A stretch of DNA of 64,000 nucleotides, taken from the NCBI RefSeq assembly GCF_040448675.1, contig NZ_CP159289.1, positions 5,253,001 through 5,317,000 on the forward strand, given 5' to 3'. Numbering within the stretch: the stretch's first letter is position 1; the number at the start of each line of letters is the position of its first letter. The notes beneath the pieces are model-generated. The model did no database searches. It saw nothing but the letters and a program-made list of their open reading frames with translations, and was not told the origin of the DNA. This stretch comes from Dyadobacter sp. 676. Lineage in GTDB: Bacteria > Bacteroidota > Bacteroidia > Cytophagales > Spirosomataceae. A program made the position numbers and the translations under genes. Of the stretch, positions 1 through 64,000 are shown piece after piece.

Positions 1-257
1 CAGGCAAACTCGCCGCATTCACCGAAACCGGCCTGGAAAGCATTCCCAATCCGACCTGGTGGACCGAAACACTTCTCAAAACACTGAAAGCGGAAAAGCT
101 GCAACTTGCCTACGTGCTCGTCTGGCGTAACGATCCGAAAAACCCCACGCATTTTTACGCTCCCTTTCCCGGCCAGGTCAGCGAGGCGGATTTCGTGAAG
201 TTTTATCACGATCCTTATACGCTTTTCGAGAAGGATTTGAAGGAGATTTATAAATGA
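1..257 (+). CDS. C-terminal end of a glycoside hydrolase family 26 beta-mannanase (partial)
   Basis: The gene is open at the left edge and its last 84 residues are present. They read AAFTETGLESIP, then PTWW, then HFYAPFPGQ and FYHDPYTLFEKDL before a TGA stop. This pattern is typical of the last strands and C-terminal helix of GH26 endo-1,4-beta-mannosidases, which cleave mannan backbones outside the cytoplasm. The Glu in FTETG sits where the family's nucleophile is expected, although the alignment is from memory. The N-terminus, any signal peptide and the acid/base residue lie outside the window. The assignment to GH26 is fairly sure; the exact substrate is not. Confidence 0.75.
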   Translation, partial: GKLAAFTETGLESIPNPTWWTETLLKTLKAEKLQLAYVLVWRNDPKNPTHFYAPFPGQVSEADFVKFYHDPYTLFEKDLKEIYK

Positions 258-347
258 AACGTTTGATCATTGAACGGTTGCCGTTGGCTGGTTCATTGCG
301 GTTGGGTTTGGCTTCGATGATTATCATTGCCAAAAACAAAAGCAACC

Positions 348-812
348 ATGGCAGGCAATCACAAACGTTTCAGCAAGGCACAGCAACTCTTATGGTTGAC
401 TATTCCGTTATTTTCCGTCATCATGTTCTCATGCAGCAATCACACGCATAAGAACGATGTCAAGCCGGAGGAGAAAATTTTCCCGGAAATCCATACCGGC
501 GTGGCGACCTTCCATCCGTTGGGCGGGGTCATCGAGACATTCAGCGTCAATTTTGACAAGACCGGCAACATTCCGATCGACGAATACGGCGTGGTGTATG
601 CTTTTTTGCCCGAAGCCACATCGGTTGACCTCGTGGTAGACGGGCCTTATCCAGCGGCGAAGTTTAAAGTGGCGGCGAAGGTGGGAGTCAACATCGAGTC
701 GTTTAAAATCGGCTTTCCTACGGGTATGCATGCGTTGTCCTACCGCGCTTATGTCAAACTGAAAGGCGGCGAGGTGCAGTATGCCGACAACCATTTTACC
801 AAAACCTATTAG
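348..812 (+). CDS. hypothetical lipoprotein, 154 aa
   Basis: The ATG at 348 is preferred to an upstream in-frame TTG at 327 because it places a basic N-terminus directly before a hydrophobic stretch (LLWLTIPLFSVIMFSC), with Cys29 as a likely lipidation site; the lipobox is imperfect (M-F-S-C). The mature part is small, rich in beta-prone residues, and contains VNFDKTGNIPIDEYGVVYAFL. I do not recognise a named family. It follows the mannanase by 90 bases, so it may belong to the same polysaccharide-use or surface locus. Its stop codon overlaps by four bases that of the convergent zinc-ribbon gene. Confidence 0.6.
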   Translation: MAGNHKRFSKAQQLLWLTIPLFSVIMFSCSNHTHKNDVKPEEKIFPEIHTGVATFHPLGGVIETFSVNFDKTGNIPIDEYGVVYAFLPEATSVDLVVDGPYPAAKFKVAAKVGVNIESFKIGFPTGMHALSYRAYVKLKGGEVQYADNHFTKTY

Positions 813-1258
813 TCCTGCGCCACGCGATCCTGAAACTTCCTGCTGACCAAATGGTAGTTGAATAGCTCCACCAGATCGATCAGCACGGTGTTCGGGTCGT
901 TGGCGTTCAGGTAAGTGCGTACTTTCCGGATAAAGTCGTAAAGCGGCTCGTAGTATTTGTGACCGGTTTCTTCCTGGAAATCCTGGATTGTGAACGCACT
1001 CCCTTTTTTCAGGATCATATATACCGCGATAAAGAAGTAGGAGATCGGAAGTTTGCTGCCTTCGAGCACGGTCCCGCTTTGCAAGGTAGTCCGGAACCTG
1101 CATCGCTTGCATTGAAACTGCTGCTTCGGCGCGAGCCAGTAATGATGCGTTCCGCCGCATTTCTTGCAGACGATCCCCCGCCTTAACCTGAAATCCTTGA
1201 ATGCCTCTGTAGCGATGGTTTCGTTCTTGTAAATGTCGATCAGATTGCCCGCCTGCAT
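809..1258 (-). CDS. stand-alone IS1595-type transposase zinc-ribbon protein, 149 aa
   Basis: The N-terminal half has the zinc ribbon found at the start of IS1595 (ISXO2-like) transposases: a CKKC knuckle, then THHYWL, a second CKRC knuckle, and the following RTTLQSGTVLEGSKLPIS segment. In a transposase a DDE-type nuclease of about 200 residues would follow. Here the protein instead ends about 80 residues later in a helical tail (YEPLYDFIRKVRTYL...LIDLVELFNYHLVSRKF), and no catalytic domain is encoded downstream. The ATG at 1258 is preferred over one at 1285 because the zinc-ribbon domain begins just after it. It is either a domesticated DNA-binding protein or an IS remnant; the open frame and clean stop favour a maintained gene. 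Confidence 0.6.
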   Translation of the reverse strand: MQAGNLIDIYKNETIATEAFKDFRLRRGIVCKKCGGTHHYWLAPKQQFQCKRCRFRTTLQSGTVLEGSKLPISYFFIAVYMILKKGSAFTIQDFQEETGHKYYEPLYDFIRKVRTYLNANDPNTVLIDLVELFNYHLVSRKFQDRVAQD

Positions 1259-1285
1259 AATGAAATAATAGATTGAGATGCCCAA

Positions 1286-1396
1286 AGCTAAGAAAAATCA
1301 AAATATAATATATAGTCTATCGAATTAATATAGAATATTTTTTAGTGGTAAATTACCGAATAGATCAATCCACGAATTCTATAAAAACATAGGAAA
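1286..1396. other. AT-rich divergent intergenic region
   Basis: This 111-base AT-rich gap separates the zinc-ribbon gene (minus strand) from the encapsulin remnant (plus strand). It should hold both promoters, but I find no convincing TAnnTTTG element in either direction. There are several runs of alternating A and T around 1300-1345. Confidence 0.4.
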
Positions 1397-1882
1397 ATGA
1401 GCCAAATGTTGGTAGGGAAATCGGCGGTTTCCGCAAAGAATATTACCGGAACCGGACCAGTCAGCGGCGAATCCTGGTATAATCTATCGGCACCGGCCGG
1501 TCCGGCAAATAGGGAGGCGAAAGGCTGGTGGCAGGTTATGGATTTCTTTAAGTGCCTGATTACGCCGCGCTGGCTTATGCATTTGTTGAACTGGATTCCG
1601 GTAGAGTCCGGCGTGTACCGTCTGAACAAAGTGAAGGAAGGCAGTACGGCGGAAGTGGACTGCTCACGGCGCGACGAGCGCGAACTGCCGCATACCTTTA
1701 TCGACTACGTCGAGAACCCGCGCGAATACAATCTGACGGCCGTGAACACGGTGCTGGATGTGCATACCCGCGTTTCGGATTTGTACAGCAAGCCGTATAA
1801 CCAGATCAGCGAACAATTGCGCCTGACGATCGAGAGTATAAGGAACGGCAGAAGAGCGAACTGATCAACAATCAGGAATGGC
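1397..1882 (+). pseudogene. family 2A encapsulin shell protein (SrpI-like), truncated and frameshifted
   Basis: The frame from 1397 carries motifs of family 2A encapsulin shells, the protein nanocompartments that package cysteine desulfurase: ITPRWLMHLLNWIPVESG, YRLNKVKEG, DERELPHTFIDYVENPREY, AVNTVLDVHTRVSDLYSKP and EQLRLTIESI. The frame stops at 1864, but after loss of one base near 1838 the text continues as KERQKSELINNQEW in the next frame, exactly what follows in this family. The remaining part of a roughly 300-residue shell protein, including most of the axial and peripheral domains, is then absent and the sequence passes directly into the desulfurase. The gene therefore encodes at most about 160 residues of shell. 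This may be a real deletion or an assembly fault. Confidence 0.8.
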
Positions 1883-2950
1883 ATTCAATGCCGCAGCAAG
1901 CATACCGGCTTCGACCTGAGCGAGCCGCAAACAAGTCTGCTCGCTGGCCGCGCAACGGATGCCTACGAGGCTGCACGCGAGAAAGTAAGGGCCTTTGTGA
2001 ATGCCGGTTCGGGGAACGAGATCGTTTTTGTACGGGGAACCACGGAGGCAATCAACCTGGTTGCCAAAACCTGGGGCGACCAGCATCTGCAAGCGGGCGA
2101 CGAAATCATCATAAGCCATCTTGAACACCACGCCAATATTGTTCCCTGGAAGCAGCTGGCTGATAAAAAGGGAACCGTGTTGCGGGTAATCCCCGTGGAC
2201 GACGACCGCCAGATTTTGCTCGATGCTTACGCCGATCTTTTAAATTCCAAAACCAAACTTGTTTCGTTTACGCAGGTTTCGAATGCGTTGGGGACCGTAA
2301 CGCCCTCTTCGGACATCATCCGCAAGGCCCACGCGGCGGGCGCGAAAGTTTTGCTGGACGGCGCTCAATCCGTTTTTCACATGCGTACCGACGTCACCGC
2401 GCTCGACTGCGACTGGTTTGTGTTTTCGGGGCATAAAGTTTTCGGCCCGACGGGTATTGGGGCGTTGTACGGGAAGGAGGATATTCTCAATGCAACCCAG
2501 CCGTGGCAGGGACGGTGCAATATGATTGTCGACGTTACATTCGACCACATTCAGTACCATAGTGACCCGTCGCGGTTCGAGGCGGGTACCGGTAACATCG
2601 CTGACGCGGTTGGGCTCAGTGCGGCATTGGATTATGTGACCCGCCTCGGCATCGAAAACATCTGCAACTACGAAAGTTTCCTGCTCGAATATGCCACCGG
2701 GTTGATCAGACACGTTCCCGGATTGCGCCTGATTGGCACAGCAAAACATAAGGCATCGGTGTTATCATTCGTTCTGGACGGATATAAAACGGGAGAGGTA
2801 GGCGCGGCGCTTAACAAGGAAGGCATTGCCGTGCGCTCCGGGCACCACTGCGCACAGCCTATTCTCCGGAGGTTCGGCCTGGAAACCGCGCCCCGCCGTT
2901 ATGTTGCTTTTTTGCATAACTTGGGGCATGTCTGCATTTGTCGACCGTAA
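1883..2950 (+). pseudogene. cysteine desulfurase (SufS/CsdA type, encapsulin cargo), truncated at both ends
   Basis: The class V aminotransferase core is clear from AYEAAREKVRAFVN onward: EIVFVRGTTEAINLVA, SHLEHHANIVPW, VSFTQVSNALGT, LLDGAQSV, FSGHKVFGPTGIGALYG (the Lys that binds pyridoxal phosphate) and VRSGHHCAQPILRRFG (the Cys that takes sulfur from cysteine). The N-terminal part that normally holds the DNAAT motif is missing, and the frame upstream of 1980 joins a short unrelated-looking stretch (TGFDLSEPQTSL) to the encapsulin remnant. The C-terminus also departs from the family after RRFGLETA, probably through a shift into the frame of the next gene. Family 2A encapsulins are known to enclose such desulfurases, so the pairing supports both calls. 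As written, the protein would not be functional. Confidence 0.8.
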
Positions 2951-4898
2951 TACTATCAAGTTGCTGAGAATCCCGTTCTCGTTTTTCCTGGCACCGCTGT
3001 TTCTCTTCGCATACAGCCAGGCCGAAACGGTGATGCACAGGCAGGCGTTGTGGAGCTTTCTGATCATCCATTTCCTTGTATACCCTGCCAGCAACGGTTA
3101 CAACAGCTACATCGACCGCGATGAGGAGAGCATCGGCGGGCTCGAAAAACCGCCCCTTCCCACCGTTCGCCTTTTTTACCTTACGCTTTTTCTCGATGCC
3201 CTCGCAACCGTCCTGGCTTTCGTTTTCGTAAATGCGTTATTCGCGCTATGTCTGGTGCTGTATATCGCCGCGTCACGAGCATACAGCTCGCGGCAGATCA
3301 GGTTGAAAAAGTATCCGGTTGCCGGGTTTCTGACCGTGGTAGTTTTTCAGGGCGCATTTACCTACTATATGTCGATGGCCGGCATTTCGGGCGCTGCGTT
3401 ACGGCTCGATACGGCCAATATCTTCGTATTGATGGGGTGTTCTTTCCAGATCGCGGGCGCATACCCGCTCACGCAGGTGTACCAGCATGAGCAGGACCTG
3501 CGCGACGGCATTGTTACATTGAGTTATAAACTGGGCTACATCGGCACTTTCGTGTTTACGGCCGCCATGTTTTTACTCTGCAATATGTTTTATTATTTGT
3601 ACTTTACAACCAGGGAACTTGGAATGATTTTTTACATTGTCCAGGTATTTTTCATCCCCATCGTGATATGGTTCGGGATCTGGTTTTCGCTGGTATGGAA
3701 AGACCGCCGGCAAGCCAATTTCCGCAATACGATGCGGATGAATTGGGTGGCGGCGATTTGCATGAATAGTTGTTTCATCGTTTTAATTATTATCAACAGA
3801 ATTCCATTGAGTTACTTATCCTCTATTGAAACAGCCGTTCCCGAATATGGTTATGCACAGGAAACGCTCACCGATTTCTACCTGCGATCGACCGATGACC
3901 CGGTGGTCCGCCGCAAGATCAGGATCGTCGCCGGCAAAACGGGTATTGAAAAGCGCTATTCCGTAATCCCCGATTTCGATAAGGACCCCAGCGAGTTCGA
4001 ATTTTTTAGCCGCAACGTCGATTTGCTGCCCGAGCCTACGCTCTCGGAAAGGATGCAACTTTACCAAAAGCATGCGACGGCGCTTTCGAGGAGGGCCGTC
4101 GGGCAAATCCCCGGTTTTGAAACTATCAGTAAGAACATCACCCATTTGATTACCGTCACCTGCACGGGACTGTTTGCGCCCGGCCTGGACGTCGAACTTA
4201 TGCGCGAGTTGAAGCTTAATCCGTCCATCGAGCGCAGCAGCGTCAATTTCATGGGCTGCAATGCGGCTATACTGGCATTACGGAATGCTGATGCCATTTG
4301 TAAAAGCAATGCCCATGCCAAAGTGCTGGTTGTTTGTACAGAGCTTTGTTCGATCCATTTTCAAAAGAGATACAACGACGATTACCTGCTTTCCAACATG
4401 ATTTTTGGCGACGGAGCGGCCGCATTACTGGTATCGTCGCAGCCCGACGAGCGTTACCTGCACGCGGTGAAGATCGACGGTTTTAATTCCATGGTGCTGC
4501 ACAATGGCTACTCGGATATGGCCTGGCAACTCTCGGAGACCGGTTTTATCATGAATCTCTCCTCGTATGTGCCCGATCTGATCCGGGAGAATATCGGGCC
4601 GATGCTCGGGGCGGTTGGGCTGAAAGCGGAGGACTACCGGCACTGGGCCGTGCACCCGGGCGGAAAACGTATCGTGGACGACTTCGCGGCGGCATTGGAG
4701 TTGGACAAATGTCTGCTTGGGCCCACCTATAACGTGTTGAAAAATTACGGAAACATGTCCTCGCCAACCGTGCTGTTTGTCCTGAAAGAAGTTCTCGAAA
4801 AAGCGACACCGGCGCATTTGGGCAACCGCATATTTGCGGCGGCCTTCGGTCCGGGACTAAGTATCGAAACAATGCAGTTGCGTTATGTTCAGGCATAG
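2928..4898 (+). CDS. fusion of UbiA-family prenyltransferase and type III polyketide synthase, 656 aa
   Basis: The ATG at 2928 gives the usual UbiA start (MSAFVDRNTIKLLRIPFSFF). Residues 1-290 are a multi-helix membrane domain with the first Asp-rich motif NGYNSYIDRDEES and the second motif YPLTQVYQHEQD, as in aromatic prenyltransferases. Without any stop the frame passes at residues 290-296 (INRIPLS) into a complete chalcone-synthase-fold enzyme beginning SYLSSIETAVPEYG. It carries Cys412 in TVTCTGLFAPG, His576 in WAVHPGGKR and Asn609 in NYGNMSSP, the Cys-His-Asn triad of type III PKS. Each half has the length of a free-standing enzyme, and a TTG at 3807 could in principle start the second. 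The methyltransferase start overlaps its stop by 14 bases. An alkylresorcinol or alkylpyrone product that is prenylated or membrane-delivered is inferred. Confidence 0.8.
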   Translation: MSAFVDRNTIKLLRIPFSFFLAPLFLFAYSQAETVMHRQALWSFLIIHFLVYPASNGYNSYIDRDEESIGGLEKPPLPTVRLFYLTLFLDALATVLAFVFVNALFALCLVLYIAASRAYSSRQIRLKKYPVAGFLTVVVFQGAFTYYMSMAGISGAALRLDTANIFVLMGCSFQIAGAYPLTQVYQHEQDLRDGIVTLSYKLGYIGTFVFTAAMFLLCNMFYYLYFTTRELGMIFYIVQVFFIPIVIWFGIWFSLVWKDRRQANFRNTMRMNWVAAICMNSCFIVLIIINRIPLSYLSSIETAVPEYGYAQETLTDFYLRSTDDPVVRRKIRIVAGKTGIEKRYSVIPDFDKDPSEFEFFSRNVDLLPEPTLSERMQLYQKHATALSRRAVGQIPGFETISKNITHLITVTCTGLFAPGLDVELMRELKLNPSIERSSVNFMGCNAAILALRNADAICKSNAHAKVLVVCTELCSIHFQKRYNDDYLLSNMIFGDGAAALLVSSQPDERYLHAVKIDGFNSMVLHNGYSDMAWQLSETGFIMNLSSYVPDLIRENIGPMLGAVGLKAEDYRHWAVHPGGKRIVDDFAAALELDKCLLGPTYNVLKNYGNMSSPTVLFVLKEVLEKATPAHLGNRIFAAAFGPGLSIETMQLRYVQA

Positions 4899-5580
4899 AA
4901 GCTTGCAAAAGGAGTTGCTCGATGCGGATGATATCCCGTCGGCAGACCTGTTTCAAAACCTGAAAGAACTGGATTTTATTAATCACCGGCTCGGTGGCTA
5001 CGGCATTTCCTTTGGCGCGTTGAAGAAGGTGCTGCAAAAAGGCAGACGGTATTCGCTCGTCGACATTGGCTGCGGCGGGGGCGACACGCTGAAACGCATT
5101 GCCGGCTGGAACAAAGCGGCCGGTTTTGACGTCTTTCTCTACGGCGTCGACCTTAAACCGGATTGTATTGCCTACGCCGAAGAAAACCTGAAAGACACAG
5201 GCGTGACGCTTATTTGTGATGATTTCCGCAATATGTACAGGTATATTCAACAGATCGATATCATCCATGCCTGCCTTTTTTGTCACCACCTTACCAACGA
5301 CGAGCTGATAGGACTAATCCGGTTTGCATTGAGCAACCGGGCGATTCTGGTGATCAATGATCTGGAAAGAAACCCTTTGGCGCATTATTCGATCAAAATA
5401 CTTACCCGTCTTTTTTCGAAATCATACCTTGTCAAAAACGACGCGCCGTTGTCCGTTTTACGTGGGTTTAAAAAGCGGGAATGGCTGGACCTGTTGAGGC
5501 GGGCCGGTGCCGGCCGTTTTACGGTGCGCAATAAATGGGCATTCAGGCATGAAGTGATCGTTTATGGAAACGTGGACTAA
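4885..5580 (+). CDS. class I SAM-dependent methyltransferase of the type III PKS locus, 231 aa
   Basis: Motif I is VDIGCGGGDTLKRIAG (about residues 59-74), followed by an acidic strand end FLYGVDLKPD and a post-I CDDFRN segment, the normal order of a Rossmann methyltransferase. The start codon lies inside the end of the PKS gene and the stop lies inside the start of the flavoprotein gene, so the three are very probably translationally coupled. A PKS-methyltransferase-flavoprotein trio recalls the Streptomyces griseus srsABC genes, which make methylated alkylresorcinols and quinones. Methylation of the PKS product is therefore the likely role, but whether O- or C-methylation cannot be told from sequence. 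Confidence 0.75.
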   Translation: MFRHRSLQKELLDADDIPSADLFQNLKELDFINHRLGGYGISFGALKKVLQKGRRYSLVDIGCGGGDTLKRIAGWNKAAGFDVFLYGVDLKPDCIAYAEENLKDTGVTLICDDFRNMYRYIQQIDIIHACLFCHHLTNDELIGLIRFALSNRAILVINDLERNPLAHYSIKILTRLFSKSYLVKNDAPLSVLRGFKKREWLDLLRRAGAGRFTVRNKWAFRHEVIVYGNVD

Positions 5581-6703
5581 CTATTTTGAATGTGCGGTTA
5601 TCGGCGGCGGGGTAGCGGGGTTATGCCTGGCGATCCAGCTGGCGGACCGGGGCAACCGCGTAGTCGTGTTTGAAAAAGGCAGGTACCCTTTTCACAAGGT
5701 TTGCGGGGAATATATTTCAATGGAGAGCCGGCCGTTTCTGGAAAGTCTCGGACTGCCGCTTTCCGAAATGGCATTGCCGGAAATCAATAGCCTGGGTATT
5801 AGTTCGGAGCGCGGATTTATGCTTCGTCACCCGCTGGAAACAGGCGGTTTCGGGATCAGCCGGTATAGTCTGGATAGCCATCTTTTTACTATCGCCTTAC
5901 GCAAAGGCGTGCATGCGATGCAGGAATGCCGGGTTACCGGTGTGGAGGGTAACCCGACGGACGGTTTTCAGCTCCATACCACGGCAGGGGTTTTCGCTTC
6001 AAAGGTCGTTTGCGGGAGTTATGGTAAATATGCGCCGCAATTTATCCAGTCGGATGAAAACGTCGTGTCAAGGAGCGGCGATCAGAATTATATAGGTGTT
6101 AAATACCATATCAAAACGGATTTGGCCTCCAATCGTATCGAACTGCATAATTTTTCGAACGGCTACTGCGGCATTTCGAAAGTCGATCGCGACTGGTATT
6201 GCCTTTGCTACCTCACCACCGCGCGGAATCTGCTTGAAAATGGAAAGGATGTGAAGCAAATGGAGGAGCGGGTCTTGTGCCGGAACCCTTTTTTGAAACA
6301 TTACTTTACAAATTCGGCGTTCGTGCATGCGCAGCCGTTGGTGATCAGTAACGTGCATTTCAGCAAAAAACAAACCGATTCGGGCGGCATTTTCCTGCTG
6401 GGCGACGCGGCGGGGGCGATTACCCCCCTTTGCGGAAACGGAATGAGCATGGGCATGCGGGCCTCCAAATTGCTGGCGGAGCAGCTTTCCCTGCTTTTCG
6501 ATGGAAAACAAACGTACGTGCAGGCCCTGAAAAACTATCGTCATGCCTGGAATACGACATTCGGGGCGAGGATCAGGGCCGGTTACCACCTTCAAAAACT
6601 CTTCGGGAAAAGCCTGACGACCGACCTGGCATTGAAATTTCTCGACAAAACGCCCCGGCTGACCACGAAGCTCATTTCCCTCACACACGGACCGGCGTTT
6701 TAG
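5564..6703 (+). CDS. FAD-dependent oxidoreductase, geranylgeranyl-reductase-like, 379 aa
   Basis: The N-terminus has the dinucleotide-binding turn CAVIGGGVAGLCLAIQLA and an acidic second-strand end (VVVFEKGRYP), followed by KVCGEY, a typical feature of the geranylgeranyl reductase/FixC branch. The second FAD motif is LLGDAAGAITPLCGNGMSMG near residue 285. Enzymes of this fold either hydroxylate aromatic rings or reduce isoprenoid double bonds. In this operon both are plausible: ring hydroxylation of an alkylresorcinol, as srsC does, or reduction of a prenyl chain added by the UbiA half. The gene overlaps the methyltransferase by 17 bases and ends tail-to-tail with idi, sharing four bases. Confidence 0.75.
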   Translation: METWTNYFECAVIGGGVAGLCLAIQLADRGNRVVVFEKGRYPFHKVCGEYISMESRPFLESLGLPLSEMALPEINSLGISSERGFMLRHPLETGGFGISRYSLDSHLFTIALRKGVHAMQECRVTGVEGNPTDGFQLHTTAGVFASKVVCGSYGKYAPQFIQSDENVVSRSGDQNYIGVKYHIKTDLASNRIELHNFSNGYCGISKVDRDWYCLCYLTTARNLLENGKDVKQMEERVLCRNPFLKHYFTNSAFVHAQPLVISNVHFSKKQTDSGGIFLLGDAAGAITPLCGNGMSMGMRASKLLAEQLSLLFDGKQTYVQALKNYRHAWNTTFGARIRAGYHLQKLFGKSLTTDLALKFLDKTPRLTTKLISLTHGPAF

Positions 6704-7257
6704 AATGTTTCGTTGTTGCCCGGTTCCAGTTTTCGGGCGATTACCGGCATACAAATCTTAAACCATTCGGTATAGACGTGCGGGTTCTGCGCAATATCCG
6801 CCTCGATTTCCGGCATTGTCAGATACTTGTAATCACTGACTTCGGCAGGGTCGATGACGGGCGTTTCGTCCGAAACGCCGTAGAATACGTGGTCGAGTTC
6901 GTGTTCGGTGAGGCCGTTTTCAAGATCGGCGCGGTACCGGAAAGTATACAGGAATTTCAGGTCTGCTTCGATCCCCATTTCCTCGCGCAGCCGCCGTACG
7001 GCGCCTTCGTGCACCGCTTCACCGGGAAATGGGTGGCTGCAACAGGTGTTCGACCACAGGCCTTCCGAGTGGTATTTGCCGAACGCCCGCCGTTGTAGCA
7101 GCATTTCGTTTCTCGAATTAAAAATAAACACTGAAAATGCACGGTGCAGTACGCCTTTTTCATGGGCTTCGAGCTTGGGCATCAGGCCGATAGCCTCGTC
7201 ATTTTCGGTTACCAGCACAACTTGGTCATTCATAGGATGGTGGGTTTCAGGTTCCAT
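6700..7257 (-). CDS. idi: isopentenyl-diphosphate delta-isomerase, type I
   Basis: This Nudix-fold enzyme interconverts isopentenyl and dimethylallyl diphosphate. The catalytic Cys is in LWSNTCCSHPFPGE and the catalytic Glu in LTEHELDHVFYG; the Nudix-like helix REEMGIEADL is also present. At 185 residues it has the normal length. ATG at 7257 or the internal ATG at 7233 (MNDQVVLVTE) may be the true start; the latter fits homologues better. It converges on the flavoprotein gene, so it is not in the same transcript as the PKS locus, but its product could supply prenyl precursors for the UbiA domain. Confidence 0.9.
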   Translation of the reverse strand: MEPETHHPMNDQVVLVTENDEAIGLMPKLEAHEKGVLHRAFSVFIFNSRNEMLLQRRAFGKYHSEGLWSNTCCSHPFPGEAVHEGAVRRLREEMGIEADLKFLYTFRYRADLENGLTEHELDHVFYGVSDETPVIDPAEVSDYKYLTMPEIEADIAQNPHVYTEWFKICMPVIARKLEPGNNETF

Positions 7258-7448
7258 ATCGGGGAGATTCCCTTCATGTACAACACAAAAACGTTATAAA
7301 AGATCAAACTGGTGCCCTGACACGGAGCGCCAGGCGCTCGACCGACCTGTTTAGCCGGCTGGCAGGGTGCGGTACAGGACCGGACAAACGGCCTGTTTTT
7401 CGCTCGTGGTCGTCCCTGAATACCCCGTCAAAATTATTTGTTCACTTT
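7258..7448. other. intergenic region with a small GC-rich palindrome
   Basis: This is the upstream part of the gap between idi (leftward) and the XRE regulator (rightward). A short inverted repeat GAGCGCC-A-GGCGCTC lies at 7325-7339. No coding potential or clear idi promoter was found. Confidence 0.35.
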
Positions 7449-7482
7449 TTTGTAGGAAAAATAAAAAATGCTGCTACTTTTG
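7449..7482 (+). promoter_or_regulatory. Bacteroidota-type promoter of the XRE-S24 gene
   Basis: TTTG at 7449-7452 and TACTTTTG at 7475-7482 match the -33 and -7 elements (TAnnTTTG) used by the Bacteroidota primary sigma factor. The spacing is 22 bases, slightly longer than the usual 19-21. The start codon at 7525 would leave a leader of about 35-40 bases. Confidence 0.55.
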
Positions 7483-7524
7483 GTATTGATAATATCTTAT
7501 GTCTGATTTTAAAAATATCAACTC

Positions 7525-8346
7525 ATGGGTGCGCAGGACATTTTCTGGTCGGTCAATATCAAGTTCCTCCGTTTGCGTCAGAAACTTAGCCAGGAAGCCC
7601 TGGCCGAAAAGCTGGGGATCAGCAGGGTGAAGCTCAACGCGATCGAAAGCGGGCGGACGGCCAATCCCACGGTGGAAGATCTGATCAACTTCTCGGAGTA
7701 CTTCCGGATGAGCATCGATAGCCTCCTTAAAATGGAGCTTAGCAAGCTGTCGGACCAGAAGCTGAAAGATCTGGAAGAGGGGAGCGAGCTTTTCATGAAA
7801 GGCAACCAGATCCGCGTACTCGCGATTACGGTGGACAAGGAAGACAAGGAGAATATCGAATATGTTCCGGTACAGGCGCGGGCGGGTTACCGATCGGGAT
7901 ATGCGGACCCGGAGTTTCTGGCGACATTGCCGCGTTTCAATCTGCCTACCGTGCCCAAAAACGGCACTTTCAGGATGTTCCCCACTGTGGGCGACTCCAT
8001 GCTGCCCGTACCGGAAGGGGCTGATATTATCACGAGATATGTGCAGGACTGGACGGCGCTGAAACCGGAAACCCCCTGCATCGTCATCCTGAAAGGTGAC
8101 CAGGATTTTGTTTTCAAGCAGGTAACCATTAACCAGGCGGATGGTACGATGTTGCTGCAATCATTCAACAAACAGTATTTTGCATACACGGTTCCTATTA
8201 GCGAAGTGATTGAACTTTGGGAGTATTACAGCTTTCATAGCAAGGCCCTGCCCGAGCCGCAAACGGACATGCAGCAGCTCATGCGGATGTTGCAGGAAAT
8301 GCAGAACGAGATCAGGGAATTGAAGCGCCGCTCGACCTACAAATGA
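7525..8346 (+). CDS. XRE-family regulator with S24 (LexA/CI-like) autoprotease domain, 273 aa
   Basis: Residues 8-70 form an XRE helix-turn-helix (RLRQKLSQEALAEKLGISR, VKLNAIESGRTANPTVEDL). Residues 115-240 form an S24 peptidase fold with Ser158 in TVGDSMLP and Lys198 in DFVFKQV, forty residues apart as in LexA and phage repressors. A short helical tail follows (MQQLMRMLQEMQNEIRELK, about 250-268). The Ser/Lys pair suggests possible self-cleavage on stress, but many Bacteroidota members of this group may act only as dimerisation modules. It stands alone between its own promoter and a strong terminator, with no phage genes nearby, so a free-standing regulator is favoured over a prophage repressor. 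Confidence 0.8.
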   Translation: MGAQDIFWSVNIKFLRLRQKLSQEALAEKLGISRVKLNAIESGRTANPTVEDLINFSEYFRMSIDSLLKMELSKLSDQKLKDLEEGSELFMKGNQIRVLAITVDKEDKENIEYVPVQARAGYRSGYADPEFLATLPRFNLPTVPKNGTFRMFPTVGDSMLPVPEGADIITRYVQDWTALKPETPCIVILKGDQDFVFKQVTINQADGTMLLQSFNKQYFAYTVPISEVIELWEYYSFHSKALPEPQTDMQQLMRMLQEMQNEIRELKRRSTYK

Positions 8347-8375
8347 CGAAATGAATGCCTACAAATAATTGTATA

Positions 8376-8402
8376 AGCCGGGGTGCCAATCCCGGCTTTT
8401 TG
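8376..8402 (+). terminator. intrinsic terminator after the XRE-S24 gene
   Basis: AGCCGGG at 8376-8382 pairs with CCCGGCT at 8391-8397 around an 8-base loop and is followed by a T run to about 8401. Confidence 0.85.
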
Positions 8403-8754
8403 TATTTTGTTGCGACGTGCGACTTGGAATCGTTATACTTGTTAAAATGCGGTTAAAACGCTTTTCTCGAACGTTTTATGCTACTAAGGTCACGGAGTTC
8501 TAGAAATACCATGCATTTTTGAGGTATTATTGTAGAATAAATGTGAATAGTGCAGCGTCAAACATATTAGTAACCTTTTGGGAATGTTTTGTTTATAGTT
8601 GTCCGTAATCTTCGATTAGTGCAATTTTAGGAAAACTTGTCACCCCTTAAAATTCCTGCATTACCCCAAACTACCGCAGGGTGGTCACAAAAAGAATAGC
8701 CGATCAAAATGGGCGGTCTAATTTCGTCGGGTCAGAAATCAAAAGACTCAACAC
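8403..8754. other. non-coding upstream region of the surface-protein gene
   Basis: About 350 bases hold no supportable gene. A near-consensus -7 element TAATTTCG lies at 8719-8726, roughly 30 bases before the ATG at 8755, but no TTTG sits at the right distance upstream. No repeat or RNA fold stood out. Confidence 0.4.
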
Positions 8755-10837
8755 ATGTCCCCCAAACCTCTATTAGTAAGCTTGTTGGCACTCCTGTCGT
8801 TGGATGCCGTTAATACTTTTGCCCAAAGTCCCACTTCCGCCGCAAAACGGTTCAATATATTCGTTAAAGGTGACGCCACTTTGCAGTCCAGCGAAACCGA
8901 AGGACCCATCGCCGCAGGTGGAAACGTGACCACCAATCAGTATCAGATCAGCTTCAACAAAGAACACGGCGCGCTGTTTGTGGGCAATGCATCGATAGGA
9001 CTGGCGGTGCGCGGTGCGGTGAAACTTAACAGCGGAAGCTTGCAGATAAATGGCGATAACTACGTTAAAATCGGTAATTGCAACCCTTCCGATGGTTCCG
9101 GATCGAATCTGAAAGTGTGGTACAAGGATAATAACAACGCGGCTTCGACCATCCGTATCAACGGCAGTACCGGCGACTATTCGGCAATGCCCAATATCAC
9201 GATCAACGCAAACGTCGACACCTGGTCGCCGGCCGTCGGCGAATCGGCCAACCCGGTTTGTGAAAGCGTATTCGGGACCGGAGCCGACCAGATCGATATC
9301 GACGGCGCATTTGTGACTTTTATCAAGAGGTCGAATCAGTTGAAAGAAATGGCAGACAACCTGCCTATCCGTGATCAGAACGGTAATATTATGGCGTCGG
9401 CCCCCGTGGGGCCTTACCTTGACCCAAACATTATAGGTAATAACCCCAAAATTGTCGTAGATCCGAACAAGATCAACGTCCTGACCGTCTCGGCTGCTGT
9501 CTGGAACAAAATCGGAAACTCAAACATCGAGGGCATTCCGCAAGGCCCACAACTCGGACAAACGTCCTACAACGGAAATTTTGGTCTGATCATCAACATT
9601 GTCGACTTCCCCACATTCAGCGGGGCAAACGGGACCGACCGTATCGATTTTCCGGGCTTCGGCGGAATGTCGGATTCGCAGGGTGCTTACGTGCTTTATA
9701 ATTTTCCCGACGCGACCAGGTCTGTCACATTGGGTGGCAATGGTCAGATCAGCGGTACCATTTTCGCTCCGCAGGCCGATGTGGTGAAAGAAAACAACGG
9801 TAATATCAACGGGCAGATCATCGCGAAAAGCTTCGTACACAAAAGCGACGAGGTGCATTTCTGGCCGTTCCTGCCATCGATCCCCGAGCCGATCGAAAAG
9901 AAAATCGATGTGACCGCCTCTTCCAAATGCCTGAAAAATGCGCCGTGGCTGGATTATAATGTTACGCCAAACTACGATGTGAACAGCCAGACGGCAAAAA
10001 TCGAATGGATCAACCCGGACGGGAAAGTAATCCAGGAGGACAGCAATATGCCGTTGTCGGGCAGCATCCTGTTTCCCGGAGCCGCCGTGGATGTGAACGG
10101 AAACGGTATTGCGTGGCCGGGTTACAAGCAGGAGAACGGCAAATGGGTGGAAGACGCCGATGACCGCAACGGTTCCCTGCGAGCGCCGGGGGGCCACAAT
10201 CCGGGTAACGGTTACCCCCTCGTCGGTGGTAAGCGTTACGTATCCCTTGTCAACCACTGCATGTTACACAACACCGCCTCCTTCAACAGCTTTGCCGGTA
10301 ACATTAGCATATTTTACTGTACAAAATGTAAATTGCAGTGCGGAACTGAAATGGAAAGTAACAGAGGCGAAAAATTTCTCACACTTTGAGGTGGAGCGCT
10401 CGTCGGACGCCAGGACTTACAACGCCGTTGCCCGGATAACTTACGACCCCGCCCAGAATACATACACTTTCAACGACACACCTTTTTCATCGGAAGCTGT
10501 ACCTGCAAAGAACTATTATTATCGTCTGAAGCAGGTAGATAATGACGAGTCGTTCGAATACAGTGCGATCCGCGGTGTACAGGCGGGCAGCTTCGACAGC
10601 CGGTTGGCGGTGGATTTCTTCCCGAACCCAACCCAGGACGAGATGAATGTCAAAAGCTTCTCGCCGGTGAAAAAACTTGAAATTTACACACTTGGAGGAA
10701 AGCAGGTTTACCGGCTGATACCGGCAGCCGATGAAACGGAAATTAAAGTAAATGTGCGGGCATTTTCACCAGGAATGTATATTGTGAGCGTGGTCAATGC
10801 AGAAGGGAAGTACGCCTCCAAGGTGCTCAAAAGATAG
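8755..10837 (+). CDS. choice-of-anchor A family surface protein with T9SS sorting tail (frameshifted), about 690 aa
   Basis: A signal peptide (MSPKPLLVSLLALLSL...FAQ) leads into a beta-rich domain beginning FNIFVKGDATLQSSETEGP, typical of the choice-of-anchor A adhesin family, with ISGTIFAPQADVVKENNGNI further on. Its frame closes at 10389. From about 10280 the next frame reads as a continuous protein: TALPVTLAYFTV, FSHFEVERSSDARTYN, FFPNPTQDEMNV and MYIVSVVNAEGKYASKVLKR, which is the fibronectin-like linker and type A T9SS sorting domain expected at the end of such proteins. A single extra base between about 10260 and 10290 explains the break. The product should be exported through the Sec and type IX systems and attached to the cell surface. 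A terminator follows. Confidence 0.75.
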
Positions 10838-10873
10838 AATGAATTGATCTTATATAGCGTTATGTGAAACTTA

Positions 10874-10904
10874 AAGCTGCCGGCATTTTGCTGGCAGCTT
10901 TTTT
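10874..10904 (+). terminator. intrinsic terminator after the surface-protein gene
   Basis: AAGCTGCC at 10874-10881 pairs with GGCAGCTT at 10893-10900 and is followed by a T run ending at 10904. The arm is flanked by A residues on the left, so it may also stop leftward transcription. Confidence 0.8.
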
Positions 10905-10919
10905 ATGTGCCTGCCCGGA

Positions 10920-12068
10920 TCAGTCGAGCTTCCGGCCCTTCCATTCATATTGACCCTTTTGTGCAGCCAATCCGAAGAAGCAGACATACAATGGGTAAAT
11001 GACCTGTGTGACCGGAATAAATGCCAGCGACCTCGTTTTTTGAAGAAATACCAGCACTGATCCCAGAAAGAACCATTCCGGAATGCACTTTACCGCCAGC
11101 ATTCCTGCGAATATGCCGCCAGGGATCACGCCCGCGAGGGTCATCGCGCCTGCGAGGAGGAGCGAGAAATTGCTTGCAAAAATGTAAACCGCCAGTACCA
11201 GAGGTGTTTTGCTCTGATAATGCTTCCATTTGCTCGCCCAGCGTTTCCGCTGCCGGTAAAAACTCGCCCAGTTGCGATGGGGCGCTGTACTGACAATCGC
11301 GTCGGGGTGGCGCAGGAAGCGGACTGCGCCCTTATAATGCGCGGCGATCTTGTGCATGAGGAACTCGTCGTCGCCCGAAGCGATGTGGCGGACGCCCTCG
11401 TAACCGCCTACTTTCAGGAATGCCTCCTTTTCATAAGCCAGATTGGCGCCATTGCACATGGACGGGTACCCGGCCGACAGGGAGGCGGCCCCGCTGCCGA
11501 TGAGGCTGGCGAACTCGACTGTTTGCAAATGATCGGCGAGGCTGGCTTCTCTGGCGAACGTCACCGGGGAGCTGATCAGCTTCGCGCCGGTTTGCGTATA
11601 GTATGATGCGATTGCCCGCAGCCATCCCGGCTGGACGCGGCAATCGCCGTCGGTGGTTACGATGAGCTTGCCGCGCGCCTGACCGATGGCCGTTTCAATG
11701 GCCCGCTTTTTCGGGGCCGAAGTGCGGATGTCGGGTAGGGGAACAAGCCTTATCCGCGCCTTCGAACGGGCAGCGAATGCCTGTACGATTGCCGCGGTAT
11801 CGTCAGTGGAACTGTCGTCCATGACCAGCACTTCGAAATTCGGAAAAGTCTGCCCGTCGAGATCTTCCAGTAGCGGAACGATGTTTTCAGCCTCGTTTCG
11901 GACGGGTATGATAACCGTTATGAAAGGGTCTGACGGGAGGGGTGTTGCTGCTTTCGGCATGCGAATCCGGTGCCAGAGCACAGTCAGCGCCAATGTGAAA
12001 ACGGCGTAGCTGCCCAGCAGTATCCAGATGACCGCAGTGGCTGATGATGTGAATACGAAACAGCCCAT
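10920..12068 (-). CDS. family 2 glycosyltransferase, membrane-bound, 382 aa
   Basis: A membrane segment (AVIWILLGSYAVFTLALTVLW) precedes a GT-A domain with ITVIIPVRNEAENIVPLLE, VMDDSSTDDTA, the metal-binding TTDGDCRV and the acceptor-site motif IASGDDEFLM, then QRKRWASKW, the QxxRW-like motif of processive or lipid-linked GT2 enzymes. Three hydrophobic segments close the protein. I choose the ATG at 12068, which overlaps the upstream stop as TAATG; an ATG at 12089 would add seven residues. It is coupled to the flippase-like gene, which suggests transfer of a sugar to a lipid or carotenoid-like acceptor, but the substrate is unknown. Confidence 0.8.
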   Translation of the reverse strand: MGCFVFTSSATAVIWILLGSYAVFTLALTVLWHRIRMPKAATPLPSDPFITVIIPVRNEAENIVPLLEDLDGQTFPNFEVLVMDDSSTDDTAAIVQAFAARSKARIRLVPLPDIRTSAPKKRAIETAIGQARGKLIVTTDGDCRVQPGWLRAIASYYTQTGAKLISSPVTFAREASLADHLQTVEFASLIGSGAASLSAGYPSMCNGANLAYEKEAFLKVGGYEGVRHIASGDDEFLMHKIAAHYKGAVRFLRHPDAIVSTAPHRNWASFYRQRKRWASKWKHYQSKTPLVLAVYIFASNFSLLLAGAMTLAGVIPGGIFAGMLAVKCIPEWFFLGSVLVFLQKTRSLAFIPVTQVIYPLYVCFFGLAAQKGQYEWKGRKLD

Positions 12069-13072
12069 TATATCCTTATTTTCCTCCATTTGTATTTCCA
12101 GATCAGGAAAATCCCCACCAGTATTGGGCCGAGGACGTTCATGACCCAGATCAGAAACGTAGCAGCGATGACCTGTTCCGGGCGCAGCTGATAGCCGGCA
12201 AAAACTACCAGAGCCGTAAATTCGCGTAAGCCGAGATCGCCCAGCACATTGACGGCCGGAATAAGGGTTTTAGCCAGAAAAATCAATGTAACGCAAGCCG
12301 ACAGGTCTGTGAGCGAAACCTGAAAATCGAAGAGGGACAACGCGAGCAGGAATTGCGAGAGAAAAATCAGGTAGCGCATCGTTCCATATAATGTAGCGAG
12401 AGAGAGGTCCCCGGCGCTATAAGTCCCGATTACGCCTGTGTATTGCTGTATTTTCCGGAATATGGTGCTTTCCGGTCGCCAGGAGGCCAGGGGTTTGCGA
12501 AGGAAGAATGCCACCGGCCCCAGCAGTAAAATTGTTATGAGCGTAATGTGCAGCGCCGTTTTGATTGCCTGTGGCATAGGAATGCCGTCTTGCAGGTAAA
12601 GCCAACCCGCGGTACCGGCCAGTATAGAAATATAAAACTGAATGCCGTTGGAAATCAGCGCCGCTCCTATCGCTTCGAGTCTCCGGTCGGATTTGAGCGC
12701 GGCCACCCTTCCGAGCGTATCTCCCAGCTGGGCGGGCATCGCTACGCCCACAGCAAGGCCCGTGAGTGTCCCGCGAAACGCTTCCGCAAAGCGGATTGGA
12801 ATGATTTTTCGCGTGAGTGTCTGCCATTTCAGGCTTTCCAGGGCCCAGTTTACAGGCACGAGGACTACCATGATCACCAGTACCGGCATGTTCCCCTCCG
12901 ACCATATCGTCGCGAACATGCTACCGATGTCGATAATACCTTTTTGCTCGTTACGGAAGGTGCGGTAAATGTAGCTGACGATCAGGATCGTCACTACGAG
13001 CTTGATCGCCCGGACCACGTTTGCCTGGCCGCTTTTTGGCTTTGGAGGAGAGAGTTCCTTATCTTGCACCAT
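12068..13072 (-). CDS. lysylphosphatidylglycerol synthase TM-region family (UPF0104) membrane protein, 334 aa
   Basis: Seven or eight hydrophobic helices and the motif ALESLKWQTLTRKI followed by LTGLAVGVAMPAQLGDTLGR are typical of the flippase-like transmembrane part of MprF and related YbhN proteins, without the soluble aminoacyl-transfer domain. Such proteins usually move lipids or lipid-linked products across the membrane. The ATG at 13072 is favoured because upstream ATG 13102 would run far into ruvC. With this choice its start codon and that of ruvC share the palindrome CATG. It is translationally coupled to the glycosyltransferase. Confidence 0.75.
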   Translation of the reverse strand: MVQDKELSPPKPKSGQANVVRAIKLVVTILIVSYIYRTFRNEQKGIIDIGSMFATIWSEGNMPVLVIMVVLVPVNWALESLKWQTLTRKIIPIRFAEAFRGTLTGLAVGVAMPAQLGDTLGRVAALKSDRRLEAIGAALISNGIQFYISILAGTAGWLYLQDGIPMPQAIKTALHITLITILLLGPVAFFLRKPLASWRPESTIFRKIQQYTGVIGTYSAGDLSLATLYGTMRYLIFLSQFLLALSLFDFQVSLTDLSACVTLIFLAKTLIPAVNVLGDLGLREFTALVVFAGYQLRPEQVIAATFLIWVMNVLGPILVGIFLIWKYKWRKIRI

Positions 13073-13655
13073 GTTAAAAACGCAGGTATCGGAAAAGGTC
13101 ATTATAGGGGTCGATCCCGGAACGCAAGTGATGGGTTACGGGGTGATATCGGTCAAGGGACAGCAGATCTCGCTGGTTCAGTACGGGGTGATTCATCTGA
13201 GCAAATATAGTACGCACGAGTTGAAATTGAAGAAAATCTTCGAGCGTCTTACCCAACTTATCGACGACTACCTTCCCGACGAAATGGCCATCGAAGATCC
13301 TTTTTACGGTAAAAATGCTCAATCCATGCTCAAACTGGGCCGTGCTCAGGGCGTCGCGATGGCGGCTGCGCTGGCGCGTAACATTCCTATCGTAGAGTAT
13401 TCTCCCAAAAAAGTAAAGCAATCGGTTACCGGCAGCGGTAACGCCTCGAAGGAGCAGGTCGCCTATATGCTTGAAAAGATCCTGAAAATGGAGCTCAACC
13501 GCGAGTTCATGGATGCCACCGACGGCATTGCTATTGCGGTCTGCCATCAGTACCATGCCAACTCGCCGGCGTCGGTGAGCACGACCGGTTCTAAAAAAGC
13601 CAAAAAAGGCGGCTGGGGTGCATTCGTGAGTGAAAATCCGGATCGCGTCCGGTAA
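13071..13655 (+). CDS. ruvC: Holliday junction resolvase RuvC, 194 aa
   Basis: This endonuclease cuts four-way DNA junctions together with RuvAB. The acidic active-site residues are visible: Asp in VIIGVDPGTQVMGYG, Glu in MAIEDPFYGKNAQS, and the Asp pair in MDATDGIAIAVCHQY. The ATG at 13071 gives the normal short N-terminus; an upstream frame extension has no support. The C-terminal 30 residues are a variable basic tail. Its start overlaps that of the divergent membrane protein, so its promoter must lie within that gene. Confidence 0.92.
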   Translation: MLKTQVSEKVIIGVDPGTQVMGYGVISVKGQQISLVQYGVIHLSKYSTHELKLKKIFERLTQLIDDYLPDEMAIEDPFYGKNAQSMLKLGRAQGVAMAAALARNIPIVEYSPKKVKQSVTGSGNASKEQVAYMLEKILKMELNREFMDATDGIAIAVCHQYHANSPASVSTTGSKKAKKGGWGAFVSENPDRVR

Positions 13656-13803
13656 ATCGTTTTTATACTTTTTCCTGCTAAGGCCGCGTGCGCAAAAGTG
13701 CCCGTATGGCACGAATATGCCTTTGTATAGTCCCATTAATACTATTTTAATAATGGAATTAAAAAAAATTAATGGTATTAATCCAATATTTGCTGTTACT
13801 AAT

Positions 13804-13839
13804 CAAACGTTTGTTTAATTAATTCAAACGATCGTTTGA
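13804..13839. promoter_or_regulatory. probable TetR operator: two palindromes
   Basis: CAAACGTTTG at 13804-13813 and TCAAACGATCGTTTGA at 13824-13839 are both perfect inverted repeats with the same half-site CAAACG, with centres 23 bases (about two helical turns) apart. The second overlaps the -33 element of the promoter in front of tetR. They are the best candidates for autoregulation of the efflux operon. Confidence 0.75.
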
Positions 13840-13866
13840 TTTTTGTTTCAGCGACGGTTACCTTTG
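13835..13866 (+). promoter_or_regulatory. promoter of the tetR-efflux operon
   Basis: TTTG at 13835-13838 and TACCTTTG at 13859-13866 match the Bacteroidota -33/-7 consensus with exactly 20 bases between. The -33 element lies in the larger palindrome, so repressor binding would block it directly. The ATG is about 40 bases downstream. Confidence 0.75.
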
Positions 13867-13905
13867 TGTCACCATTAGCAAAAATAAAAGGAAAAATCCC
13901 TGCTA

Positions 13906-14562
13906 ATGAGTTGGTTAATGGAATACAACGCGAAACAATTACAGATCATAGAAGTAGCGGAGCGGCTGTTTTCACAGAAAGGTTTCGCCGGTACTTCGGT
14001 AAGGGATATCGCTCAGGAAGCGGATGTGAATGTCTCGATGATATCCTATTATTTCGGCTCGAAGGAAAAGCTGATCGAGGCGCTTTTCCAGCTGCGCATG
14101 ACGGAGTCGAGCTCCCGGCTCGAAACGCTGGTGATGGCCAGCGAGCTCTCCGCGCTTCAAAAGTTCAACGTCTTTATCGACAGTGTGATCGACCGCCTGA
14201 TGGGCAACCAGTGCTTTCATAATATCATGATGCGGGAGCAGCTGTCGTCCGAGCGGACGCCCGTGATTACCGAATACATCCGGGGCCTGAAAGTGCGGAA
14301 CGTGGAGCTGATCCGCCGGATGATCCGCGAGGGGCAGGAGGCAGGTGAATTCAGGAATGATATTAATGTGAGCCTGGTGACCACGACGCTCTACGGAACG
14401 GTCAACTACGCCATCGCCTCACAGGATTTCTACAAAGTGATCAACGGCCTCGAACATCTGACCGAGGAAGCGTTTCAGGCACACCTCCGCCAGGAGTTGA
14501 GCCACCATCTTAAGAACTTATTCAAATCAACAATAATCAATGAACACCACATCCAGAATTAA
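13906..14562 (+). CDS. TetR/AcrR-family transcriptional regulator of the efflux operon, 218 aa
   Basis: The N-terminal helix-turn-helix is standard for the family: QIIEVAERLFSQKGFAGTSV, then RDIAQEADVNVSMISYYFGS and KEKLIEALF. The C-terminal ligand-binding region is helical and variable. Its last 23 bases overlap the start of the TolC gene, so it is the first gene of a tetR-tolC-emrA-emrB operon and probably represses it through the palindromes at 13804-13839. The inducer is not predictable from sequence. Confidence 0.88.
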   Translation: MSWLMEYNAKQLQIIEVAERLFSQKGFAGTSVRDIAQEADVNVSMISYYFGSKEKLIEALFQLRMTESSSRLETLVMASELSALQKFNVFIDSVIDRLMGNQCFHNIMMREQLSSERTPVITEYIRGLKVRNVELIRRMIREGQEAGEFRNDINVSLVTTTLYGTVNYAIASQDFYKVINGLEHLTEEAFQAHLRQELSHHLKNLFKSTIINEHHIQN

Positions 14563-15880
14563 AAGAATGGTTTCGCTCGCAACCGGGATCGTCTGGATTG
14601 CCATGACCGGACATTCGTTTGCCCAGAGCGCACGCACGATCAAGCTAGAAGAGGCCATTGCAATGAGTCTTCAGAACAGCAAGCAATTGAAACTGAGCCA
14701 AAGTAATGTGGACCTGGCTACGCTTGGCATTCGTCAGGTGAAGGAGAACCAGCTGCCAAGCCTGAGCGTTTCGGGTTCCTATCTGCGGGTAAACTCGCCA
14801 AATGTGAACCTGAAAATCAAACAGGAAGGCAACGATAGCACCGGTAATTCGGGCGGTATGCCGAACGTCCATCAGGCGATGTACGGCATGGCGAGCGCGT
14901 CGCTGCCGCTGTTTTCGGGTTTTCGTTTCAAGTACGGTCTCGAATCGGCGAAATACGTCGAACAAGCAGCCAGGCTGGACGCCGACCATGACCGTGAGGC
15001 AGTAATCCAGAACACCGTCGCCGCTTACGGCAATTTATATAAAGCCCAGAAGGCGGTGGACCTGGTTACCGAAAACCTCGCCAGCGAACGCGAACGCGTG
15101 CAGGAATTCACCAATCGTGAGAAAAACGGCATGCTCGCCCGTAACGACCTGATGAAGGCCAAATTACAGGAGTCGAATGTGGAACTCGCATTGCTGAATG
15201 CGCAAAACGATTTGAAAATCACCACTATTAATATGAACCTGCTGCTAGGCCTGCCGGAAGAAACCGTGATCCAGGCCGACTCAAGCAGCTTCGCAACTTT
15301 AAAGGAAGAAGGCAACGCTGCCGAATGGGAACAAACCGCATTGGCACACCGTAAGGATATTGCCGCGAATGGCATCCGGCAGAAGGCCGCGGACAGCGAT
15401 ATCAAAGTAGCAAAAGCGGATTTGTACCCAAGCGTAGCACTTTCAGCCGGTTACGTGGCACTGAATATCCCGGGCGTGGTCACTGTTCCGAATGCGGTGA
15501 ATGCAGGTATCGGTTTTAAATATGATGTCGCGTCCCTCTGGAAGTCACATGCGAAAATCGCCGAGGCGCGCACAAAGGCCTATCAGCTGAAAACCAACGA
15601 GCAGATCATTTTGGATAAAATTCACCTGGAAGTGAACACCGCCTATTACAACTACGTGCTCAGCAAACGTAAGATCGATGTGTATGCCAAAGCAGTGGAG
15701 CAAGCCAATGAAAATTACCGTATTACGAAAAACAAATACGACAACAGCCTCGTAACCACCACCGAACTGCTCGATGCGGATGTGGCGCAGGTCCAGTCCC
15801 GCATCGACTATGAAGCGGCCAAGGCCGATGCGGTCGTAGCATACAAGAAACTAGAACAAACCGCGGGAGTAATAAATTAA
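14540..15880 (+). CDS. TolC-family outer-membrane efflux channel, 446 aa
   Basis: A signal peptide (MVSLATGIVWIAMTGHSFAQ) is followed by the two repeated halves of the outer-membrane efflux protein family, starting LEEAIAMSLQNSKQLKLSQ and again near LAHRKDIAANGIRQKAADSD, with helical heptads and the ending VTTTELLDADVAQVQSRID. It forms the trimeric exit duct for the downstream EmrAB-type pump. Start at 14540 overlaps tetR; an internal Met a few residues later (MVSLAT) is also possible and places the signal peptide at the very N-terminus. Confidence 0.88.
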   Translation: MNTTSRIKRMVSLATGIVWIAMTGHSFAQSARTIKLEEAIAMSLQNSKQLKLSQSNVDLATLGIRQVKENQLPSLSVSGSYLRVNSPNVNLKIKQEGNDSTGNSGGMPNVHQAMYGMASASLPLFSGFRFKYGLESAKYVEQAARLDADHDREAVIQNTVAAYGNLYKAQKAVDLVTENLASERERVQEFTNREKNGMLARNDLMKAKLQESNVELALLNAQNDLKITTINMNLLLGLPEETVIQADSSSFATLKEEGNAAEWEQTALAHRKDIAANGIRQKAADSDIKVAKADLYPSVALSAGYVALNIPGVVTVPNAVNAGIGFKYDVASLWKSHAKIAEARTKAYQLKTNEQIILDKIHLEVNTAYYNYVLSKRKIDVYAKAVEQANENYRITKNKYDNSLVTTTELLDADVAQVQSRIDYEAAKADAVVAYKKLEQTAGVIN

Positions 15881-15923
15881 GGAAGAAAGGAGAAGAGCCT
15901 CCCTTTCCTTCTCCTTCCCTAAT

Positions 15924-15955
15924 ATTCAGTCATTCAATCATTCAGTCATTCATTG
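15924..15955. repeat. octamer tandem repeat ATTCARTC
   Basis: Four near-identical copies of ATTCARTC lie between the TolC and membrane-fusion genes. The same octamer forms longer arrays at 24083-24113 (inverted) and 24163-24209. Confidence 0.7.
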
Positions 15956-15958
15956 AAT

Positions 15959-17062
15959 ATGGAAACCAAAAACACCACCACCGAAGAAGCACCTAAAAAG
16001 AAGAATAACCGCTTCCTCATTATCCTGGCCGTGCTGATCATTGGCGGCGGCACATGGGGTTTTACAAAATATAACCACGGCCTGCACCACGAAGAGACGG
16101 ACGACGCACAGATCGATTCGGATATCAGTCCTGTAATCCCCAGAATTTCGGGTTACGTAACGGAAATCCGGGTAAAAGATAACCAGACCGTGAAGAAAGG
16201 CGATACGCTGATCGTGCTCGACAACCGCGACCAGCTGATAAAACTGGAACAGGCCAAAGCGGGCCTCCTCGGATCGGAAAGCAGCCTGACGGTAGCACAC
16301 GAAACAACCAATGCATCGGCAGCCAGCGGCATTACCTACGAGGCGAACATTGCAGTCGTAGCCGCGCAGATCGAAGAAGCGAAAGTGAACGTGTGGAGAG
16401 CCAATCAGGATTTCGCACGTTATGAGAATCTGATCAAAGACCACTCGATCACCCAGCAGGAATTCGAGCAGGCACAGGCTACCAAGCAGAAAGCGGAACG
16501 TGCGCTGGCGGTTCTGGAAGCACAAAAGGCGGCTGCCGAGCGTCAGGCCAAAGCGGCCGGCCGCCAGACAAAGGCCACCTCGGTGCAATCGGCCGTGGCG
16601 AGTGCGAATATCAAAGCGCGCCAGGCCGAGATTGCGAATGCCGAACTGAACCTGTCGTACACCGTCATTACGGCGCCAACCGACGGCCGCGTGTCCAAAG
16701 TGAATGCCCAGGTGGGTCAGTACCTGCAAGCCGGGCAGTCGTTGTTCAGCATTATCTCGACCCACAAACCCTGGGTTACCGCCAACTTTAAGGAAACGCA
16801 GCTGACCAAAATGAAGATCGGTCAGAACGTGAAAGTCCACGTCGACGCATTCCCGGACCATGAATTCGAGGCGAAAGTTGCTTCATTCTCGCCGGCAACC
16901 GGCGCGCGTTTCGCCCTGCTGCCTCCCGACAATGCGAGCGGCAACTTCGTGAAAGTGGTGCAACGCCTTCCCGTGCGCATCGAATTTACCAAAGCGCAGG
17001 ACGAAATGATCTCGCAACTGCGCCCGGGCATGAATGTGTTCGTGGACGTGGAGCTGAACTGA
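15959..17062 (+). CDS. HlyD/EmrA-family membrane fusion protein, 367 aa
   Basis: A short cytoplasmic, Lys-rich N-terminus leads into one membrane helix (FLIILAVLIIGGGTWGF), then the lipoyl half-motif VIPRISGYVTEIRVKDNQTV, a coiled-coil hairpin with IKDHSITQQEFEQAQATKQK, the second lipoyl half (TAPTDGRVSKVNAQVGQYL) and a beta-barrel domain. It bridges the inner-membrane pump and TolC. The ATG at 15959 is chosen; an in-frame TTG lies two codons upstream inside the octamer repeat. Confidence 0.88.
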   Translation: METKNTTTEEAPKKKNNRFLIILAVLIIGGGTWGFTKYNHGLHHEETDDAQIDSDISPVIPRISGYVTEIRVKDNQTVKKGDTLIVLDNRDQLIKLEQAKAGLLGSESSLTVAHETTNASAASGITYEANIAVVAAQIEEAKVNVWRANQDFARYENLIKDHSITQQEFEQAQATKQKAERALAVLEAQKAAAERQAKAAGRQTKATSVQSAVASANIKARQAEIANAELNLSYTVITAPTDGRVSKVNAQVGQYLQAGQSLFSIISTHKPWVTANFKETQLTKMKIGQNVKVHVDAFPDHEFEAKVASFSPATGARFALLPPDNASGNFVKVVQRLPVRIEFTKAQDEMISQLRPGMNVFVDVELN

Positions 17063-17107
17063 GGTTCCCGATTGAACCGAATTTTTGATTCTAAAAACCA
17101 ATAATCG

Positions 17108-18683
17108 ATGGAAATGCAGGAATCACTCGTCGAATACGGCTACCGCAGGGTAATCATCACCATCACGGCCGTATTATGTGCGCTCCTCGAAATCGTGGAT
17201 ACCACGATTGTGAACGTGGCGCTGAACGACATGCGCGGAAACCTGGGCGGCACGTTGTCGGAGGTAAGCTGGGTGATCACCGCCTACGCGATCGGCAATG
17301 TGATCATCGTGCCGATGACTAGCTGGCTTTCGCAGCAGTTTGGTCGCCGCAACTACTTTGCCGCCTCCATTATCATATTTACGGTGGCATCCTTCCTTTG
17401 CGGTAACGCCGATAATATCTGGGAACTGGTATTTTTCAGGTTGATACAAGGTTTTGGCGGTGGCGCATTGCTCGTAACCGCGCAAACCCTGATTACCGAA
17501 AGCTACCCGCCCGAAAAACGCGGTATCGCACAGGCCATCTACGGCCTGGGGGTGATCGTAGGTCCTACATTGGGCCCGCCGCTGGGGGGGGTATATCGTA
17601 GATAATTACAGCTGGCCTTACATTTTTTACATCAATATCCCATTGGGTATTATCGCGGCGATGCTGACGCTGGAATTTGTCAGAAGTCCGAAATTCGCCG
17701 CGAAAAAAGCCGCCAACGAAATCGACTGGTGGGGCATTATTTTCCTGGCAGTTGCCGTGGGCTCGTTGCAATATGTGCTCGAAAAGGGGCAGGAAGAAGA
17801 CTGGTTCAATGACGAGATCATCCTGGTACTGTCGATCGTATCGGTTTTTGCCTTTTTCTTCTTTATATGGAGGGAATGGACTTACAAAAACCCGATTGTG
17901 AACCTGCGCGTATTGGCGAACGGAAACCTGCGGGTCGGGACGGTACTGTCTTTCATCCTGGGTTTCGGGCTGTATGGCTCGACGTTCATTATTCCGCTTT
18001 ACACCCAGGCGACATTAGGCTGGACGGCCACGCAATCGGGTATGCTCATGGTGCCGGCCGCCATTGTTACCGCGATGATGATGCCGGTGGTAGGACAGTT
18101 GCTTCAACGCGGCGTGAAACAGCAATATCTGGTGGCTATCGGGATGATATTCTTCTTTGTGTACAGCTATTGGGGATATTTGATTTTGACGCCGGACACC
18201 GGTAAGGATGCGTTTTTCAGCATGCTTATCGTTCGTGGTATCGGCTTGGGGCTGCTGTTCGTCCCCATTACCACCCTTGCGTTATCGACCCTGAAAGGCC
18301 GTGAGATCGGAGAAGGGGCGGCGTTTACGGGGATGATGCGGCAGCTCGGCGGCTCGTTCGGAGTTGCGGTCATCACGACCTTCATCGCACGCCAGAACAT
18401 GGCCCATCGTAACGATCTGGTAAGTAAGCTGGATATCAATAGCCCCGTTGTACAGCAACGTGTCGAAAACCTGCAGCACAGCTTCATGGCGAAAGGCATG
18501 GCTCCCGACGTAGCGCTGAACAGCGGTTATAAGCTGCTGGATTTCACCGTCACCAAACAAGCCCAGGTAATGTCGTATATGGATGTGTTCCTGTACCTGG
18601 GCGTGATGTTTTTGATTTGTGTTCCTTTTGTGTTGTGGACCCGGAGCGGCAAAACGAAAGTCGACGCCTCGTCCGTGCACTAG
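17108..18683 (+). CDS. DHA2 (EmrB/QacA) multidrug MFS transporter, frameshifted at a G run
   Basis: The first part has LEIVDTTIVNVALNDM and WVITAYAIGNVIIVPM, then FGRRNYFAAS, the standard entry of 14-helix DHA2 exporters. The frame ends at 17605, just after PPLGGVYRR. Reading through the run of eight G at 17584-17591 as seven restores LGGYIVDNYSWPYIFYINIP, a canonical EmrB segment, and continues without interruption to 18683. The gene is therefore almost certainly one intact transporter of about 524 residues, with an extra G in this sequence. It would export drugs or toxic lipids with the upstream fusion protein and TolC channel. A terminator follows. Confidence 0.85.
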
Positions 18684-18710
18684 TGTTTTTAAGTGTAGTA
18701 GTATTGCAGA

Positions 18711-18746
18711 AGAAGCCTTCCGGTGTCGGGAGGCTTCTCTTGTTTT
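18711..18746 (+). terminator. intrinsic terminator of the efflux operon
   Basis: AGAAGCCT at 18711-18718 pairs with AGGCTTCT at 18731-18738, with further TCC/GGG pairing inside, and is followed by a T-rich tail ending in five T. Confidence 0.8.
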
Positions 18747-18747
18747 T

Positions 18748-19036
18748 AATGAGTGAATGAGTGAATAAAAAGGTCAGGTGTGGTCGGTTGGTGCACGGGG
18801 GATGTAGCGCCCTTCCGAATACATTCGAAACAACTTTCCGGCCCGGAGGGCCGCCCTGTTTATAGCAAATGTTGCTTTTTCGCGATTTGGCTCCTTAGGA
18901 GCCTCCTACGGAGCCAAAAATATCGCTGTGATCTGTTTCTACAAACAGGTGACCGCTCCGTGGCTCTCATAGTGGCTGAGGATGGACCTTTTTAGTGAAT
19001 TTCCTTCCTCCCTTTCCTCCTTCCTCCATTCCTCCC
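18748..19036. other. intergenic repeat-like region without a gene
   Basis: This stretch has GAGTGAAT direct repeats at 18748-18767, a palindromic block at 18889-18915 (GGCTCC-TTA-GGAGCC followed by a second GGAGCC) and the phrase TTTCTACAAACAGGTGACC near 18937. It resembles the dispersed palindromic elements common between genes of Cytophagia. The one open frame across it (18780-18995) has no protein-like features. Confidence 0.5.
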
Positions 19037-19044
19037 TACTTTTG
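19037..19044 (+). promoter_or_regulatory. -7 element of the NFACT gene promoter
   Basis: TACTTTTG matches the TAnnTTTG consensus and lies 24 bases before the GTG start. A clear TTTG at the -33 distance is lacking. Confidence 0.5.
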
Positions 19045-19068
19045 CCCCAACACAACCCGAATTAAAAA

Positions 19069-20655
19069 GTGCATCAGAATTACCATTTCTTAAAACAACT
19101 CGCTCCGCGCCTGCACTCCGAGCTGGCGGGAAAGCGCTTCGTTGAAGCATTCAGCCAGCAAAAGGACGAACTCATTATCGTTTTTGCGGAAGAAGCGCAG
19201 AATGAGCAGCTGGTAAAGCCATTTTTCATCAAAGCAACTTTAACCAACAGCTTCTCCTGCCTGAGCTTTCCCGATCGCTTCGACCGCGCGCGCCGGAACA
19301 GCGTGAATCTTTTCAATGATTTCGAAGGGGATAAGGTGGATTTCGTAAAGGTTTGCCAAAACGAGCGGGCGATTCAGGTGCATTTTGAAAGCGGCAGGGA
19401 TTTGATATTCAAGCTCTTCGGGAATCGCTCGAATTTTATCGCCCTGAATGCGGAAGGGGAGGTTACACAGCTTTTCAATAACAAGCTCTCGACCGACCGC
19501 AGCCTGACGGTGGCTTCGCTGAATCGGCATATCGATCAGTCGTGGGAGGCGTTTGTCGCGCATGAAGGCCGTTTTGAGCCACTTTTTCCGACTTTTGGAA
19601 AGGTGGTAAACAAATACCTTTCCGCTAAGCTGGCCGGGACGAAGGATTTAGCCGGACGTTGGGAGATCGTGAAGGAGGTTTTAAGGGAGCTGGAATCGTC
19701 CGTTTTCTATATTACCAAAATCGAAAATATCCCAGCGCTGACGCTTTTCGAAACCGGCGAGGTGATGCAGGTCCTGAATGATCCGGTCGCCGCATTGAAT
19801 GCTTTTTACCTGGCCTACATCCGGTTGAGCGGACTCGACAGAGAGAAGGCCGATATTGTGCGGTTGTTGAAAAAACGTATTCAGCAGACGGACAATTACC
19901 TTGAAAACACATTCCGGAAACTGGTCGATCTGGAAAATGCAACGAAAAACGACGAACTGGCCAACATTATCATGGCCAACCTGCATACGATTCCCGAGCG
20001 GGCGGAAAAGGTCGAGCTTTATGATTTTTACCGGGATCAACCCATTACCATTAAATTGAAAAAAGACCTTTCCGCCCAAAAAAATGCGGAGGGCTATTAC
20101 CGTAAAGCCAAGAACGAAAAGGTCGAGATCGACCGCCTGAACGATAGTCTGGCTGCACGTGAAACGGAACGGAAGCGGTTGCACGAGCATTTGGAGCACA
20201 TAGAATCGCTCGAATCGCTGAGGGACCTGCGGGCATACATTAAAACCCACAAACTGGAACAAGGCAGTGCCGGCCCGGCCGTCGATGGGCTCTTCAAACG
20301 CATCGATTTCATGGGCTACACGATCCTGATCGGCAGGAATGCGAAGAACAGCGATATGCTGACGAAACAGGCGCATAAGGAAGATCTTTGGCTGCACGCG
20401 AAGGATGTGGTGGGTTCGCACGTCATAATCAAAAACCAGCCCGGCTGCAAATTTCCCGCGCCGGTAATCGAGCGGGCGGCTGAACTGGCTGCGTTCTACT
20501 CGAAACGAAAGAACGATTCGCTTTGCCCGGTGATCGTCACGCCGAAGAAATTCGTGCGCAAACCCAAAGGACTTCCCGATGGCCTGGTGCTGATCGATAA
20601 GGAGGATATCGTAATGGTGGTCGCCAGGGGGGAACAAAAGGGGGAAATGTCCTAA
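19069..20655 (+). CDS. NFACT-family protein (RqcH/Tae2/FbpA-like), 528 aa
   Basis: The chain begins with the NFACT-N segment (YHFLKQLAPRLHSELAGKRF), has a long helical middle with coiled coil (about residues 340-390), and ends with NFACT-R (DUF814): YTILIGRNAKNSDMLT then EDLWLHAKDVVGSHVIIK. Proteins of this family bind stalled large ribosomal subunits and tRNA and add alanine tails in bacterial ribosome quality control (RqcH), although some were first described as fibronectin-binding. Length and domain order fit. The start is GTG, since no in-frame ATG lies upstream. It stands alone before mrdA. Confidence 0.85.
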   Translation: MHQNYHFLKQLAPRLHSELAGKRFVEAFSQQKDELIIVFAEEAQNEQLVKPFFIKATLTNSFSCLSFPDRFDRARRNSVNLFNDFEGDKVDFVKVCQNERAIQVHFESGRDLIFKLFGNRSNFIALNAEGEVTQLFNNKLSTDRSLTVASLNRHIDQSWEAFVAHEGRFEPLFPTFGKVVNKYLSAKLAGTKDLAGRWEIVKEVLRELESSVFYITKIENIPALTLFETGEVMQVLNDPVAALNAFYLAYIRLSGLDREKADIVRLLKKRIQQTDNYLENTFRKLVDLENATKNDELANIIMANLHTIPERAEKVELYDFYRDQPITIKLKKDLSAQKNAEGYYRKAKNEKVEIDRLNDSLAARETERKRLHEHLEHIESLESLRDLRAYIKTHKLEQGSAGPAVDGLFKRIDFMGYTILIGRNAKNSDMLTKQAHKEDLWLHAKDVVGSHVIIKNQPGCKFPAPVIERAAELAAFYSKRKNDSLCPVIVTPKKFVRKPKGLPDGLVLIDKEDIVMVVARGEQKGEMS

Positions 20656-20757
20656 AAATGAAGTTTTTATTATTTATTAACAGAAAACGCCCTTTGATTA
20701 ATCTTTTGCTATTCCGAACTTCGTGTGAAATTTGAGAACCGGAATTTTTAGTGCAGA

Positions 20758-22749
20758 ATGCTCGAAAGTCGTCGATTTGTTATTATTGGTTTTTTTGCAT
20801 TAGTAGGTGTTATATACTTATTACGACTTTTCTACCTTCAGGTGCTGGATGAGAGCTATTCTATCGAGTCGTCCAGCAACTCCATCAAGCGTGTAACCGA
20901 AATTCCTTTCCGCGGGCAGATCTACGATCGCTATGGAAAACTCATCGTATATAATACTCCCGTTTACGATCTGCTGGTGACGCCCGCCAAGGTGCGTATG
21001 GACGATACACTGCGATTTTGCAAGGTCCTGGGCATCGAACGCCGCGATTTCGACAGCCTCATGACGGCGGCCAGGGCTTATAGCCCCGTGAAGCCCTCTC
21101 TGTTCCTGCGGCAGCTCTCCAAGGAGGATTTTGCGTCGATACAGGACATTATGGTCGATTACTCCGGGTTTGAATTTGCGAAGAGCTCCCTGCGTACGTA
21201 TACGGCGCCTACGCTTGCTAACACGCTCGGATATGTGAGCGAGATCACCAAAGGCCAGCTCGAAAAGCAGGAGGAGCCTTATTACCGGCAGGGCGACTAC
21301 ATCGGGCAGAGCGGTGTTGAAAAGATTTATGAGAATGAACTGAGGGGGAAAAGAGGCACCAAGTTTGTAATGCAGAATGTGAACGGCGTTTACAAAGGCC
21401 CATGGAAGAATGGCGAGCTCGATACGATGGCGGTTGCGGGAGAGAACCTTTACACTGGCCTGGACCTGGAAGTGCAGCAGTATGCGGATAGCCTGATGGT
21501 CAACAAGGTGGGCAGTGTGGTGGCGATCGAACCGAAGACCGGCCAGATCATTTCGATGGTTTCCGCACCGACATACGATCCCAACATCCTGGCAAGCCGT
21601 TATTTCTCCAAAAACTTTGCCGCACTGGCCCGCAACCCCTACAAGCCGTTGTTCAACAGGCCGGTGATGGCGAGTTACCGTCCGGGATCGACATTCAAGC
21701 TGATCCAGGCGTTGATCGGTTTGCAGGAAGGTGTCATTACGCCGGGAAGCGGTTTTACGCATGCCAATTGCCCGGTAGGATGCCATAACCACCCCGCAAC
21801 GAGCACGGTCGCGCTCGGAGTGGCGCATTCGTGCAATCCCTATTTCTATAATGTATTCAGAAGGCTGATTTATAAAAACAATATCAAAAATACCTTCAAA
21901 GCATCGGCCGTCGGGCTGGATGCCTGGCACGACGATATCGCGAAATTCGGGATCGGGCAGCGGCTCGGGATCGATTTGCCAAGCGAGTACAAGGGGAACT
22001 TGCCCAATAAAAAGTATTACGACCGTTTTTACGGCGAATACCGCTGGAAATTCTCCAACATTTACTCGCTCAGCATCGGCGAAGGCGAATTGCTGATCAC
22101 GCCTTTGAAAATGGCGAATGTGGCGGCGATTATCGCCAACCGCGGGTATTACTACACGCCGCATGTGATCCATGGGATTGGCGACAAGAAAAAGGTAAAG
22201 CCGGAGTTCCTCGAAAGGCATGAAACAGGCGTGGAACCGCATAATTTCGAGCCGGTGATCGAAGGAATGATCGGGGCGGTGGAGGCCGGTACGGCGCGGC
22301 GGTCGCGCGTGGAAGGCATTACGATTGCAGGGAAAACCGGTACTTCGCAGAACAAACGCGGGGACGACCATTCTATTTTTATCGCTTTCGCGCCGGTGGA
22401 AGATCCCAAAATCGCGATTGCGGTTTTCGTGGAGAATGCGGGTGCAGGAGGTGTGGCGGCAGCGCCTATTGCCAGCCTGATCATTGAAAAATACCTCACG
22501 CGTAAGGTGACGAACAAGGCACTGGAAGAGCGGATGATGAAGCTCGACCTGATGAGCAAGGTAGTTTTGCCGACCACGACAAAGAAACCCGTTGCAGCCG
22601 ATAGCACGAAGAAAAAAACGGAGGCCGTAAAGCCGGCTGATCCCAACGATCCGGCGAATCGTAAAGCGGGCGCGCCCCACCCGGCAAACCCCGCCGCCAT
22701 GCGTAAGCCGGTGGCGCTACCACGCGACAACAAGGGCAAAGCGCTTTAA
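20758..22749 (+). CDS. mrdA: penicillin-binding protein 2, transpeptidase, 663 aa
   Basis: One N-terminal membrane helix (FVIIGFFALVGVIYLL) precedes a PBP dimerisation domain and a transpeptidase with Ser311 in RPGSTFKLIQ, an SCN motif in VAHSCNPYFY and KTG at about Lys526 in AGKTGTSQN. It cross-links elongation peptidoglycan and pairs with the glycosyltransferase RodA, whose gene follows 26 bases later. The C-terminal 60 residues are Lys/Pro/Ala rich and probably disordered. This two-gene order is the usual rod-complex arrangement. Confidence 0.92.
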   Translation: MLESRRFVIIGFFALVGVIYLLRLFYLQVLDESYSIESSSNSIKRVTEIPFRGQIYDRYGKLIVYNTPVYDLLVTPAKVRMDDTLRFCKVLGIERRDFDSLMTAARAYSPVKPSLFLRQLSKEDFASIQDIMVDYSGFEFAKSSLRTYTAPTLANTLGYVSEITKGQLEKQEEPYYRQGDYIGQSGVEKIYENELRGKRGTKFVMQNVNGVYKGPWKNGELDTMAVAGENLYTGLDLEVQQYADSLMVNKVGSVVAIEPKTGQIISMVSAPTYDPNILASRYFSKNFAALARNPYKPLFNRPVMASYRPGSTFKLIQALIGLQEGVITPGSGFTHANCPVGCHNHPATSTVALGVAHSCNPYFYNVFRRLIYKNNIKNTFKASAVGLDAWHDDIAKFGIGQRLGIDLPSEYKGNLPNKKYYDRFYGEYRWKFSNIYSLSIGEGELLITPLKMANVAAIIANRGYYYTPHVIHGIGDKKKVKPEFLERHETGVEPHNFEPVIEGMIGAVEAGTARRSRVEGITIAGKTGTSQNKRGDDHSIFIAFAPVEDPKIAIAVFVENAGAGGVAAAPIASLIIEKYLTRKVTNKALEERMMKLDLMSKVVLPTTTKKPVAADSTKKKTEAVKPADPNDPANRKAGAPHPANPAAMRKPVALPRDNKGKAL

Positions 22750-22775
22750 CAGAAATCTTAAACATCGATATTGAA

Positions 22776-24059
22776 ATGGCTGAAAGCAAGCCGATTACCA
22801 AGAATGTGGATTGGATGGTGGTGTTGATATACATCGCTTGCCTTGTTATTGGCTGGTTGAATATCTATGCCGCCGTGTACAACCCGGAAGCGCACACGAG
22901 CATGTTCGACCTCTCGAATAATGCCGGAAAACAGCTGATGTGGATCGGAACGGCCGCATTGCTGATTATCTGTATCCTCGTGATCGACTATAAGTTTTAC
23001 GAAACGTTCTCTTTCGTAATATATGCCGTGGTCATATTCCTGCTCGTGGTCGTGCTTTTTGCGGGTTCCAATATCAACGGATCGCGGTCGTGGATCAAGC
23101 TGGGCAGTTTTTCGTTGCAGCCGGCTGAGTTCTCCAAGCTGGCGATCAGTCTGGCGATTTCCAAATACCTGAGCGATCCGGCGATCAGCCTCAACCGGAA
23201 ATTGAAGGATTACTATCCGATCATGGGGATCATCGCATTGCCCGCATTCCTGATCCTGTTGTCGAACGAAACGGGTTCGATGCTGGTTTTCGCCTCGTTT
23301 GCGATCGTACTTTACCGCGAAGGGATGCCCGGGTTTATTCCTGCCATCGGGATGATCGGCGCGTCTTTGCTGATCATCACATTGCTTTTTGTGAAATGGT
23401 ACATCGCCGGGGCCATTATCGTGATTGCCGGGCTTGTAATATGGCTGATGCCGGTAATGACGCGTCGCCGGGGAGGGCTTTGGGCGACGATCCTCATCGC
23501 TTTCGTGATGATCGGAATCGTGTTCGGGGTCGATTTCTTTATGAATAATGTGCTTCAAAAACACCAGCGGGGCCGCATTATGGTGTTGCTCGATCCGGAT
23601 TCCGATCCGCGCGGTATCGGCTGGAACGTGATCCAGTCCAAAATCGCGATCGGTTCGGGCGGACTTACCGGAAAAGGATTTTTGCAGGGTACCCAAACCA
23701 AATTCGACTTCGTACCCGAGCAGAGCACCGACTTCATTTTCTGTACCGTAGGAGAGGAGCATGGCTTCCTGGGCACTTCCATCGTCGTATTCCTTTTTAT
23801 TGCATTGATATCCAGGCTTGTTGTGCTCGCCGAGCGACAGCGTAGCCGCTTCGCGAGGGTATATGGGTACTGCGTGGCGGGGATTATTTTCTTCCACTTT
23901 ATGGTCAACATCGGGATGACCATCGGCCTGATGCCGGTTATCGGTATCCCGCTGCCCTTTTTCAGCTACGGCGGCTCGTCGCTATGGTCGTTTTCCGTAC
24001 TCCTCTTCATTTTCCTGAAAATCGACGCGCAGAGACCGTTTACGTTGTCGAGGGGCTGA
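22776..24059 (+). CDS. rodA: RodA, SEDS-family peptidoglycan glycosyltransferase, 427 aa
   Basis: About ten membrane helices are visible. SEDS signatures include INGSRSWIKLGSFSLQPAEF, the catalytic-loop region EQSTDFIFCTVGEEHGFLG and IGLMPVIGIPLPFFSYGGSS. It polymerises lipid II for side-wall growth with PBP2. It is slightly longer than E. coli RodA because of an extra hydrophobic segment around residues 190-235, as is common in Bacteroidota. Confidence 0.93.
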   Translation: MAESKPITKNVDWMVVLIYIACLVIGWLNIYAAVYNPEAHTSMFDLSNNAGKQLMWIGTAALLIICILVIDYKFYETFSFVIYAVVIFLLVVVLFAGSNINGSRSWIKLGSFSLQPAEFSKLAISLAISKYLSDPAISLNRKLKDYYPIMGIIALPAFLILLSNETGSMLVFASFAIVLYREGMPGFIPAIGMIGASLLIITLLFVKWYIAGAIIVIAGLVIWLMPVMTRRRGGLWATILIAFVMIGIVFGVDFFMNNVLQKHQRGRIMVLLDPDSDPRGIGWNVIQSKIAIGSGGLTGKGFLQGTQTKFDFVPEQSTDFIFCTVGEEHGFLGTSIVVFLFIALISRLVVLAERQRSRFARVYGYCVAGIIFFHFMVNIGMTIGLMPVIGIPLPFFSYGGSSLWSFSVLLFIFLKIDAQRPFTLSRG

Positions 24060-24082
24060 TGCTTTAATGAGTGAATAAATTT

Positions 24083-24209
24083 TGAATGACTGAATGACTG
24101 AATGACCGAATGATAGTCATTTATAGCTGTATTAATACTTATAATGAATGACCTCCCTACTTTCAATTATTCAATTATTCAATCATTCAATCATTCAATC
24201 ATTCAATCA
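24083..24209. repeat. inverted pair of octamer repeat arrays
   Basis: Three to four copies of TGAATGAC run from 24083 to 24113. After a 49-base spacer, six or so copies of the reverse-oriented ATTCAATC/ATTCAATT run from 24163 to 24209. The two arrays could fold on each other. The same unit occurs at 15924-15955. Confidence 0.75.
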
Positions 24210-24587
24210 TTATAACCTCCCCGCCGCCACAACCAGCAACACCCAGCCTGCGATCAGTGCCAGTCCGCCGATCGGTGCTGTGGCCCCAAATTTGGTAATG
24301 CCTGTGAAGCATATCGCGTAGAGCGAGCCTGAAAAGATGATCACGCCGATGGCGAATGCATTGCCTGCCCAGCCGAGGAGTTTCACGGCGTCCTCGCCCG
24401 CACGTTGCATAAGTATGCCCACGAGTACCAGCGCGAGGGCATGATAAAACTGGTATTTTACAGCCGTTTCGAATGTTTCGGTGCGGCCGGACGCTTCCAG
24501 CATTCCTTTCAATGCATGTGCGCCGAATGCGCCGAGTGAGACGGCCAGTGCTCCGAGTATGCCGCCTGCCTGTATCATGAATTTCAT
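24210..24587 (-). CDS. DUF423 family membrane protein, 125 aa
   Basis: Four hydrophobic helices and the family signatures ALAVSLGAFGAHALKGML, YQFYHALALVLVG and FSGSLYAICFTG identify this small integral membrane protein (YgdD/TMEM256-like). Its function is not known. I start it at 24587 (MKFMIQAGG); the frame continues upstream but that part is not conserved. It is isolated. Confidence 0.88.
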   Translation of the reverse strand: MKFMIQAGGILGALAVSLGAFGAHALKGMLEASGRTETFETAVKYQFYHALALVLVGILMQRAGEDAVKLLGWAGNAFAIGVIIFSGSLYAICFTGITKFGATAPIGGLALIAGWVLLVVAAGRL

Positions 24588-24779
24588 AGTATAAACCGGT
24601 ATTAAGTATGGTTTAAATGGGATAGAATGCCGTTTGCCGTTCAATAGGAACCCGGCAAATCGGCTTGGTAAAGTTAGGCCCGGGGGCAGGCGCGACCAAC
24701 TGTTTATCGCAATTTTATTAACTTGCGCGCTTCGAAAAGGCATTTCGGGATGCCGATCACGGAGGAAACGATCAGACCA

Positions 24780-25854
24780 ATGACCATAGAACGCTTCATT
24801 CAGCTGTGGACGCACCGCTATCATAAATATACACACATTGCAAAGGCCCATTGGAAAGGCCGCCGCGCCAGGGCGCATTTCCGGAGCGTGAAACGAGGGT
24901 TGAAAAGCGGGCAGGAGCTTGATCGCGGTCATTCGTACGGAGCATTTCGGGGACATCGTGGCCGCCGAGCCGATTTCGCGCTATGTACGCGGGCAACACC
25001 CGAATGCATACATTGTTTGGTTTGCGAAACCCGCTTTCGCGGAGCTTGTGCGTTATAATCCTAATGTGAACGAGGTATTTAAAGAATTTTGCGTGACAGA
25101 GCGGCGCGTGCTGTTGGAAAGCAATGTATTCGATAAAGTTTTTGAACTGCAATTCAGGAATAACAACCATTGCCCGAAATGCCAGGTGTTTACGGAAAAC
25201 CCTGTGGCGTTGAAGCGGGATATCAATGTATTCAACTACTTCGATTATGGCAATCTGCTGGAAGTTTTCGCGCAGACGGGCGGCCTGATCCCTCCGAAAG
25301 CAGCTTTTCCGACCGACGACCAGCCACGTTTGTACCCGCAATCATCGCACGAAGCAAAAGTCGATAGCCTTGGCCTGCCCGAAAAATACATCGTCATGCA
25401 TTGCCGCTCGAACTACGAGCCCAAAGACTGGCCGGCCGATCGATGGAACCAGCTCGTGCATTGGCTGGCAAAAGAGTATGATTATCACCTGATTGAAATA
25501 GGTCTGGAAAGCAATTTAAATATACAAACAACCGCATACCGCAACCTGTGCGGCCAGCTAAGCATTCTGGAAACCGCCGAAGTGATCCGCCGCGCCTCGT
25601 TCTTCATCGGGCTCGACAGCGGGCCGTCGCATCTGGGTAATGCAACCGGCACCTTCGGTATTATCCTGATGGGGGCGCTGAACAACTTTCTGAATTACAA
25701 CCCGTATTCGGGCAGATACGGCCGGCAGGAGAATGCATTGCTTGTAAGACAGGCAGGGCTGCCGTGTGCGCAGCTTCCGTTCGAATTTGTGCGGGAACAG
25801 GTGAGGTCGGTTCTCGAAAAAAGTGCGGATAGCGCAACAAAAGTGCTATCGTGA
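24780..25854 (+). CDS. glycosyltransferase family 9 (heptosyltransferase-like), with a likely single-base frameshift
   Basis: The frame from 24919 reads AVIRTEHFGDIVAAEPISRY, the nucleotide-sugar-binding start of GT9, then NYEPKDWPADRW, the conserved IGLDSGPSHLGNATGT and a C-terminal helix. It has no ATG. Just upstream, from ATG 24780, another frame reads MTIERFIQLWTHRYHKY and then a basic helix, resembling the N-terminal extension common in Bacteroidota members. Removing one G near 24908-24910 joins them as KSGRSLIAVIRTEHFGD. The whole would be about 357 residues. It probably adds a sugar to lipopolysaccharide or another surface glycan; the sugar is unknown. It converges on the yggS-like gene with a nine-base overlap. 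Confidence 0.75.
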
Positions 25855-26508
25855 CCCGAAAATAGCGCTTCCTACGCGTACGAGCGTGCTGCCTTCTTCC
25901 TGGGCGATGAGGTAGTCGCCGCTCATGCCCATGGATAGCTCGCGCATCATAACCTGTTGGCTTTCATACGATTTAAAGGATTCGAAAGTGTTTTTCAAAC
26001 CGCGGAATTCGGCTCTTACCACTTCCGGATCATCCGTGTTGGACGCCATACCCATTAACCCGACAATGCGGACATTCGTTAAAGCGGCAAGTTCGGGGGA
26101 TGTGATGATTGCAAGCGCTTCTTCTTCCGAAAGGCCGAATTTGGTTTCCTCCCGGGCAATATGGATTTGCAAAAGGCAGTCGATAATGCGGCTGTTCTTT
26201 TTAGCTTCCTTATCGATTTCTTTCAGCAATCTGAAACTGTCGACCGAATGCACCAGGCTCACAAAAGGCGCCATGTATTTCACTTTATTAGTCTGCAAAT
26301 GCCCGATCATATGCCATTGGATGTCCTTCGGCAGCTCCTCATATTTGCCTACCATCTCCTGGACCTTGTTTTCCCCGAAAAGCCGTGCCCCGGCCTCGTA
26401 GGCCTCCATCAGCAGGGAAGCCGGCTTGGTTTTTGTAACTGCGACCAGACGTGTTTCTTTGCGTAGTCCTTGTTCGATCCGGGCCAGGTTGGAGGCAATG
26501 GAAGGCAT
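25846..26508 (-). CDS. YggS/PLPBP-family pyridoxal-phosphate homeostasis protein, 220 aa
   Basis: A single TIM-barrel domain with the PLP-binding Lys in RLVAVTKTKPAS, followed by GENKVQEMVGKYEEL, HMIGHLQTNKVKY, GLMGMASNTDD and LSMGMSGDY, and ending GSTLVRVGSAIFGSR. All are typical of PLPBP/YggS. It binds PLP without a known catalytic role and buffers vitamin B6 and amino-acid pools. The length is normal. It is transcribed alone towards the GT9 gene. Confidence 0.93.
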   Translation of the reverse strand: MPSIASNLARIEQGLRKETRLVAVTKTKPASLLMEAYEAGARLFGENKVQEMVGKYEELPKDIQWHMIGHLQTNKVKYMAPFVSLVHSVDSFRLLKEIDKEAKKNSRIIDCLLQIHIAREETKFGLSEEEALAIITSPELAALTNVRIVGLMGMASNTDDPEVVRAEFRGLKNTFESFKSYESQQVMMRELSMGMSGDYLIAQEEGSTLVRVGSAIFGSR

Positions 26509-26649
26509 GAGAGAGATACTAAAAAATTGAGAACTAGGTAGTTAATGCCGGAAATTATTTACCGGAGGCTATAAATCGCGGTTTGTGTATTTCAAAATTG
26601 AAAAAAACATACTTCTTTTACCAACTAAATTCAAAATTTAACCTTCTGT

Positions 26650-27591
26650 ATGGACTACAACCAGGAACAAAAGCAAGACAGAAAAACGCTGTTATGGGCC
26701 GCATTGGCCGTTTTGCTGTTGCTTAATTTGGTGCTTGTTTACTTTATATACCACGAAAAGCAGGAAAACCTCGCCAAGGATGAGATCATCACCGCCAAAA
26801 CGGAAGAGGTGCTTTCCATCAAAACCAAACTGGACTCCATTTCCACAGAACTCGATATCAAGATCGCCGAGATCCAGAAGCTGGGCGGAAGCGTGGATTC
26901 GCTGGTGGCATTGAAGGCGCAGCTCGAAAAGGATAAAAAGGAACTGAAAAACGCCAATACCTATTCGGCCGCGAGCTATAACCAGAAGATCAAGAATTAC
27001 GAATCGGTACTTTCGGAAAAGGACGGCGAAATTGCCCGTTTGAGACAGGAACTGGGAATCGCCACGTCGAAAAACGAGGAACTGAGCCAGAAAGTGACCG
27101 GCCTGGAGTCGGAAAAGCAACTGCTTGCGGATTCGGTTTCTACATATTCGGCTCAAAATAAAGAGCTTGCGGAAAAAGTAACGCTGGCCTCGGCACTGCG
27201 GGCCGAAAACGTGACCGTCAATGCGGTTTCTTCCAAAGGCAAGGAACGCGAGGGCGGCAAGTACAAGGCTAAACGTATCGATAAACTCCGGGTGAACTTC
27301 AGGCTTGGCGAAAATGCGGTAGCGAAGCAGAACGAGAAGGATATTTACCTGCGTATACTCGATCCGGACGGCGCGGTGCTGTCGGATATGGCAACCGGCT
27401 CTGGTTCCTTTATGCATAATGGCAAGGAATTGATTTACAGCTCCAAGCAAACGGTGAGCTTTACCAATACCGGGCAGTCGGTGGATATTTTTTACGGCCG
27501 TGGCGGCATTCCGATGAAGGATGGGAAATACACCATCGAGCTGTATAGCGAAGGCTTCAAGATCGGGGAAGGCGATTTCACCGTGAAGTAG
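26650..27591 (+). CDS. membrane-anchored coiled-coil protein, hypothetical, 313 aa
   Basis: A cytoplasmic charged N-terminus is followed by one membrane helix (LLWAALAVLLLLNLVLVYFIY, given in part), then a long coiled coil (about residues 38-185) with heptads such as IARLRQELG and KNEELSQKVTGLESEKQLL. A C-terminal beta-rich domain starts around KRIDKLRVNFRLGENAVAK and includes DIYLRILDPDGAVLSD. Similar proteins occur widely in Cytophagia without assigned function; the C-terminal domain looks like a periplasmic binding or assembly module. It lies just upstream of the ribosomal operon, which has its own promoter. Confidence 0.75.
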   Translation: MDYNQEQKQDRKTLLWAALAVLLLLNLVLVYFIYHEKQENLAKDEIITAKTEEVLSIKTKLDSISTELDIKIAEIQKLGGSVDSLVALKAQLEKDKKELKNANTYSAASYNQKIKNYESVLSEKDGEIARLRQELGIATSKNEELSQKVTGLESEKQLLADSVSTYSAQNKELAEKVTLASALRAENVTVNAVSSKGKEREGGKYKAKRIDKLRVNFRLGENAVAKQNEKDIYLRILDPDGAVLSDMATGSGSFMHNGKELIYSSKQTVSFTNTGQSVDIFYGRGGIPMKDGKYTIELYSEGFKIGEGDFTVK

Positions 27592-27625
27592 TATCGCCGA
27601 AAGTTTCCGTTAGGTCATGGAAGGG

Positions 27626-27657
27626 TTTGGAATTTTAAATTTCAAACCCTATTTTTG
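27626..27657 (+). promoter_or_regulatory. strong Bacteroidota promoter of the rpsF operon
   Basis: TTTG at 27626-27629 and TATTTTTG at 27650-27657 match both consensus elements with 20 bases between. The start codon of rpsF is about 65 bases downstream. Confidence 0.85.
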
Positions 27658-27723
27658 CACCCTCATTTTGACCTTTGTGTCGGGATGAGGTTTTTAATTT
27701 ATCATACAATAACCAATTACCGT

Positions 27724-28104
27724 ATGTCTAAGCAATATGAAACGGTGTTCATTCTAACTCCCATTTTGTCTGAGGCCCAGGCAAAGGACGCCGTTGAAAA
27801 ATTCACGTCAATCATCACCTCGAACGGTGCCCAGATTGTACATGAAGAAAACTGGGGATTGCGTAAGCTGGCCTACCCCATCCAAAAGAAAAACTCCGGT
27901 TTCTATCACGTAGTAGAATATACTGCGCAGGAAGGAAACGTGGTGGATGTTCTGGAAACCGAATTCCGTCGTGACGAGCGCGTTTTGCGTTTTATGACTA
28001 TCGCCCTGGATAAGCATGCTATTGCTTACAACGAAAAGAAACGTAAGGGTCTGGTAGGAAAGAAGAAAGAAGAAGCAACTGAGTCAAAAACCGAAAACGC
28101 ATAA
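27724..28104 (+). CDS. rpsF: 30S ribosomal protein S6, 126 aa
   Basis: The sequence begins [17 protein letters not shown] and contains [19 protein letters not shown] and [15 protein letters not shown], the S6 signatures. S6 binds 16S rRNA with S18 on the small-subunit platform. ATG 27724 is chosen over an upstream frame extension that would run into the promoter. The C-terminus is Lys/Glu rich, normal for Bacteroidota. First gene of the rpsF-rpsR-rplI operon. Confidence 0.96.
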
Positions 28105-28107
28105 GCT

Positions 28108-28359
28108 ATGTCACTCGTAAACGAGCCGGTTGAAAAAAACATTAACCGCAAAAAATACTGCCGTTTCAAAAAAGCAGGCATCAAATACATCGATTACAAG
28201 AATCCGGATTTCCTTTTGAAACTTGTAAACGAGCAAGGTAAAATCCTTCCGCGCCGCCTTACCGGTACCAGCCTGAAATATCAGCGCAAGGTGTCCCAGG
28301 CAGTCAAAAGAGCACGTCACCTGGCACTGTTGCCGTTTGTTGCCGACCAATTGAAATAA
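28108..28359 (+). CDS. rpsR: 30S ribosomal protein S18, 83 aa
   Basis: The core [20 protein letters not shown] and the RNA-binding part [20 protein letters not shown] are diagnostic. It follows rpsF by three bases and is its direct partner in the subunit. The length is normal. Confidence 0.97.
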
Positions 28360-28379
28360 TACAGTAAAGAGCTACAAAA

Positions 28380-28826
28380 ATGGAAATCATACTTTTAACG
28401 GATATAGCAGGGGTAGGTTACAAGAACGATATCGTGACTGTGAAAGCAGGCTACGGTCGTAACTACCTCATCCCGCAGGGTTTTGCGTTGCTGGCCAATG
28501 AGTCGAACCGCAAAATCGTTGCCGAAAACGTGCGCCAGGCGGCACACAAGGCTGAGAAGCTGAAAAAGGACGCGGAAGACATCGCAGCGGCGATCGGCGA
28601 CCTGACCATCGATATCAAAACTGTGGTGGGTGAAAGCGGTCGTATCTTCGGACGTGTTACCAACACTCAAGTGGCCGACAGCCTGAAAGCAAAAGGCTTC
28701 GATATCGACCGCAAGAAAATCACTGTCGACGACGTGAAATCAATCGGTACATACTCCGCATTGATCGACCTTCATAAAGAAGTGAAACACAAAGTAACGC
28801 TGAACGTTGTTGCGGCGGAAGATTGA
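28380..28826 (+). CDS. rplI: 50S ribosomal protein L9, 148 aa
   Basis: The N-terminal domain reads MEIILLTDIAGVGYKND and then VKAGYGRNYLIPQGFALLA, the L9 signature. A long connecting helix and a C-terminal 23S-binding domain (SGRIFGRVTNTQVADSLKA) follow. It is the last gene of the operon and is followed within three bases by a very long hairpin terminator. Confidence 0.97.
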   Translation: MEIILLTDIAGVGYKNDIVTVKAGYGRNYLIPQGFALLANESNRKIVAENVRQAAHKAEKLKKDAEDIAAAIGDLTIDIKTVVGESGRIFGRVTNTQVADSLKAKGFDIDRKKITVDDVKSIGTYSALIDLHKEVKHKVTLNVVAAED

Positions 28827-28828
28827 TT

Positions 28829-28891
28829 GTTTCGAAAGAGCATAAAAAAAGACAACCTTTCGGGTTGTCTTTTTTTATGCTCTTTCGAAAC
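28829..28891. terminator. 29-bp perfect-stem bidirectional terminator
   Basis: The left arm at 28829-28857 and right arm at 28863-28891 are perfect reverse complements of 29 bases around the five-base loop TTTCG. Inside the stem a run of seven A on the left pairs with seven T on the right, so a rho-independent terminator can form in either direction between rplI and the convergent LysM gene. Confidence 0.9.
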
Positions 28892-28897
28892 GCTTTA

Positions 28898-28958
28898 GGC
28901 TATAAGCTTTAAGCTATATGCTGTATTTACATTACGGCTTATAGCTTATAGCTTACAG
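28898..28958. repeat. AGCTATAAGC-type repeat pair
   Basis: A block built from GCTATAAGC/AAGCTATA units runs from 28898 to about 28925 and a reverse-oriented block (GGCTTATAGCTTATAGC) runs from 28936 to the end of the LysM gene. Together they form an imperfect inverted repeat with a spacer of about ten bases. Confidence 0.65.
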
Positions 28959-29423
28959 CTACTTCAACGCCGGAATCCTCAGAACTTGTCCGGGATAAAT
29001 CAGGTCCGGGTCTTTTAACATGGGTTTGTTGGCTTCGAAGATGATGGGGTATTTCATCATGTCGCCGTAGACGGTCTGCGCGATTTTGGAAAGGGTATCG
29101 CCTTTTACTACCGTGTGATAGGTGGCTTCCGGCTCCGGCGTGGCCACTTTAAGGCGGTTGTCTACCACTTCCACACCTTCCACATTGCCTACCGCCAATG
29201 CGATTTTTTCCGCATCTTCCTGTTTCGCTACTTCGCCTTCGAGAATAACCGTGTCGGCGGATGTCTTGACGGTGAGACTGTTATACGCTAGTCCGAGCGA
29301 CTTCACGTGCGCGAGCAATGCGCTGGCGCGGAGCGGCTCCGCTTCGGGAGTAGGGGCGGCTGCGGGAGTATCTTTGCCGAATACTTTTTCTCCAACACCT
29401 TTGATAAAAGAGATTAAGCCCAT
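28959..29423 (-). CDS. BON plus LysM domain protein (Kbp/YgaU-like), 154 aa
   Basis: After a helical start (MGLISFIKGVGEKVFGKD) and an Ala/Pro-rich linker, residues 35-92 form a BON domain (VILEGEVAKQEDAEKIALAV) and residues 100-154 a LysM domain (TYHTVVKGDTLSKIAQTVYG, IYPGQVLRIP). This is the architecture of the E. coli potassium-binding protein Kbp, a cytoplasmic K+ sensor. No signal peptide is present, consistent with that location. It ends against the bidirectional terminator of the ribosomal operon. Confidence 0.85.
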   Translation of the reverse strand: MGLISFIKGVGEKVFGKDTPAAAPTPEAEPLRASALLAHVKSLGLAYNSLTVKTSADTVILEGEVAKQEDAEKIALAVGNVEGVEVVDNRLKVATPEPEATYHTVVKGDTLSKIAQTVYGDMMKYPIIFEANKPMLKDPDLIYPGQVLRIPALK

Positions 29424-29574
29424 GTTTTTTTGGTTTTGGTTAGATAATAGATTTGAGTTTGTAAATGAAAGGTAGCGGTAATGTTAACTTTCTTGCCGGT
29501 AAGATGCAATTATTATCGCAAAATTACCAACGGATATTGATTTGATAATATGGGTTTTTCCGGGCACAACTTTG

Positions 29575-29582
29575 TACTTTTG
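29575..29582 (+). promoter_or_regulatory. -7 promoter element of glpD
   Basis: TACTTTTG fits TAnnTTTG and lies 39 bases before the ATG. No TTTG is present at the optimal upstream distance, so the promoter may need an activator. Confidence 0.5.
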
Positions 29583-29621
29583 CAGCTGGTCCCAACTACG
29601 CTGAATCTGCATTAAGTATCA

Positions 29622-31253
29622 ATGAACCGCACCACATCGCTTGCCAGGCTGCAAAATGAATTATTCGATATCTGTATCATCGGCGCGGGCGCCAGCGGGG
29701 CCGGATGTGCCCTGGATGCGGTTTTAAGGGGATACAAGGTGGCCCTGATTGATAAAAAAGATTTTGCTTCCGAAACTTCTTCCCGTTCCACCAAGCTCAT
29801 TCACGGCGGCGTACGCTATCTGGAACAGGCGTTCAAGAAACTCGATTTCGCACAACTGAAACAGGTCCGTCACGGATTGGAAGAACGACACATTGTGTTG
29901 AAAAACGCGCCGCATCTGGCCCGCCCGCTGGCGTTGATGACGCCGGTCAATTCGTGGTTCGAAGGCTTGTATTTCAAGATCGGCTTGTCGCTGTACGATA
30001 CGTTCGCTACGAACGATACATTGCCCAAAAGTAAATGGCTTAACAAAAAGGAGGTACTCGCCAAAATTCCGACGCTGGACCGCAAGAAGCTGCATAGCGG
30101 CGTGCTTTACTACGACGGCCAGCTCGACGATGCGCGGTATTGCCTCGCATTGGCACAGTCAGCCTCTGAGAACGGCGCTGCGGTAGCCAACTATGTGGAA
30201 GTGAAAGCATTTGGTAAAAACGAAAGCGGCAAACTCGATGCCGTTGAGGCAGTGGACGTGCCGACGGGCAGGCCATTATCCATCCGCGCCAAACTGGTAA
30301 TCAATTGCACCGGCCCGTTTTCGGACCATATCCGGCTGATGGCGAATGCCGCTCTGAGCGAACGCCTGCGCCCGAGCAAAGGCGTGCACCTCTCATTGCC
30401 CCATCAGACACTGAACAGCGAATATGCCATGCTGATCCCGAAAACTTCCGACGGCCGTGTGGTATTCGCCATTCCGTTCGAAGGCGCGACGATGGTCGGG
30501 ACGACCGATACCGAATGCGACGAGATCGATAAAGAACCGACGCTTAACCATGAGGAAAGGGAGTATCTGGCGGCGACGTTGAACCCCTATCTGGCAAAAC
30601 CGATTGATCCGGCTGAAATCCGGGCCGGCTTCGGGGGATTGCGGCCGTTGCTGGCAGCCGATCCTTCCAAATCGACGAAAAGCCTGGTCCGCGACCATGA
30701 AGTGGAAGTCGACGAAACCTCGGGGCTGATCAGTTTGCTGGGAGGAAAATGGACGACCTACCGCCTGATGGCAAAGGATACGATCGACGAGGCCGATAAG
30801 GTGCTGGGCGAAGTGCGTGCCTGTAAAACAGCGGATTACGTTCTGGCCGGGGGCGAAAACTACCGTGCTAAAAGCTGGCAGGATCTGAATGCGCAATTTG
30901 CATTGCCCGAGGACATCGCGCGGCATCTGGTATTGAAATATGGCTCCCGCGCTCCCCAGGTAGCCACGCTCGCAAGGGAAGACGCACGGCTGAAAGAGCG
31001 GCTGAGCCCCGCCTATCCTTACATCCGAGCGGAAGTGGTGTATGCCGTTCGGAATGAAATGGTTGTTATGCCGCGCGACTTCCTTGCCCGCCGCATTCGC
31101 CTCGAAATTACCGACTGGAATGAAACCTTAAACTCCCTGCCGGTTGTTGCTGATCTGATGGCGCGCGAACTGGGTTGGACCGAAGAGGAAAAAAAGATGT
31201 ATGCAGACGCGTACGCCAGCGAAATCGGGCAGTTTATCTCCGACGCCCGATAA
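29622..31253 (+). CDS. glpD: glycerol-3-phosphate dehydrogenase, FAD-dependent, 543 aa
   Basis: The FAD-binding turn IIGAGASGAGCALDAVLRGY is followed by ALIDKKDFASETSSRSTKLI and HGGVRYLEQAF, the GlpD signature, and later GTTDTECDE and ISLLGGKWTTYRLMAKDTID. The C-terminal DAO_C domain ends at a normal place. It oxidises glycerol-3-phosphate to dihydroxyacetone phosphate at the inner membrane and passes electrons to quinone. It precedes the pigment cluster by 29 bases, so partial read-through into the next gene is possible, but a biosynthetic link is not implied. Confidence 0.93.
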   Translation: MNRTTSLARLQNELFDICIIGAGASGAGCALDAVLRGYKVALIDKKDFASETSSRSTKLIHGGVRYLEQAFKKLDFAQLKQVRHGLEERHIVLKNAPHLARPLALMTPVNSWFEGLYFKIGLSLYDTFATNDTLPKSKWLNKKEVLAKIPTLDRKKLHSGVLYYDGQLDDARYCLALAQSASENGAAVANYVEVKAFGKNESGKLDAVEAVDVPTGRPLSIRAKLVINCTGPFSDHIRLMANAALSERLRPSKGVHLSLPHQTLNSEYAMLIPKTSDGRVVFAIPFEGATMVGTTDTECDEIDKEPTLNHEEREYLAATLNPYLAKPIDPAEIRAGFGGLRPLLAADPSKSTKSLVRDHEVEVDETSGLISLLGGKWTTYRLMAKDTIDEADKVLGEVRACKTADYVLAGGENYRAKSWQDLNAQFALPEDIARHLVLKYGSRAPQVATLAREDARLKERLSPAYPYIRAEVVYAVRNEMVVMPRDFLARRIRLEITDWNETLNSLPVVADLMARELGWTEEEKKMYADAYASEIGQFISDAR

Positions 31254-31282
31254 TTGCAACCACCGGGAGTTATTTTTCAAGA

Positions 31283-32326
31283 ATGTATATTACCGATTCA
31301 GCCTGCATATCGCCCCAGCGTACATTTGACGATGCTTTTTTCGAAGGCGATATCAAAGTGCACGAAGGGGACAGGTATATGGCCATTGAACCCGCCTATG
31401 GCCAATTGATTCCCGCCGGCTTGCTTCGCAGAATGGGTAAAGCGGTGCGGATGGGCGTGGGGGCCGGGCTTCCGCTGATCCGGAAGGCACCGATAGAAGG
31501 TATTATCCTGGGCACGGCTAATGGCGGCCTGGAAGATTGCCTCAAATTCCTGAACCAGATCGTCGATTACAACGAGGGTACGCTTACTCCCACCAATTTT
31601 GTGCAGAGCACGCCCAATGCAGTGGCCGGTAACCTGGCGCTGATGAGCAAGACGACCGGCTATAACGCAACCCATGTACACAAGGGACTCGCATTCGAGG
31701 CCGCATTGCTGGATACAATGCTGCTTTTGGAGGAAAAGCGCGGCAAGCAGTTCCTGGTAGGAAGCATTGAAGAAATATCCGATTATAACCATAATATCGA
31801 CTTGCTCGCAGGTTCGTTCAAGAGGGGGTATTTTACGTCTGAAAACCTGCTTAAGCTCGATTCGCCCGGTTCGGCGAACGGCGAAGGTACCGCAATGTTT
31901 GTCGTGAATGCCGGGCGTCCGGAGCAAGCCATAGCGCAGATCCGCGATGTTTTTCAAAGTAATAACCTCATCGAAAAAGAGCTGCCGCAGGTTGTGACGG
32001 CATTTTTGCAGCGAAACGGGTTACAGGCAACCGATATCGATGCCGTAATCATGGGTATCAGCGGCGACAACCGCACCGACCACTGGTATTTCAATCTTCA
32101 AAAAGCGCTGTTTGGAGCAGCTAATTGCCATACCTACAAAAACATGGTGGGTGATTATCCGACGGCCTCGGCATTCGCTACCTGGATGGGCGCGCAGATG
32201 ATCGCGGGCAAGCGCATACCCGCTGCCTGCGTGTGGACACAAAAAAATACCCGTACCCCGAAGCATATTATGATCTACAATCACTACAAGGCTTCGCAGC
32301 ACGGGTTAATACTATTGGGTTCCTGA
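31283..32326 (+). CDS. ketosynthase-like protein without active-site Cys, flexirubin cluster, 347 aa
   Basis: The fold is that of a beta-ketoacyl synthase or chain-length-factor-like protein (GIILGTANGGLEDCLKFL, TPTNFVQSTPNAVAGNLAL), but the position of the nucleophilic Cys reads GYNATHVHKGLAFEAALLD with no Cys. It is therefore unlikely to condense by itself and may pair with one of the active ketosynthases. A sister of the same type is at 48007. The start at 31283 (MYITDSACISPQ) is chosen because the upstream extension overlaps glpD. Confidence 0.75.
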   Translation: MYITDSACISPQRTFDDAFFEGDIKVHEGDRYMAIEPAYGQLIPAGLLRRMGKAVRMGVGAGLPLIRKAPIEGIILGTANGGLEDCLKFLNQIVDYNEGTLTPTNFVQSTPNAVAGNLALMSKTTGYNATHVHKGLAFEAALLDTMLLLEEKRGKQFLVGSIEEISDYNHNIDLLAGSFKRGYFTSENLLKLDSPGSANGEGTAMFVVNAGRPEQAIAQIRDVFQSNNLIEKELPQVVTAFLQRNGLQATDIDAVIMGISGDNRTDHWYFNLQKALFGAANCHTYKNMVGDYPTASAFATWMGAQMIAGKRIPAACVWTQKNTRTPKHIMIYNHYKASQHGLILLGS

Positions 32327-32332
32327 TTTCGC

Positions 32333-33577
32333 TCAGGAGCCCGCCGCTTCGGCTTTTTCCTTCATTTTGATCACTTTGGCAAGTGTTGGCAGAATCGTAT
32401 CGTGTTTTTTTACGAACGGATTGGTCTGGTCCCAGACGTATCCCGCCAGTACCGAGCAGATTTGCCGCTTGATGTCCTCGTCGATATGTTTCGCAAATAC
32501 GATGGTCTGGAAATCACCGCTATACCAGCCTGAAACATAGCTGCGGAATACGTCGATACCTTTCTGGATCACATCTTCGTAATCTTTTTTCCAATCCACG
32601 GTTTCGCCTCGCAGATGCCGGTGGGTCATTTTGGCCGAAAGCAGGCCGGATGCGGTCGCAAAAGTGACACCTGACGAGAAAATCGGATCGAGGAACTCGG
32701 TACTATTGCCGGAAAGCACAAAACCTTCGCCCCACATTTTAGTGACGCCGATCGAATAACCCAGGATCGCCCGCGGCTCGAATTTGAACTCCGATTCGGC
32801 AAAACGGCCGTTAAGGTCCTCGAAATTGCGGATAAATTCCTTGTATTTCTCCCCGTTGTTTGCCGCAAGCGCCTCGATCTTCTCTCTGTCGCCGACGATA
32901 CCGACGGATGTCGAACCGTCCGAGAAAGGGATCGCCCAGATCCACGACTTGTTGTTGTCGAACGAATGCACGAAAATGTTGCTGCTCGCCTCTTCGGAGC
33001 GGTTTTTATCTTCCAAATGGGAGAAAACAGCGCCTCGCGGCGTGAATGCCGATGGTTTGCTCAAATTAAAAAGCCTTGGCAAAACCCGTCCGTAACCGCT
33101 CGAATCGATGATAAATTTCGCCTCGATGCGGTGCTGGTTGCCCTGGGCATCTTTGTAATCTACGATTTGCTTCCCGGGGCCGCATTCCACGGCGGTTACT
33201 TCGCATTCGAAGTTTACGTCCACGCCTTTTTCGCGCGTCGCTTCGGCCAGTTTGCTGTCGAAATCCGCACGCTTCACCTGCCAGGTCCACGTCCAGCCTT
33301 TGGTAAACTGGTCTTCGAAAAAGAACTCGCAGCGCTTCTCCCCGCGCATAAAGGCCGCCCCCGTTTTTTTCTGGAAATTCAACGGTTCGATCGCCTCGCG
33401 CAGCCCGGCCTCCGTTAAATGTTCCATACAGCACGGCAGCAGGCTTTCCCCGATCTGGAACCTGGGGAATTTTTCTTTTTCAAGGATCGTGACGTCGTAG
33501 CCCTGCTTTTTCAGGTAAGAAGCCGCGACGGTTCCGGCAGGGCCGGCCCCAATGACCAGCACATCGACAGTTTGCAT
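32333..33577 (-). CDS. flavin-dependent halogenase-like oxidoreductase, flexirubin cluster, 414 aa
   Basis: The FAD turn VIGAGPAGTVAASYLKKQGY is followed by RFQIGESLLPCC, typical of the halogenase branch. The halogenase fingerprint WxWxIP is present exactly (WIWAIP, residues 212-217), and Lys71 in FQKKTGAAF lies where the catalytic Lys of phenol-type halogenases is expected (from memory). Some natural flexirubins are chlorinated, so ring chlorination is plausible; a monooxygenase role cannot be excluded. It is the most distal gene of the leftward group of three and follows the CrtI-like gene by two bases. Confidence 0.75.
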   Translation of the reverse strand: MQTVDVLVIGAGPAGTVAASYLKKQGYDVTILEKEKFPRFQIGESLLPCCMEHLTEAGLREAIEPLNFQKKTGAAFMRGEKRCEFFFEDQFTKGWTWTWQVKRADFDSKLAEATREKGVDVNFECEVTAVECGPGKQIVDYKDAQGNQHRIEAKFIIDSSGYGRVLPRLFNLSKPSAFTPRGAVFSHLEDKNRSEEASSNIFVHSFDNNKSWIWAIPFSDGSTSVGIVGDREKIEALAANNGEKYKEFIRNFEDLNGRFAESEFKFEPRAILGYSIGVTKMWGEGFVLSGNSTEFLDPIFSSGVTFATASGLLSAKMTHRHLRGETVDWKKDYEDVIQKGIDVFRSYVSGWYSGDFQTIVFAKHIDEDIKRQICSVLAGYVWDQTNPFVKKHDTILPTLAKVIKMKEKAEAAGS

Positions 33578-33579
33578 AT

Positions 33580-35112
33580 TCAGGCGTTTTTTACTTTTTG
33601 AATGAGTTTTTCTTTATCTACAAAGGAGAAGCACGTTACAAATGCGCCGACGGTAACCCCCAAAATTCCGTGCAGGGCAACGTTCTGGCCTGTCAGGTGC
33701 AGGTTTGGGATTTTAGTCCGCGTGTTGATCCGCGTCTTCATGGGCGAAGTCGAATCCTTAAGAATGCCGTACATCGTGCCATTGCCGTTGCCGATGTAAT
33801 CGCGGAAAGTAAGTGGCGAGGCGCTGTGCACCGCTTTGATCTTCGCCGAAATACCCGGGAAGACGGTTTCGAGCCTTGCGATCACCTGTGCTTCCCTGTC
33901 TTTTTTGAACTGAGCGTATTCAGCGTCCCGTTTGCCGGGCTCGGCCACGGTACTGAAAGTCCCGGCCCATTTGGCGGTTTCGGAAGCGTCCATATAGCAC
34001 ATAACCGACATCGAATCGGCGTATTCACCCTTTTTTGAAATGCATGGCGTGCAAATAAAATAGGTCTGCGGCCAGGTAGCCCGGGCGTATTCGACACCAT
34101 CCCAGACGTCGTCGATATGGTGCTGGTAAATGTTGTAATTCAGGTATTTGAAGCTGTTTTCAACGAACGAAATATGTACCAGGAATGTAGAAATACTGTT
34201 TTCCAGCGCCTGTACACGGTTTTTATACACACTTAAAAACCGCTCCTGTCCGAAAATATCGATCGTTACCGCAGGATGTACATTGGAAATAAATTCTTTT
34301 CCGCGAAAAGTCGCGCCGTTTTCACAAACTACTTCGGTGATGCGGCCCCTTTCGTCATAATGGGCAGCCACGGCTTTTCGATGTTTGTAAATCTCTCCAC
34401 CGTGTTGCCGTAGCGTGCGGCTGAGCTGGATGGCGATCTGAGAGCCGCCGTCCACAAACTTGTAAGCGCCCGTCAGATAGCTTTTCAGGATCAGCGCGTG
34501 CACATAGAAAGGCGTTTTGTGCTTTACACCTGCATATAAAAGGTTGCTGCCGGCCAGCACATTCCGCAGCCGGACGTTGCCAGTCAGCGACGCAATGTAG
34601 TCGTACGCGTTCAGCGACAATACGTCTTCGTCGGTAAGATAGCTGTCGCCGGCGGTTTCAAGGTTGTAGAGCGGAAATTTGTCGCAAGTCTCCGTCAGTT
34701 TCCGGCAATAGGTGCGGATGGCTTCCGCTTCTTCGGGGAAATAGGAGATCAGTTTCGCTTCAAAATGCTCCAATCCCTGGGCGTAAGCGTATTCGCATCC
34801 GTCGTCGAAACGGATCAGGTCGAACTGGTCGTCGTCGAGCCGTTTCAGTTTCAGCTTGTCGATAATGCCGAAATATTTGAAAAACTGATAGAGGTTTTCG
34901 CCCTCGTCCAGGCCACCCACATAATGCACACCGGTATCGAAAATGTGCTTATCGCGGCTGTAAACCTGCAAATGCCCGCCGATCTGGTGGTTTTTTTCCA
35001 GTACCACCACACTATAACCTTCCATGGCCAGAATGTTGGCGCAAGCCAGACCGCCTAGTCCGCTCCCAACAATCACAAAATCGTATTCCTTTTGCACGGC
35101 GGAAGTTTGCAT
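33580..35112 (-). CDS. CrtI/retinol-saturase-like FAD oxidoreductase, flexirubin cluster, 510 aa
   Basis: The N-terminal FAD motif FVIVGSGLGGLACANILAME and VVVLEKNHQIGGHLQVY place it in the phytoene desaturase/amine oxidase superfamily, and the C-terminus has the matching IPNLHLTGQNVALHGILGV. Related genes are found in flexirubin-type clusters. The likely substrate is the polyene or its lipid partner rather than a carotenoid, as no phytoene synthase is nearby. It is transcribed with the halogenase-like gene and the MMPL fusion. Confidence 0.8.
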   Translation of the reverse strand: MQTSAVQKEYDFVIVGSGLGGLACANILAMEGYSVVVLEKNHQIGGHLQVYSRDKHIFDTGVHYVGGLDEGENLYQFFKYFGIIDKLKLKRLDDDQFDLIRFDDGCEYAYAQGLEHFEAKLISYFPEEAEAIRTYCRKLTETCDKFPLYNLETAGDSYLTDEDVLSLNAYDYIASLTGNVRLRNVLAGSNLLYAGVKHKTPFYVHALILKSYLTGAYKFVDGGSQIAIQLSRTLRQHGGEIYKHRKAVAAHYDERGRITEVVCENGATFRGKEFISNVHPAVTIDIFGQERFLSVYKNRVQALENSISTFLVHISFVENSFKYLNYNIYQHHIDDVWDGVEYARATWPQTYFICTPCISKKGEYADSMSVMCYMDASETAKWAGTFSTVAEPGKRDAEYAQFKKDREAQVIARLETVFPGISAKIKAVHSASPLTFRDYIGNGNGTMYGILKDSTSPMKTRINTRTKIPNLHLTGQNVALHGILGVTVGAFVTCFSFVDKEKLIQKVKNA

Positions 35113-35134
35113 TTAAATGTCTAATGGAGAAATG

Positions 35135-38100
35135 CTAGTTAGTAATCGGCGTAGTAACGGGTAGCGGCGTTGAAAGTTTACGCAATACGAAGAGGACATT
35201 GGAGGTATTTGCCGAATGTTCTTGCATCTCATAACTAAAACCGTACCGATCCGCAAAGTCGCGGATATCCCGCGACGAAAAGAAATGGAAATCATCCGTT
35301 TTCCGGTTAAATGCGAAAAGGCCCGTCGACAATGCTTCTGTTTTTTTCGTGTTCTGGTGTTTGGCGGTCATGTCGGTAATGCCGTCGCGGATAAAAAGCA
35401 ATCCATTCGGTGCCAGCGCGGCCGCACACCTGGCGAGCAAAATACGTTGTTTTTCTTTGGATAAATAATGCAGCACATCATTTAAAAACAGGACATCCTG
35501 CGTACCGAGGTCAGCGGCCATAATGTCCTGATACACAAACCGCAGGTTAGCGCTTTTGTTGTAGCTGTTTTGAGCGATTTCGATCTTTTCCTCGTCGTAA
35601 TCGATGCCGGTGATCAGCCGCCCTTCATTTTTGTAATGCAGGAAAAACGACAGGTATCCATATCCGCAGCCAACGTCCATAATGCGATTCCGGTCACCGA
35701 TCAGCTCGTTATAGTAAGTGAAATTTTTGCTTTCTAGCCGCCACTTGATTTTGAAATACCATTCCAGCACCGGCCCTTTGAACACGTAATTGGTGAAAAT
35801 TTTGTGTTTCAGATAATCGGTATCCTCCATTTCGTACTTGAACGCGGCGAACTCGTCTTTGAAGAACGCGGCAATAGCCTTCGTTTTGTCGCGCAGGGTC
35901 GTGCCCCAGCGCGGGTCTGCGTACGCGATACGCGGCAGCACACATACATTGAGCGCTCCCGGGCGGATGAGGAAGTCGTTTTTGGGCAGTACGTCATGTG
36001 CCCCGTGCAGCAATATGGGCTGAATGTCCAGGCCAAGCTGTTCGGCGAGGTAGAATGCCCCTTTGTGAAAACGGGCGATATTACCGTCTTCGGAGCGGGT
36101 GCCTTCCGGGAAAATGAGGATGGAATAGCCGTCGGCTACCAGCGCCCGGACTTTTTCCAGGTTCTCTTCGGGACCGTCCTCGCTATAAATGTAGCCCGCA
36201 TAACGGATAATGGGCCCGAAAAACGGCGATTTGTAAACCCAGCCTTTCACCATCAGCACGATTTTCGGATGGAGCATAATGGCCAGCAGGATGTCGAGGA
36301 ACGAAGTATGGTTGGCGATAAAAATCACCGGCTTGTCCATATCCAGGTTTTCCCGTCCCGAAATATTCTTTTTCACATGCGGACCGGAGTAAATCACGGT
36401 TTTGGCATAAAAAGAAAGCGAATTGTTGATCGCCGCCTTCTTTTTCTTCTTCGACATCGGCAACAACAGAATCGTCACCAGTTTGGAATGCAAAAACAGG
36501 CAGCCCGAAAGAAAATAGGTGAAGCTCGAAATGCTGATCAGGAACGGCAGCATCGTGACGGGCGCTTTCTTTTTGGCGACGCGTTTTTGAACAAAAAAAT
36601 CAAAGAGTACCGGCTGAAAAACAAAGGATATGAAGAGGATACATACAATGCCCAGTACGCTGATGAGGGAAATCGAGTGAATGGCCGGGTGTTTGGCGAA
36701 TATCAGCACGCCGGTGCCGATGAGGGTGGTAGTGGCCGACAATGCGATGGCCGCCTGGTAGGAGCGCAGCGTGTCTTTCCCCGATTTGTATTTGCTCAAA
36801 AGTCCGTCGGTAACGAAAATGCTGAAATCGTCGCCCAGGCCGAATATGAACGTCGTCACGATCACATTCACGAAATTGAATTTGATGCCGAGAATGGCCG
36901 CGATGCCCAGAATCCAGATCCAGCTGATCACCATCGGCAGGAAGGAGAGCAACGTGAGCTCGATGCGGCCGTAAACAATCAGCAATGTAAAGAATACGAT
37001 GGAGGCCGAAATCAATAACAGGTAATTGAAGTCGTCCCTGACCATCGCCAGCAGCTCACCCGCCAGCTCGCCGCGGTCGAAGAGCTCCACGCCTCTGACA
37101 GCGCGCAGTTCTTTTTTTACCCCGGCCAGTTTCGTCTGGTCAACCACGACCGTGGAAATGAAGGTGGCGCCATTGGATTTTATATCGATCAGGTTATCCA
37201 CGCCCAGTTCGCTCAAAAGCGTGTCGAGCGAAACGTTGGCAATGCCCCGTCCGGCGATCCAGCCTTTGAAATCGTTGAATGCATAGGCATTGAAGCCGTT
37301 TTTAGCCGCCGACTCGTTAAGGACGCGGAAGGTGGAATCGGTGCGGCCCGGCGTCCAGAAATCCTGCCAGCGTTGCATCCGCTCCCGTTTGAGGCCCTGC
37401 GGAATCAGCAGTGCGCCGGACGATACAAAACTGACAATGCGGCCCTCGCTGCGCAATGCGGCTAGTTTTTGGTAAGCATCGTGATTGACCTGCTCGGCGA
37501 CAGCCCGGCGGGGATCAGAGGCAAAAACGTAGATCCGTTTCTGTTTTCGCGGGTTGATGCCGGTCAGCGCTTCCTCGCGGCCGCTTAGCTCGGGGTCCTG
37601 GATGCTGAGGTTTTCAAAGCCGGCGTCGAACTTGGTACCGCCTGAGAAATAGAGAAATACGACGGTCAGGACCGCAATGCCTGCCAGTGTGGCGCCGCGC
37701 CAGCGGTCGGGAACGGTGGGAATACGAAAGGAGCCTTGTTCGCCGGGTATCTTGTGTATATCGAAACGGGTGGCGGAAAGGATAACGGGCAACGCGGTGA
37801 GTGTAAACGCCGCCGCACCGAAAAGGGCCAGCGACGAAAACAGCCCGAAATCCTGCAAGACGGTCGAGTTGGCGAAATGCAACGCGCTGAATGCCATTAC
37901 CGTCGTAAAACTGCCCGTTAGCAGCGGGCCGCTTACTTCCCTGATCGCGACCGGAATGGAGTGGGTATGCCTGAGGTGCGTGAAGAAATGGAATGCGTAA
38001 TCGAGCAGGATGCCGAAGATCACCGCGCCGGTTGCCAGTGAAATGCCGGAAATCTCCGGGCGCACATAGCCTACAACGCCCAGCGCGAACAATGCGCCGA

Positions 38101-39004
38101 AAATGCCTGGCAATGTAATATATATAGGTATAAGCAGTTTGCGGTAATAGGCGATCAGCAGTGCCAGAATGCCCGCCAGTGCGAGAAAGGAGGTGAAATA
38201 GGAATCCTGCTTGACCTGTATCGCATTCCGGGCCGCAATTTCGAATGTGCCGAAGTATGAGAACTGGTTATGCCGGTGCTGCCGGTTCCATTTCGTTTTG
38301 AAGGCTTCCATGAGCTCGAAAAGCTCCACATTTTTATCGGAACTGCCCGAATCGAAACTCGTTGAGGCGAAAATAAGGATGTTTTTGCGGTCGGCGGAGA
38401 ACATAATTCCGTCCTCCATAACCATCGCATTGCTGTTGTTCGCTGCATTCAATTCCTTGAAATACAGTCCGGTAATGCCCAGTGGGTCGTTCAATACGAA
38501 TTGTTTCAAAAACGAGCCGCCGGGTGTAAGCAGCTGGTTGTAGGCGGAAGTAACCGAGGCCCTGATGGAATCGGGTACGATGCGCGAAGCTATATGGCGA
38601 TAGTAAGGGGCGTCGATCAGCTGCGGGAAGTAGCTGTACACATACCGGTAAACATCTTCCTGCACATTGGGCCGTTCGGCCCGGATATTGCGGACGTAGC
38701 CATTGGTATAGCGGCCAAGCGAATCGGTGAAGTTTTCGGCTATTTCCCGAGCGGCGTCGGTGTCCGTTTCGGCGGGAATCCGAAGAGAGAAAACGATCTG
38801 GTTGATGATGTTTTTACTTTCCACCAATCGATTGAACTCCTCGAAGCTTTTACCCTTCGGTAGCGTGGCGAAAATACTTTCGGTTACTTTTAGCCGCGTG
38901 ATGCCGGCCAGGAGGATACTGACAATGACGAGCAGGCTAACAAAAAACGCGGGTTTGTGACTGGAAAGGAATTTGTTTAGCCTTAAAAGTAAATCTCCTA
39001 GCAT
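35135..39004 (-). CDS. three-part fusion: MMPL/RND exporter, PlsC acyltransferase, SAM methyltransferase, 1289 aa
   Basis: Residues 1 to about 830 form an RND-type exporter of the MMPL family with two six-helix bundles (for example FLALAGILALLIAYYRKLLI and a mirrored region near residue 660) and two periplasmic domains. Residues about 880-1050 hold a PlsC-type acyltransferase with NHTSFLD (HX4D) near 899 and FPEGTRSEDG. Residues about 1100-1289 hold a methyltransferase with IMDVGCGYGYLSFF near 1108. The frame is uninterrupted over 3.87 kb. It could methylate, acylate and export one aryl-polyene lipid in a single chain; the order of events is inference. It is first in the leftward operon. Confidence 0.88.
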   Translation of the reverse strand: MLGDLLLRLNKFLSSHKPAFFVSLLVIVSILLAGITRLKVTESIFATLPKGKSFEEFNRLVESKNIINQIVFSLRIPAETDTDAAREIAENFTDSLGRYTNGYVRNIRAERPNVQEDVYRYVYSYFPQLIDAPYYRHIASRIVPDSIRASVTSAYNQLLTPGGSFLKQFVLNDPLGITGLYFKELNAANNSNAMVMEDGIMFSADRKNILIFASTSFDSGSSDKNVELFELMEAFKTKWNRQHRHNQFSYFGTFEIAARNAIQVKQDSYFTSFLALAGILALLIAYYRKLLIPIYITLPGIFGALFALGVVGYVRPEISGISLATGAVIFGILLDYAFHFFTHLRHTHSIPVAIREVSGPLLTGSFTTVMAFSALHFANSTVLQDFGLFSSLALFGAAAFTLTALPVILSATRFDIHKIPGEQGSFRIPTVPDRWRGATLAGIAVLTVVFLYFSGGTKFDAGFENLSIQDPELSGREEALTGINPRKQKRIYVFASDPRRAVAEQVNHDAYQKLAALRSEGRIVSFVSSGALLIPQGLKRERMQRWQDFWTPGRTDSTFRVLNESAAKNGFNAYAFNDFKGWIAGRGIANVSLDTLLSELGVDNLIDIKSNGATFISTVVVDQTKLAGVKKELRAVRGVELFDRGELAGELLAMVRDDFNYLLLISASIVFFTLLIVYGRIELTLLSFLPMVISWIWILGIAAILGIKFNFVNVIVTTFIFGLGDDFSIFVTDGLLSKYKSGKDTLRSYQAAIALSATTTLIGTGVLIFAKHPAIHSISLISVLGIVCILFISFVFQPVLFDFFVQKRVAKKKAPVTMLPFLISISSFTYFLSGCLFLHSKLVTILLLPMSKKKKKAAINNSLSFYAKTVIYSGPHVKKNISGRENLDMDKPVIFIANHTSFLDILLAIMLHPKIVLMVKGWVYKSPFFGPIIRYAGYIYSEDGPEENLEKVRALVADGYSILIFPEGTRSEDGNIARFHKGAFYLAEQLGLDIQPILLHGAHDVLPKNDFLIRPGALNVCVLPRIAYADPRWGTTLRDKTKAIAAFFKDEFAAFKYEMEDTDYLKHKIFTNYVFKGPVLEWYFKIKWRLESKNFTYYNELIGDRNRIMDVGCGYGYLSFFLHYKNEGRLITGIDYDEEKIEIAQNSYNKSANLRFVYQDIMAADLGTQDVLFLNDVLHYLSKEKQRILLARCAAALAPNGLLFIRDGITDMTAKHQNTKKTEALSTGLFAFNRKTDDFHFFSSRDIRDFADRYGFSYEMQEHSANTSNVLFVLRKLSTPLPVTTPITN

Positions 39005-39149
39005 TGACAGGGGAAACGTGAATGTCCGACAAAATTAATGAATTGTATCACTCAGGCAACTTCCGTGCCCGTTGCCGCTTACCGGTTCGTGTTTGCCAAA
39101 ACGCCGAAAAAAGATTTATTTTACACCATATTAATTACGCCAGCACTAA
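39005..39149. promoter_or_regulatory. divergent promoter region of the two pigment operons
   Basis: This 145-base gap lies between the leftward MMPL operon and the rightward ammonia-lyase operon, so both pigment transcripts probably begin here. Only an imperfect -7-like element (TATTTTAC near 39117) is seen for the rightward operon. No palindrome stood out. Confidence 0.4.
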
Positions 39150-40679
39150 ATGAATCGTATTTCATTAGCTCAGATCGAGCAGTATGCTTTTGAAAAGAAG
39201 GAATTTATCTTAGCCGAAGACGCCCTCCATCAAGTATCCAAATCATTTGCCTTTTTAACGAATTTCTCCAAGGACAAGATCATCTACGGCATCAATACCG
39301 GTTTTGGCCCGATGGCGCAATACCGTATCGAAACCGATCAGCTCAATAATCTGCAATACAACCTGATCCGCAGCCATTCGAGCGGGGTAGGGAAGCCGCT
39401 CAACGAAATATATGCGCGTGCGGTAATGCTCGCGCGCCTGAATTCATTTTTGCAAGCCAATTCCGGTGTCAGTACGGCCGTGATCCGACAGCTGGTTGCG
39501 TTTCTAAACAACGGGATCGTTCCTGAAATTTTCGAACACGGCAGCGTAGGCGCCAGCGGGGACCTTGTGCAGCTTTCGCATCTGGGATTGAACCTGATCG
39601 GCGAAGGTTATGTGTACGACAACGGCATACGCCGCAAAACGGCCGAAGTGCTGGCCGAAAAAGATATTAAGCCACTCAAAATGGAGCTTCGCGACGGCCT
39701 GGGACTGATCAACGGCACTTCCTGCATGACCGGCATGGCTGCCATCAATCTGATCTATGCCAAAAGGCTGGTACAATGGGCCATTACCGCCTCGTCGATG
39801 ATCAATGAAGCGATCGAGTCTTTCGACGACTCCTTCTCGAAGCAACTCAACGCTGTAAAACACCACAAAGGCCAGCAGGTAGTGGCGCAGCATATGCGCG
39901 ATTTCGTAGCGGGCAGCGGCCTGATCCGCAGCCGCGAGGAGCTTTTCCGCGACGATACGGCGATGCAGAAGACCGAATTCGAACGAAAAATACAGGAATA
40001 CTATTCGATCCGTTGCGTGCCGCAAATCCTGGGCCCGGTGCTGGATACCATTCAATATGCGCAGGAAGTGGTCGAGAACGAGTTGAATTCCACGAACGAC
40101 AACCCGATCGTGCGGCCGGAAGACGATAACGTTTTCCACGGCGGCAACTTTCATGGCGACTATATTTCGCTGGAAATGGACAAGGTGAAACTGGTTTTGA
40201 CCAAACTCACCATGCTCATGGAACGCCAGCTCAACTTCCTGATGAACAGCAAGCTGAACGGCAAATTCCCGCCGTTCCTGAACGCCGGAACCTGGGGATT
40301 GAACTTCGGTTTTCAGGGCGTGCAGTTCACCGCCACCTCCACCACGGCCGAAAGCCAGGCATTGTCGACTTCCGTTTACATTCACAGCATTCCTAACAAC
40401 AACGACAACCAGGACATCGTGAGCATGGGTACCAACGCGGCGGTGATCGCCAAGCAGGTGCTTGAAAACGCATTCCAGGTGATGGCCATTCATATTATGG
40501 CGATTTGCCAGGCGATCGATCTACTGCACCCCGAGGAGCGGGAAAAGCTTTCTCCAAACGCCAAATCGGTGTATGCGCAGATCCGCGAGCGGGCGCAGTT
40601 TGTAAAAGACGACGTGCCGCAGGCCGAAAGCATTGCAGCCGTTTTTGAATATATCAAAGAAACCCCTTTCCACTTATGA
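39150..40679 (+). CDS. tyrosine ammonia-lyase (HAL/PAL family), 509 aa
   Basis: The MIO-forming triad Ala-Ser-Gly is at residues 135-137 in HGSVGASGDLVQLSHL. The substrate-selecting loop reads NLIRSHSSGVGKP (His76), almost identical to the Flavobacterium johnsoniae tyrosine ammonia-lyase, as are NNNDNQDIVSMGTN and NFHGDYISLEMDK. It should deaminate tyrosine to p-coumarate, the starter unit of flexirubin-type aryl polyenes. Histidine as substrate is less likely given this loop and the setting. It is the first gene of a long operon and overlaps fabG by four bases. Confidence 0.88.
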   Translation: MNRISLAQIEQYAFEKKEFILAEDALHQVSKSFAFLTNFSKDKIIYGINTGFGPMAQYRIETDQLNNLQYNLIRSHSSGVGKPLNEIYARAVMLARLNSFLQANSGVSTAVIRQLVAFLNNGIVPEIFEHGSVGASGDLVQLSHLGLNLIGEGYVYDNGIRRKTAEVLAEKDIKPLKMELRDGLGLINGTSCMTGMAAINLIYAKRLVQWAITASSMINEAIESFDDSFSKQLNAVKHHKGQQVVAQHMRDFVAGSGLIRSREELFRDDTAMQKTEFERKIQEYYSIRCVPQILGPVLDTIQYAQEVVENELNSTNDNPIVRPEDDNVFHGGNFHGDYISLEMDKVKLVLTKLTMLMERQLNFLMNSKLNGKFPPFLNAGTWGLNFGFQGVQFTATSTTAESQALSTSVYIHSIPNNNDNQDIVSMGTNAAVIAKQVLENAFQVMAIHIMAICQAIDLLHPEEREKLSPNAKSVYAQIRERAQFVKDDVPQAESIAAVFEYIKETPFHL

Positions 40680-41407
40680 ATTGCGCATTGGTAACCGGTG
40701 CATCCAGGGGGCTCGGCAGGGCCATCGCGGTCCAGCTCGCCCGGGACCATGGTTTACATATATTGGTCAATTACGCCTCCAACCGGGCCGCGGCGGAAGA
40801 AACGCTGGCCGAAATCCAGGCTAACGGAGGCAGTGGCGAACTGCTGCATTTCAATGTGCAGCACAAGGCGGAGGTGGATGCGGCGTTGAACGGCTGGCGC
40901 GAAAAGAGCGAAGGCAGGTTCATCGGTGTTCTCGTGAATAATGCGGGCATTACCCGCGACGGGCTGTTTATGTGGATGCCGGAACAGGATTGGGACGATG
41001 TGCTGGACATTTCGGTGAAAGGCCTTTATAATGTAACCCAGAATGCGATTCAGCAAATGCTGCGAAAACGTTCGGGCCGCATTGTGAACATCGCGTCGGT
41101 ATCGGGTATGAAGGGCGTTGCCGGGCAGGTCAACTATTCGGCTGCCAAAGGCGCTATCATCGCGGCCACCCGGTCGCTCGCGCAGGAGGTCGCCAAGCGG
41201 AAAATTACCGTGAACGCCGTAGCGCCTGGGTTTATTACCAGCGACATGACGAAAGACCTCAACGAGGACGAATTGAAACAAATGATACCGATGAACCGTT
41301 TTGGCAAAGCGGAGGAAGTTGCGCACCTGGTGAGCTTCCTGGTTTCGGACAAGGCGGCGTATATTACCGGGGAGGTTATTAATATCAACGGAGGAATTTA
41401 TTCATAA
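40676..41407 (+). CDS. 3-oxoacyl-ACP reductase, FabG-like, pigment cluster, 243 aa
   Basis: A short-chain dehydrogenase with the NADPH turn VTGASRGLGRAIAVQLA, VNNAGITRDG, and the catalytic Ser-Tyr-Lys in NIASVSGMKGVAGQVNYSAA followed by Lys. The Asn-Ala-Val-Ala-Pro-Gly segment is typical of FabG. In this operon it would reduce the beta-keto group after each elongation of the polyene. The start overlaps the lyase stop (ATGA). Confidence 0.88.
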   Translation: MNCALVTGASRGLGRAIAVQLARDHGLHILVNYASNRAAAEETLAEIQANGGSGELLHFNVQHKAEVDAALNGWREKSEGRFIGVLVNNAGITRDGLFMWMPEQDWDDVLDISVKGLYNVTQNAIQQMLRKRSGRIVNIASVSGMKGVAGQVNYSAAKGAIIAATRSLAQEVAKRKITVNAVAPGFITSDMTKDLNEDELKQMIPMNRFGKAEEVAHLVSFLVSDKAAYITGEVININGGIYS

Positions 41408-41410
41408 TCC

Positions 41411-42628
41411 ATGAGCCATAGGGTTGTCATCACGGGTATCGGCATTTATTCCTGTCTGGGCAAAAACCTGGACGAGGTAGCGAAATCGTTATATGCCGGT
41501 AAAAGTGGCATCGTGTTCGATCAGGTCAGGAAAGATTTCGGGTTCCGCTCGGCTCTGACGGGCATGGTACAGGAGCCCGACCTGAAAAACTACCTCTCGC
41601 GCCGTCAGCGCGTGGGTATGCACCAGCCTGCGCTCTATGCATATATGGCCACCCACGAGGCCCTGGCATTATCGGGGCTCGATATCGACTTCCTGGAACA
41701 GAACGAAACCGGCATCATTTACGGGAACGACAGCACGGCGGCGTCGGTGGTGGAGGCGGTGGATAAGGTCCGCGAAAAGCACGATACCACGCTGATCGGC
41801 AGCGGTGCCATCTTCCAGAACATGAACAGCACCGTGAACATGAACCTGTCGACGATTTTCAGACTGAAAGGCATCAATTTCACTTTGAGCGCGGCCTGTG
41901 CGTCGGGTTCGCATTCGATCGGAATGGGTTACCTGATGATCAGTCAGGGCTTGCAGGAGCGCGTAATATGCGGGGGCGCGCAGGAAATCAATGCGTCGGC
42001 GATGGCGAGCTTCGACGGGCTGGGTACTTTCTCCGTACGTGAGTCGGAGCCCGAAAAGGCTTCGCGCCCGTTCGACCGCGACCGCGACGGACTGATTCCC
42101 AGCGGCGGTGCGGCCACCGTGATCCTGGAATCTTACGAAGCGGCCGTCAAAAGGGGCGCGCCGATCCTTGCCGAATTGATTGGCTACGGATTCTCTTCCA
42201 ATGGTGACCATATTTCCAACCCAAGTATCGACGGCCAAAAGCGTTCGCTGCAAATGGCGCTCAAACAGGCCCGTATTACCACCGCCGACGTCGGTTACAT
42301 CAATGCCCATGCCACTTCCACACCGGTGGGCGACGGCAGCGAAGCACGGGCGATTTACGAGGTATTCGGCGGCGACGTGCCGGTAAGCTCCACCAAGTCG
42401 ATGACCGGCCATGAATGCTGGATGGCCGGGGCCAGCGAGATAGTCTATTCCCTTCTGATGATGCAGAACTCCTTTATAGCGCCCAACATCAATTTCGAAA
42501 ACCCCGATGAGGATTCTGCGAAAATCAATATCATTTCCGACACTAAGGAGCAGGAAATCAATGTATTCCTTTCCAATTCGTTCGGCTTTGGCGGGACCAA
42601 TTCCACATTGATTGTCAGGAAGGTCTGA
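41411..42628 (+). CDS. beta-ketoacyl-ACP synthase, pigment cluster, 405 aa
   Basis: A complete KAS II-type enzyme. The nucleophile Cys is in LSAACASGSHSIGMG, the first His in YINAHATSTPVGDGSEA and the second His in TKSMTGHECWMAGASE. The GHECW sequence differs from the usual GHTLGAAG. It condenses malonyl units onto the growing chain. It follows fabG by three bases. A tandem 12-base repeat lies just after its stop. Confidence 0.88.
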   Translation: MSHRVVITGIGIYSCLGKNLDEVAKSLYAGKSGIVFDQVRKDFGFRSALTGMVQEPDLKNYLSRRQRVGMHQPALYAYMATHEALALSGLDIDFLEQNETGIIYGNDSTAASVVEAVDKVREKHDTTLIGSGAIFQNMNSTVNMNLSTIFRLKGINFTLSAACASGSHSIGMGYLMISQGLQERVICGGAQEINASAMASFDGLGTFSVRESEPEKASRPFDRDRDGLIPSGGAATVILESYEAAVKRGAPILAELIGYGFSSNGDHISNPSIDGQKRSLQMALKQARITTADVGYINAHATSTPVGDGSEARAIYEVFGGDVPVSSTKSMTGHECWMAGASEIVYSLLMMQNSFIAPNINFENPDEDSAKINIISDTKEQEINVFLSNSFGFGGTNSTLIVRKV

Positions 42629-42635
42629 AAACGCC

Positions 42636-42659
42636 GGGTCTCCGACGGGGTCTCCGACC
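42636..42659. repeat. tandem 12-base repeat (GGGTCTCCGACS)
   Basis: Two adjacent near-identical copies of a GGTCTCCGAC-centred unit lie seven bases after the ketosynthase stop. A partial third copy (CGGGTC) follows. Confidence 0.6.
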
Positions 42660-42840
42660 GGGTCACATTACTACTACAACTTCGTGAACGGCAGTTCTCC
42701 GCCTGCCGAAATTTTGTATTTTTGTTTACCTCCAATATTCCATCCGTCAACCGCAATGATTTTCAATGGAAATTATTGTGCAGGGCGGGGTCTTTATTTG
42801 AAAATTTGGGAATATTTTTAAACTATCGGTAAGAATAAAC

Positions 42841-42848
42841 TAATTTTG
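42841..42848 (+). promoter_or_regulatory. internal promoter -7 element before the first ACP gene
   Basis: TAATTTTG matches TAnnTTTG perfectly and lies only five bases before the ATG at 42854, so a transcript from it would have almost no leader. The 225-base gap here is the largest inside the pigment operon, supporting a second promoter. Confidence 0.5.
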
Positions 42849-42853
42849 CAGCT

Positions 42854-43120
42854 ATGTATGCTAACGACGTTAAAATGAGTTGGGAAGAAGTTATTGAAGA
42901 GACCAGAGATTTTTTATCTGAAGAATTTGAGGTGGACCGGGATTTGATTCTTCCTGAAAACAGTCTGAAAGACACTTTGGATCTGGACAGTCTCGACTAC
43001 GTCGACCTGGTTGTGCTCATCGATGAAAATCTCAATATCAAGCTCACTGGTGAAGATTTCAGAGGAATCGAAACCTTTGGGGACTTCTATCAGCTTGTCC
43101 GCAAGAAACTCGCATTGTAA
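42854..43120 (+). CDS. acyl carrier protein 1, pigment cluster, 88 aa
   Basis: A four-helix ACP with the phosphopantetheine Ser in DTLDLDSLDYVDLV. The N-terminus MYANDVKMSWEEVIEE may begin instead at the second Met (codon 8). It would carry the p-coumaroyl starter or the growing polyene. It is clearly different from the second ACP at 46566, suggesting division of labour. It precedes the acyltransferase gene by two bases. Confidence 0.9.
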   Translation: MYANDVKMSWEEVIEETRDFLSEEFEVDRDLILPENSLKDTLDLDSLDYVDLVVLIDENLNIKLTGEDFRGIETFGDFYQLVRKKLAL

Positions 43121-43122
43121 GA

Positions 43123-43990
43123 ATGAGCCGTTGGGACGGTAAGACCAAGGGATCGTTAACGGGTTACAAAATTTTCCTGTTTTTTATCAATAGCCTGGGA
43201 CTCGGGTTCGCTTACGGGCTCCTTCGGGTGGTCACTTACTATTACTACATTTTTGCCGCAAAGCCCCGGAAGGCCTTGCTGGATTTTTACCGGAATACCC
43301 TTCATATCAGCGGTGCCGATGCCCGCCAAATGGCCCGCCGGAATTTCTATATTTTCGGGCAAACGCTTGTAGACAGGGCGGCATTCCTGTTGGGGAAAGA
43401 CCGGCAATTCTCACACGTTTTCGAAAACGAACAATACCTGATCGACATCCGCGACGCAGGCCGGGGGGGGGATTTTGCTAAGCGCCCATGTAGGCAACTG
43501 GGAAACGGCCGGTAACCTGCTGAAAGGCCGAATTACGCCTACGATCAATATCGTGATGCTGGACGCGGAGGTCGAGAACATCAAGAAATACATGGATTTA
43601 TCCACCGGCGGCTCTCGGTTCAGGGTGATCGCCATCAAGGACGATCTTTCACACATTATATCGATCCGTAACGCGTTGGTCAACAATGAATTTGTTGCGA
43701 TTCACGCCGATCGTTACCTGGAAGGCGCCAAATATATCGAAATGGATTTTCTCGGGCGCAAGGCAAAGTTTCCCTATGGCCCTTTTGTAATCGCCTCGAA
43801 GTTCGATGCGCCGGTCACATTTGTGTTTGCGGCGAAAGATGGCAAGTATAGTTACCATTTGAGCGCTACAAAGCCGATTGAAGCGAAAATGAAGCCGGAG
43901 CAGATCGCGCGGCTGTATGTGCAAGAGCTGGAACGAAAAGTGAAGGCATTCCCCGAGCAATGGTTTAACTACTTTAATTTCTTTCAATAA
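43123..43990 (+). CDS. LpxL/HtrB-family lysophospholipid acyltransferase, frameshifted at a G run, about 288 aa
   Basis: The first frame gives an N-terminal membrane helix (FINSLGLGFAYGLLRVVTYY) and the LpxL-like helical region, ending artificially after DAGRGGDFAKR. If the run of nine G at 43463-43471 is read as eight, the text becomes AGRGGILLSAHVGNWETA, which holds the HX4E catalytic motif (HVGNWE) of lipid A late acyltransferases, and continues to 43990. It probably transfers the aryl-polyene acyl chain from ACP to a lipid acceptor in the inner membrane. An extra base in the sequence is more likely than a real break, because everything on both sides is well kept. Confidence 0.82.
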
Positions 43991-44409
43991 TGATCGTCGC
44001 GAAAGATGCCATAACCGACTACATCCCCCACCGCCCGCCGTTTGTGATGGTCGATCACCTTATCGCCGCTACCCACGAACGGTTCGAATCGGATTTTATG
44101 GTTATGGCGGATAATGTGCTGGTAAACGATGGTTTTTTTCAGGAAACCGGACTGATCGAGCATATTGCGCAGACTTGCGCGGCGTCGTTCGGCTACCTTG
44201 ACAGGGAGGAAGGCGGGGAGCCTAAAATCGGCTTTATCGGGGCCGTCAGCAAAGTGCTTGTGACCGGGTTGCCTCCTGCAGGCGCTACCATTCGTACGGT
44301 GGTCACTCCCTTGCACCGGTTGGGAAATATTTACCTTGTGAAGGGCGAAAGTTTCCTGGATGGGCGTATATTGCTGGGATGTGAACTAAAAATCGTAGTG
44401 AGCGAGTAA
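43990..44409 (+). CDS. hotdog-fold 3-hydroxyacyl-ACP dehydratase-like protein, 139 aa
   Basis: The start ITDYIPHRPPFVMVDHL matches the FabZ opening, and FFQETGLIEHIAQTCAASFG gives the helix with the catalytic acidic residue. The final strand LLGCELKIVVSE is typical. It would remove water after FabG to make the conjugated double bonds. The ATG overlaps the upstream stop as TAATG. Confidence 0.78.
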   Translation: MIVAKDAITDYIPHRPPFVMVDHLIAATHERFESDFMVMADNVLVNDGFFQETGLIEHIAQTCAASFGYLDREEGGEPKIGFIGAVSKVLVTGLPPAGATIRTVVTPLHRLGNIYLVKGESFLDGRILLGCELKIVVSE

Positions 44410-44427
44410 CCCCTAATAACTGATTGC

Positions 44428-44841
44428 ATGATTTCTTCCGAAATAGATATCGATATACGGTTCAGCGAGACCGACGCCATGGGTGTGGTGTGGCACGGCA
44501 ACTACCTGAAATTTTTCGAGGACGGCAGGGAGGCTTTTGGGAAAAAATACGGGCTGGAATACCTCGATATCCATGCCAAAGGCTATGTAACACCAATCGT
44601 AAGGTCGGAGATTGACCATAAGGCGCCTGTTTACTACGGGCAGGCGATCAGGGTCATTACCAAATATATCCCGACCAAATCTGCGAAAATACAGTTTGAA
44701 TACGAGGTGCTCAACGTTACGACCGGCCAGCTTTGCGCCACCGGTAAAACGATGCAGGTTTTTCTCGACCGCGACTCGCGCGAGCTGGAACTGATCTCGC
44801 CGGATTTTTACAGGGAATGGAAAGCGCAGTACGACCTATGA
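44428..44841 (+). CDS. acyl-CoA/ACP thioesterase, 4HBT (YbgC-like), 137 aa
   Basis: The catalytic segment RFSETDAMGVVWHGNYLKFF contains the Asp of the 4-hydroxybenzoyl-CoA thioesterase class, followed by FFEDGREAFGKKYG. The rest is the expected hotdog strand pattern. In aryl-polyene clusters such thioesterases may release or proofread intermediates. The stop overlaps the next ketosynthase start by four bases. Confidence 0.85.
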   Translation: MISSEIDIDIRFSETDAMGVVWHGNYLKFFEDGREAFGKKYGLEYLDIHAKGYVTPIVRSEIDHKAPVYYGQAIRVITKYIPTKSAKIQFEYEVLNVTTGQLCATGKTMQVFLDRDSRELELISPDFYREWKAQYDL

Positions 44842-45920
44842 TTTACATCGGTGCCGAGGTGATCGTCAGCCCGTTAGGCGACAGCGTGGAGGCCAACTGG
44901 GAGGCGCTTTCCGCCAACCGCAGCGGCATTGCGCTTACGCCGGGCGCGGGCTTCGGTGGCGAGGATATGCATTTGTCGAAAATCGCAGGCCTGAACGGCC
45001 CGTTGCGCTTTCAGCAGCTGGTAATCAGGGCGCTATCGGCTCTTGCCCAGCAGGTCGACCGGTCAATCCTGGCCTCCGGCCGGACCATCGTCCTGATCAG
45101 TTCCACCAAAGGCGAACTGGACGATAATCTGAACGATCAATTCGGCGGGGCCTGCGAAGCGGTAATGCGGCAGTTTGGTCTGGCGCATTACCCGATGGTG
45201 ATCTCAAATGCCTGTATTTCAGGAGTTCTTACGCTGAACACCGCGGGGAATATGGTCGCGGCCGGTCAATATGAGCATGTGATTGTAATCGGCTGCGACG
45301 TCGCGTCCGACTTTGTGCTCTATGGTTTTCAATCCCTTTTTGCCGTAAGTGACAAGCCTTGTGCTCCGTTCGATGCGGCGCGTAAAGGCATTACATTGGG
45401 CGAGGGCTGCGGTGCGATGTTGGTTTCGGGCATAAAGGCGGTTTTCGCAAATTCGCCTCTTGAACTGCTTACAGGTACAAGCGCCAATGACGCGAACCAT
45501 ATTTCGGGACCGTCGCGGACAGGCGAGGGGCTGGTGAGAAGCGTAAGCCGGACGATGGCAAACCACGGAATCGATATCCGCGAAATCGATTTTATCTGTG
45601 CGCACGGCACGGGCACGGTTTTCAACGACGAAATGGAGGCCATCGCATTTGACCGGCTTGGATTGCCCGACAAGCCGCTGAACAGCCTGAAAGGCTATTT
45701 CGGACATACGCTCGGCGCAGCCGGCGTAATTGAAACAGCTGTTTGCCTGCAAATGATACGAAACGAAATGCTGATCAAAAGTCTGGGCTACCATGAAACG
45801 GGCACGTCCAAACCTTTGAATATCATTCGCGAAAACAAACCGGAAAAATTGCGGACGGTACTGAAAACCGCCTCGGGCTTTGGCGGGGGCAACGCGTCGT
45901 TGATGATCAGGTATTTATGA
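44838..45920 (+). CDS. beta-ketoacyl synthase 2, pigment cluster, 360 aa
   Basis: The nucleophile Cys is in ISNACISGVLTLNTA, the two His in ICAHGTGTVFNDEM and YFGHTLGAAGVIETA, so the Cys-His-His set is complete. It is somewhat shorter than FabF (about 410) and lacks part of the N-terminal region. The start at 44838 is chosen because it overlaps the thioesterase stop as ATGA. It is probably an elongation or priming ketosynthase. Confidence 0.85.
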   Translation: MIYIGAEVIVSPLGDSVEANWEALSANRSGIALTPGAGFGGEDMHLSKIAGLNGPLRFQQLVIRALSALAQQVDRSILASGRTIVLISSTKGELDDNLNDQFGGACEAVMRQFGLAHYPMVISNACISGVLTLNTAGNMVAAGQYEHVIVIGCDVASDFVLYGFQSLFAVSDKPCAPFDAARKGITLGEGCGAMLVSGIKAVFANSPLELLTGTSANDANHISGPSRTGEGLVRSVSRTMANHGIDIREIDFICAHGTGTVFNDEMEAIAFDRLGLPDKPLNSLKGYFGHTLGAAGVIETAVCLQMIRNEMLIKSLGYHETGTSKPLNIIRENKPEKLRTVLKTASGFGGGNASLMIRYL

Positions 45921-46543
45921 AAGTAATAACAGCATATTGCAATCTGCGGGCGGATGAATGTCTGGTGAATGGCGAGCTGGTCGCGAGGCGCGATGCGGGC
46001 TCGGAGGATTCCTGGTTCAAGCAGATTTACCGCAAGCAGGGATTGACATATCCCAAGTTTTACAAGATGGACGTGCTTTCCCAGGCAGGTTACCTGGCTT
46101 CGGAGCTGATCAAACGCGCCAATCCGGGCATTACCGGTGCGTATGCCGATGACGAAATTGCGATGGTATTTGCGAATGCGTCGTCGAGTGCGGAAACCGA
46201 CCGCCGTTTTACACAGTCCTATAAAGATGGCGGCTCGCCGAGCCCTTCGCTTTTTGTATACACATTACCCAATATCGTGCTGGGAGAAATAGCCATTCTC
46301 AACAAATGGTTCGGTGAAAATATGTTTGCCGTTTTGCCTAACTTCGCCCCCGGTTTTTACCTGAATTACGGGCAAATCCTGTTCGGCTCCGGCAGCCGCG
46401 CATTGCTCGGCGGATGGCTGGAAGTGACGGCGAATACTACCGATGTATTTCTTTTCACGGTGGAGGACAAAGGAGGCAATGTGGAATTTAACCGGGAAAA
46501 TCTCCTTCGCCTGTCGCAAGCCGCTGCACAGGTAACATCTTAA
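45917..46543 (+). CDS. short ketosynthase-like protein, pigment cluster, 208 aa
   Basis: The chain resembles the N-terminal half of a ketosynthase (YPKFYKMDVLSQAGYLASEL, DDEIAMVFANASSSAETDRR, SPSLFVYTLPNIVLGEIA) but has no active-site Cys or the C-terminal half. Similar short proteins occur in flexirubin-type clusters and may help other ketosynthases or bind ACP. It overlaps the preceding gene by four bases and precedes the second ACP. Confidence 0.7.
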   Translation: MKVITAYCNLRADECLVNGELVARRDAGSEDSWFKQIYRKQGLTYPKFYKMDVLSQAGYLASELIKRANPGITGAYADDEIAMVFANASSSAETDRRFTQSYKDGGSPSPSLFVYTLPNIVLGEIAILNKWFGENMFAVLPNFAPGFYLNYGQILFGSGSRALLGGWLEVTANTTDVFLFTVEDKGGNVEFNRENLLRLSQAAAQVTS

Positions 46544-46565
46544 CTGGGACTCAATTATTACAAGT

Positions 46566-46826
46566 ATGGATAGTTTAAAAGAAGATCTTAAAAAACAGAT
46601 TATCGAACAGCTCAACCTGGAAGACCTGACTGTGGCCGACATCGCCGACGACGCGCTGCTTTTCAATGATCAGGGGCTGGGACTGGACTCGATCGATGCG
46701 CTGGAACTCATCGTGCTTCTGGAAAAATACCACGGCATCCAGCTTACCAATCCTGAGGAAGGAAAGGAAGCGTTCAAGTCTGTGAACACGATGGCAGAGT
46801 ATATCCGTAAAAGAAAAGAAGCTTAA
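46566..46826 (+). CDS. acyl carrier protein 2, pigment cluster, 86 aa
   Basis: The phosphopantetheine Ser is in GLGLDSIDALELIVLLEK. The rest follows the ACP pattern, with an extended acidic last helix (EEGKEAFKSVNTMAEYI). It lies six bases before the third ketosynthase, which is its likely partner. Confidence 0.9.
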   Translation: MDSLKEDLKKQIIEQLNLEDLTVADIADDALLFNDQGLGLDSIDALELIVLLEKYHGIQLTNPEEGKEAFKSVNTMAEYIRKRKEA

Positions 46827-46832
46827 TACCGA

Positions 46833-48014
46833 ATGGGCGTTTGCATAACCGGTATCGGCGTGGTGTCGGCCATCGGCATGTCGGTGGCGGAAAACCTGCG
46901 GGCTTTGCAGGAAGGCAAAACGGGCATTGGGCCCGTGCGTTATCTGCGGGGCAGCAAAGCTCCGCTGGCCGGGGAAGTAAAAGCTTCCAACGACGACCTG
47001 CGCAATGCGCTGAACGTTGGCACCGGATACGTTTCGCGGACTTCCCTGTTGGGTTTGCAGGCGGCACGCGAGGCCTGGGGCGGCAACAAGCGTTCCGGCG
47101 TGCTCCGAACCGGCATTATTTCCGCGACGTCTGTCGGTGGGATGGATCGCAGCGAGGTTTTTTATAAGGATTACCTTTCCCGAAATACGCCCGACTACAA
47201 GTTGCTGACCACACACGACAGTGGCAGCACTACCGAGCGGATCGCAAAGGAGCTGGGCATTACGGGTTATATCAATACCCTTTCGACGGCCTGTTCGTCC
47301 GGCGCGAATGCGATTATGCTGGGTGCGCGCCTGATCCTTCAGGGCACGCTCGACCGCGTGCTCGTGGGCGGTTCCGACGCATTGAGCGGTTTCACGATCG
47401 ACGGGTTCCGGTCGCTGATGATTTACGACGATCAATGGTGCAGGCCGTTCGACGAAACCCGCGCGGGACTGAACCTGGGCGAAGGCGCGGGATTTTTGTT
47501 GCTGGAAGGCGGCAAGAGCCTCGAAATTACCGGTAACCGGCCAATTTGCCGGGTGAGCGGCTGGGCCAATGCGGCGGATGCCTATCACCAGACCGCGTCG
47601 TCGCCGGACGGAAAGGGCGCCACGCTGGCGATCGAAAACGCGATCCGACGCGCCGGGGTCGATACGGGCGGGATCTCGTATGTGAATGCCCATGGTACGG
47701 GCACGAAAAACAACGACCATTCCGAATCGGTGGCATTGAAAAACGTTTTCGGCGACCGCATTCCGCCATTCAGCTCCACCAAGGCCTTTACGGGGCACAC
47801 ATTGGCCGCGGCCGGCGCTATCGAGGCGGTATTTTCGGTATTATCCATTCAAAATAACCTGCTTTTCCCGAATCTCAACTACCGGAACCCGATCGCGGAA
47901 ACGGGCCTTGTGCCGGTAACGCAGCTGGAAACGGGAAACGTGAAGGCAGTTCTTTCGAACTCGTTCGGATTTGGCGGAAATAATTCATCGTTGATTTTTA
48001 CAAGATATGAGTAA
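46833..48014 (+). CDS. beta-ketoacyl synthase 3, pigment cluster, 393 aa
   Basis: A full FabF-like enzyme: Cys in LSTACSSGANAIMLGA, His in YVNAHGTGTKNNDHSE and His in TKAFTGHTLAAAGAIEA. The N-terminus MGVCITGIGVVSAIG is typical. It overlaps the following chain-length-factor-like gene by eight bases, and the two may work as a heterodimer as in aryl polyene and type II PKS systems. Confidence 0.88.
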   Translation: MGVCITGIGVVSAIGMSVAENLRALQEGKTGIGPVRYLRGSKAPLAGEVKASNDDLRNALNVGTGYVSRTSLLGLQAAREAWGGNKRSGVLRTGIISATSVGGMDRSEVFYKDYLSRNTPDYKLLTTHDSGSTTERIAKELGITGYINTLSTACSSGANAIMLGARLILQGTLDRVLVGGSDALSGFTIDGFRSLMIYDDQWCRPFDETRAGLNLGEGAGFLLLEGGKSLEITGNRPICRVSGWANAADAYHQTASSPDGKGATLAIENAIRRAGVDTGGISYVNAHGTGTKNNDHSESVALKNVFGDRIPPFSSTKAFTGHTLAAAGAIEAVFSVLSIQNNLLFPNLNYRNPIAETGLVPVTQLETGNVKAVLSNSFGFGGNNSSLIFTRYE

Positions 48015-48942
48015 GCCAGCCTTGTACATCGCGGGCGCGTCCACGATCTCGCACCAGCCCACCTTCCGCAATCCGGGTTTTTCAGCGGCGTTGGGGCCGG
48101 TTGGCGCTGCATCCGCATTGATTAACCCTGATTATAAGGAATATATAGATGCCGGATTGTTACGCCGGATGAGCAAGGTCCTGCGCATGTCGGTGGCTTG
48201 CGCCAGGGATTGCATCGCACAGGCGGGCATTGAGCAGCCGGACGCGATCGTGGTAGGCACCGGGCTGGGATGTTTGCAGGATACCGAAAAGTTTCTCAAT
48301 ACTTCGCTGACCGTCGAAGGCTTGCTTCCGCCCACTTCATTCATCCAGTCGACGCACAATACCATGGCCGGGCAAATTTCGCTCAGCATCGGTAATCATG
48401 GCTATAATATGACCCACACGCAGAACACGCTTTCTTTCGAACACGCGCTGCTCGACGCCTCGATGCTTTTGCGGGAAGGCGACCGCAACGTACTCGTGGG
48501 CGCGGCCGACGAACATATTGAAATTCTGGACGATATAGCCGGGCGGTTAGGATTAGAAGCGGCCTCGCCGCTGACATCGGGCGCCTCCTTTTTTATACTT
48601 TCCAACGAAAATACAGGTAACGCCCTGGGCAAACTTGCCGACGTTTACACTTGCGGCGGGACCGGCAGCATACGGGAAGAAATCGATGCGTTTCTCGACA
48701 GGAATGGTCTGCGGGCCGGGGACATTGATCTGGCGCTGTATGCGGGCGATTCTGTACACGGGGCGGCAAGCAATGTCAGCTACGCGGCGCTTTCCGGCGT
48801 GTATGCGACAGCCTCCGCATTTGCACTGCATTATGCGGCGGATGTGTTGGGAAGCGGTGTCGGCGTCAGAAACGTGCTGATTTGCAATACGCTGCGAAAA
48901 AATAATTTGGGACTAACTTTACTGAAAGCCGTTGAAGCATAA
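48007..48942 (+). CDS. chain-length-factor-like ketosynthase without active-site Cys, 311 aa
   Basis: The fold is that of beta-ketoacyl synthases (VVGTGLGCLQDTEKFLNTSL, LLPPTSFIQSTHNTMAGQ), but the nucleophile position reads GYNMTHTQNTLSFEHALLD with no Cys. It pairs in sequence type with the gene at 31283 at the other end of the cluster. By analogy with chain-length factors it should set product length with the ketosynthase encoded directly before it. Confidence 0.78.
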   Translation: MSKPALYIAGASTISHQPTFRNPGFSAALGPVGAASALINPDYKEYIDAGLLRRMSKVLRMSVACARDCIAQAGIEQPDAIVVGTGLGCLQDTEKFLNTSLTVEGLLPPTSFIQSTHNTMAGQISLSIGNHGYNMTHTQNTLSFEHALLDASMLLREGDRNVLVGAADEHIEILDDIAGRLGLEAASPLTSGASFFILSNENTGNALGKLADVYTCGGTGSIREEIDAFLDRNGLRAGDIDLALYAGDSVHGAASNVSYAALSGVYATASAFALHYAADVLGSGVGVRNVLICNTLRKNNLGLTLLKAVEA

Positions 48943-49717
48943 CCTCCTTCTGTTTTTCTGCATTACAGCCGCGGCCCTCGGTTCCATTATTTTTTGGGAA
49001 ACAGATTACCTGTGGCTTGTGCTGGCCACGATTGCATTGCTCTTTGTAAGCATAACAGCCTACGGATCGGCGCAGATACAGGCGAACTACTTTGTGAAAT
49101 CAATTAATAAGGTTAACCGCGGCGCGGGCCGGGGAAAAGCCGTTGCACTGACATTCGACGACGGTCCCGATCCGGATTCTACCCCACGCATCCTGGATAC
49201 ATTGAAAGCGAATAACCTGAAAGCCACATTTTTTGTGATAGGCAAAAAGGCGGCCGACCATCCCGGGCTATTGCAGCGGATAGTAGAGGAAGGGCATACG
49301 GTCGCAAACCATTCGTACAGCCATCACTACCTGATCGCCTTGTTTTCGGTCAGGAAATTAAAGAACGATATTCAGCGCTGTAATGAAACGATCCGCGATA
49401 TTACCGGCTGTACGCCCGTGTTTTTCAGGCCGCCTTTCGGGGTTACAAACCCGCGTTACGCGGCTGTTTTGAAAGACTTGCAAATGCAGTCCATTGGCTG
49501 GTCGCTCAGGAGCATGGACACGCGCGCGAAGAACAAATACCAGCTCATTCAGAAAATTATTTCAAAATTAAAACCCCGGGACATCGTTCTGTTTCATGAC
49601 CGTCTACCGCTGACCGCCGATTCGCTGAGCGACATTATCGGGCATTGTCGTGAAATGGGTATTCAAATAGAACCGCTCCCGCGACTGATCGGGAAGGAAC
49701 CTTATGAACAGTATTAA
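48932..49717 (+). CDS. polysaccharide deacetylase family membrane protein, pigment cluster, 261 aa
   Basis: Two hydrophobic segments at the N-terminus anchor the protein. The NodB homology domain shows LTFDDGPDPDS (metal-binding Asp), HTVANHSYSHHYL (two His), FFRPPFGVTNPRY and DIVLFHDRLP. It thus looks like an active metal-dependent deacetylase of the NodB type. Its role in pigment clusters is unknown; removal of an acyl or acetyl group from the lipid acceptor is one idea. The start is TTG at 48932, since no ATG precedes the hydrophobic region. Confidence 0.82.
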   Translation: MKHNLLLFFCITAAALGSIIFWETDYLWLVLATIALLFVSITAYGSAQIQANYFVKSINKVNRGAGRGKAVALTFDDGPDPDSTPRILDTLKANNLKATFFVIGKKAADHPGLLQRIVEEGHTVANHSYSHHYLIALFSVRKLKNDIQRCNETIRDITGCTPVFFRPPFGVTNPRYAAVLKDLQMQSIGWSLRSMDTRAKNKYQLIQKIISKLKPRDIVLFHDRLPLTADSLSDIIGHCREMGIQIEPLPRLIGKEPYEQY

Positions 49718-50336
49718 AGCATTGTTTGTCGGTGTGTTTGCGCTGGTGTTCGGTTGTGTGCAGGCGCAGTCGTTCAGGCCGGTGGCCAACCCGGAAAAAG
49801 TACTGGCCGACCTGCGGAAAACTTCGCATGCCACCACGTCCATTCAGGCATGGTTTACCGAAGAAAAGCACTTGGCCGTGCTGAAAGAGCCGGAGAAATC
49901 GTCGGGTGTATTCTATTACCAGCAAAAGGACAAAATGCGTTGGGAGCAACGGACGCCATCGAAGTACATAATCCTGATCAACGGCGACAAATTGCGGGTG
50001 CAGGAGGGCAATAAGGAAAAGAACGTAGGACAGGCGGGGCGGATGGCCGCGCAGGTCAAGGAGCTCATGATCGGCCTGGTGAATGGCGATTTCCAGCAGA
50101 ACAAAGGGTTTTCGTCGACAGTTCTGGAAGACAGCGACGATTACCAGATCGTGCTGACGCCGGTGAACCGCCGTTTGAAAAATATCTATTCCAAAATTGC
50201 GATGAACTTCTCCAAAACTTCGCTGCGCTTGAAGGAGCTTTCCTTCTTCGAAAAAGGCGGCGACAAAAGCATTATGAAGTTCCAGCAGGAAAAATTCAAT
50301 CAGCCGATCTCCGAAAACCTTTTCAAAGACCTTTAA
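49704..50336 (+). CDS. LolA-like periplasmic lipid-carrier protein, pigment cluster, 210 aa
   Basis: A signal peptide (MNSIKALFVGVFALVFGCVQ, cleaved near AQS) leads into a beta-rich chain with SIQAWFTEEKHLAVLKEPE, KSSGVFYYQQKDKMRWEQ and PSKYIILINGDKLRVQE, the pattern of LolA-fold outer-membrane lipoprotein carriers. Such proteins are common in aryl-polyene clusters, where they probably carry the hydrophobic product across the periplasm. It overlaps the deacetylase gene by 14 bases. Confidence 0.85.
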   Translation: MNSIKALFVGVFALVFGCVQAQSFRPVANPEKVLADLRKTSHATTSIQAWFTEEKHLAVLKEPEKSSGVFYYQQKDKMRWEQRTPSKYIILINGDKLRVQEGNKEKNVGQAGRMAAQVKELMIGLVNGDFQQNKGFSSTVLEDSDDYQIVLTPVNRRLKNIYSKIAMNFSKTSLRLKELSFFEKGGDKSIMKFQQEKFNQPISENLFKDL

Positions 50337-50340
50337 CATC

Positions 50341-50707
50341 ATGCCTTTGAGCAGTCTTTATACTATTACCAACCTGGACGAGGCCCCCCGGACAGATTAG
50401 TTGTACCGTAGGAATCGATGCCACCCATCCCGTATTTCAGGGACATTTCCCGGGCTCCCCTGTGCTTCCGGGCGTTGTGCAATTGGAGATAGTGAAGGCG
50501 GTTTTGTCCAAAGCGTTCGGTAAGGCATTCGCCTTGCGGGAAATGAGCAGCTGCAAGTTCCTGGAAGTATTTAACCCCACCGAAACACCCGAACTGACGA
50601 TTCAAATTCAATACAAAGGGGACGAGCTACTGGACGTGAGCGCGTCGGGCAAGTACGGTGAAAAGACCTACTTCAAAGCCAGGGCCGGTTTTCGTTCGCT
50701 TCTTTAA
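50341..50707 (+). CDS. FabZ-like hotdog dehydratase, frameshifted at a C run, about 121 aa
   Basis: The first frame, MPLSSLYTITNLDEAP, stops at 50400. Removing one C from the run of six at 50384-50389 restores GQISCTVGIDATHPVFQG and HFPGSPVLPGVVQLEIV, the hallmark of FabZ dehydratases with its catalytic His and Glu, running to 50707. It probably supplies a second dehydration activity in polyene synthesis. The shift is most likely a sequence error. Confidence 0.78.
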
Positions 50708-50726
50708 CCTTCAATTTAAAGCCATA

Positions 50727-51887
50727 ATGACGCTGTCGGAAATTCGATGCTGTGTGATCATTCCTACCTATAACAATCGCAACACGTTGCGGCGGGTGAT
50801 CGACGGCGTTTTGCAGCATGCGACGGGCCAGGAGGTGATCGTTGTAAACGACGGTTCGACCGACGACACGGCCCGGATTCTGGGGGGCTACGGGTCGAAG
50901 ATCAGGGTACTGGACAATACCGTGAACAAAGGCAAGGGCTTTTCGCTCAGAAAGGCATTTGCGGAGGCGGTCCGGCTGGGTTTCGAGAATGCCATCACCA
51001 TTGATTCCGACGGACAGCATTTACCTTCCGATATTCCTCTTTTTATCGAGGCGGCCCGGCAGAATCCGGGCGCTTTATTGATGGGCTCGCGGAATATGAA
51101 GCAGGAAGGCGTGCCGGGCAAGAGCTCATTCGGTAACAAGTTTTCCAATTTCTGGTTCAAATTGGAAACCGGCCTCACACTGCCCGATACACAAACCGGC
51201 TTCCGGCTTTACCCGCTCGGGCCATTAAAGCGCATGTCGCTTTTCACTACCAAATTTGAGACGGAAATCGAGGTGATCGTCAAAATGGCATGGAAAGACG
51301 TGCCCATAATCCCGATCGATATCCAGGTTATTTATGATAAGGACGAGCGCGTAACGCATTTCCGTCCATTCCGGGACTTTACGCGCATCAGCATCCTCAA
51401 TACCTGGCTGGTTACGCTTACGCTGGTATATTATCTTCCCCGCCGCCTCTTTCGCTACATCCGGAAGAAAGGGCTCTGGAAGATCATCCGCGAGGAGGCC
51501 GTAAAGCCCGGCGAGAGTAACCTGAGCAAGGCCAGGTCGGTTGGGTTCGGCTTCTTTATGGGTATCGTCCCGATCTGGGGATTCCAGCTGATGGTAGGCA
51601 TTCCGCTTTCGATCCTTTTCAGGATGAACAAGGTACTTTTCCTCACCGCGGCGCACATCAGCATTCCACCGGCGATTCCCTTTATTATTTACGCAAGCTA
51701 TAAATTCGGCGGACTGTTTTACCGGAACGGCGCGCAGATCACGTCCTGGGAAAACCTCACACTGAAGTCCATTCATGTCAACTTAGTACAATATCTGATA
51801 GGTGGCACACTTCTTGCGGCAGCAGCCGGAGCCGTGGGTTTCGTGGCTAGCTTCGTACTGCTCTCCCTGCTTCGCCCGAAGCGATAA
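50727..51887 (+). CDS. glycosyltransferase family 2 fused to DUF2062, pigment cluster, 386 aa
   Basis: The GT-A part reads CCVIIPTYNNRNTLRRVIDG, VIVVNDGSTDDTA, the metal-site TIDSDGQH and the TGFRLYPL region (residues 1-235). Residues about 255-386 are a DUF2062 membrane domain (SVGFGFFMGIVPIWGFQLMV, HISIPPAIPFIIYASY). This dolichol-phosphate-mannose-synthase-like fusion is found at the ends of aryl-polyene/flexirubin clusters, where a sugar may be added to the lipid anchor. ATG 50727 fits the family start. It is the last gene of the operon. Confidence 0.85.
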   Translation: MTLSEIRCCVIIPTYNNRNTLRRVIDGVLQHATGQEVIVVNDGSTDDTARILGGYGSKIRVLDNTVNKGKGFSLRKAFAEAVRLGFENAITIDSDGQHLPSDIPLFIEAARQNPGALLMGSRNMKQEGVPGKSSFGNKFSNFWFKLETGLTLPDTQTGFRLYPLGPLKRMSLFTTKFETEIEVIVKMAWKDVPIIPIDIQVIYDKDERVTHFRPFRDFTRISILNTWLVTLTLVYYLPRRLFRYIRKKGLWKIIREEAVKPGESNLSKARSVGFGFFMGIVPIWGFQLMVGIPLSILFRMNKVLFLTAAHISIPPAIPFIIYASYKFGGLFYRNGAQITSWENLTLKSIHVNLVQYLIGGTLLAAAAGAVGFVASFVLLSLLRPKR

Positions 51888-52168
51888 AACCCGCAATTTT
51901 TGCCTAAAATTTCATTGATTATCCCAATACAATCATTTTTTAATACCACAAATAGCGCCCACTGCGATGCCCCGTCGCTGCCTTCGTTATTCCTTGAGGA
52001 CCAGTTTGTTACTGAAAATCTGGTGCCGAAGGGGGTTAAAATCTCACGAAATTTTTATAAAATCTATACGAATTGATCAAAAATAAGGGTTTTGCGATTT
52101 TGATATGAGGTGCCTTTCTCTATATTTACGAGAATTATAAACCATTTAACCAAATTATCGATCGGAGC
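51888..52168. promoter_or_regulatory. intergenic region with candidate hppA promoter
   Basis: The only signal in this gap is TTTG at 52100-52103 and TATATTTA at 52122-52129 (seven of eight matches to TAnnTTTG), 18 bases apart and about 40 bases before the hppA ATG. No terminator for the pigment operon is evident. Confidence 0.45.
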
Positions 52169-54397
52169 ATGAGTAACATTACCTATTTAGTGCCGGCGTT
52201 AGGCCTTGTTGGCTTGCTGGTTATGTTCTTCAAAAGAGGCTGGGTTGTCCGGCAGGATGTAGGGAATCCTGAAATGAAAACCATAGCGGACGCAATTGCA
52301 GACGGTGCCCTGGCCTTCCTGAAAGCCGAATGGCGTGTACTCATTGTTTTTGGTCTGATCGTGAGCGTATTACTGGGCTACTCCGGTACGCTGGTTGAAA
52401 ATTCGAGCGCATTTATCGGTATTTCGTTTTTGGTGGGTGCATTCGTGTCCGCATTTGCGGGTTACATCGGGATGAATATCGCTACCAAATCCAACGTACG
52501 CACCACGCAGGCGGCGCGTACGAGTCTTACCAAAGCGCTCGAAGTCTCATTCACGGGCGGTTCCGTGATGGGGATCGGCGTGGCAAGCCTTGCGGTGCTC
52601 GGCCTGGGTGGTTTGTTTATCGTTTTGTATTCGATTTTTGTCGGGGACAGTACCGACGTAAATGGCCTGCCGATGGAGCGGGTGCTCGAAGTACTCGCCG
52701 GTTTCTCGCTGGGAGCCGAGTCGATAGCCCTTTTTGCCCGTGTGGGCGGCGGTATTTACACCAAAGCGGCCGATGTGGGCGCCGACCTTGTGGGTAAGGT
52801 AGAAGCCGGCATTCCCGAAGACGATCCGCGTAACCCGGCCACCATCGCCGACAACGTGGGCGATAATGTGGGCGACGTGGCCGGCATGGGCGCCGACCTT
52901 TTCGGTTCCTACGTGGCGACGATCCTTGCGACAATGGTATTGGGCCGCGAGATCGTTGCGAGCGGTACCGACAATTTCGGAGGCATCGCACCGATCCTGC
53001 TGCCCATGGTGATCGCCGGCGTAGGCCTGATTTCTTCGATCCTGGGAATGTTCCTCGTCCGCGTGAACGACGACCACGGAAATGTGCAGGCGGCACTGAA
53101 CCGTGGCAACTGGGGTTCGATCATTTTGGTATTGGTTATAAGCTATCCCCTCACGATGTGGATGTTGCCGGAAGGCAACCTGAATATTCGCGGTGTGGAT
53201 TTTACGGCGATGGACGTGTATTGGGCTATTCTGCTGGGTTCGGTTGTGGGAGCGATTATGTCGATGATTACGGAGTTTTATACAGCAATGGGTAAGCGGC
53301 CAGTGCAATCTATTGTAAACCAGTCTTCTACGGGCCACGCAACCAATATTATCGGCGGGCTGTCGGTGGGGATGGAATCCACGGTGGTGCCCACGCTCGT
53401 ACTGGCGGCGGGTATTTTCCTGAGCTATGAAGTTGCCGGTTTATACGGCGTAGCCATCGCAGCGGCGGGTATGATGGCTACAACGGCCATGCAGCTGGCT
53501 ATCGACGCATTCGGCCCGATTGCCGACAACGCCGGCGGGATCGCCGAAATGGCGCATTTGCCTGAAGAAGTCCGCGGCCGCACCGACATCCTGGATGCCG
53601 TCGGCAACACCACCGCCGCAACCGGTAAAGGCTTCGCCATCGCTTCCGCTGCGTTGACGTCCCTGGCATTGTTCGCGGCATTCTGCGGCGTGGCAGGGAT
53701 CAGCTCTATCGACATTTATAAGGCTAATGTGCTCGCAGGACTTTTTGTGGGGGCGATGATCCCTTTCATTTTCTCGTCTTTGGCCATTGCGGCGGTGGGT
53801 CGTGCGGCCATGAAAATGGTAGAGGAAGTGCGTCGCCAGTTCCGCGAGCTGCCGGGCATCATGGAGGGCCATACCAAGCCGGAATATGATAAATGCGTGG
53901 CGATTTCGACGCAGGCTTCGATCAGGGAGATGGTCGCCCCGGGGCTGATCGCGCTCATTGTTCCGGTGCTGGTGGGTTTCTTTTTCGGTCCCGAAGTGCT
54001 CGGCGGCACTTTGGCCGGTGTAACGGTTTCCGGTGTTTTGATGGGAATATTCCAGAACAATGCGGGCGGAGCCTGGGACAATGCTAAAAAATCTTTTGAA
54101 AAGGGCGTGGTAATCAACGGGGAAACTTACTATAAGAAGTCGGACCCGCATAAAGCCGCGGTTACCGGCGATACTGTTGGCGACCCGTTCAAAGATACGT
54201 CGGGCCCTTCGATGAACATTCTCATCAAGCTGATGTCGATCGTGTCGCTGGTAATCGCCCCGCACATCGGTACGGGGTCTCATAGCGCTGCAAGCGTAAA
54301 AGTTGAAGACAAAATGCAGGCAGTAACGGTAGCCGCGCATACGGATCAAAATGCCGATGCGGCGCCCGTGTCGCGTTTGGAAAGAAAAGGGGAATAA
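52169..54397 (+). CDS. hppA: membrane-bound proton- or sodium-pumping pyrophosphatase, 742 aa
   Basis: About sixteen membrane helices with the conserved pyrophosphate-binding motifs [20 protein letters not shown] and [18 protein letters not shown], and the late motifs [13 protein letters not shown] and [13 protein letters not shown]. In [10 protein letters not shown] the residue that distinguishes K+-independent enzymes (Lys) is Ala, so this is expected to be a K+-dependent pump. It uses pyrophosphate from biosynthesis to build an ion gradient. Whether H+ or Na+ is moved needs a close look at the gate Glu. It ends with an acidic tail and is followed by a terminator. Confidence 0.94.
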
Positions 54398-54418
54398 GCC
54401 TCTTTTGAAAGATATAGC

Positions 54419-54443
54419 AAAGCCCGGCGATGAGCCGGGCTTT
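54419..54443 (+). terminator. intrinsic terminator after hppA
   Basis: AAAGCCCGGC at 54419-54428 pairs with GCCGGGCTTT at 54434-54443 around the loop GATGA. The T tract is short because it is part of the stem. Confidence 0.75.
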
Positions 54444-54532
54444 ACCCAAATGCCCCCTGGGCATGCAACGACCAATACGTCGTTACAATAGCGTTTCGTC
54501 GTTGTTACATCCCTGACGTGCTAACGCGATTT

Positions 54533-55381
54533 TTACCCGAACTTCTTCTTCAAATATGCCAGCGAGAGTTGATAAGCATCCGCAGCCGCATTAGCGTCAT
54601 ATTTCGGGTTGCTGGGGTTGGCGAAGGCGTGGACGGCGTCATACATTTTGATGGTCACTTTTTTGCCCGCTGCCTTCATATCTTCTTCGAATTTGGAGAC
54701 AGTGGCCGGCGGAATGCCCTGGTCCTGGCTGCCGAATATGCCCAGTACGTCGGTATCGAGGCTTTTGAGTTTTTCTATATCGTTCTCGGGGCGGCCATAA
54801 TACATGACGCACCCGACAACCCGCCTGCCGCCCAGGATCGCATTCTGTAACGAAAGCATTCCGCCGAAGCACCAGCCGATGCTGGCGATTTTTGCATTGG
54901 GGCCCGCATATTGGATACCGCCTTTGGTAATGGCCGCAAGGCGTTCCGCGGAGGCGCCCTGCATCAGTTTGGCGGCTTCCTCACGGGTCGTTCCCACTTT
55001 GCCGTCGTACATATCCAGCGCAAGCACGTTTACATCGCCGAGATCTTTGTGCAATTTGGCCGCTTCCTGTTTGATGTAATCGTTCAGTCCCCACCATTCC
55101 TGGTAAACAAAAAGCCACTTGTCCGACTTTTTGGGAGATTTAAGAAGGAACCCGGAAGCTGTTTTCCCATCCGGGGCAGGAAAAGATACGGTTTCGCCTG
55201 CGCCCTGGTATCTGAATGCGCGCGGTGTTTCGTGTAGCATCCGGAAATTCGGACTCGCAGCGAGTTCCGCCATCGCGTTGGCCGGCGTATGGCAGAGCGG
55301 AATGGTGGTGGAAGCAGCTTTCGGTTCGGGCAGGTTCGTTTTGAAAAGGAAAATGGCCGCCAGGATAAAGATAGCTCTCAT
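54533..55381 (-). CDS. dienelactone hydrolase family secreted protein, 282 aa
   Basis: A signal peptide (MRAIFILAAIFLFKTNL) precedes an alpha/beta-hydrolase with LFVYQEWWGLNDYIK and the nucleophile elbow IASIGWCFGGMLSLQ, where Cys replaces Ser as in dienelactone hydrolases; the Asp is in GIFGSQDQGIPP and the His in YDAVHAFANPSNP. The natural substrate of these periplasmic members is not known. It converges on hppA and is transcribed alone. Confidence 0.85.
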   Translation of the reverse strand: MRAIFILAAIFLFKTNLPEPKAASTTIPLCHTPANAMAELAASPNFRMLHETPRAFRYQGAGETVSFPAPDGKTASGFLLKSPKKSDKWLFVYQEWWGLNDYIKQEAAKLHKDLGDVNVLALDMYDGKVGTTREEAAKLMQGASAERLAAITKGGIQYAGPNAKIASIGWCFGGMLSLQNAILGGRRVVGCVMYYGRPENDIEKLKSLDTDVLGIFGSQDQGIPPATVSKFEEDMKAAGKKVTIKMYDAVHAFANPSNPKYDANAAADAYQLSLAYLKKKFG

Positions 55382-55536
55382 AGGTACGGATCAGAAGTGA
55401 ACAGTTAGGATTGTGATATTAAATATATACAAAAATACGGGGTGGACAACGGCATGGTTGCACAGGCTTTTGTTATAGTTTAATGAAAAGATTGCACTTA
55501 TTGAAATGCAGGAACTTAAAGTGCCGGCATACCCGT

Positions 55537-55544
55537 TATCTTTG
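55537..55544 (+). promoter_or_regulatory. -7 promoter element of the Bcr/CflA gene
   Basis: TATCTTTG matches TAnnTTTG and lies 20 bases before the ATG at 55565. No matching -33 element was seen at the right spacing. Confidence 0.5.
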
Positions 55545-55564
55545 CATTGAGTGAATGTAAGTCC

Positions 55565-56797
55565 ATGAGCCGTAAGCAATACTTCTTTATTATCCTGATC
55601 CTCGGATCGCTGGCGACTGTCAGTCCTTTCTCCATCGATATGTACCTGCCGGGCTTCCCGCGCATCGCATCGGATCTGAAAACCACTATCGACAAAGTAC
55701 AACTTTCGCTGACCAGCTACCTCATCGGCATTTGTATCGGGCAAGTGCTGTACGGCCCTCTCCTCGACCGCTTTGGCCGTAAAAAACCGTTATACGCGGG
55801 ACTGGTGCTCTACGTGATCGCGTCGTTCGGTTGCGCGATGACCTCTTCGGTAGACGCGCTGATCGCCATGCGCTTTTTCCAGGCCATGGGCGGATGTGTG
55901 GGACTGGTGGCCTCGCAGGCGTTGGTCAGCGACCTGTTCCCTGCCAGCAAGCGGGCAGAAGTTTTTTCGCTCATTACCCTGGTGATCGCCGTTTCGCCGA
56001 TGATCGCCCCGACTATAGGAGGTTACGTAACAGCTTCCATAGCATGGTACTGGATCTTTGTCATCCTGGCCGGAATTGTCAGCCTGATCATCACAGCCAT
56101 TTATTTTTTCCTTCCCACAGGCAGGAGCGCCGACAATTCGGTATCGCTCCGGCCCAATGCGGTGCTGGGAGGCTACATTACGGTGATCAGCCAGCCGCAG
56201 TTCCTGATTTATACGCTCGCCGGTGGCCTGGCCACGGCCGCGCCTTTCGCCTATATTTCGGGCTCTTCGGACGTTTTTATGAATATCTACAAGGTTTCCG
56301 AGCAGCAATATGGCTGGATTTTCGCCTTCCTGGCCGTGGCAATGATCGGCTCGACCCAACTGAACCACTTTCTGCTCAAAAAATTCACGAGCGAACAAAT
56401 CATCCGGTTTACGCTTGTTTACCAGAGTATTGTCGGGTTGATACTGATCGTGGGTGTTTACAATAACTGGTTCAACCTGTTTTCGCTGATAGGCACGATG
56501 TTCGTCTTCCTCACAGGCCAGGGGCTTACAGGGCCCAACGCATCGGCATTGTCGCTGGCACCGTTCCGCAAGCACACAGGTAGTGCGTCGGCGCTTATGG
56601 GTAGCTGGCGAATGGGGGCAGGCGCGGTTATTTCTGCGATCGTAAGCTTCCTGCATAACAATACGGCCATGCCGATGGTCGGGATGATGGCCTTTTGCGC
56701 CTTTGGCGGGTTGCTTATCCTTTATGCCGGCAATGTGGTGGTGCGCCACCGCGCGGCGAGCCGGGATGTGGAGGAGGAAGTTTCCGTACTGCTCTAA
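55565..56797 (+). CDS. Bcr/CflA-family multidrug MFS exporter, 410 aa
   Basis: Twelve hydrophobic helices with the family opening ATVSPFSIDMYLPGFPRIA, the loop 2-3 motif YGPLLDRFGRKKPLYAG and ALVSDLFPASKRAEVFSL. It exports drugs such as bicyclomycin or chloramphenicol-like compounds in related bacteria; its native role is unknown. The ATG at 55565 is chosen over an upstream TTG at 55547. It converges on the nucleoside hydrolase, the stop codons overlapping by four bases. Confidence 0.88.
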   Translation: MSRKQYFFIILILGSLATVSPFSIDMYLPGFPRIASDLKTTIDKVQLSLTSYLIGICIGQVLYGPLLDRFGRKKPLYAGLVLYVIASFGCAMTSSVDALIAMRFFQAMGGCVGLVASQALVSDLFPASKRAEVFSLITLVIAVSPMIAPTIGGYVTASIAWYWIFVILAGIVSLIITAIYFFLPTGRSADNSVSLRPNAVLGGYITVISQPQFLIYTLAGGLATAAPFAYISGSSDVFMNIYKVSEQQYGWIFAFLAVAMIGSTQLNHFLLKKFTSEQIIRFTLVYQSIVGLILIVGVYNNWFNLFSLIGTMFVFLTGQGLTGPNASALSLAPFRKHTGSASALMGSWRMGAGAVISAIVSFLHNNTAMPMVGMMAFCAFGGLLILYAGNVVVRHRAASRDVEEEVSVLL

Positions 56798-57741
56798 GGC
56801 AATGCCTTTATCGCATTGAAGAGCATATCTATAAACGCGTCGCGGTCGATATCATAGGCCACGGTCGCATTCGGCTCCATCCGGAGGGTATTGTAAAAAT
56901 CCACCACGGTTGCCCCGCGGGTCAGTTCACCCTTGGTTTCCACATCCACATAGCACGATTTTGTCGTGAAAATACCGGGGTTCATTAGCCAGGCGATCGC
57001 GCACGGATCGTGTAAAGCTGCGCCGCCGTTCAGTTCCACCCGGTTTTCGCGGTAAAAAATGGAGAAAAAATCCATCAGATCGGCCGCGGCCCGGCCGGTT
57101 TTGTTGCCCAGTGCCCGCAAAAGATCGATATCCTTCTGGAAAACCAGCGCTTTGTGCGTTACGTCGAGCCCGCACATGGTGATGGGAACGCCCGCTTTGA
57201 AAACAATGGCGGCGGCCTCCGGGTCGGCGTAGACGTTGAATTCGGCGAGGGGCGTCATGTTGCCGCGGAATATCCCCCCGCCCATAAGCGAGATCCGTGC
57301 GATTTTACCTTTCAGGTGCGGGTATGCGAGCAGGAATGTCGCGATGTTGGTCAGCGGGCCTGTCGGCACGAAGGTTACCGGAGTTTCCGCCGCTGAGAGG
57401 ATCGACGCGATGCCTTCCACTGCGCTTAGCGGCTGCTCCTGCATGGCGGGGACAGGCAAGGCCGGACCGTCCAGGCCAGTCTCGCCATGCACATAATCGG
57501 CTACGACCAGCTCGCGGAAGAGCGGTTTCTCGGCCCCGCGGTATACCGGGACATCGGTAGCGCCAATGAGCGTAAGTACTTTCAATGCGTTGTGCAGCGT
57601 TTTGGCCTGGGTCTGGTTACCGGCGGAAATGGTTACCGCTTTGATATCGAACCGGCGGCTCCCGTGTGCAAGCATGAGCATCAGGGCATCGTCATGGCCG
57701 GGGTCGCAATCTATGATGACGGGTATTTTATTCATGATCAT
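56794..57741 (-). CDS. nucleoside hydrolase (inosine-uridine preferring type), 315 aa
   Basis: The calcium-binding N-terminal motif IIDCDPGHDDALMLML is diagnostic, followed by VTFVPTGPLTNIATFLL and ISLMGGGIF, and the later MCGLDVTHKAL. It splits ribonucleosides into base and ribose, and the ribokinase gene directly upstream in the same transcript would phosphorylate the ribose. The start may be 57741 or 57735; both lie within the end of the ribokinase gene, so translation is coupled. Confidence 0.9.
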   Translation of the reverse strand: MIMNKIPVIIDCDPGHDDALMLMLAHGSRRFDIKAVTISAGNQTQAKTLHNALKVLTLIGATDVPVYRGAEKPLFRELVVADYVHGETGLDGPALPVPAMQEQPLSAVEGIASILSAAETPVTFVPTGPLTNIATFLLAYPHLKGKIARISLMGGGIFRGNMTPLAEFNVYADPEAAAIVFKAGVPITMCGLDVTHKALVFQKDIDLLRALGNKTGRAAADLMDFFSIFYRENRVELNGGAALHDPCAIAWLMNPGIFTTKSCYVDVETKGELTRGATVVDFYNTLRMEPNATVAYDIDRDAFIDMLFNAIKALP

Positions 57742-58645
57742 TAAAAAAAGAGGCTAATTCATGCTGGTAAGGGGCCGAGCTTTGCGCGCCCATGCGTGTG
57801 ACGGAAATCGCTGCCGCCCGGCAGGCAAAGCGGCAGGCTTGCTCAAGCGTAGCACTGTCGGCCAGGGCTTTTAACAATGCGCCATTGAAGACATCGCCGG
57901 CGGCGGTAGAATCCACGGCTTCTACGACCTCTGCGGGGATAATGCCCGTAAAACCGTCGCTTGCGAGGTAAATGCCCTTACTGCCCAGGGTGACGATAAC
58001 ATTTTGCACGCCCTGTGCGATCAGCGACTGTGCGGCTTTTTGCAAAGCCTCCCCGCTCGTCACTTCAATGCCCGTGATGAGTTCGGTTTCCGTTTCGTTT
58101 GGCGTGATCAGGTAGAGGCCCTTCAACGTCTGTGCGCTCAGCGGCATTGCCGGGGCAGGGTTTAGCACGGCGCGGATGCCCCTTTCGGCACATTTTCCCA
58201 GCGACCATTGAACTGTCCCAAGCGGTATTTCAAGCTGAAAAAGGGCGAATCCGACCTGATCGAAGGCTTGATCCGGTATGTCGGCAGGGTGCAGGTCCAT
58301 ATTGGCCCCTGATGCGACGACGATCTCATTCTCGCCTTGCGCGTTGACGGTGATAAGCGCCACGCCGGAGGCCAGGCCGGGCGACTCGGTAACGAAACGG
58401 ATGTCGATGCCTTCTTTTTCAAATCCTTCCCGCGCCTGTTTGCCGAAAATATCCGGCCCTGTTTTGGCGACGAAGCGCACATCCGCGCCGAGCCGGGCTG
58501 CGGCCACAGCCTGGTTGGCACCTTTGCCGCCGGGGTTCATCAGGAATGTGCCGCCCAACACCGTTTCGCCGGGGCGGGGGAAATGCGCCGTTTTGACCAC
58601 CATATCGGTGTTGGAGCTGCCGATGATCAGAACCTTCTGCTTCAT
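57728..58645 (-). CDS. rbsK: ribokinase (PfkB family), 305 aa
   Basis: The PfkB signature 1 is MNPGGKGANQAVAAARLG near residue 36, and signature 2 is AVDSTAAGDVFNGALLKALA with the catalytic Asp in AAGD. The phosphate acceptor region near IGSSNTDMVV opens the protein. It converts ribose to ribose-5-phosphate. It overlaps the nucleoside hydrolase gene by 14 bases and the upstream methyltransferase by four, forming a three-gene unit. Confidence 0.9.
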   Translation of the reverse strand: MKQKVLIIGSSNTDMVVKTAHFPRPGETVLGGTFLMNPGGKGANQAVAAARLGADVRFVAKTGPDIFGKQAREGFEKEGIDIRFVTESPGLASGVALITVNAQGENEIVVASGANMDLHPADIPDQAFDQVGFALFQLEIPLGTVQWSLGKCAERGIRAVLNPAPAMPLSAQTLKGLYLITPNETETELITGIEVTSGEALQKAAQSLIAQGVQNVIVTLGSKGIYLASDGFTGIIPAEVVEAVDSTAAGDVFNGALLKALADSATLEQACRFACRAAAISVTRMGAQSSAPYQHELASFFNDHE

Positions 58646-59257
58646 TTATGCCTTTCGATCGACTTGGTGTCCGCCAGAATGCCCAGCCCGTAATGGTGCG
58701 GGTAATTATAGAGCTGCTGGCCGGTTGCCCGGGCGATATCCTTGACGGCCTTGCGAACTTCCGGAAAGCTCTCCGTGTCGTGAAAAATCGTGCAGTCGCT
58801 ATGCCGTGCCGCCCATAGCCCGCATTCGAAAGTTTCCTTGTAATTGTGGACGATATCGACATGCGCCAGATTGTAGCGCTGGTTGTCGCGAACGATCCAG
58901 TCGCGGTAATCGGATTTGACCAGATGGATGTTACCATACGGGCGAAGGCGCTCCTGCGTTTGCTGGAAATGTTCCTGCTTGTTGGCGGTATGAATGTCGC
59001 CTTCGAAAGTGTCGATGCCCGTTACCCGTTCGAAAAAATTAGAAAAAACCACCGCCGAATACCCGAATTCCACGCCGAACTCGATGCAGCTCTCTCTCCT
59101 CAGTCCAAAGCGGTTGATGATGTCGGCAATTATCATTTCCAGTCCCTTCCATGCCGACACAACGTCGAGCAATTTTTCGGGGGGCGGTCAGTTGCGCCGG
59201 CTTGTAAGGCCGGATGTCTTCCAGGAAATTCTCCCTGATATAAGTTCTCAATCCCAT
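58642..59257 (-). CDS. class I SAM-dependent methyltransferase-like protein, frameshifted at a G run, about 204 aa
   Basis: The main frame from 59172 reads CIEFGVEFGYSAVVFSNFFE (motif I), then VTGIDTFEGDIH and FHDTESFPEVRKAV, the Methyltransf_24-like pattern. Its natural start is missing there. Upstream another frame reads MGLRTYIRENFLEDIRPYKP then AQLTAP; removing one base from the run of six G at 59179-59184 joins the two as TAPEKLLDVVSAWKGLE. I therefore start it at 59257. Its substrate is unknown; it lies first in a transcript with rbsK and the nucleoside hydrolase. Confidence 0.75.
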
Positions 59258-59561
59258 GGCTTGGCTAATGTTGTCCCCGCAAATTAATGTGCGCTGCCAT
59301 GGATTCATAGCAGGGAATGAAATAAAGTGCACGAATAGTTTTGGCAGTGTACATAAATTGTTAGAGCATTTGTAGAAGAATTTTAAAAAAATTTTGCGTT
59401 TAAAAACCGCATTTTGCGGCTTGTAGATAACTATTTGCTTGATTCTTAATGTATTTTTACCAGAAATTAAACATTTTGTAGAAGTAATTTGTATATATTT
59501 GTAACAAATGGTGTGACTGAAATATCTTATCTTTGATGTAGAATTGGATAACCTTATAACT
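59258..59561. other. AT-rich intergenic region with candidate promoter
   Basis: About 300 bases, AT-rich in the middle, separate the leftward methyltransferase from the rightward T9SS gene. TATCTTTG at 59528-59535 is a good -7 element for the T9SS gene. A small hairpin CCGCA-TTT-TGCGG lies at 59407-59419. No gene is seen. Confidence 0.5.
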
Positions 59562-60803
59562 ATGTTTAGAATTTGTTCTATAATTCTATGCCTCCTGTTT
59601 TTTCTTAAATACTGCCCCGCGGCGGTTGCACAAGGTAACAGCACTTTTTCTACCAGCAGAGACTCTCCAATCGGTGTCGTAAATTTCGGAGAGGCTGTGA
59701 CTTCCGGAGTACTTGGCAATGACGGATTTGTCGATGGCTATGTCAAAAAAGCCGGTTCGGCTCCCTTCGTTTTTCCCGTCGGGGACAATGGAACGCTGCG
59801 GCCTTTCTCGATTGCTTCCGACCAGGCGATGGGTGCCTATTTCGGCGTCGACCCCGGGATAGCCGTGACCAGCAACCCGGCTGGCGGGAACTACGGCGTT
59901 TTGCCGCAAGGTGGCCCGTTCAATACCGGAAGCATGGTTGGCGATTTGCAGATGGTGAGCACGAAGGAGTACTGGGACATTAATGGCACTTCACCGGGCC
60001 GGATAACCCTTTCCTGGAACGAAAACAGCGCCATAGCCGCTTTGCTGGGAAACCGGGCACTTTCAAAACTTACCGTTGTGGGCTGGGACGGCAGCAAATG
60101 GGTGAATCTGACGTCCGCGGTCGACGCTACCTCGCTCTTTGGTCAAGGCAGCACCTACACGTCGGGTTCAATCACTACGGTTCAGGAGGTGGTCCCGAAT
60201 ACATATAATGTGTATACCCTGGGCGCGCTGCGCGATGGGGCGCTGCCGGTAACGCTCGTGCGGTTCACGGCAGTCGGACGCGAGGGGGCGAGCTATCTCG
60301 AATGGCTTACTTCCGAGGAGATTAACAGCAGCCATTTTGAAATCGAGCGAAGCGGTGACGCGAAGTCGTGGCAGGGCATCGGGAAGGTAGCCGCCCGGGG
60401 CGAGGGCATTGCCACAGCGGCTTCACCTACGCAATACCAGTTTACCGACAATCACCCGTTGGACGGCAGCAATTTCTACCGTTTGAAAATGGTAGACCGT
60501 GCGACCGACGGCAACGACGAACCATTCGCTTACAGCCGCATTGTAAAGGTCGACATCGATGGCCGGCCTGATTGGGCGGTTTATCCGAACCCCGTTTCCA
60601 GCAAATTATTCATCTCTCAGAACATCATACGCAGCCTGGCATCCGCCCGGCTTATGGATGCGGCAGGCCGCACGGTGTACACTTCCGACACAGTTACGGA
60701 CGAAGGCATAGATGTGAGCCGGATGTCGCCGGGCCTTTACCTGCTGAAATTCTCCCTTACCGACGGGCTGTCCAAATCATACAAGGTCCTTATCAGCCGA
60801 TGA
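59562..60803 (+). CDS. secreted protein with T9SS type A sorting domain, 413 aa
   Basis: A signal peptide (MFRICSIILCLLFFLKYCPA) is followed by a beta-rich domain with GVLGNDGFVDGYVKKAGS and FVFPVGDNGTLRPFS, a pattern seen in many Bacteroidota surface proteins. The final 170 residues contain the linker DGALPVTLVRFTAVGREG, SHFEIERSGDAKSW and then VYPNPVSSKLFIS with a GLYLLKFSL-type strand near the end, the type A T9SS signal. The function is unknown. It is followed after 43 bases by the DUF1800/DUF1501 pair, so it may be exported with or processed by them. Confidence 0.85.
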   Translation: MFRICSIILCLLFFLKYCPAAVAQGNSTFSTSRDSPIGVVNFGEAVTSGVLGNDGFVDGYVKKAGSAPFVFPVGDNGTLRPFSIASDQAMGAYFGVDPGIAVTSNPAGGNYGVLPQGGPFNTGSMVGDLQMVSTKEYWDINGTSPGRITLSWNENSAIAALLGNRALSKLTVVGWDGSKWVNLTSAVDATSLFGQGSTYTSGSITTVQEVVPNTYNVYTLGALRDGALPVTLVRFTAVGREGASYLEWLTSEEINSSHFEIERSGDAKSWQGIGKVAARGEGIATAASPTQYQFTDNHPLDGSNFYRLKMVDRATDGNDEPFAYSRIVKVDIDGRPDWAVYPNPVSSKLFISQNIIRSLASARLMDAAGRTVYTSDTVTDEGIDVSRMSPGLYLLKFSLTDGLSKSYKVLISR

Positions 60804-60846
60804 CCGTGTACCCCGGCCGGGCGGAAAAACATTTAATTCGACACTT

Positions 60847-62481
60847 ATGGCTTATCTTGATCCTTATACAGTACCCCTCACGGCCAGTAAAGCGGCACAC
60901 CTGCTCAGAAGAGCTACTTTCGGGCCTACACGAGCGGAAATTACCGCATTCACCGGGCTCAACCCCGGTACGGCGGTCGACCAGTTGTTTGCGAATGTCG
61001 CAGTTACCGCTGATCCGCCACCGCCGATCGACCTCACGTCTACCAGCCCCACTTATAAGCAGTCGCTGATCAGTTTTCCTTTCAATGCGTCCAAGAGCGG
61101 CGAGTATGGTGTTCACCTGCGCTATTGGTGGCTGGGGCTGATGCTGCAACAGAACGGGAAACCGTCGGTACTTGAAAAAATTACCTTTTTCTGGCAGAAC
61201 CATTTCGTGGTCTCCCAGAATATCATGGCCGACTACCGGATGGGGTACCGCTATCTGAAATTCCTCCGCGACAACAGCCTCGGGAATTTCAAGACGATGG
61301 CGATCGGCATCACGAAGGACCCGGCCATGCTGATTTACCAAAACGGGAACGGTAACAACAAGGAACACCCTAATGAAAACTACGCAAGGGAATTGCAGGA
61401 GCTTTTCACGGTGGGGCAACACGACTTTTACGGCAATCCTAACTATACCGAATCGGATGTGAAGGAAGCCGCGAAAGTGCTTACCGGCTGGATGGTCTCC
61501 AATTACTATCTCCATGGAAGTACCACCTTCGGGACCGTATTTGGACGTGCGGTTCATGACACGTCTACCAAAACTTTTTCGGCCAAATACGGAAATACGG
61601 TTATCGCGGGACGCTCGGACGATACCGCCGGGGATGTGGAGCTTAACGAGTTGATGGACATGCTGCTTCGTCACCCGGAAACGCCGAAACACATTTGCCG
61701 GAAACTGTACCGCTGGTATGTCAACCAGAATGTGACGCAGGATATCGAGGACAACGTGATCATCCCGCTGGCTTCGTTTTTTTCGAGCGCTCAGAACAAC
61801 TACAACATCAAACCGGTAGTTGAAAAACTGCTGAAAAGCCAGATTTTCTTCGACGACCGGAATGTAGGGGCTATTATCAAATCGCCTGCGGAATATCTGG
61901 TGGGAATGGGGCGGTTTTTCGAACAGCCGGTTCCGGATATGATGTCGGATACGCCCGCATTCGTGAACTATATACGCTTCTTCCTCTGGGGAATGGGTGG
62001 AATGAATATGGAACTGCTCAACCAGCCGCTGGTATTCGGTTATCCGCCCTATTATCAGGTGGGATATTCCAAAAACTGGATCAATGGCTCGACGATCACC
62101 GCCCGGCGCGGTAACAGCGATTCGATCGTTTTTCCTAACCTTCAGATCAAGCCGGGTTACATGCTTGGAATCGACTTCCTTCAATGGATACAAAAGATAC
62201 AGCCCAACTTCCCGAGTGTGTCCACCACGCCGTCCATTACACCGGATGTGGTTTTGGCCGAGTTCTCGAAAAATCTTTTTGCGCTTGAACTTACCGACAC
62301 GCAGAAGAACTTCCTCATCGACGCCGTACTGATGAATTACCTGCCAAGGGTTGAATGGCAGTACGAGTTGAATAACTATCGCAACAACCCTGCGAGCACC
62401 AGCGCGCAAAAGGCTGTCCGCGACAGGTGTGCAACCCTGATGCGGTATATGATCAGAATGGCCGAATATGAGGTTTTTTAA
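60847..62481 (+). CDS. DUF1800 family protein, 544 aa
   Basis: The opening TASKAAHLLRRATFGPTRAE, then ITFFWQNHFVVSQNIM, NENYARELQELFTVG and KEAAKVLTGWMV are the signatures of the DUF1800 family, which in Bacteroidota and Planctomycetota is almost always followed by a DUF1501 gene, as here. No clear signal peptide is seen. The function is unknown; a shared role with DUF1501 in handling secreted proteins or polymers is often supposed but not shown. Confidence 0.9.
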   Translation: MAYLDPYTVPLTASKAAHLLRRATFGPTRAEITAFTGLNPGTAVDQLFANVAVTADPPPPIDLTSTSPTYKQSLISFPFNASKSGEYGVHLRYWWLGLMLQQNGKPSVLEKITFFWQNHFVVSQNIMADYRMGYRYLKFLRDNSLGNFKTMAIGITKDPAMLIYQNGNGNNKEHPNENYARELQELFTVGQHDFYGNPNYTESDVKEAAKVLTGWMVSNYYLHGSTTFGTVFGRAVHDTSTKTFSAKYGNTVIAGRSDDTAGDVELNELMDMLLRHPETPKHICRKLYRWYVNQNVTQDIEDNVIIPLASFFSSAQNNYNIKPVVEKLLKSQIFFDDRNVGAIIKSPAEYLVGMGRFFEQPVPDMMSDTPAFVNYIRFFLWGMGGMNMELLNQPLVFGYPPYYQVGYSKNWINGSTITARRGNSDSIVFPNLQIKPGYMLGIDFLQWIQKIQPNFPSVSTTPSITPDVVLAEFSKNLFALELTDTQKNFLIDAVLMNYLPRVEWQYELNNYRNNPASTSAQKAVRDRCATLMRYMIRMAEYEVF

Positions 62482-62493
62482 TCGAGTAATTTT

Positions 62494-64000
62494 ATGAAAA
62501 GAAGAAATTTTCTGGCATCCGCCTCAGCCATGGCCTTACCTGTAATGGTAAACGGATTTGGCATAACCAGTTTGAGCAGCCGTTCTTCGCTGGTGCAGTC
62601 ACTTATGAACACCGCGGCTGTAAATACGGACCGTATCCTGGTAATCATTTACCTCAATGGCGGTAACGACGGGCTTAATACCGTAATCCCGCTTCAATAT
62701 TATTCCAAATATCAGAGCATCCGCAGCAACATCGCCATCCCTCAAAACAAGGTGCTGCCGCTCTCGGGAATGCCCGAGGCCGGCCTCCATCCGGTGATGA
62801 CGGGTATGCGGGATATGTATAACAATGGCGAACTGGCGATCATCAATTCGGTGGCCTATCCGAACTTCAACCAGTCGCATCACCGGTCGTCCGATATCTG
62901 GATGACGGCTGTGGATTCCGACAAGTATGCCAATAGCGGCTGGGCCGGGCGGTACCTTAACAACCGTTTTCCGGGATACCCGCAAAACTATCCGAACGAT
63001 ACGATGAAGGACCCTCTGGCCCTGCAGATCGGCGTGCTCAACTCGACGAGCTTGCTGGGACCGGAAAGCCCGATGAATATTTCGGTGGAAAATATTACCA
63101 ATTTTTACAATCTGATGAATGGTGGCCGCGGAATATCGTCGAGTGATTTGCCTTGCTGCGATGCGGGCGAAATGATCGAGCACGTCAGACAGCAGCAGGT
63201 TCTTTCCACAGGTTATTCGGGGCAGATCAAGAAAGCCTATGAACTCGGGGCTACCAAAGCGACGTATCCGACACCGGTGGGGACGTCGGACCTTTCCGAA
63301 CAGCTTAAAATCGTGGCCCGGCTGATCCACGGCGGAATGCAAACTAAGATCTACTTTGTGGAGCTGGGCGGGTTCGATACCCACGGCGACCAGGTTTCGG
63401 CCAGCGATACGACGATTGGCTTGCATGCCAATTTGCTGAAACGTCTTTCGGACGGCGTGGCGGCGTTTCAGAACGACCTGAAATTGCAGGGAACCGCCGA
63501 TCGCGTGGTGGGAATGACTTTCTCCGACTTTGGACGCCGGGCAAATTCCAACGCTTCCCGCGGAACCGACCATGGTGTTGCAGCCCCGATGTTCGTCTTC
63601 GGTAAAGGTATCAAAAGGCAAATGGTAGGCGTAGTACCGGATTTGAACAATGATCTGGAACCACCCACCACATCGCCATCCAACCAGAACCAGGAGGTGA
63701 AGATGCAGGTGGATTTCAGAAGGGTGTATTCCGATATTCTCAGGGACTGGTTCGGTACGGCAAGTTCGACGACCGACTCGTTGCTGTTCCGGAATTTCCG
63801 CACGACCTCCCTTTTCTCGAACGTGATCGAGACCACCGGGTCGGGTGCATGGCTCGACCGCTCGATTTGGTCGGCCGGACGCGCGCCGGGGGTGGCCGAC
63901 TATGTGAGGGTGAATCCCGGGCATGTCGTGTCGATAGGGCAGAATATCACCGTTCGCAACATTCAGGTAGAAGGCGGAGGAGAGCTCAATATTCTTGGAA
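62494..64000 (+). CDS. DUF1501 family protein with C-terminal beta-rich extension (partial)
   Basis: The twin-arginine start MKRRNFLASASAMALPV suggests Tat export. The DUF1501 body has LVIIYLNGGNDGLNTVIP, NFNQSHHRSSDIWMT, ELGGFDTHGDQ and TFSDFGRRANSNASRGTDHG, recalling the alkaline-phosphatase/sulfatase fold. After about residue 425 the chain goes on into DRSIWSAGRAPGVADYVR and VNPGHVVSIGQNITV, a beta-helix-like or G8-like segment usual before T9SS tails, and is cut by the window edge. It lies 12 bases after the DUF1800 gene, its standard partner. Confidence 0.88.
   Translation, partial: MKRRNFLASASAMALPVMVNGFGITSLSSRSSLVQSLMNTAAVNTDRILVIIYLNGGNDGLNTVIPLQYYSKYQSIRSNIAIPQNKVLPLSGMPEAGLHPVMTGMRDMYNNGELAIINSVAYPNFNQSHHRSSDIWMTAVDSDKYANSGWAGRYLNNRFPGYPQNYPNDTMKDPLALQIGVLNSTSLLGPESPMNISVENITNFYNLMNGGRGISSSDLPCCDAGEMIEHVRQQQVLSTGYSGQIKKAYELGATKATYPTPVGTSDLSEQLKIVARLIHGGMQTKIYFVELGGFDTHGDQVSASDTTIGLHANLLKRLSDGVAAFQNDLKLQGTADRVVGMTFSDFGRRANSNASRGTDHGVAAPMFVFGKGIKRQMVGVVPDLNNDLEPPTTSPSNQNQEVKMQVDFRRVYSDILRDWFGTASSTTDSLLFRNFRTTSLFSNVIETTGSGAWLDRSIWSAGRAPGVADYVRVNPGHVVSIGQNITVRNIQVEGGGELNILG

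Follow-up and report, generated by a model that had tools for sequence, protein, structure and literature searches.

A gene fusion is often taken to indicate that the proteins it joins act as one, the 'Rosetta stone' view, and fusions in which a UbiA part lies at the C-terminus of IspH have been given that name (PMC4746011). In the Steely hybrid synthases of Dictyostelium, a type III polyketide synthase (PKS) is joined to a fatty acid synthase (PMC9489281), and in the loseolamycin cluster a UbiA-family prenyltransferase, a methyltransferase and a type III PKS are near neighbours (PMC7587189). In Haloferax volcanii, Cas11b is made from cas8b by internal in-frame translation, as shown by experiment (PMC11899642).

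Here, we analyse a stretch of 64,000 nucleotides from Dyadobacter sp. 676 (contig NZ_CP159289.1, positions 5,253,001 to 5,317,000), referred to below as the window, in which a UbiA prenyltransferase and a type III PKS share one frame. The features of the gene, in window coordinates, are as follows.

2928..4898, plus strand: UbiA-PKS fused gene, a stop-free frame of 656 codons (656 residues in translation)
2928..3803, plus strand: UbiA prenyltransferase domain, residues 1-292, nine transmembrane helices
3093..3131, plus strand: first Asp-rich motif, NGYNSYIDRDEES, residues 56-68; N56, N59, D63 and D65 invariant in 65 aligned sequences
3480..3509, plus strand: second Asp-rich motif, YQHEQDLRDG, residues 185-194; Y185, H187 and D190 invariant in 65 sequences
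3720..3800, plus strand: last UbiA transmembrane helix, residues 265-291, with the PKS directly after it (from predicted structure and charges)
3787..3806, plus strand: presumed translation initiation region upstream of TTG; A at -6 and -12, no ATG, low GC3, predicted open
3807..3812, plus strand: TTG AGT at the junction, the inferred PKS start and second codon in split relatives; each codon present in 32/32 fused genomes
3807..4898, plus strand: type III PKS domain, corresponding as well to the presumed free 363-residue PKS

A first-pass annotation, made from the letters alone, had described this frame as a UbiA prenyltransferase running into a type III PKS with an intact Cys-His-Asn triad, and this description holds for the full 656 residues. 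Pfam places UbiA (PF01040) at residues 23-271 (E 6.2e-15), Chal_sti_synt_N (PF00195) at residues 298-506 (E 8.5e-28; 97.8 bits, cut-off 27) and Chal_sti_synt_C (PF02797) at residues 524-654 (E 3e-21; 76.5 bits, cut-off 27). C444, H576 and N609 (window 4257, 4653 and 4752), the catalytic triad of a type III PKS, are invariant in all 45 Dyadobacter PKS compared. Both Asp-rich motifs of the UbiA family are present, in variant forms. Fold tests recover the nine-helix UbiA fold in the first part and a thiolase-like fold in the PKS part, with the Steely hybrid synthase structure from Dictyostelium (2h84) as a structural match; the UbiA fold is matched clearly even though the UbiA profile finds nothing at E 1 among PDB sequences. 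The window's genome has one other match only (E 2.6e-5), as would be expected of a distant ketoacyl synthase, and so shows no second type III PKS. A plasmid origin was considered and rejected, window 3500-4200 being without a match in the plasmid collection searched in near mode. Open frames of 109, 130 and 246 aa lie on the minus strand beneath the fused gene.

Proteins of the 656-residue type with both domains, which the first-pass annotation had suggested seeking in related genomes, turn out to be common within the genus. Among 48 Dyadobacter genomes, the window's own included, 32 carry the fused gene, 13 carry the pair as two separate genes side by side, and three (G008, G013, G026) lack the pair and give weak matches only. 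The 18 named Dyadobacter loci, largely the same strains as in the genus search, comprise 15 fused and three split. At least 56 further protein-database clusters span both domains and at least 96% of the query, counted among the best 120 of 814 matches; each fused-length cluster that bears an organism name is, among the matches listed, Dyadobacter. An assembly or sequencing error might be suspected on the ground that the fused frame differs from its split relatives by essentially one base, but the same frame recurs in those 32 of 48 genomes and in those 56 or more clusters (best 120 of 814 matches). Its recurrence across the genus rules out both chance and a sequencing error, and the probability that we attach to an error of either kind is negligible. 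As a separate observation, two of the genomes without the pair, G013 and G026, carry instead a distant methyltransferase-type III PKS pair of 28-30% identity (loci L046 and L047).

Relatives in the unfused state occur widely. Matches at E 1e-20 were obtained in 169 of 222 genomes of the family, Dyadobacter included, and at E 1e-70 in 72 of 395 genomes of the class. We read 49 loci (20 + 9 + 20) that are not labelled Dyadobacter, two of which (L086, L087) bear no title beyond 'Bacteroidetes bacterium'. In 33 of the 49 (L054, L057, L062, L063, L086-L094 and L095-L114), UbiA precedes the PKS on the same strand, and in 33/33 the two are separate genes. In two more (L055, L058) UbiA is located after the flavoprotein and is not fused, in seven (L056, L059, L060, L061, L065, L066, L067) it is on the strand opposite the PKS, and in seven (L048-L053, L064) no UbiA match was found. 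Two sets of candidates were checked and rejected: the 13 distant-genome matches that spanned both domains and looked like fusions outside Dyadobacter, since all 20 loci read, these included, have separate genes; and a long open frame in L057 (G142), which is no PKS-methyltransferase fusion.

How the fusion arose can be followed at the junction. In all 13 split Dyadobacter genomes, the UbiA stop TGA overlaps a TTG that is in frame with the PKS, giving TTGA; each of the 32 fused genomes has one additional base before the same TTG, which brings the two into a single frame. The junctions of fused G033 and split G037 differ by one inserted T in a T run, and G024 shows the same insertion plus substitutions. 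The overlap TTG is, we infer, the PKS start in split Dyadobacter. It is the first possible PKS start in four of the 13, the other nine having another in-frame TTG or GTG at least 30 bases upstream, within UbiA; and the PKS database proteins of five split genomes have 360-361 residues, as expected from the overlap TTG. A programmed frameshift in the split species was considered and set aside, as the sequence T TTT TTC precedes the UbiA stop in only three of 13 (L035, L037, L039). In these three, a -1 slip at T TTT TTC would yield the fused protein.

Because the outgroup genes are separate, the split state is ancestral, and the separation of all 33 co-oriented pairs outside Dyadobacter marks the fusion as derived. 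A protein tree of 49 rows requires no more than one change of state, the single-origin branch receiving weak support (71/46; 74% of 200 bootstrap trees); the outgroup of this tree consists of four rows, two of them on long branches. Thirty fused genomes form a well-supported clade (99/99), from which G033 and G024 stand apart. A single origin is the shortest, if weakly supported, account, with one or two origins to be reckoned with. No split genome lies inside the 30-genome clade, an indication that the fusion may have a use of its own. Read from the sequences, the fusion is a late, derived, one-base event in Dyadobacter.

Were the PKS made only within the fusion, any of the six Leu codons could be used at 3807. 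The junction TTG, whose homologue in 13/13 split Dyadobacter overlaps the UbiA stop, is in frame and stands ahead of a self-standing domain. TTG accounts for 21.5% of Leu codons in the fused genes, a figure that, like the other percentages given for the 32 fused genomes, comes from related and hence non-independent sequences. Among 37 invariant-Leu columns across these genomes, the junction is the only one with a single codon, and among 18 invariant-Ser columns the same is true of the adjoining AGT. On the tree, neither codon has undergone a synonymous change, against means of 11.57 for Leu columns and 9.17 for Ser columns; they are the only two of 65 invariant Leu, Ser or Arg columns (mean 11.0) without one. 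Over all 285 invariant degenerate columns, nine are unchanged: TTG and AGT, five two-fold columns (Q, Q, F, C, Y) and two four-fold columns (G, V). The Y and V, at codons +359/+360, form the other adjacent unchanged pair and coincide with the overlapping ATG of the methyltransferase, thereby providing a positive control. In the control genes, unchanged invariant degenerate columns number 0/100 in the methyltransferase and 0/81 in the part of the flavoprotein covered by the loci (0/28 and 0/22 for Leu, Ser and Arg columns). The 10-codon window with the least synonymous change, of 328, begins three codons before TTG, and so does the window of lowest GC3 (0.23, versus 0.562 for the gene). Finally, a 363-residue database protein from Dyadobacter sp. 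50-39 (P0058) has its N-terminus exactly at the junction TTG, and the DNA of the locus matched to it (L073) has the fused frame. Selection on the old start thus seems to have continued once the genes were fused. Behaving as it does like a conserved start codon, TTG 3807 implies that a free PKS is probably still made.

We also compared the surroundings of this TTG with what is reported for Flavobacterium johnsoniae, in which A at 0, -3, -6, -12 and -13 and little structure aid translation, and AUG is rare near the start (PMC6847099). A-6 is found in 94% of fused genes, versus 0% of split genes and a gene background of 28%; A-12 is found in 97%, versus 15% and 28%, the A at -12 being partly a mere consequence of the inserted base. 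The Arg codon three before TTG is AGA in 26 of 29 cases, whereas over the whole gene AGA makes up 13.5% of Arg codons. None of the 64 windows flanking TTG contains an ATG, compared with 31% of background windows. Predicted openness at TTG is 0.604 versus 0.468. On the other side, A-3 and A-13, both helpful bases, are absent in 32/32 fused genomes, openness ranks among the top 10% of positions within the same gene for only 22 of the 32 genes, and upstream AT content has a median upper tail of only 8%. TTG is a weak start. The context resembles a Bacteroidota start in part, which is supporting rather than decisive.

Which side of the membrane the fused PKS occupies bears directly on its function. 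An AlphaFold2 model of the fusion (mean pLDDT 90.7, pTM 0.73) has a helix at residues 265-291 and the first PKS strand at 296, and it places both Asp-rich motifs in loops that share a side with the helix 8-9 loop. The distribution of positive charge fits this arrangement: counts of K+R in the motif-side loops are 2.5, 2.0, 3.9, 2.5 and 3.4, and in the other loops and C-tail 0, 0, 0.9, 0.9 and 0.9, a comparison in which the motif-side loops are also longer and the first, with its Asp motif, holds 4.9 D+E and is net acidic. Prenyl diphosphates and CoA esters are cytosolic. A nine-helix UbiA-fold enzyme is described as having four periplasmic and four cytoplasmic loops (PMC10994848), which puts the termini on opposite sides; with the Asp motifs on the side of the helix 8-9 loop, the UbiA C-terminus falls on the other side. 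The fused PKS is accordingly predicted by the model to face the periplasm, opposite the UbiA active site and away from its CoA substrates. With the substrates cytosolic and the C-terminus directed outward, the fused PKS would be on the wrong side, a difficulty that a free PKS started at TTG would remove.

Two features near helix 9 were noted in passing. The net charge of the helix 8-9 loop is +2.16 (range 1-4) in fused and +0.92 (range 0-2) in split Dyadobacter, and in 30 of the 32 fused genomes the codon three before TTG, close to the end of helix 9, encodes R or K. The extra positive charge is perhaps a response to the added domain.

The first-pass annotation proposed that the fusion ties a soluble PKS to the membrane and to a prenyl donor. 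This now looks doubtful, as the nine-helix fold is predicted to set the C-terminus opposite the active site. In its strict form, the proposal would make the fusion the only working form, a membrane-tethered PKS passing its product to UbiA, with TTG-AGT a leftover or serving another RNA role. The 30-genome clade without a split member, the intactness of both domains and the near-constancy of the linker residues just before TTG (N 29, R 29, I 26 and P 32 of 32) are in keeping with it. It has to contend, however, with the predicted position of the C-terminus, with zero synonymous change exactly at the old start, and with relatives in which separate proteins encoded by the same genes suffice; we consider it unlikely. 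Nor are the enzymes dependent on the fusion, since 13 of 45 Dyadobacter pairs and all 33 other co-oriented pairs encode them separately.

It is also conceivable that the two forms coexist and each has a role, with free and fused PKS chains joining into mixed dimers at the cytosolic face and a last UbiA helix that is re-entrant or uninserted. Type III PKS works as a dimer, and the fused clade of 30 genomes, the R/K three codons before TTG and a C-tail K+R of 0.94, versus 0.38 in split genes, would suit such an arrangement. Against this, helix 9 is equally hydrophobic in both states (mean 1.87 in fused, 1.74 in split Dyadobacter) and the preceding loop is more positive in fused genes, favouring a normal outward crossing, so that mixed dimers strike us as quite improbable. 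If they did form, part of the PKS pool would be held at the membrane beside the prenyltransferase, giving a tunable membrane-bound synthase of prenylated polyketides that arose by a single inserted base, with the old start kept and re-tuned.

The genes that follow give some indication of the pathway. They are, in window coordinates:

4885..5580, plus strand: SAM methyltransferase, its ATG overlapping the PKS end; Pfam PF13847, best NCBIfam PRK06202, below cut-off
5564..6703, plus strand: FAD-dependent oxidoreductase of geranylgeranyl-reductase type; best NCBIfam TIGR02032, 82 bits, below the cut-off of 158.8
6700..7257, minus strand: isopentenyl-diphosphate isomerase, convergent; PRK03759 167.7 bits (cut-off 127), TIGR02150 129.5 (cut-off 105.8)

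The family matches and the comparison of loci bear out the earlier description of a locus with a methyltransferase, a flavoprotein and a convergent IPP isomerase. The methyltransferase starts 5 bases before the PKS stop codon in 21 of 32 genomes and 11 bases before it in the remaining 11. PKS, methyltransferase and flavoprotein (FAD) are adjacent in 45/45 Dyadobacter pair loci (L001-L045). With UbiA counted, all four genes are present in those 45, and 32 of the other 49 loci have the full set too; in 10 of these 49, the stretch covered contains no match at E 1e-6 to either the methyltransferase or the flavoprotein. The isomerase is convergent in 15/15 of L031-L045 and 18/18 of L068-L085, L001-L030 ending before the gene. 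A type III PKS, a methyltransferase and a flavoprotein also make up the srs-type phenolic lipid operon, and the same three kinds of gene are adjacent in Dyadobacter, a likeness by gene kind only. The four genes probably serve one Dyadobacter pathway leading to a prenylated, methylated aromatic or pyrone polyketide; that the product is a prenylated alkylresorcinol or alkylquinone is a guess. The database label 'naringenin-chalcone synthase' gives no ground for reading a product.

Upstream, window 1397-2950 holds remnants of the N-terminal part of a family 2A encapsulin (PF19307) and of a cysteine desulfurase cargo; the latter lacks the first ~320 of 623 profile positions, and its altered C-terminus runs into the UbiA start. 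At the matching place in D. jiangsuensis (L068, 2185-5823) there are open frames of 306, 639 and 266 aa, the first two by eye a whole encapsulin and a whole desulfurase, the third presumably a serine-acetyltransferase-like gene. As these genes are whole there, the window's strain seems to have suffered deletions just upstream of the fused gene. A short minus-strand open frame at window 812-1285, beside the encapsulin remnant, encodes an IS1595-type transposase zinc ribbon (PF12760) and is a possible agent of the deletion.

Taken together, these results lead us to favour, with reasonable confidence, a read-through fusion accompanied by a free, working PKS started at the internal TTG, the PKS part of the fusion being predicted to lie outside the cytoplasm. 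In this scheme, ubiA and the type III PKS gene, neighbours in a Bacteroidota operon, once overlapped as TTGA, and in an ancestor of most Dyadobacter a base inserted just before the overlap removed the UbiA stop and created one frame, as the comparison of genomes shows. By sequence, ribosomes starting at UbiA now make the 656-residue fusion; a second set, to judge from the conservation of codon and context, would start at the old TTG and make a free cytosolic PKS of 363 residues. By family, this PKS would be expected to condense acyl-CoA and malonyl-CoA into a product to which UbiA would add a prenyl group and the methyltransferase a methyl group, and which the flavoprotein would reduce or oxidise. 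Outside the cytoplasm, the fused PKS is predicted to be inactive or broken down, except in the event that the last helix fails to span the membrane. That one gene gives two products seems more likely than that it encodes a purpose-built tethered enzyme.

In the open-licence PMC literature, we found no description of a UbiA-type III PKS fusion; nor did we find there any described pathway with the fused protein, in agreement with the first-pass annotation, which knew of none. A soil metagenome survey (PMC9245906) is the only paper found there to mention 'Dyadobacter' together with 'type III polyketide'. EboC/Ubi-297 was considered as a counterpart and set aside, being a UbiA of a different operon (PMC9235831). 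The present case may be of more general use. Fused and split states stand side by side in sister species, with the single-base step visible, and the 32 fused and 13 split genomes form a natural set for studying the fusion of overlapping genes. The fused open frame in the databases probably conceals a second, functional protein, and membrane topology speaks against the obvious, tethered reading. The work also marks a recurrent Bacteroidota gene set for prenylated polyketides, likewise without a description found in open-licence PMC.

How, then, does UbiA-PKS relate to the systems described earlier? The loseolamycin cluster differs in that its genes are separate and belong to an actinobacterium, there is an acyl-CoA dehydrogenase, and the listed order is another. 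In the Steely synthases, as in UbiA-PKS, a larger natural protein ends in a type III PKS domain, but the partner is a fatty acid synthase, not a prenyltransferase, and an internal start is not mentioned in the text consulted (PMC9489281). The IspH-UbiA fusions likewise join a UbiA-like membrane prenyltransferase to a soluble enzyme of related metabolism; there the soluble enzyme comes first, whereas in UbiA-PKS it comes last, on the predicted outer side, with its old start codon retained. In Cas8b/Cas11b, one gene yields a long protein and a separate part from an internal in-frame start, as UbiA-PKS would too. The start of Cas11b is a Met established by experiment, while that of UbiA-PKS is a putative TTG start read from the sequence; and, unlike Cas8b, UbiA-PKS combines two operon enzymes, has a membrane protein in front, and has a split ancestor still visible in sister species.
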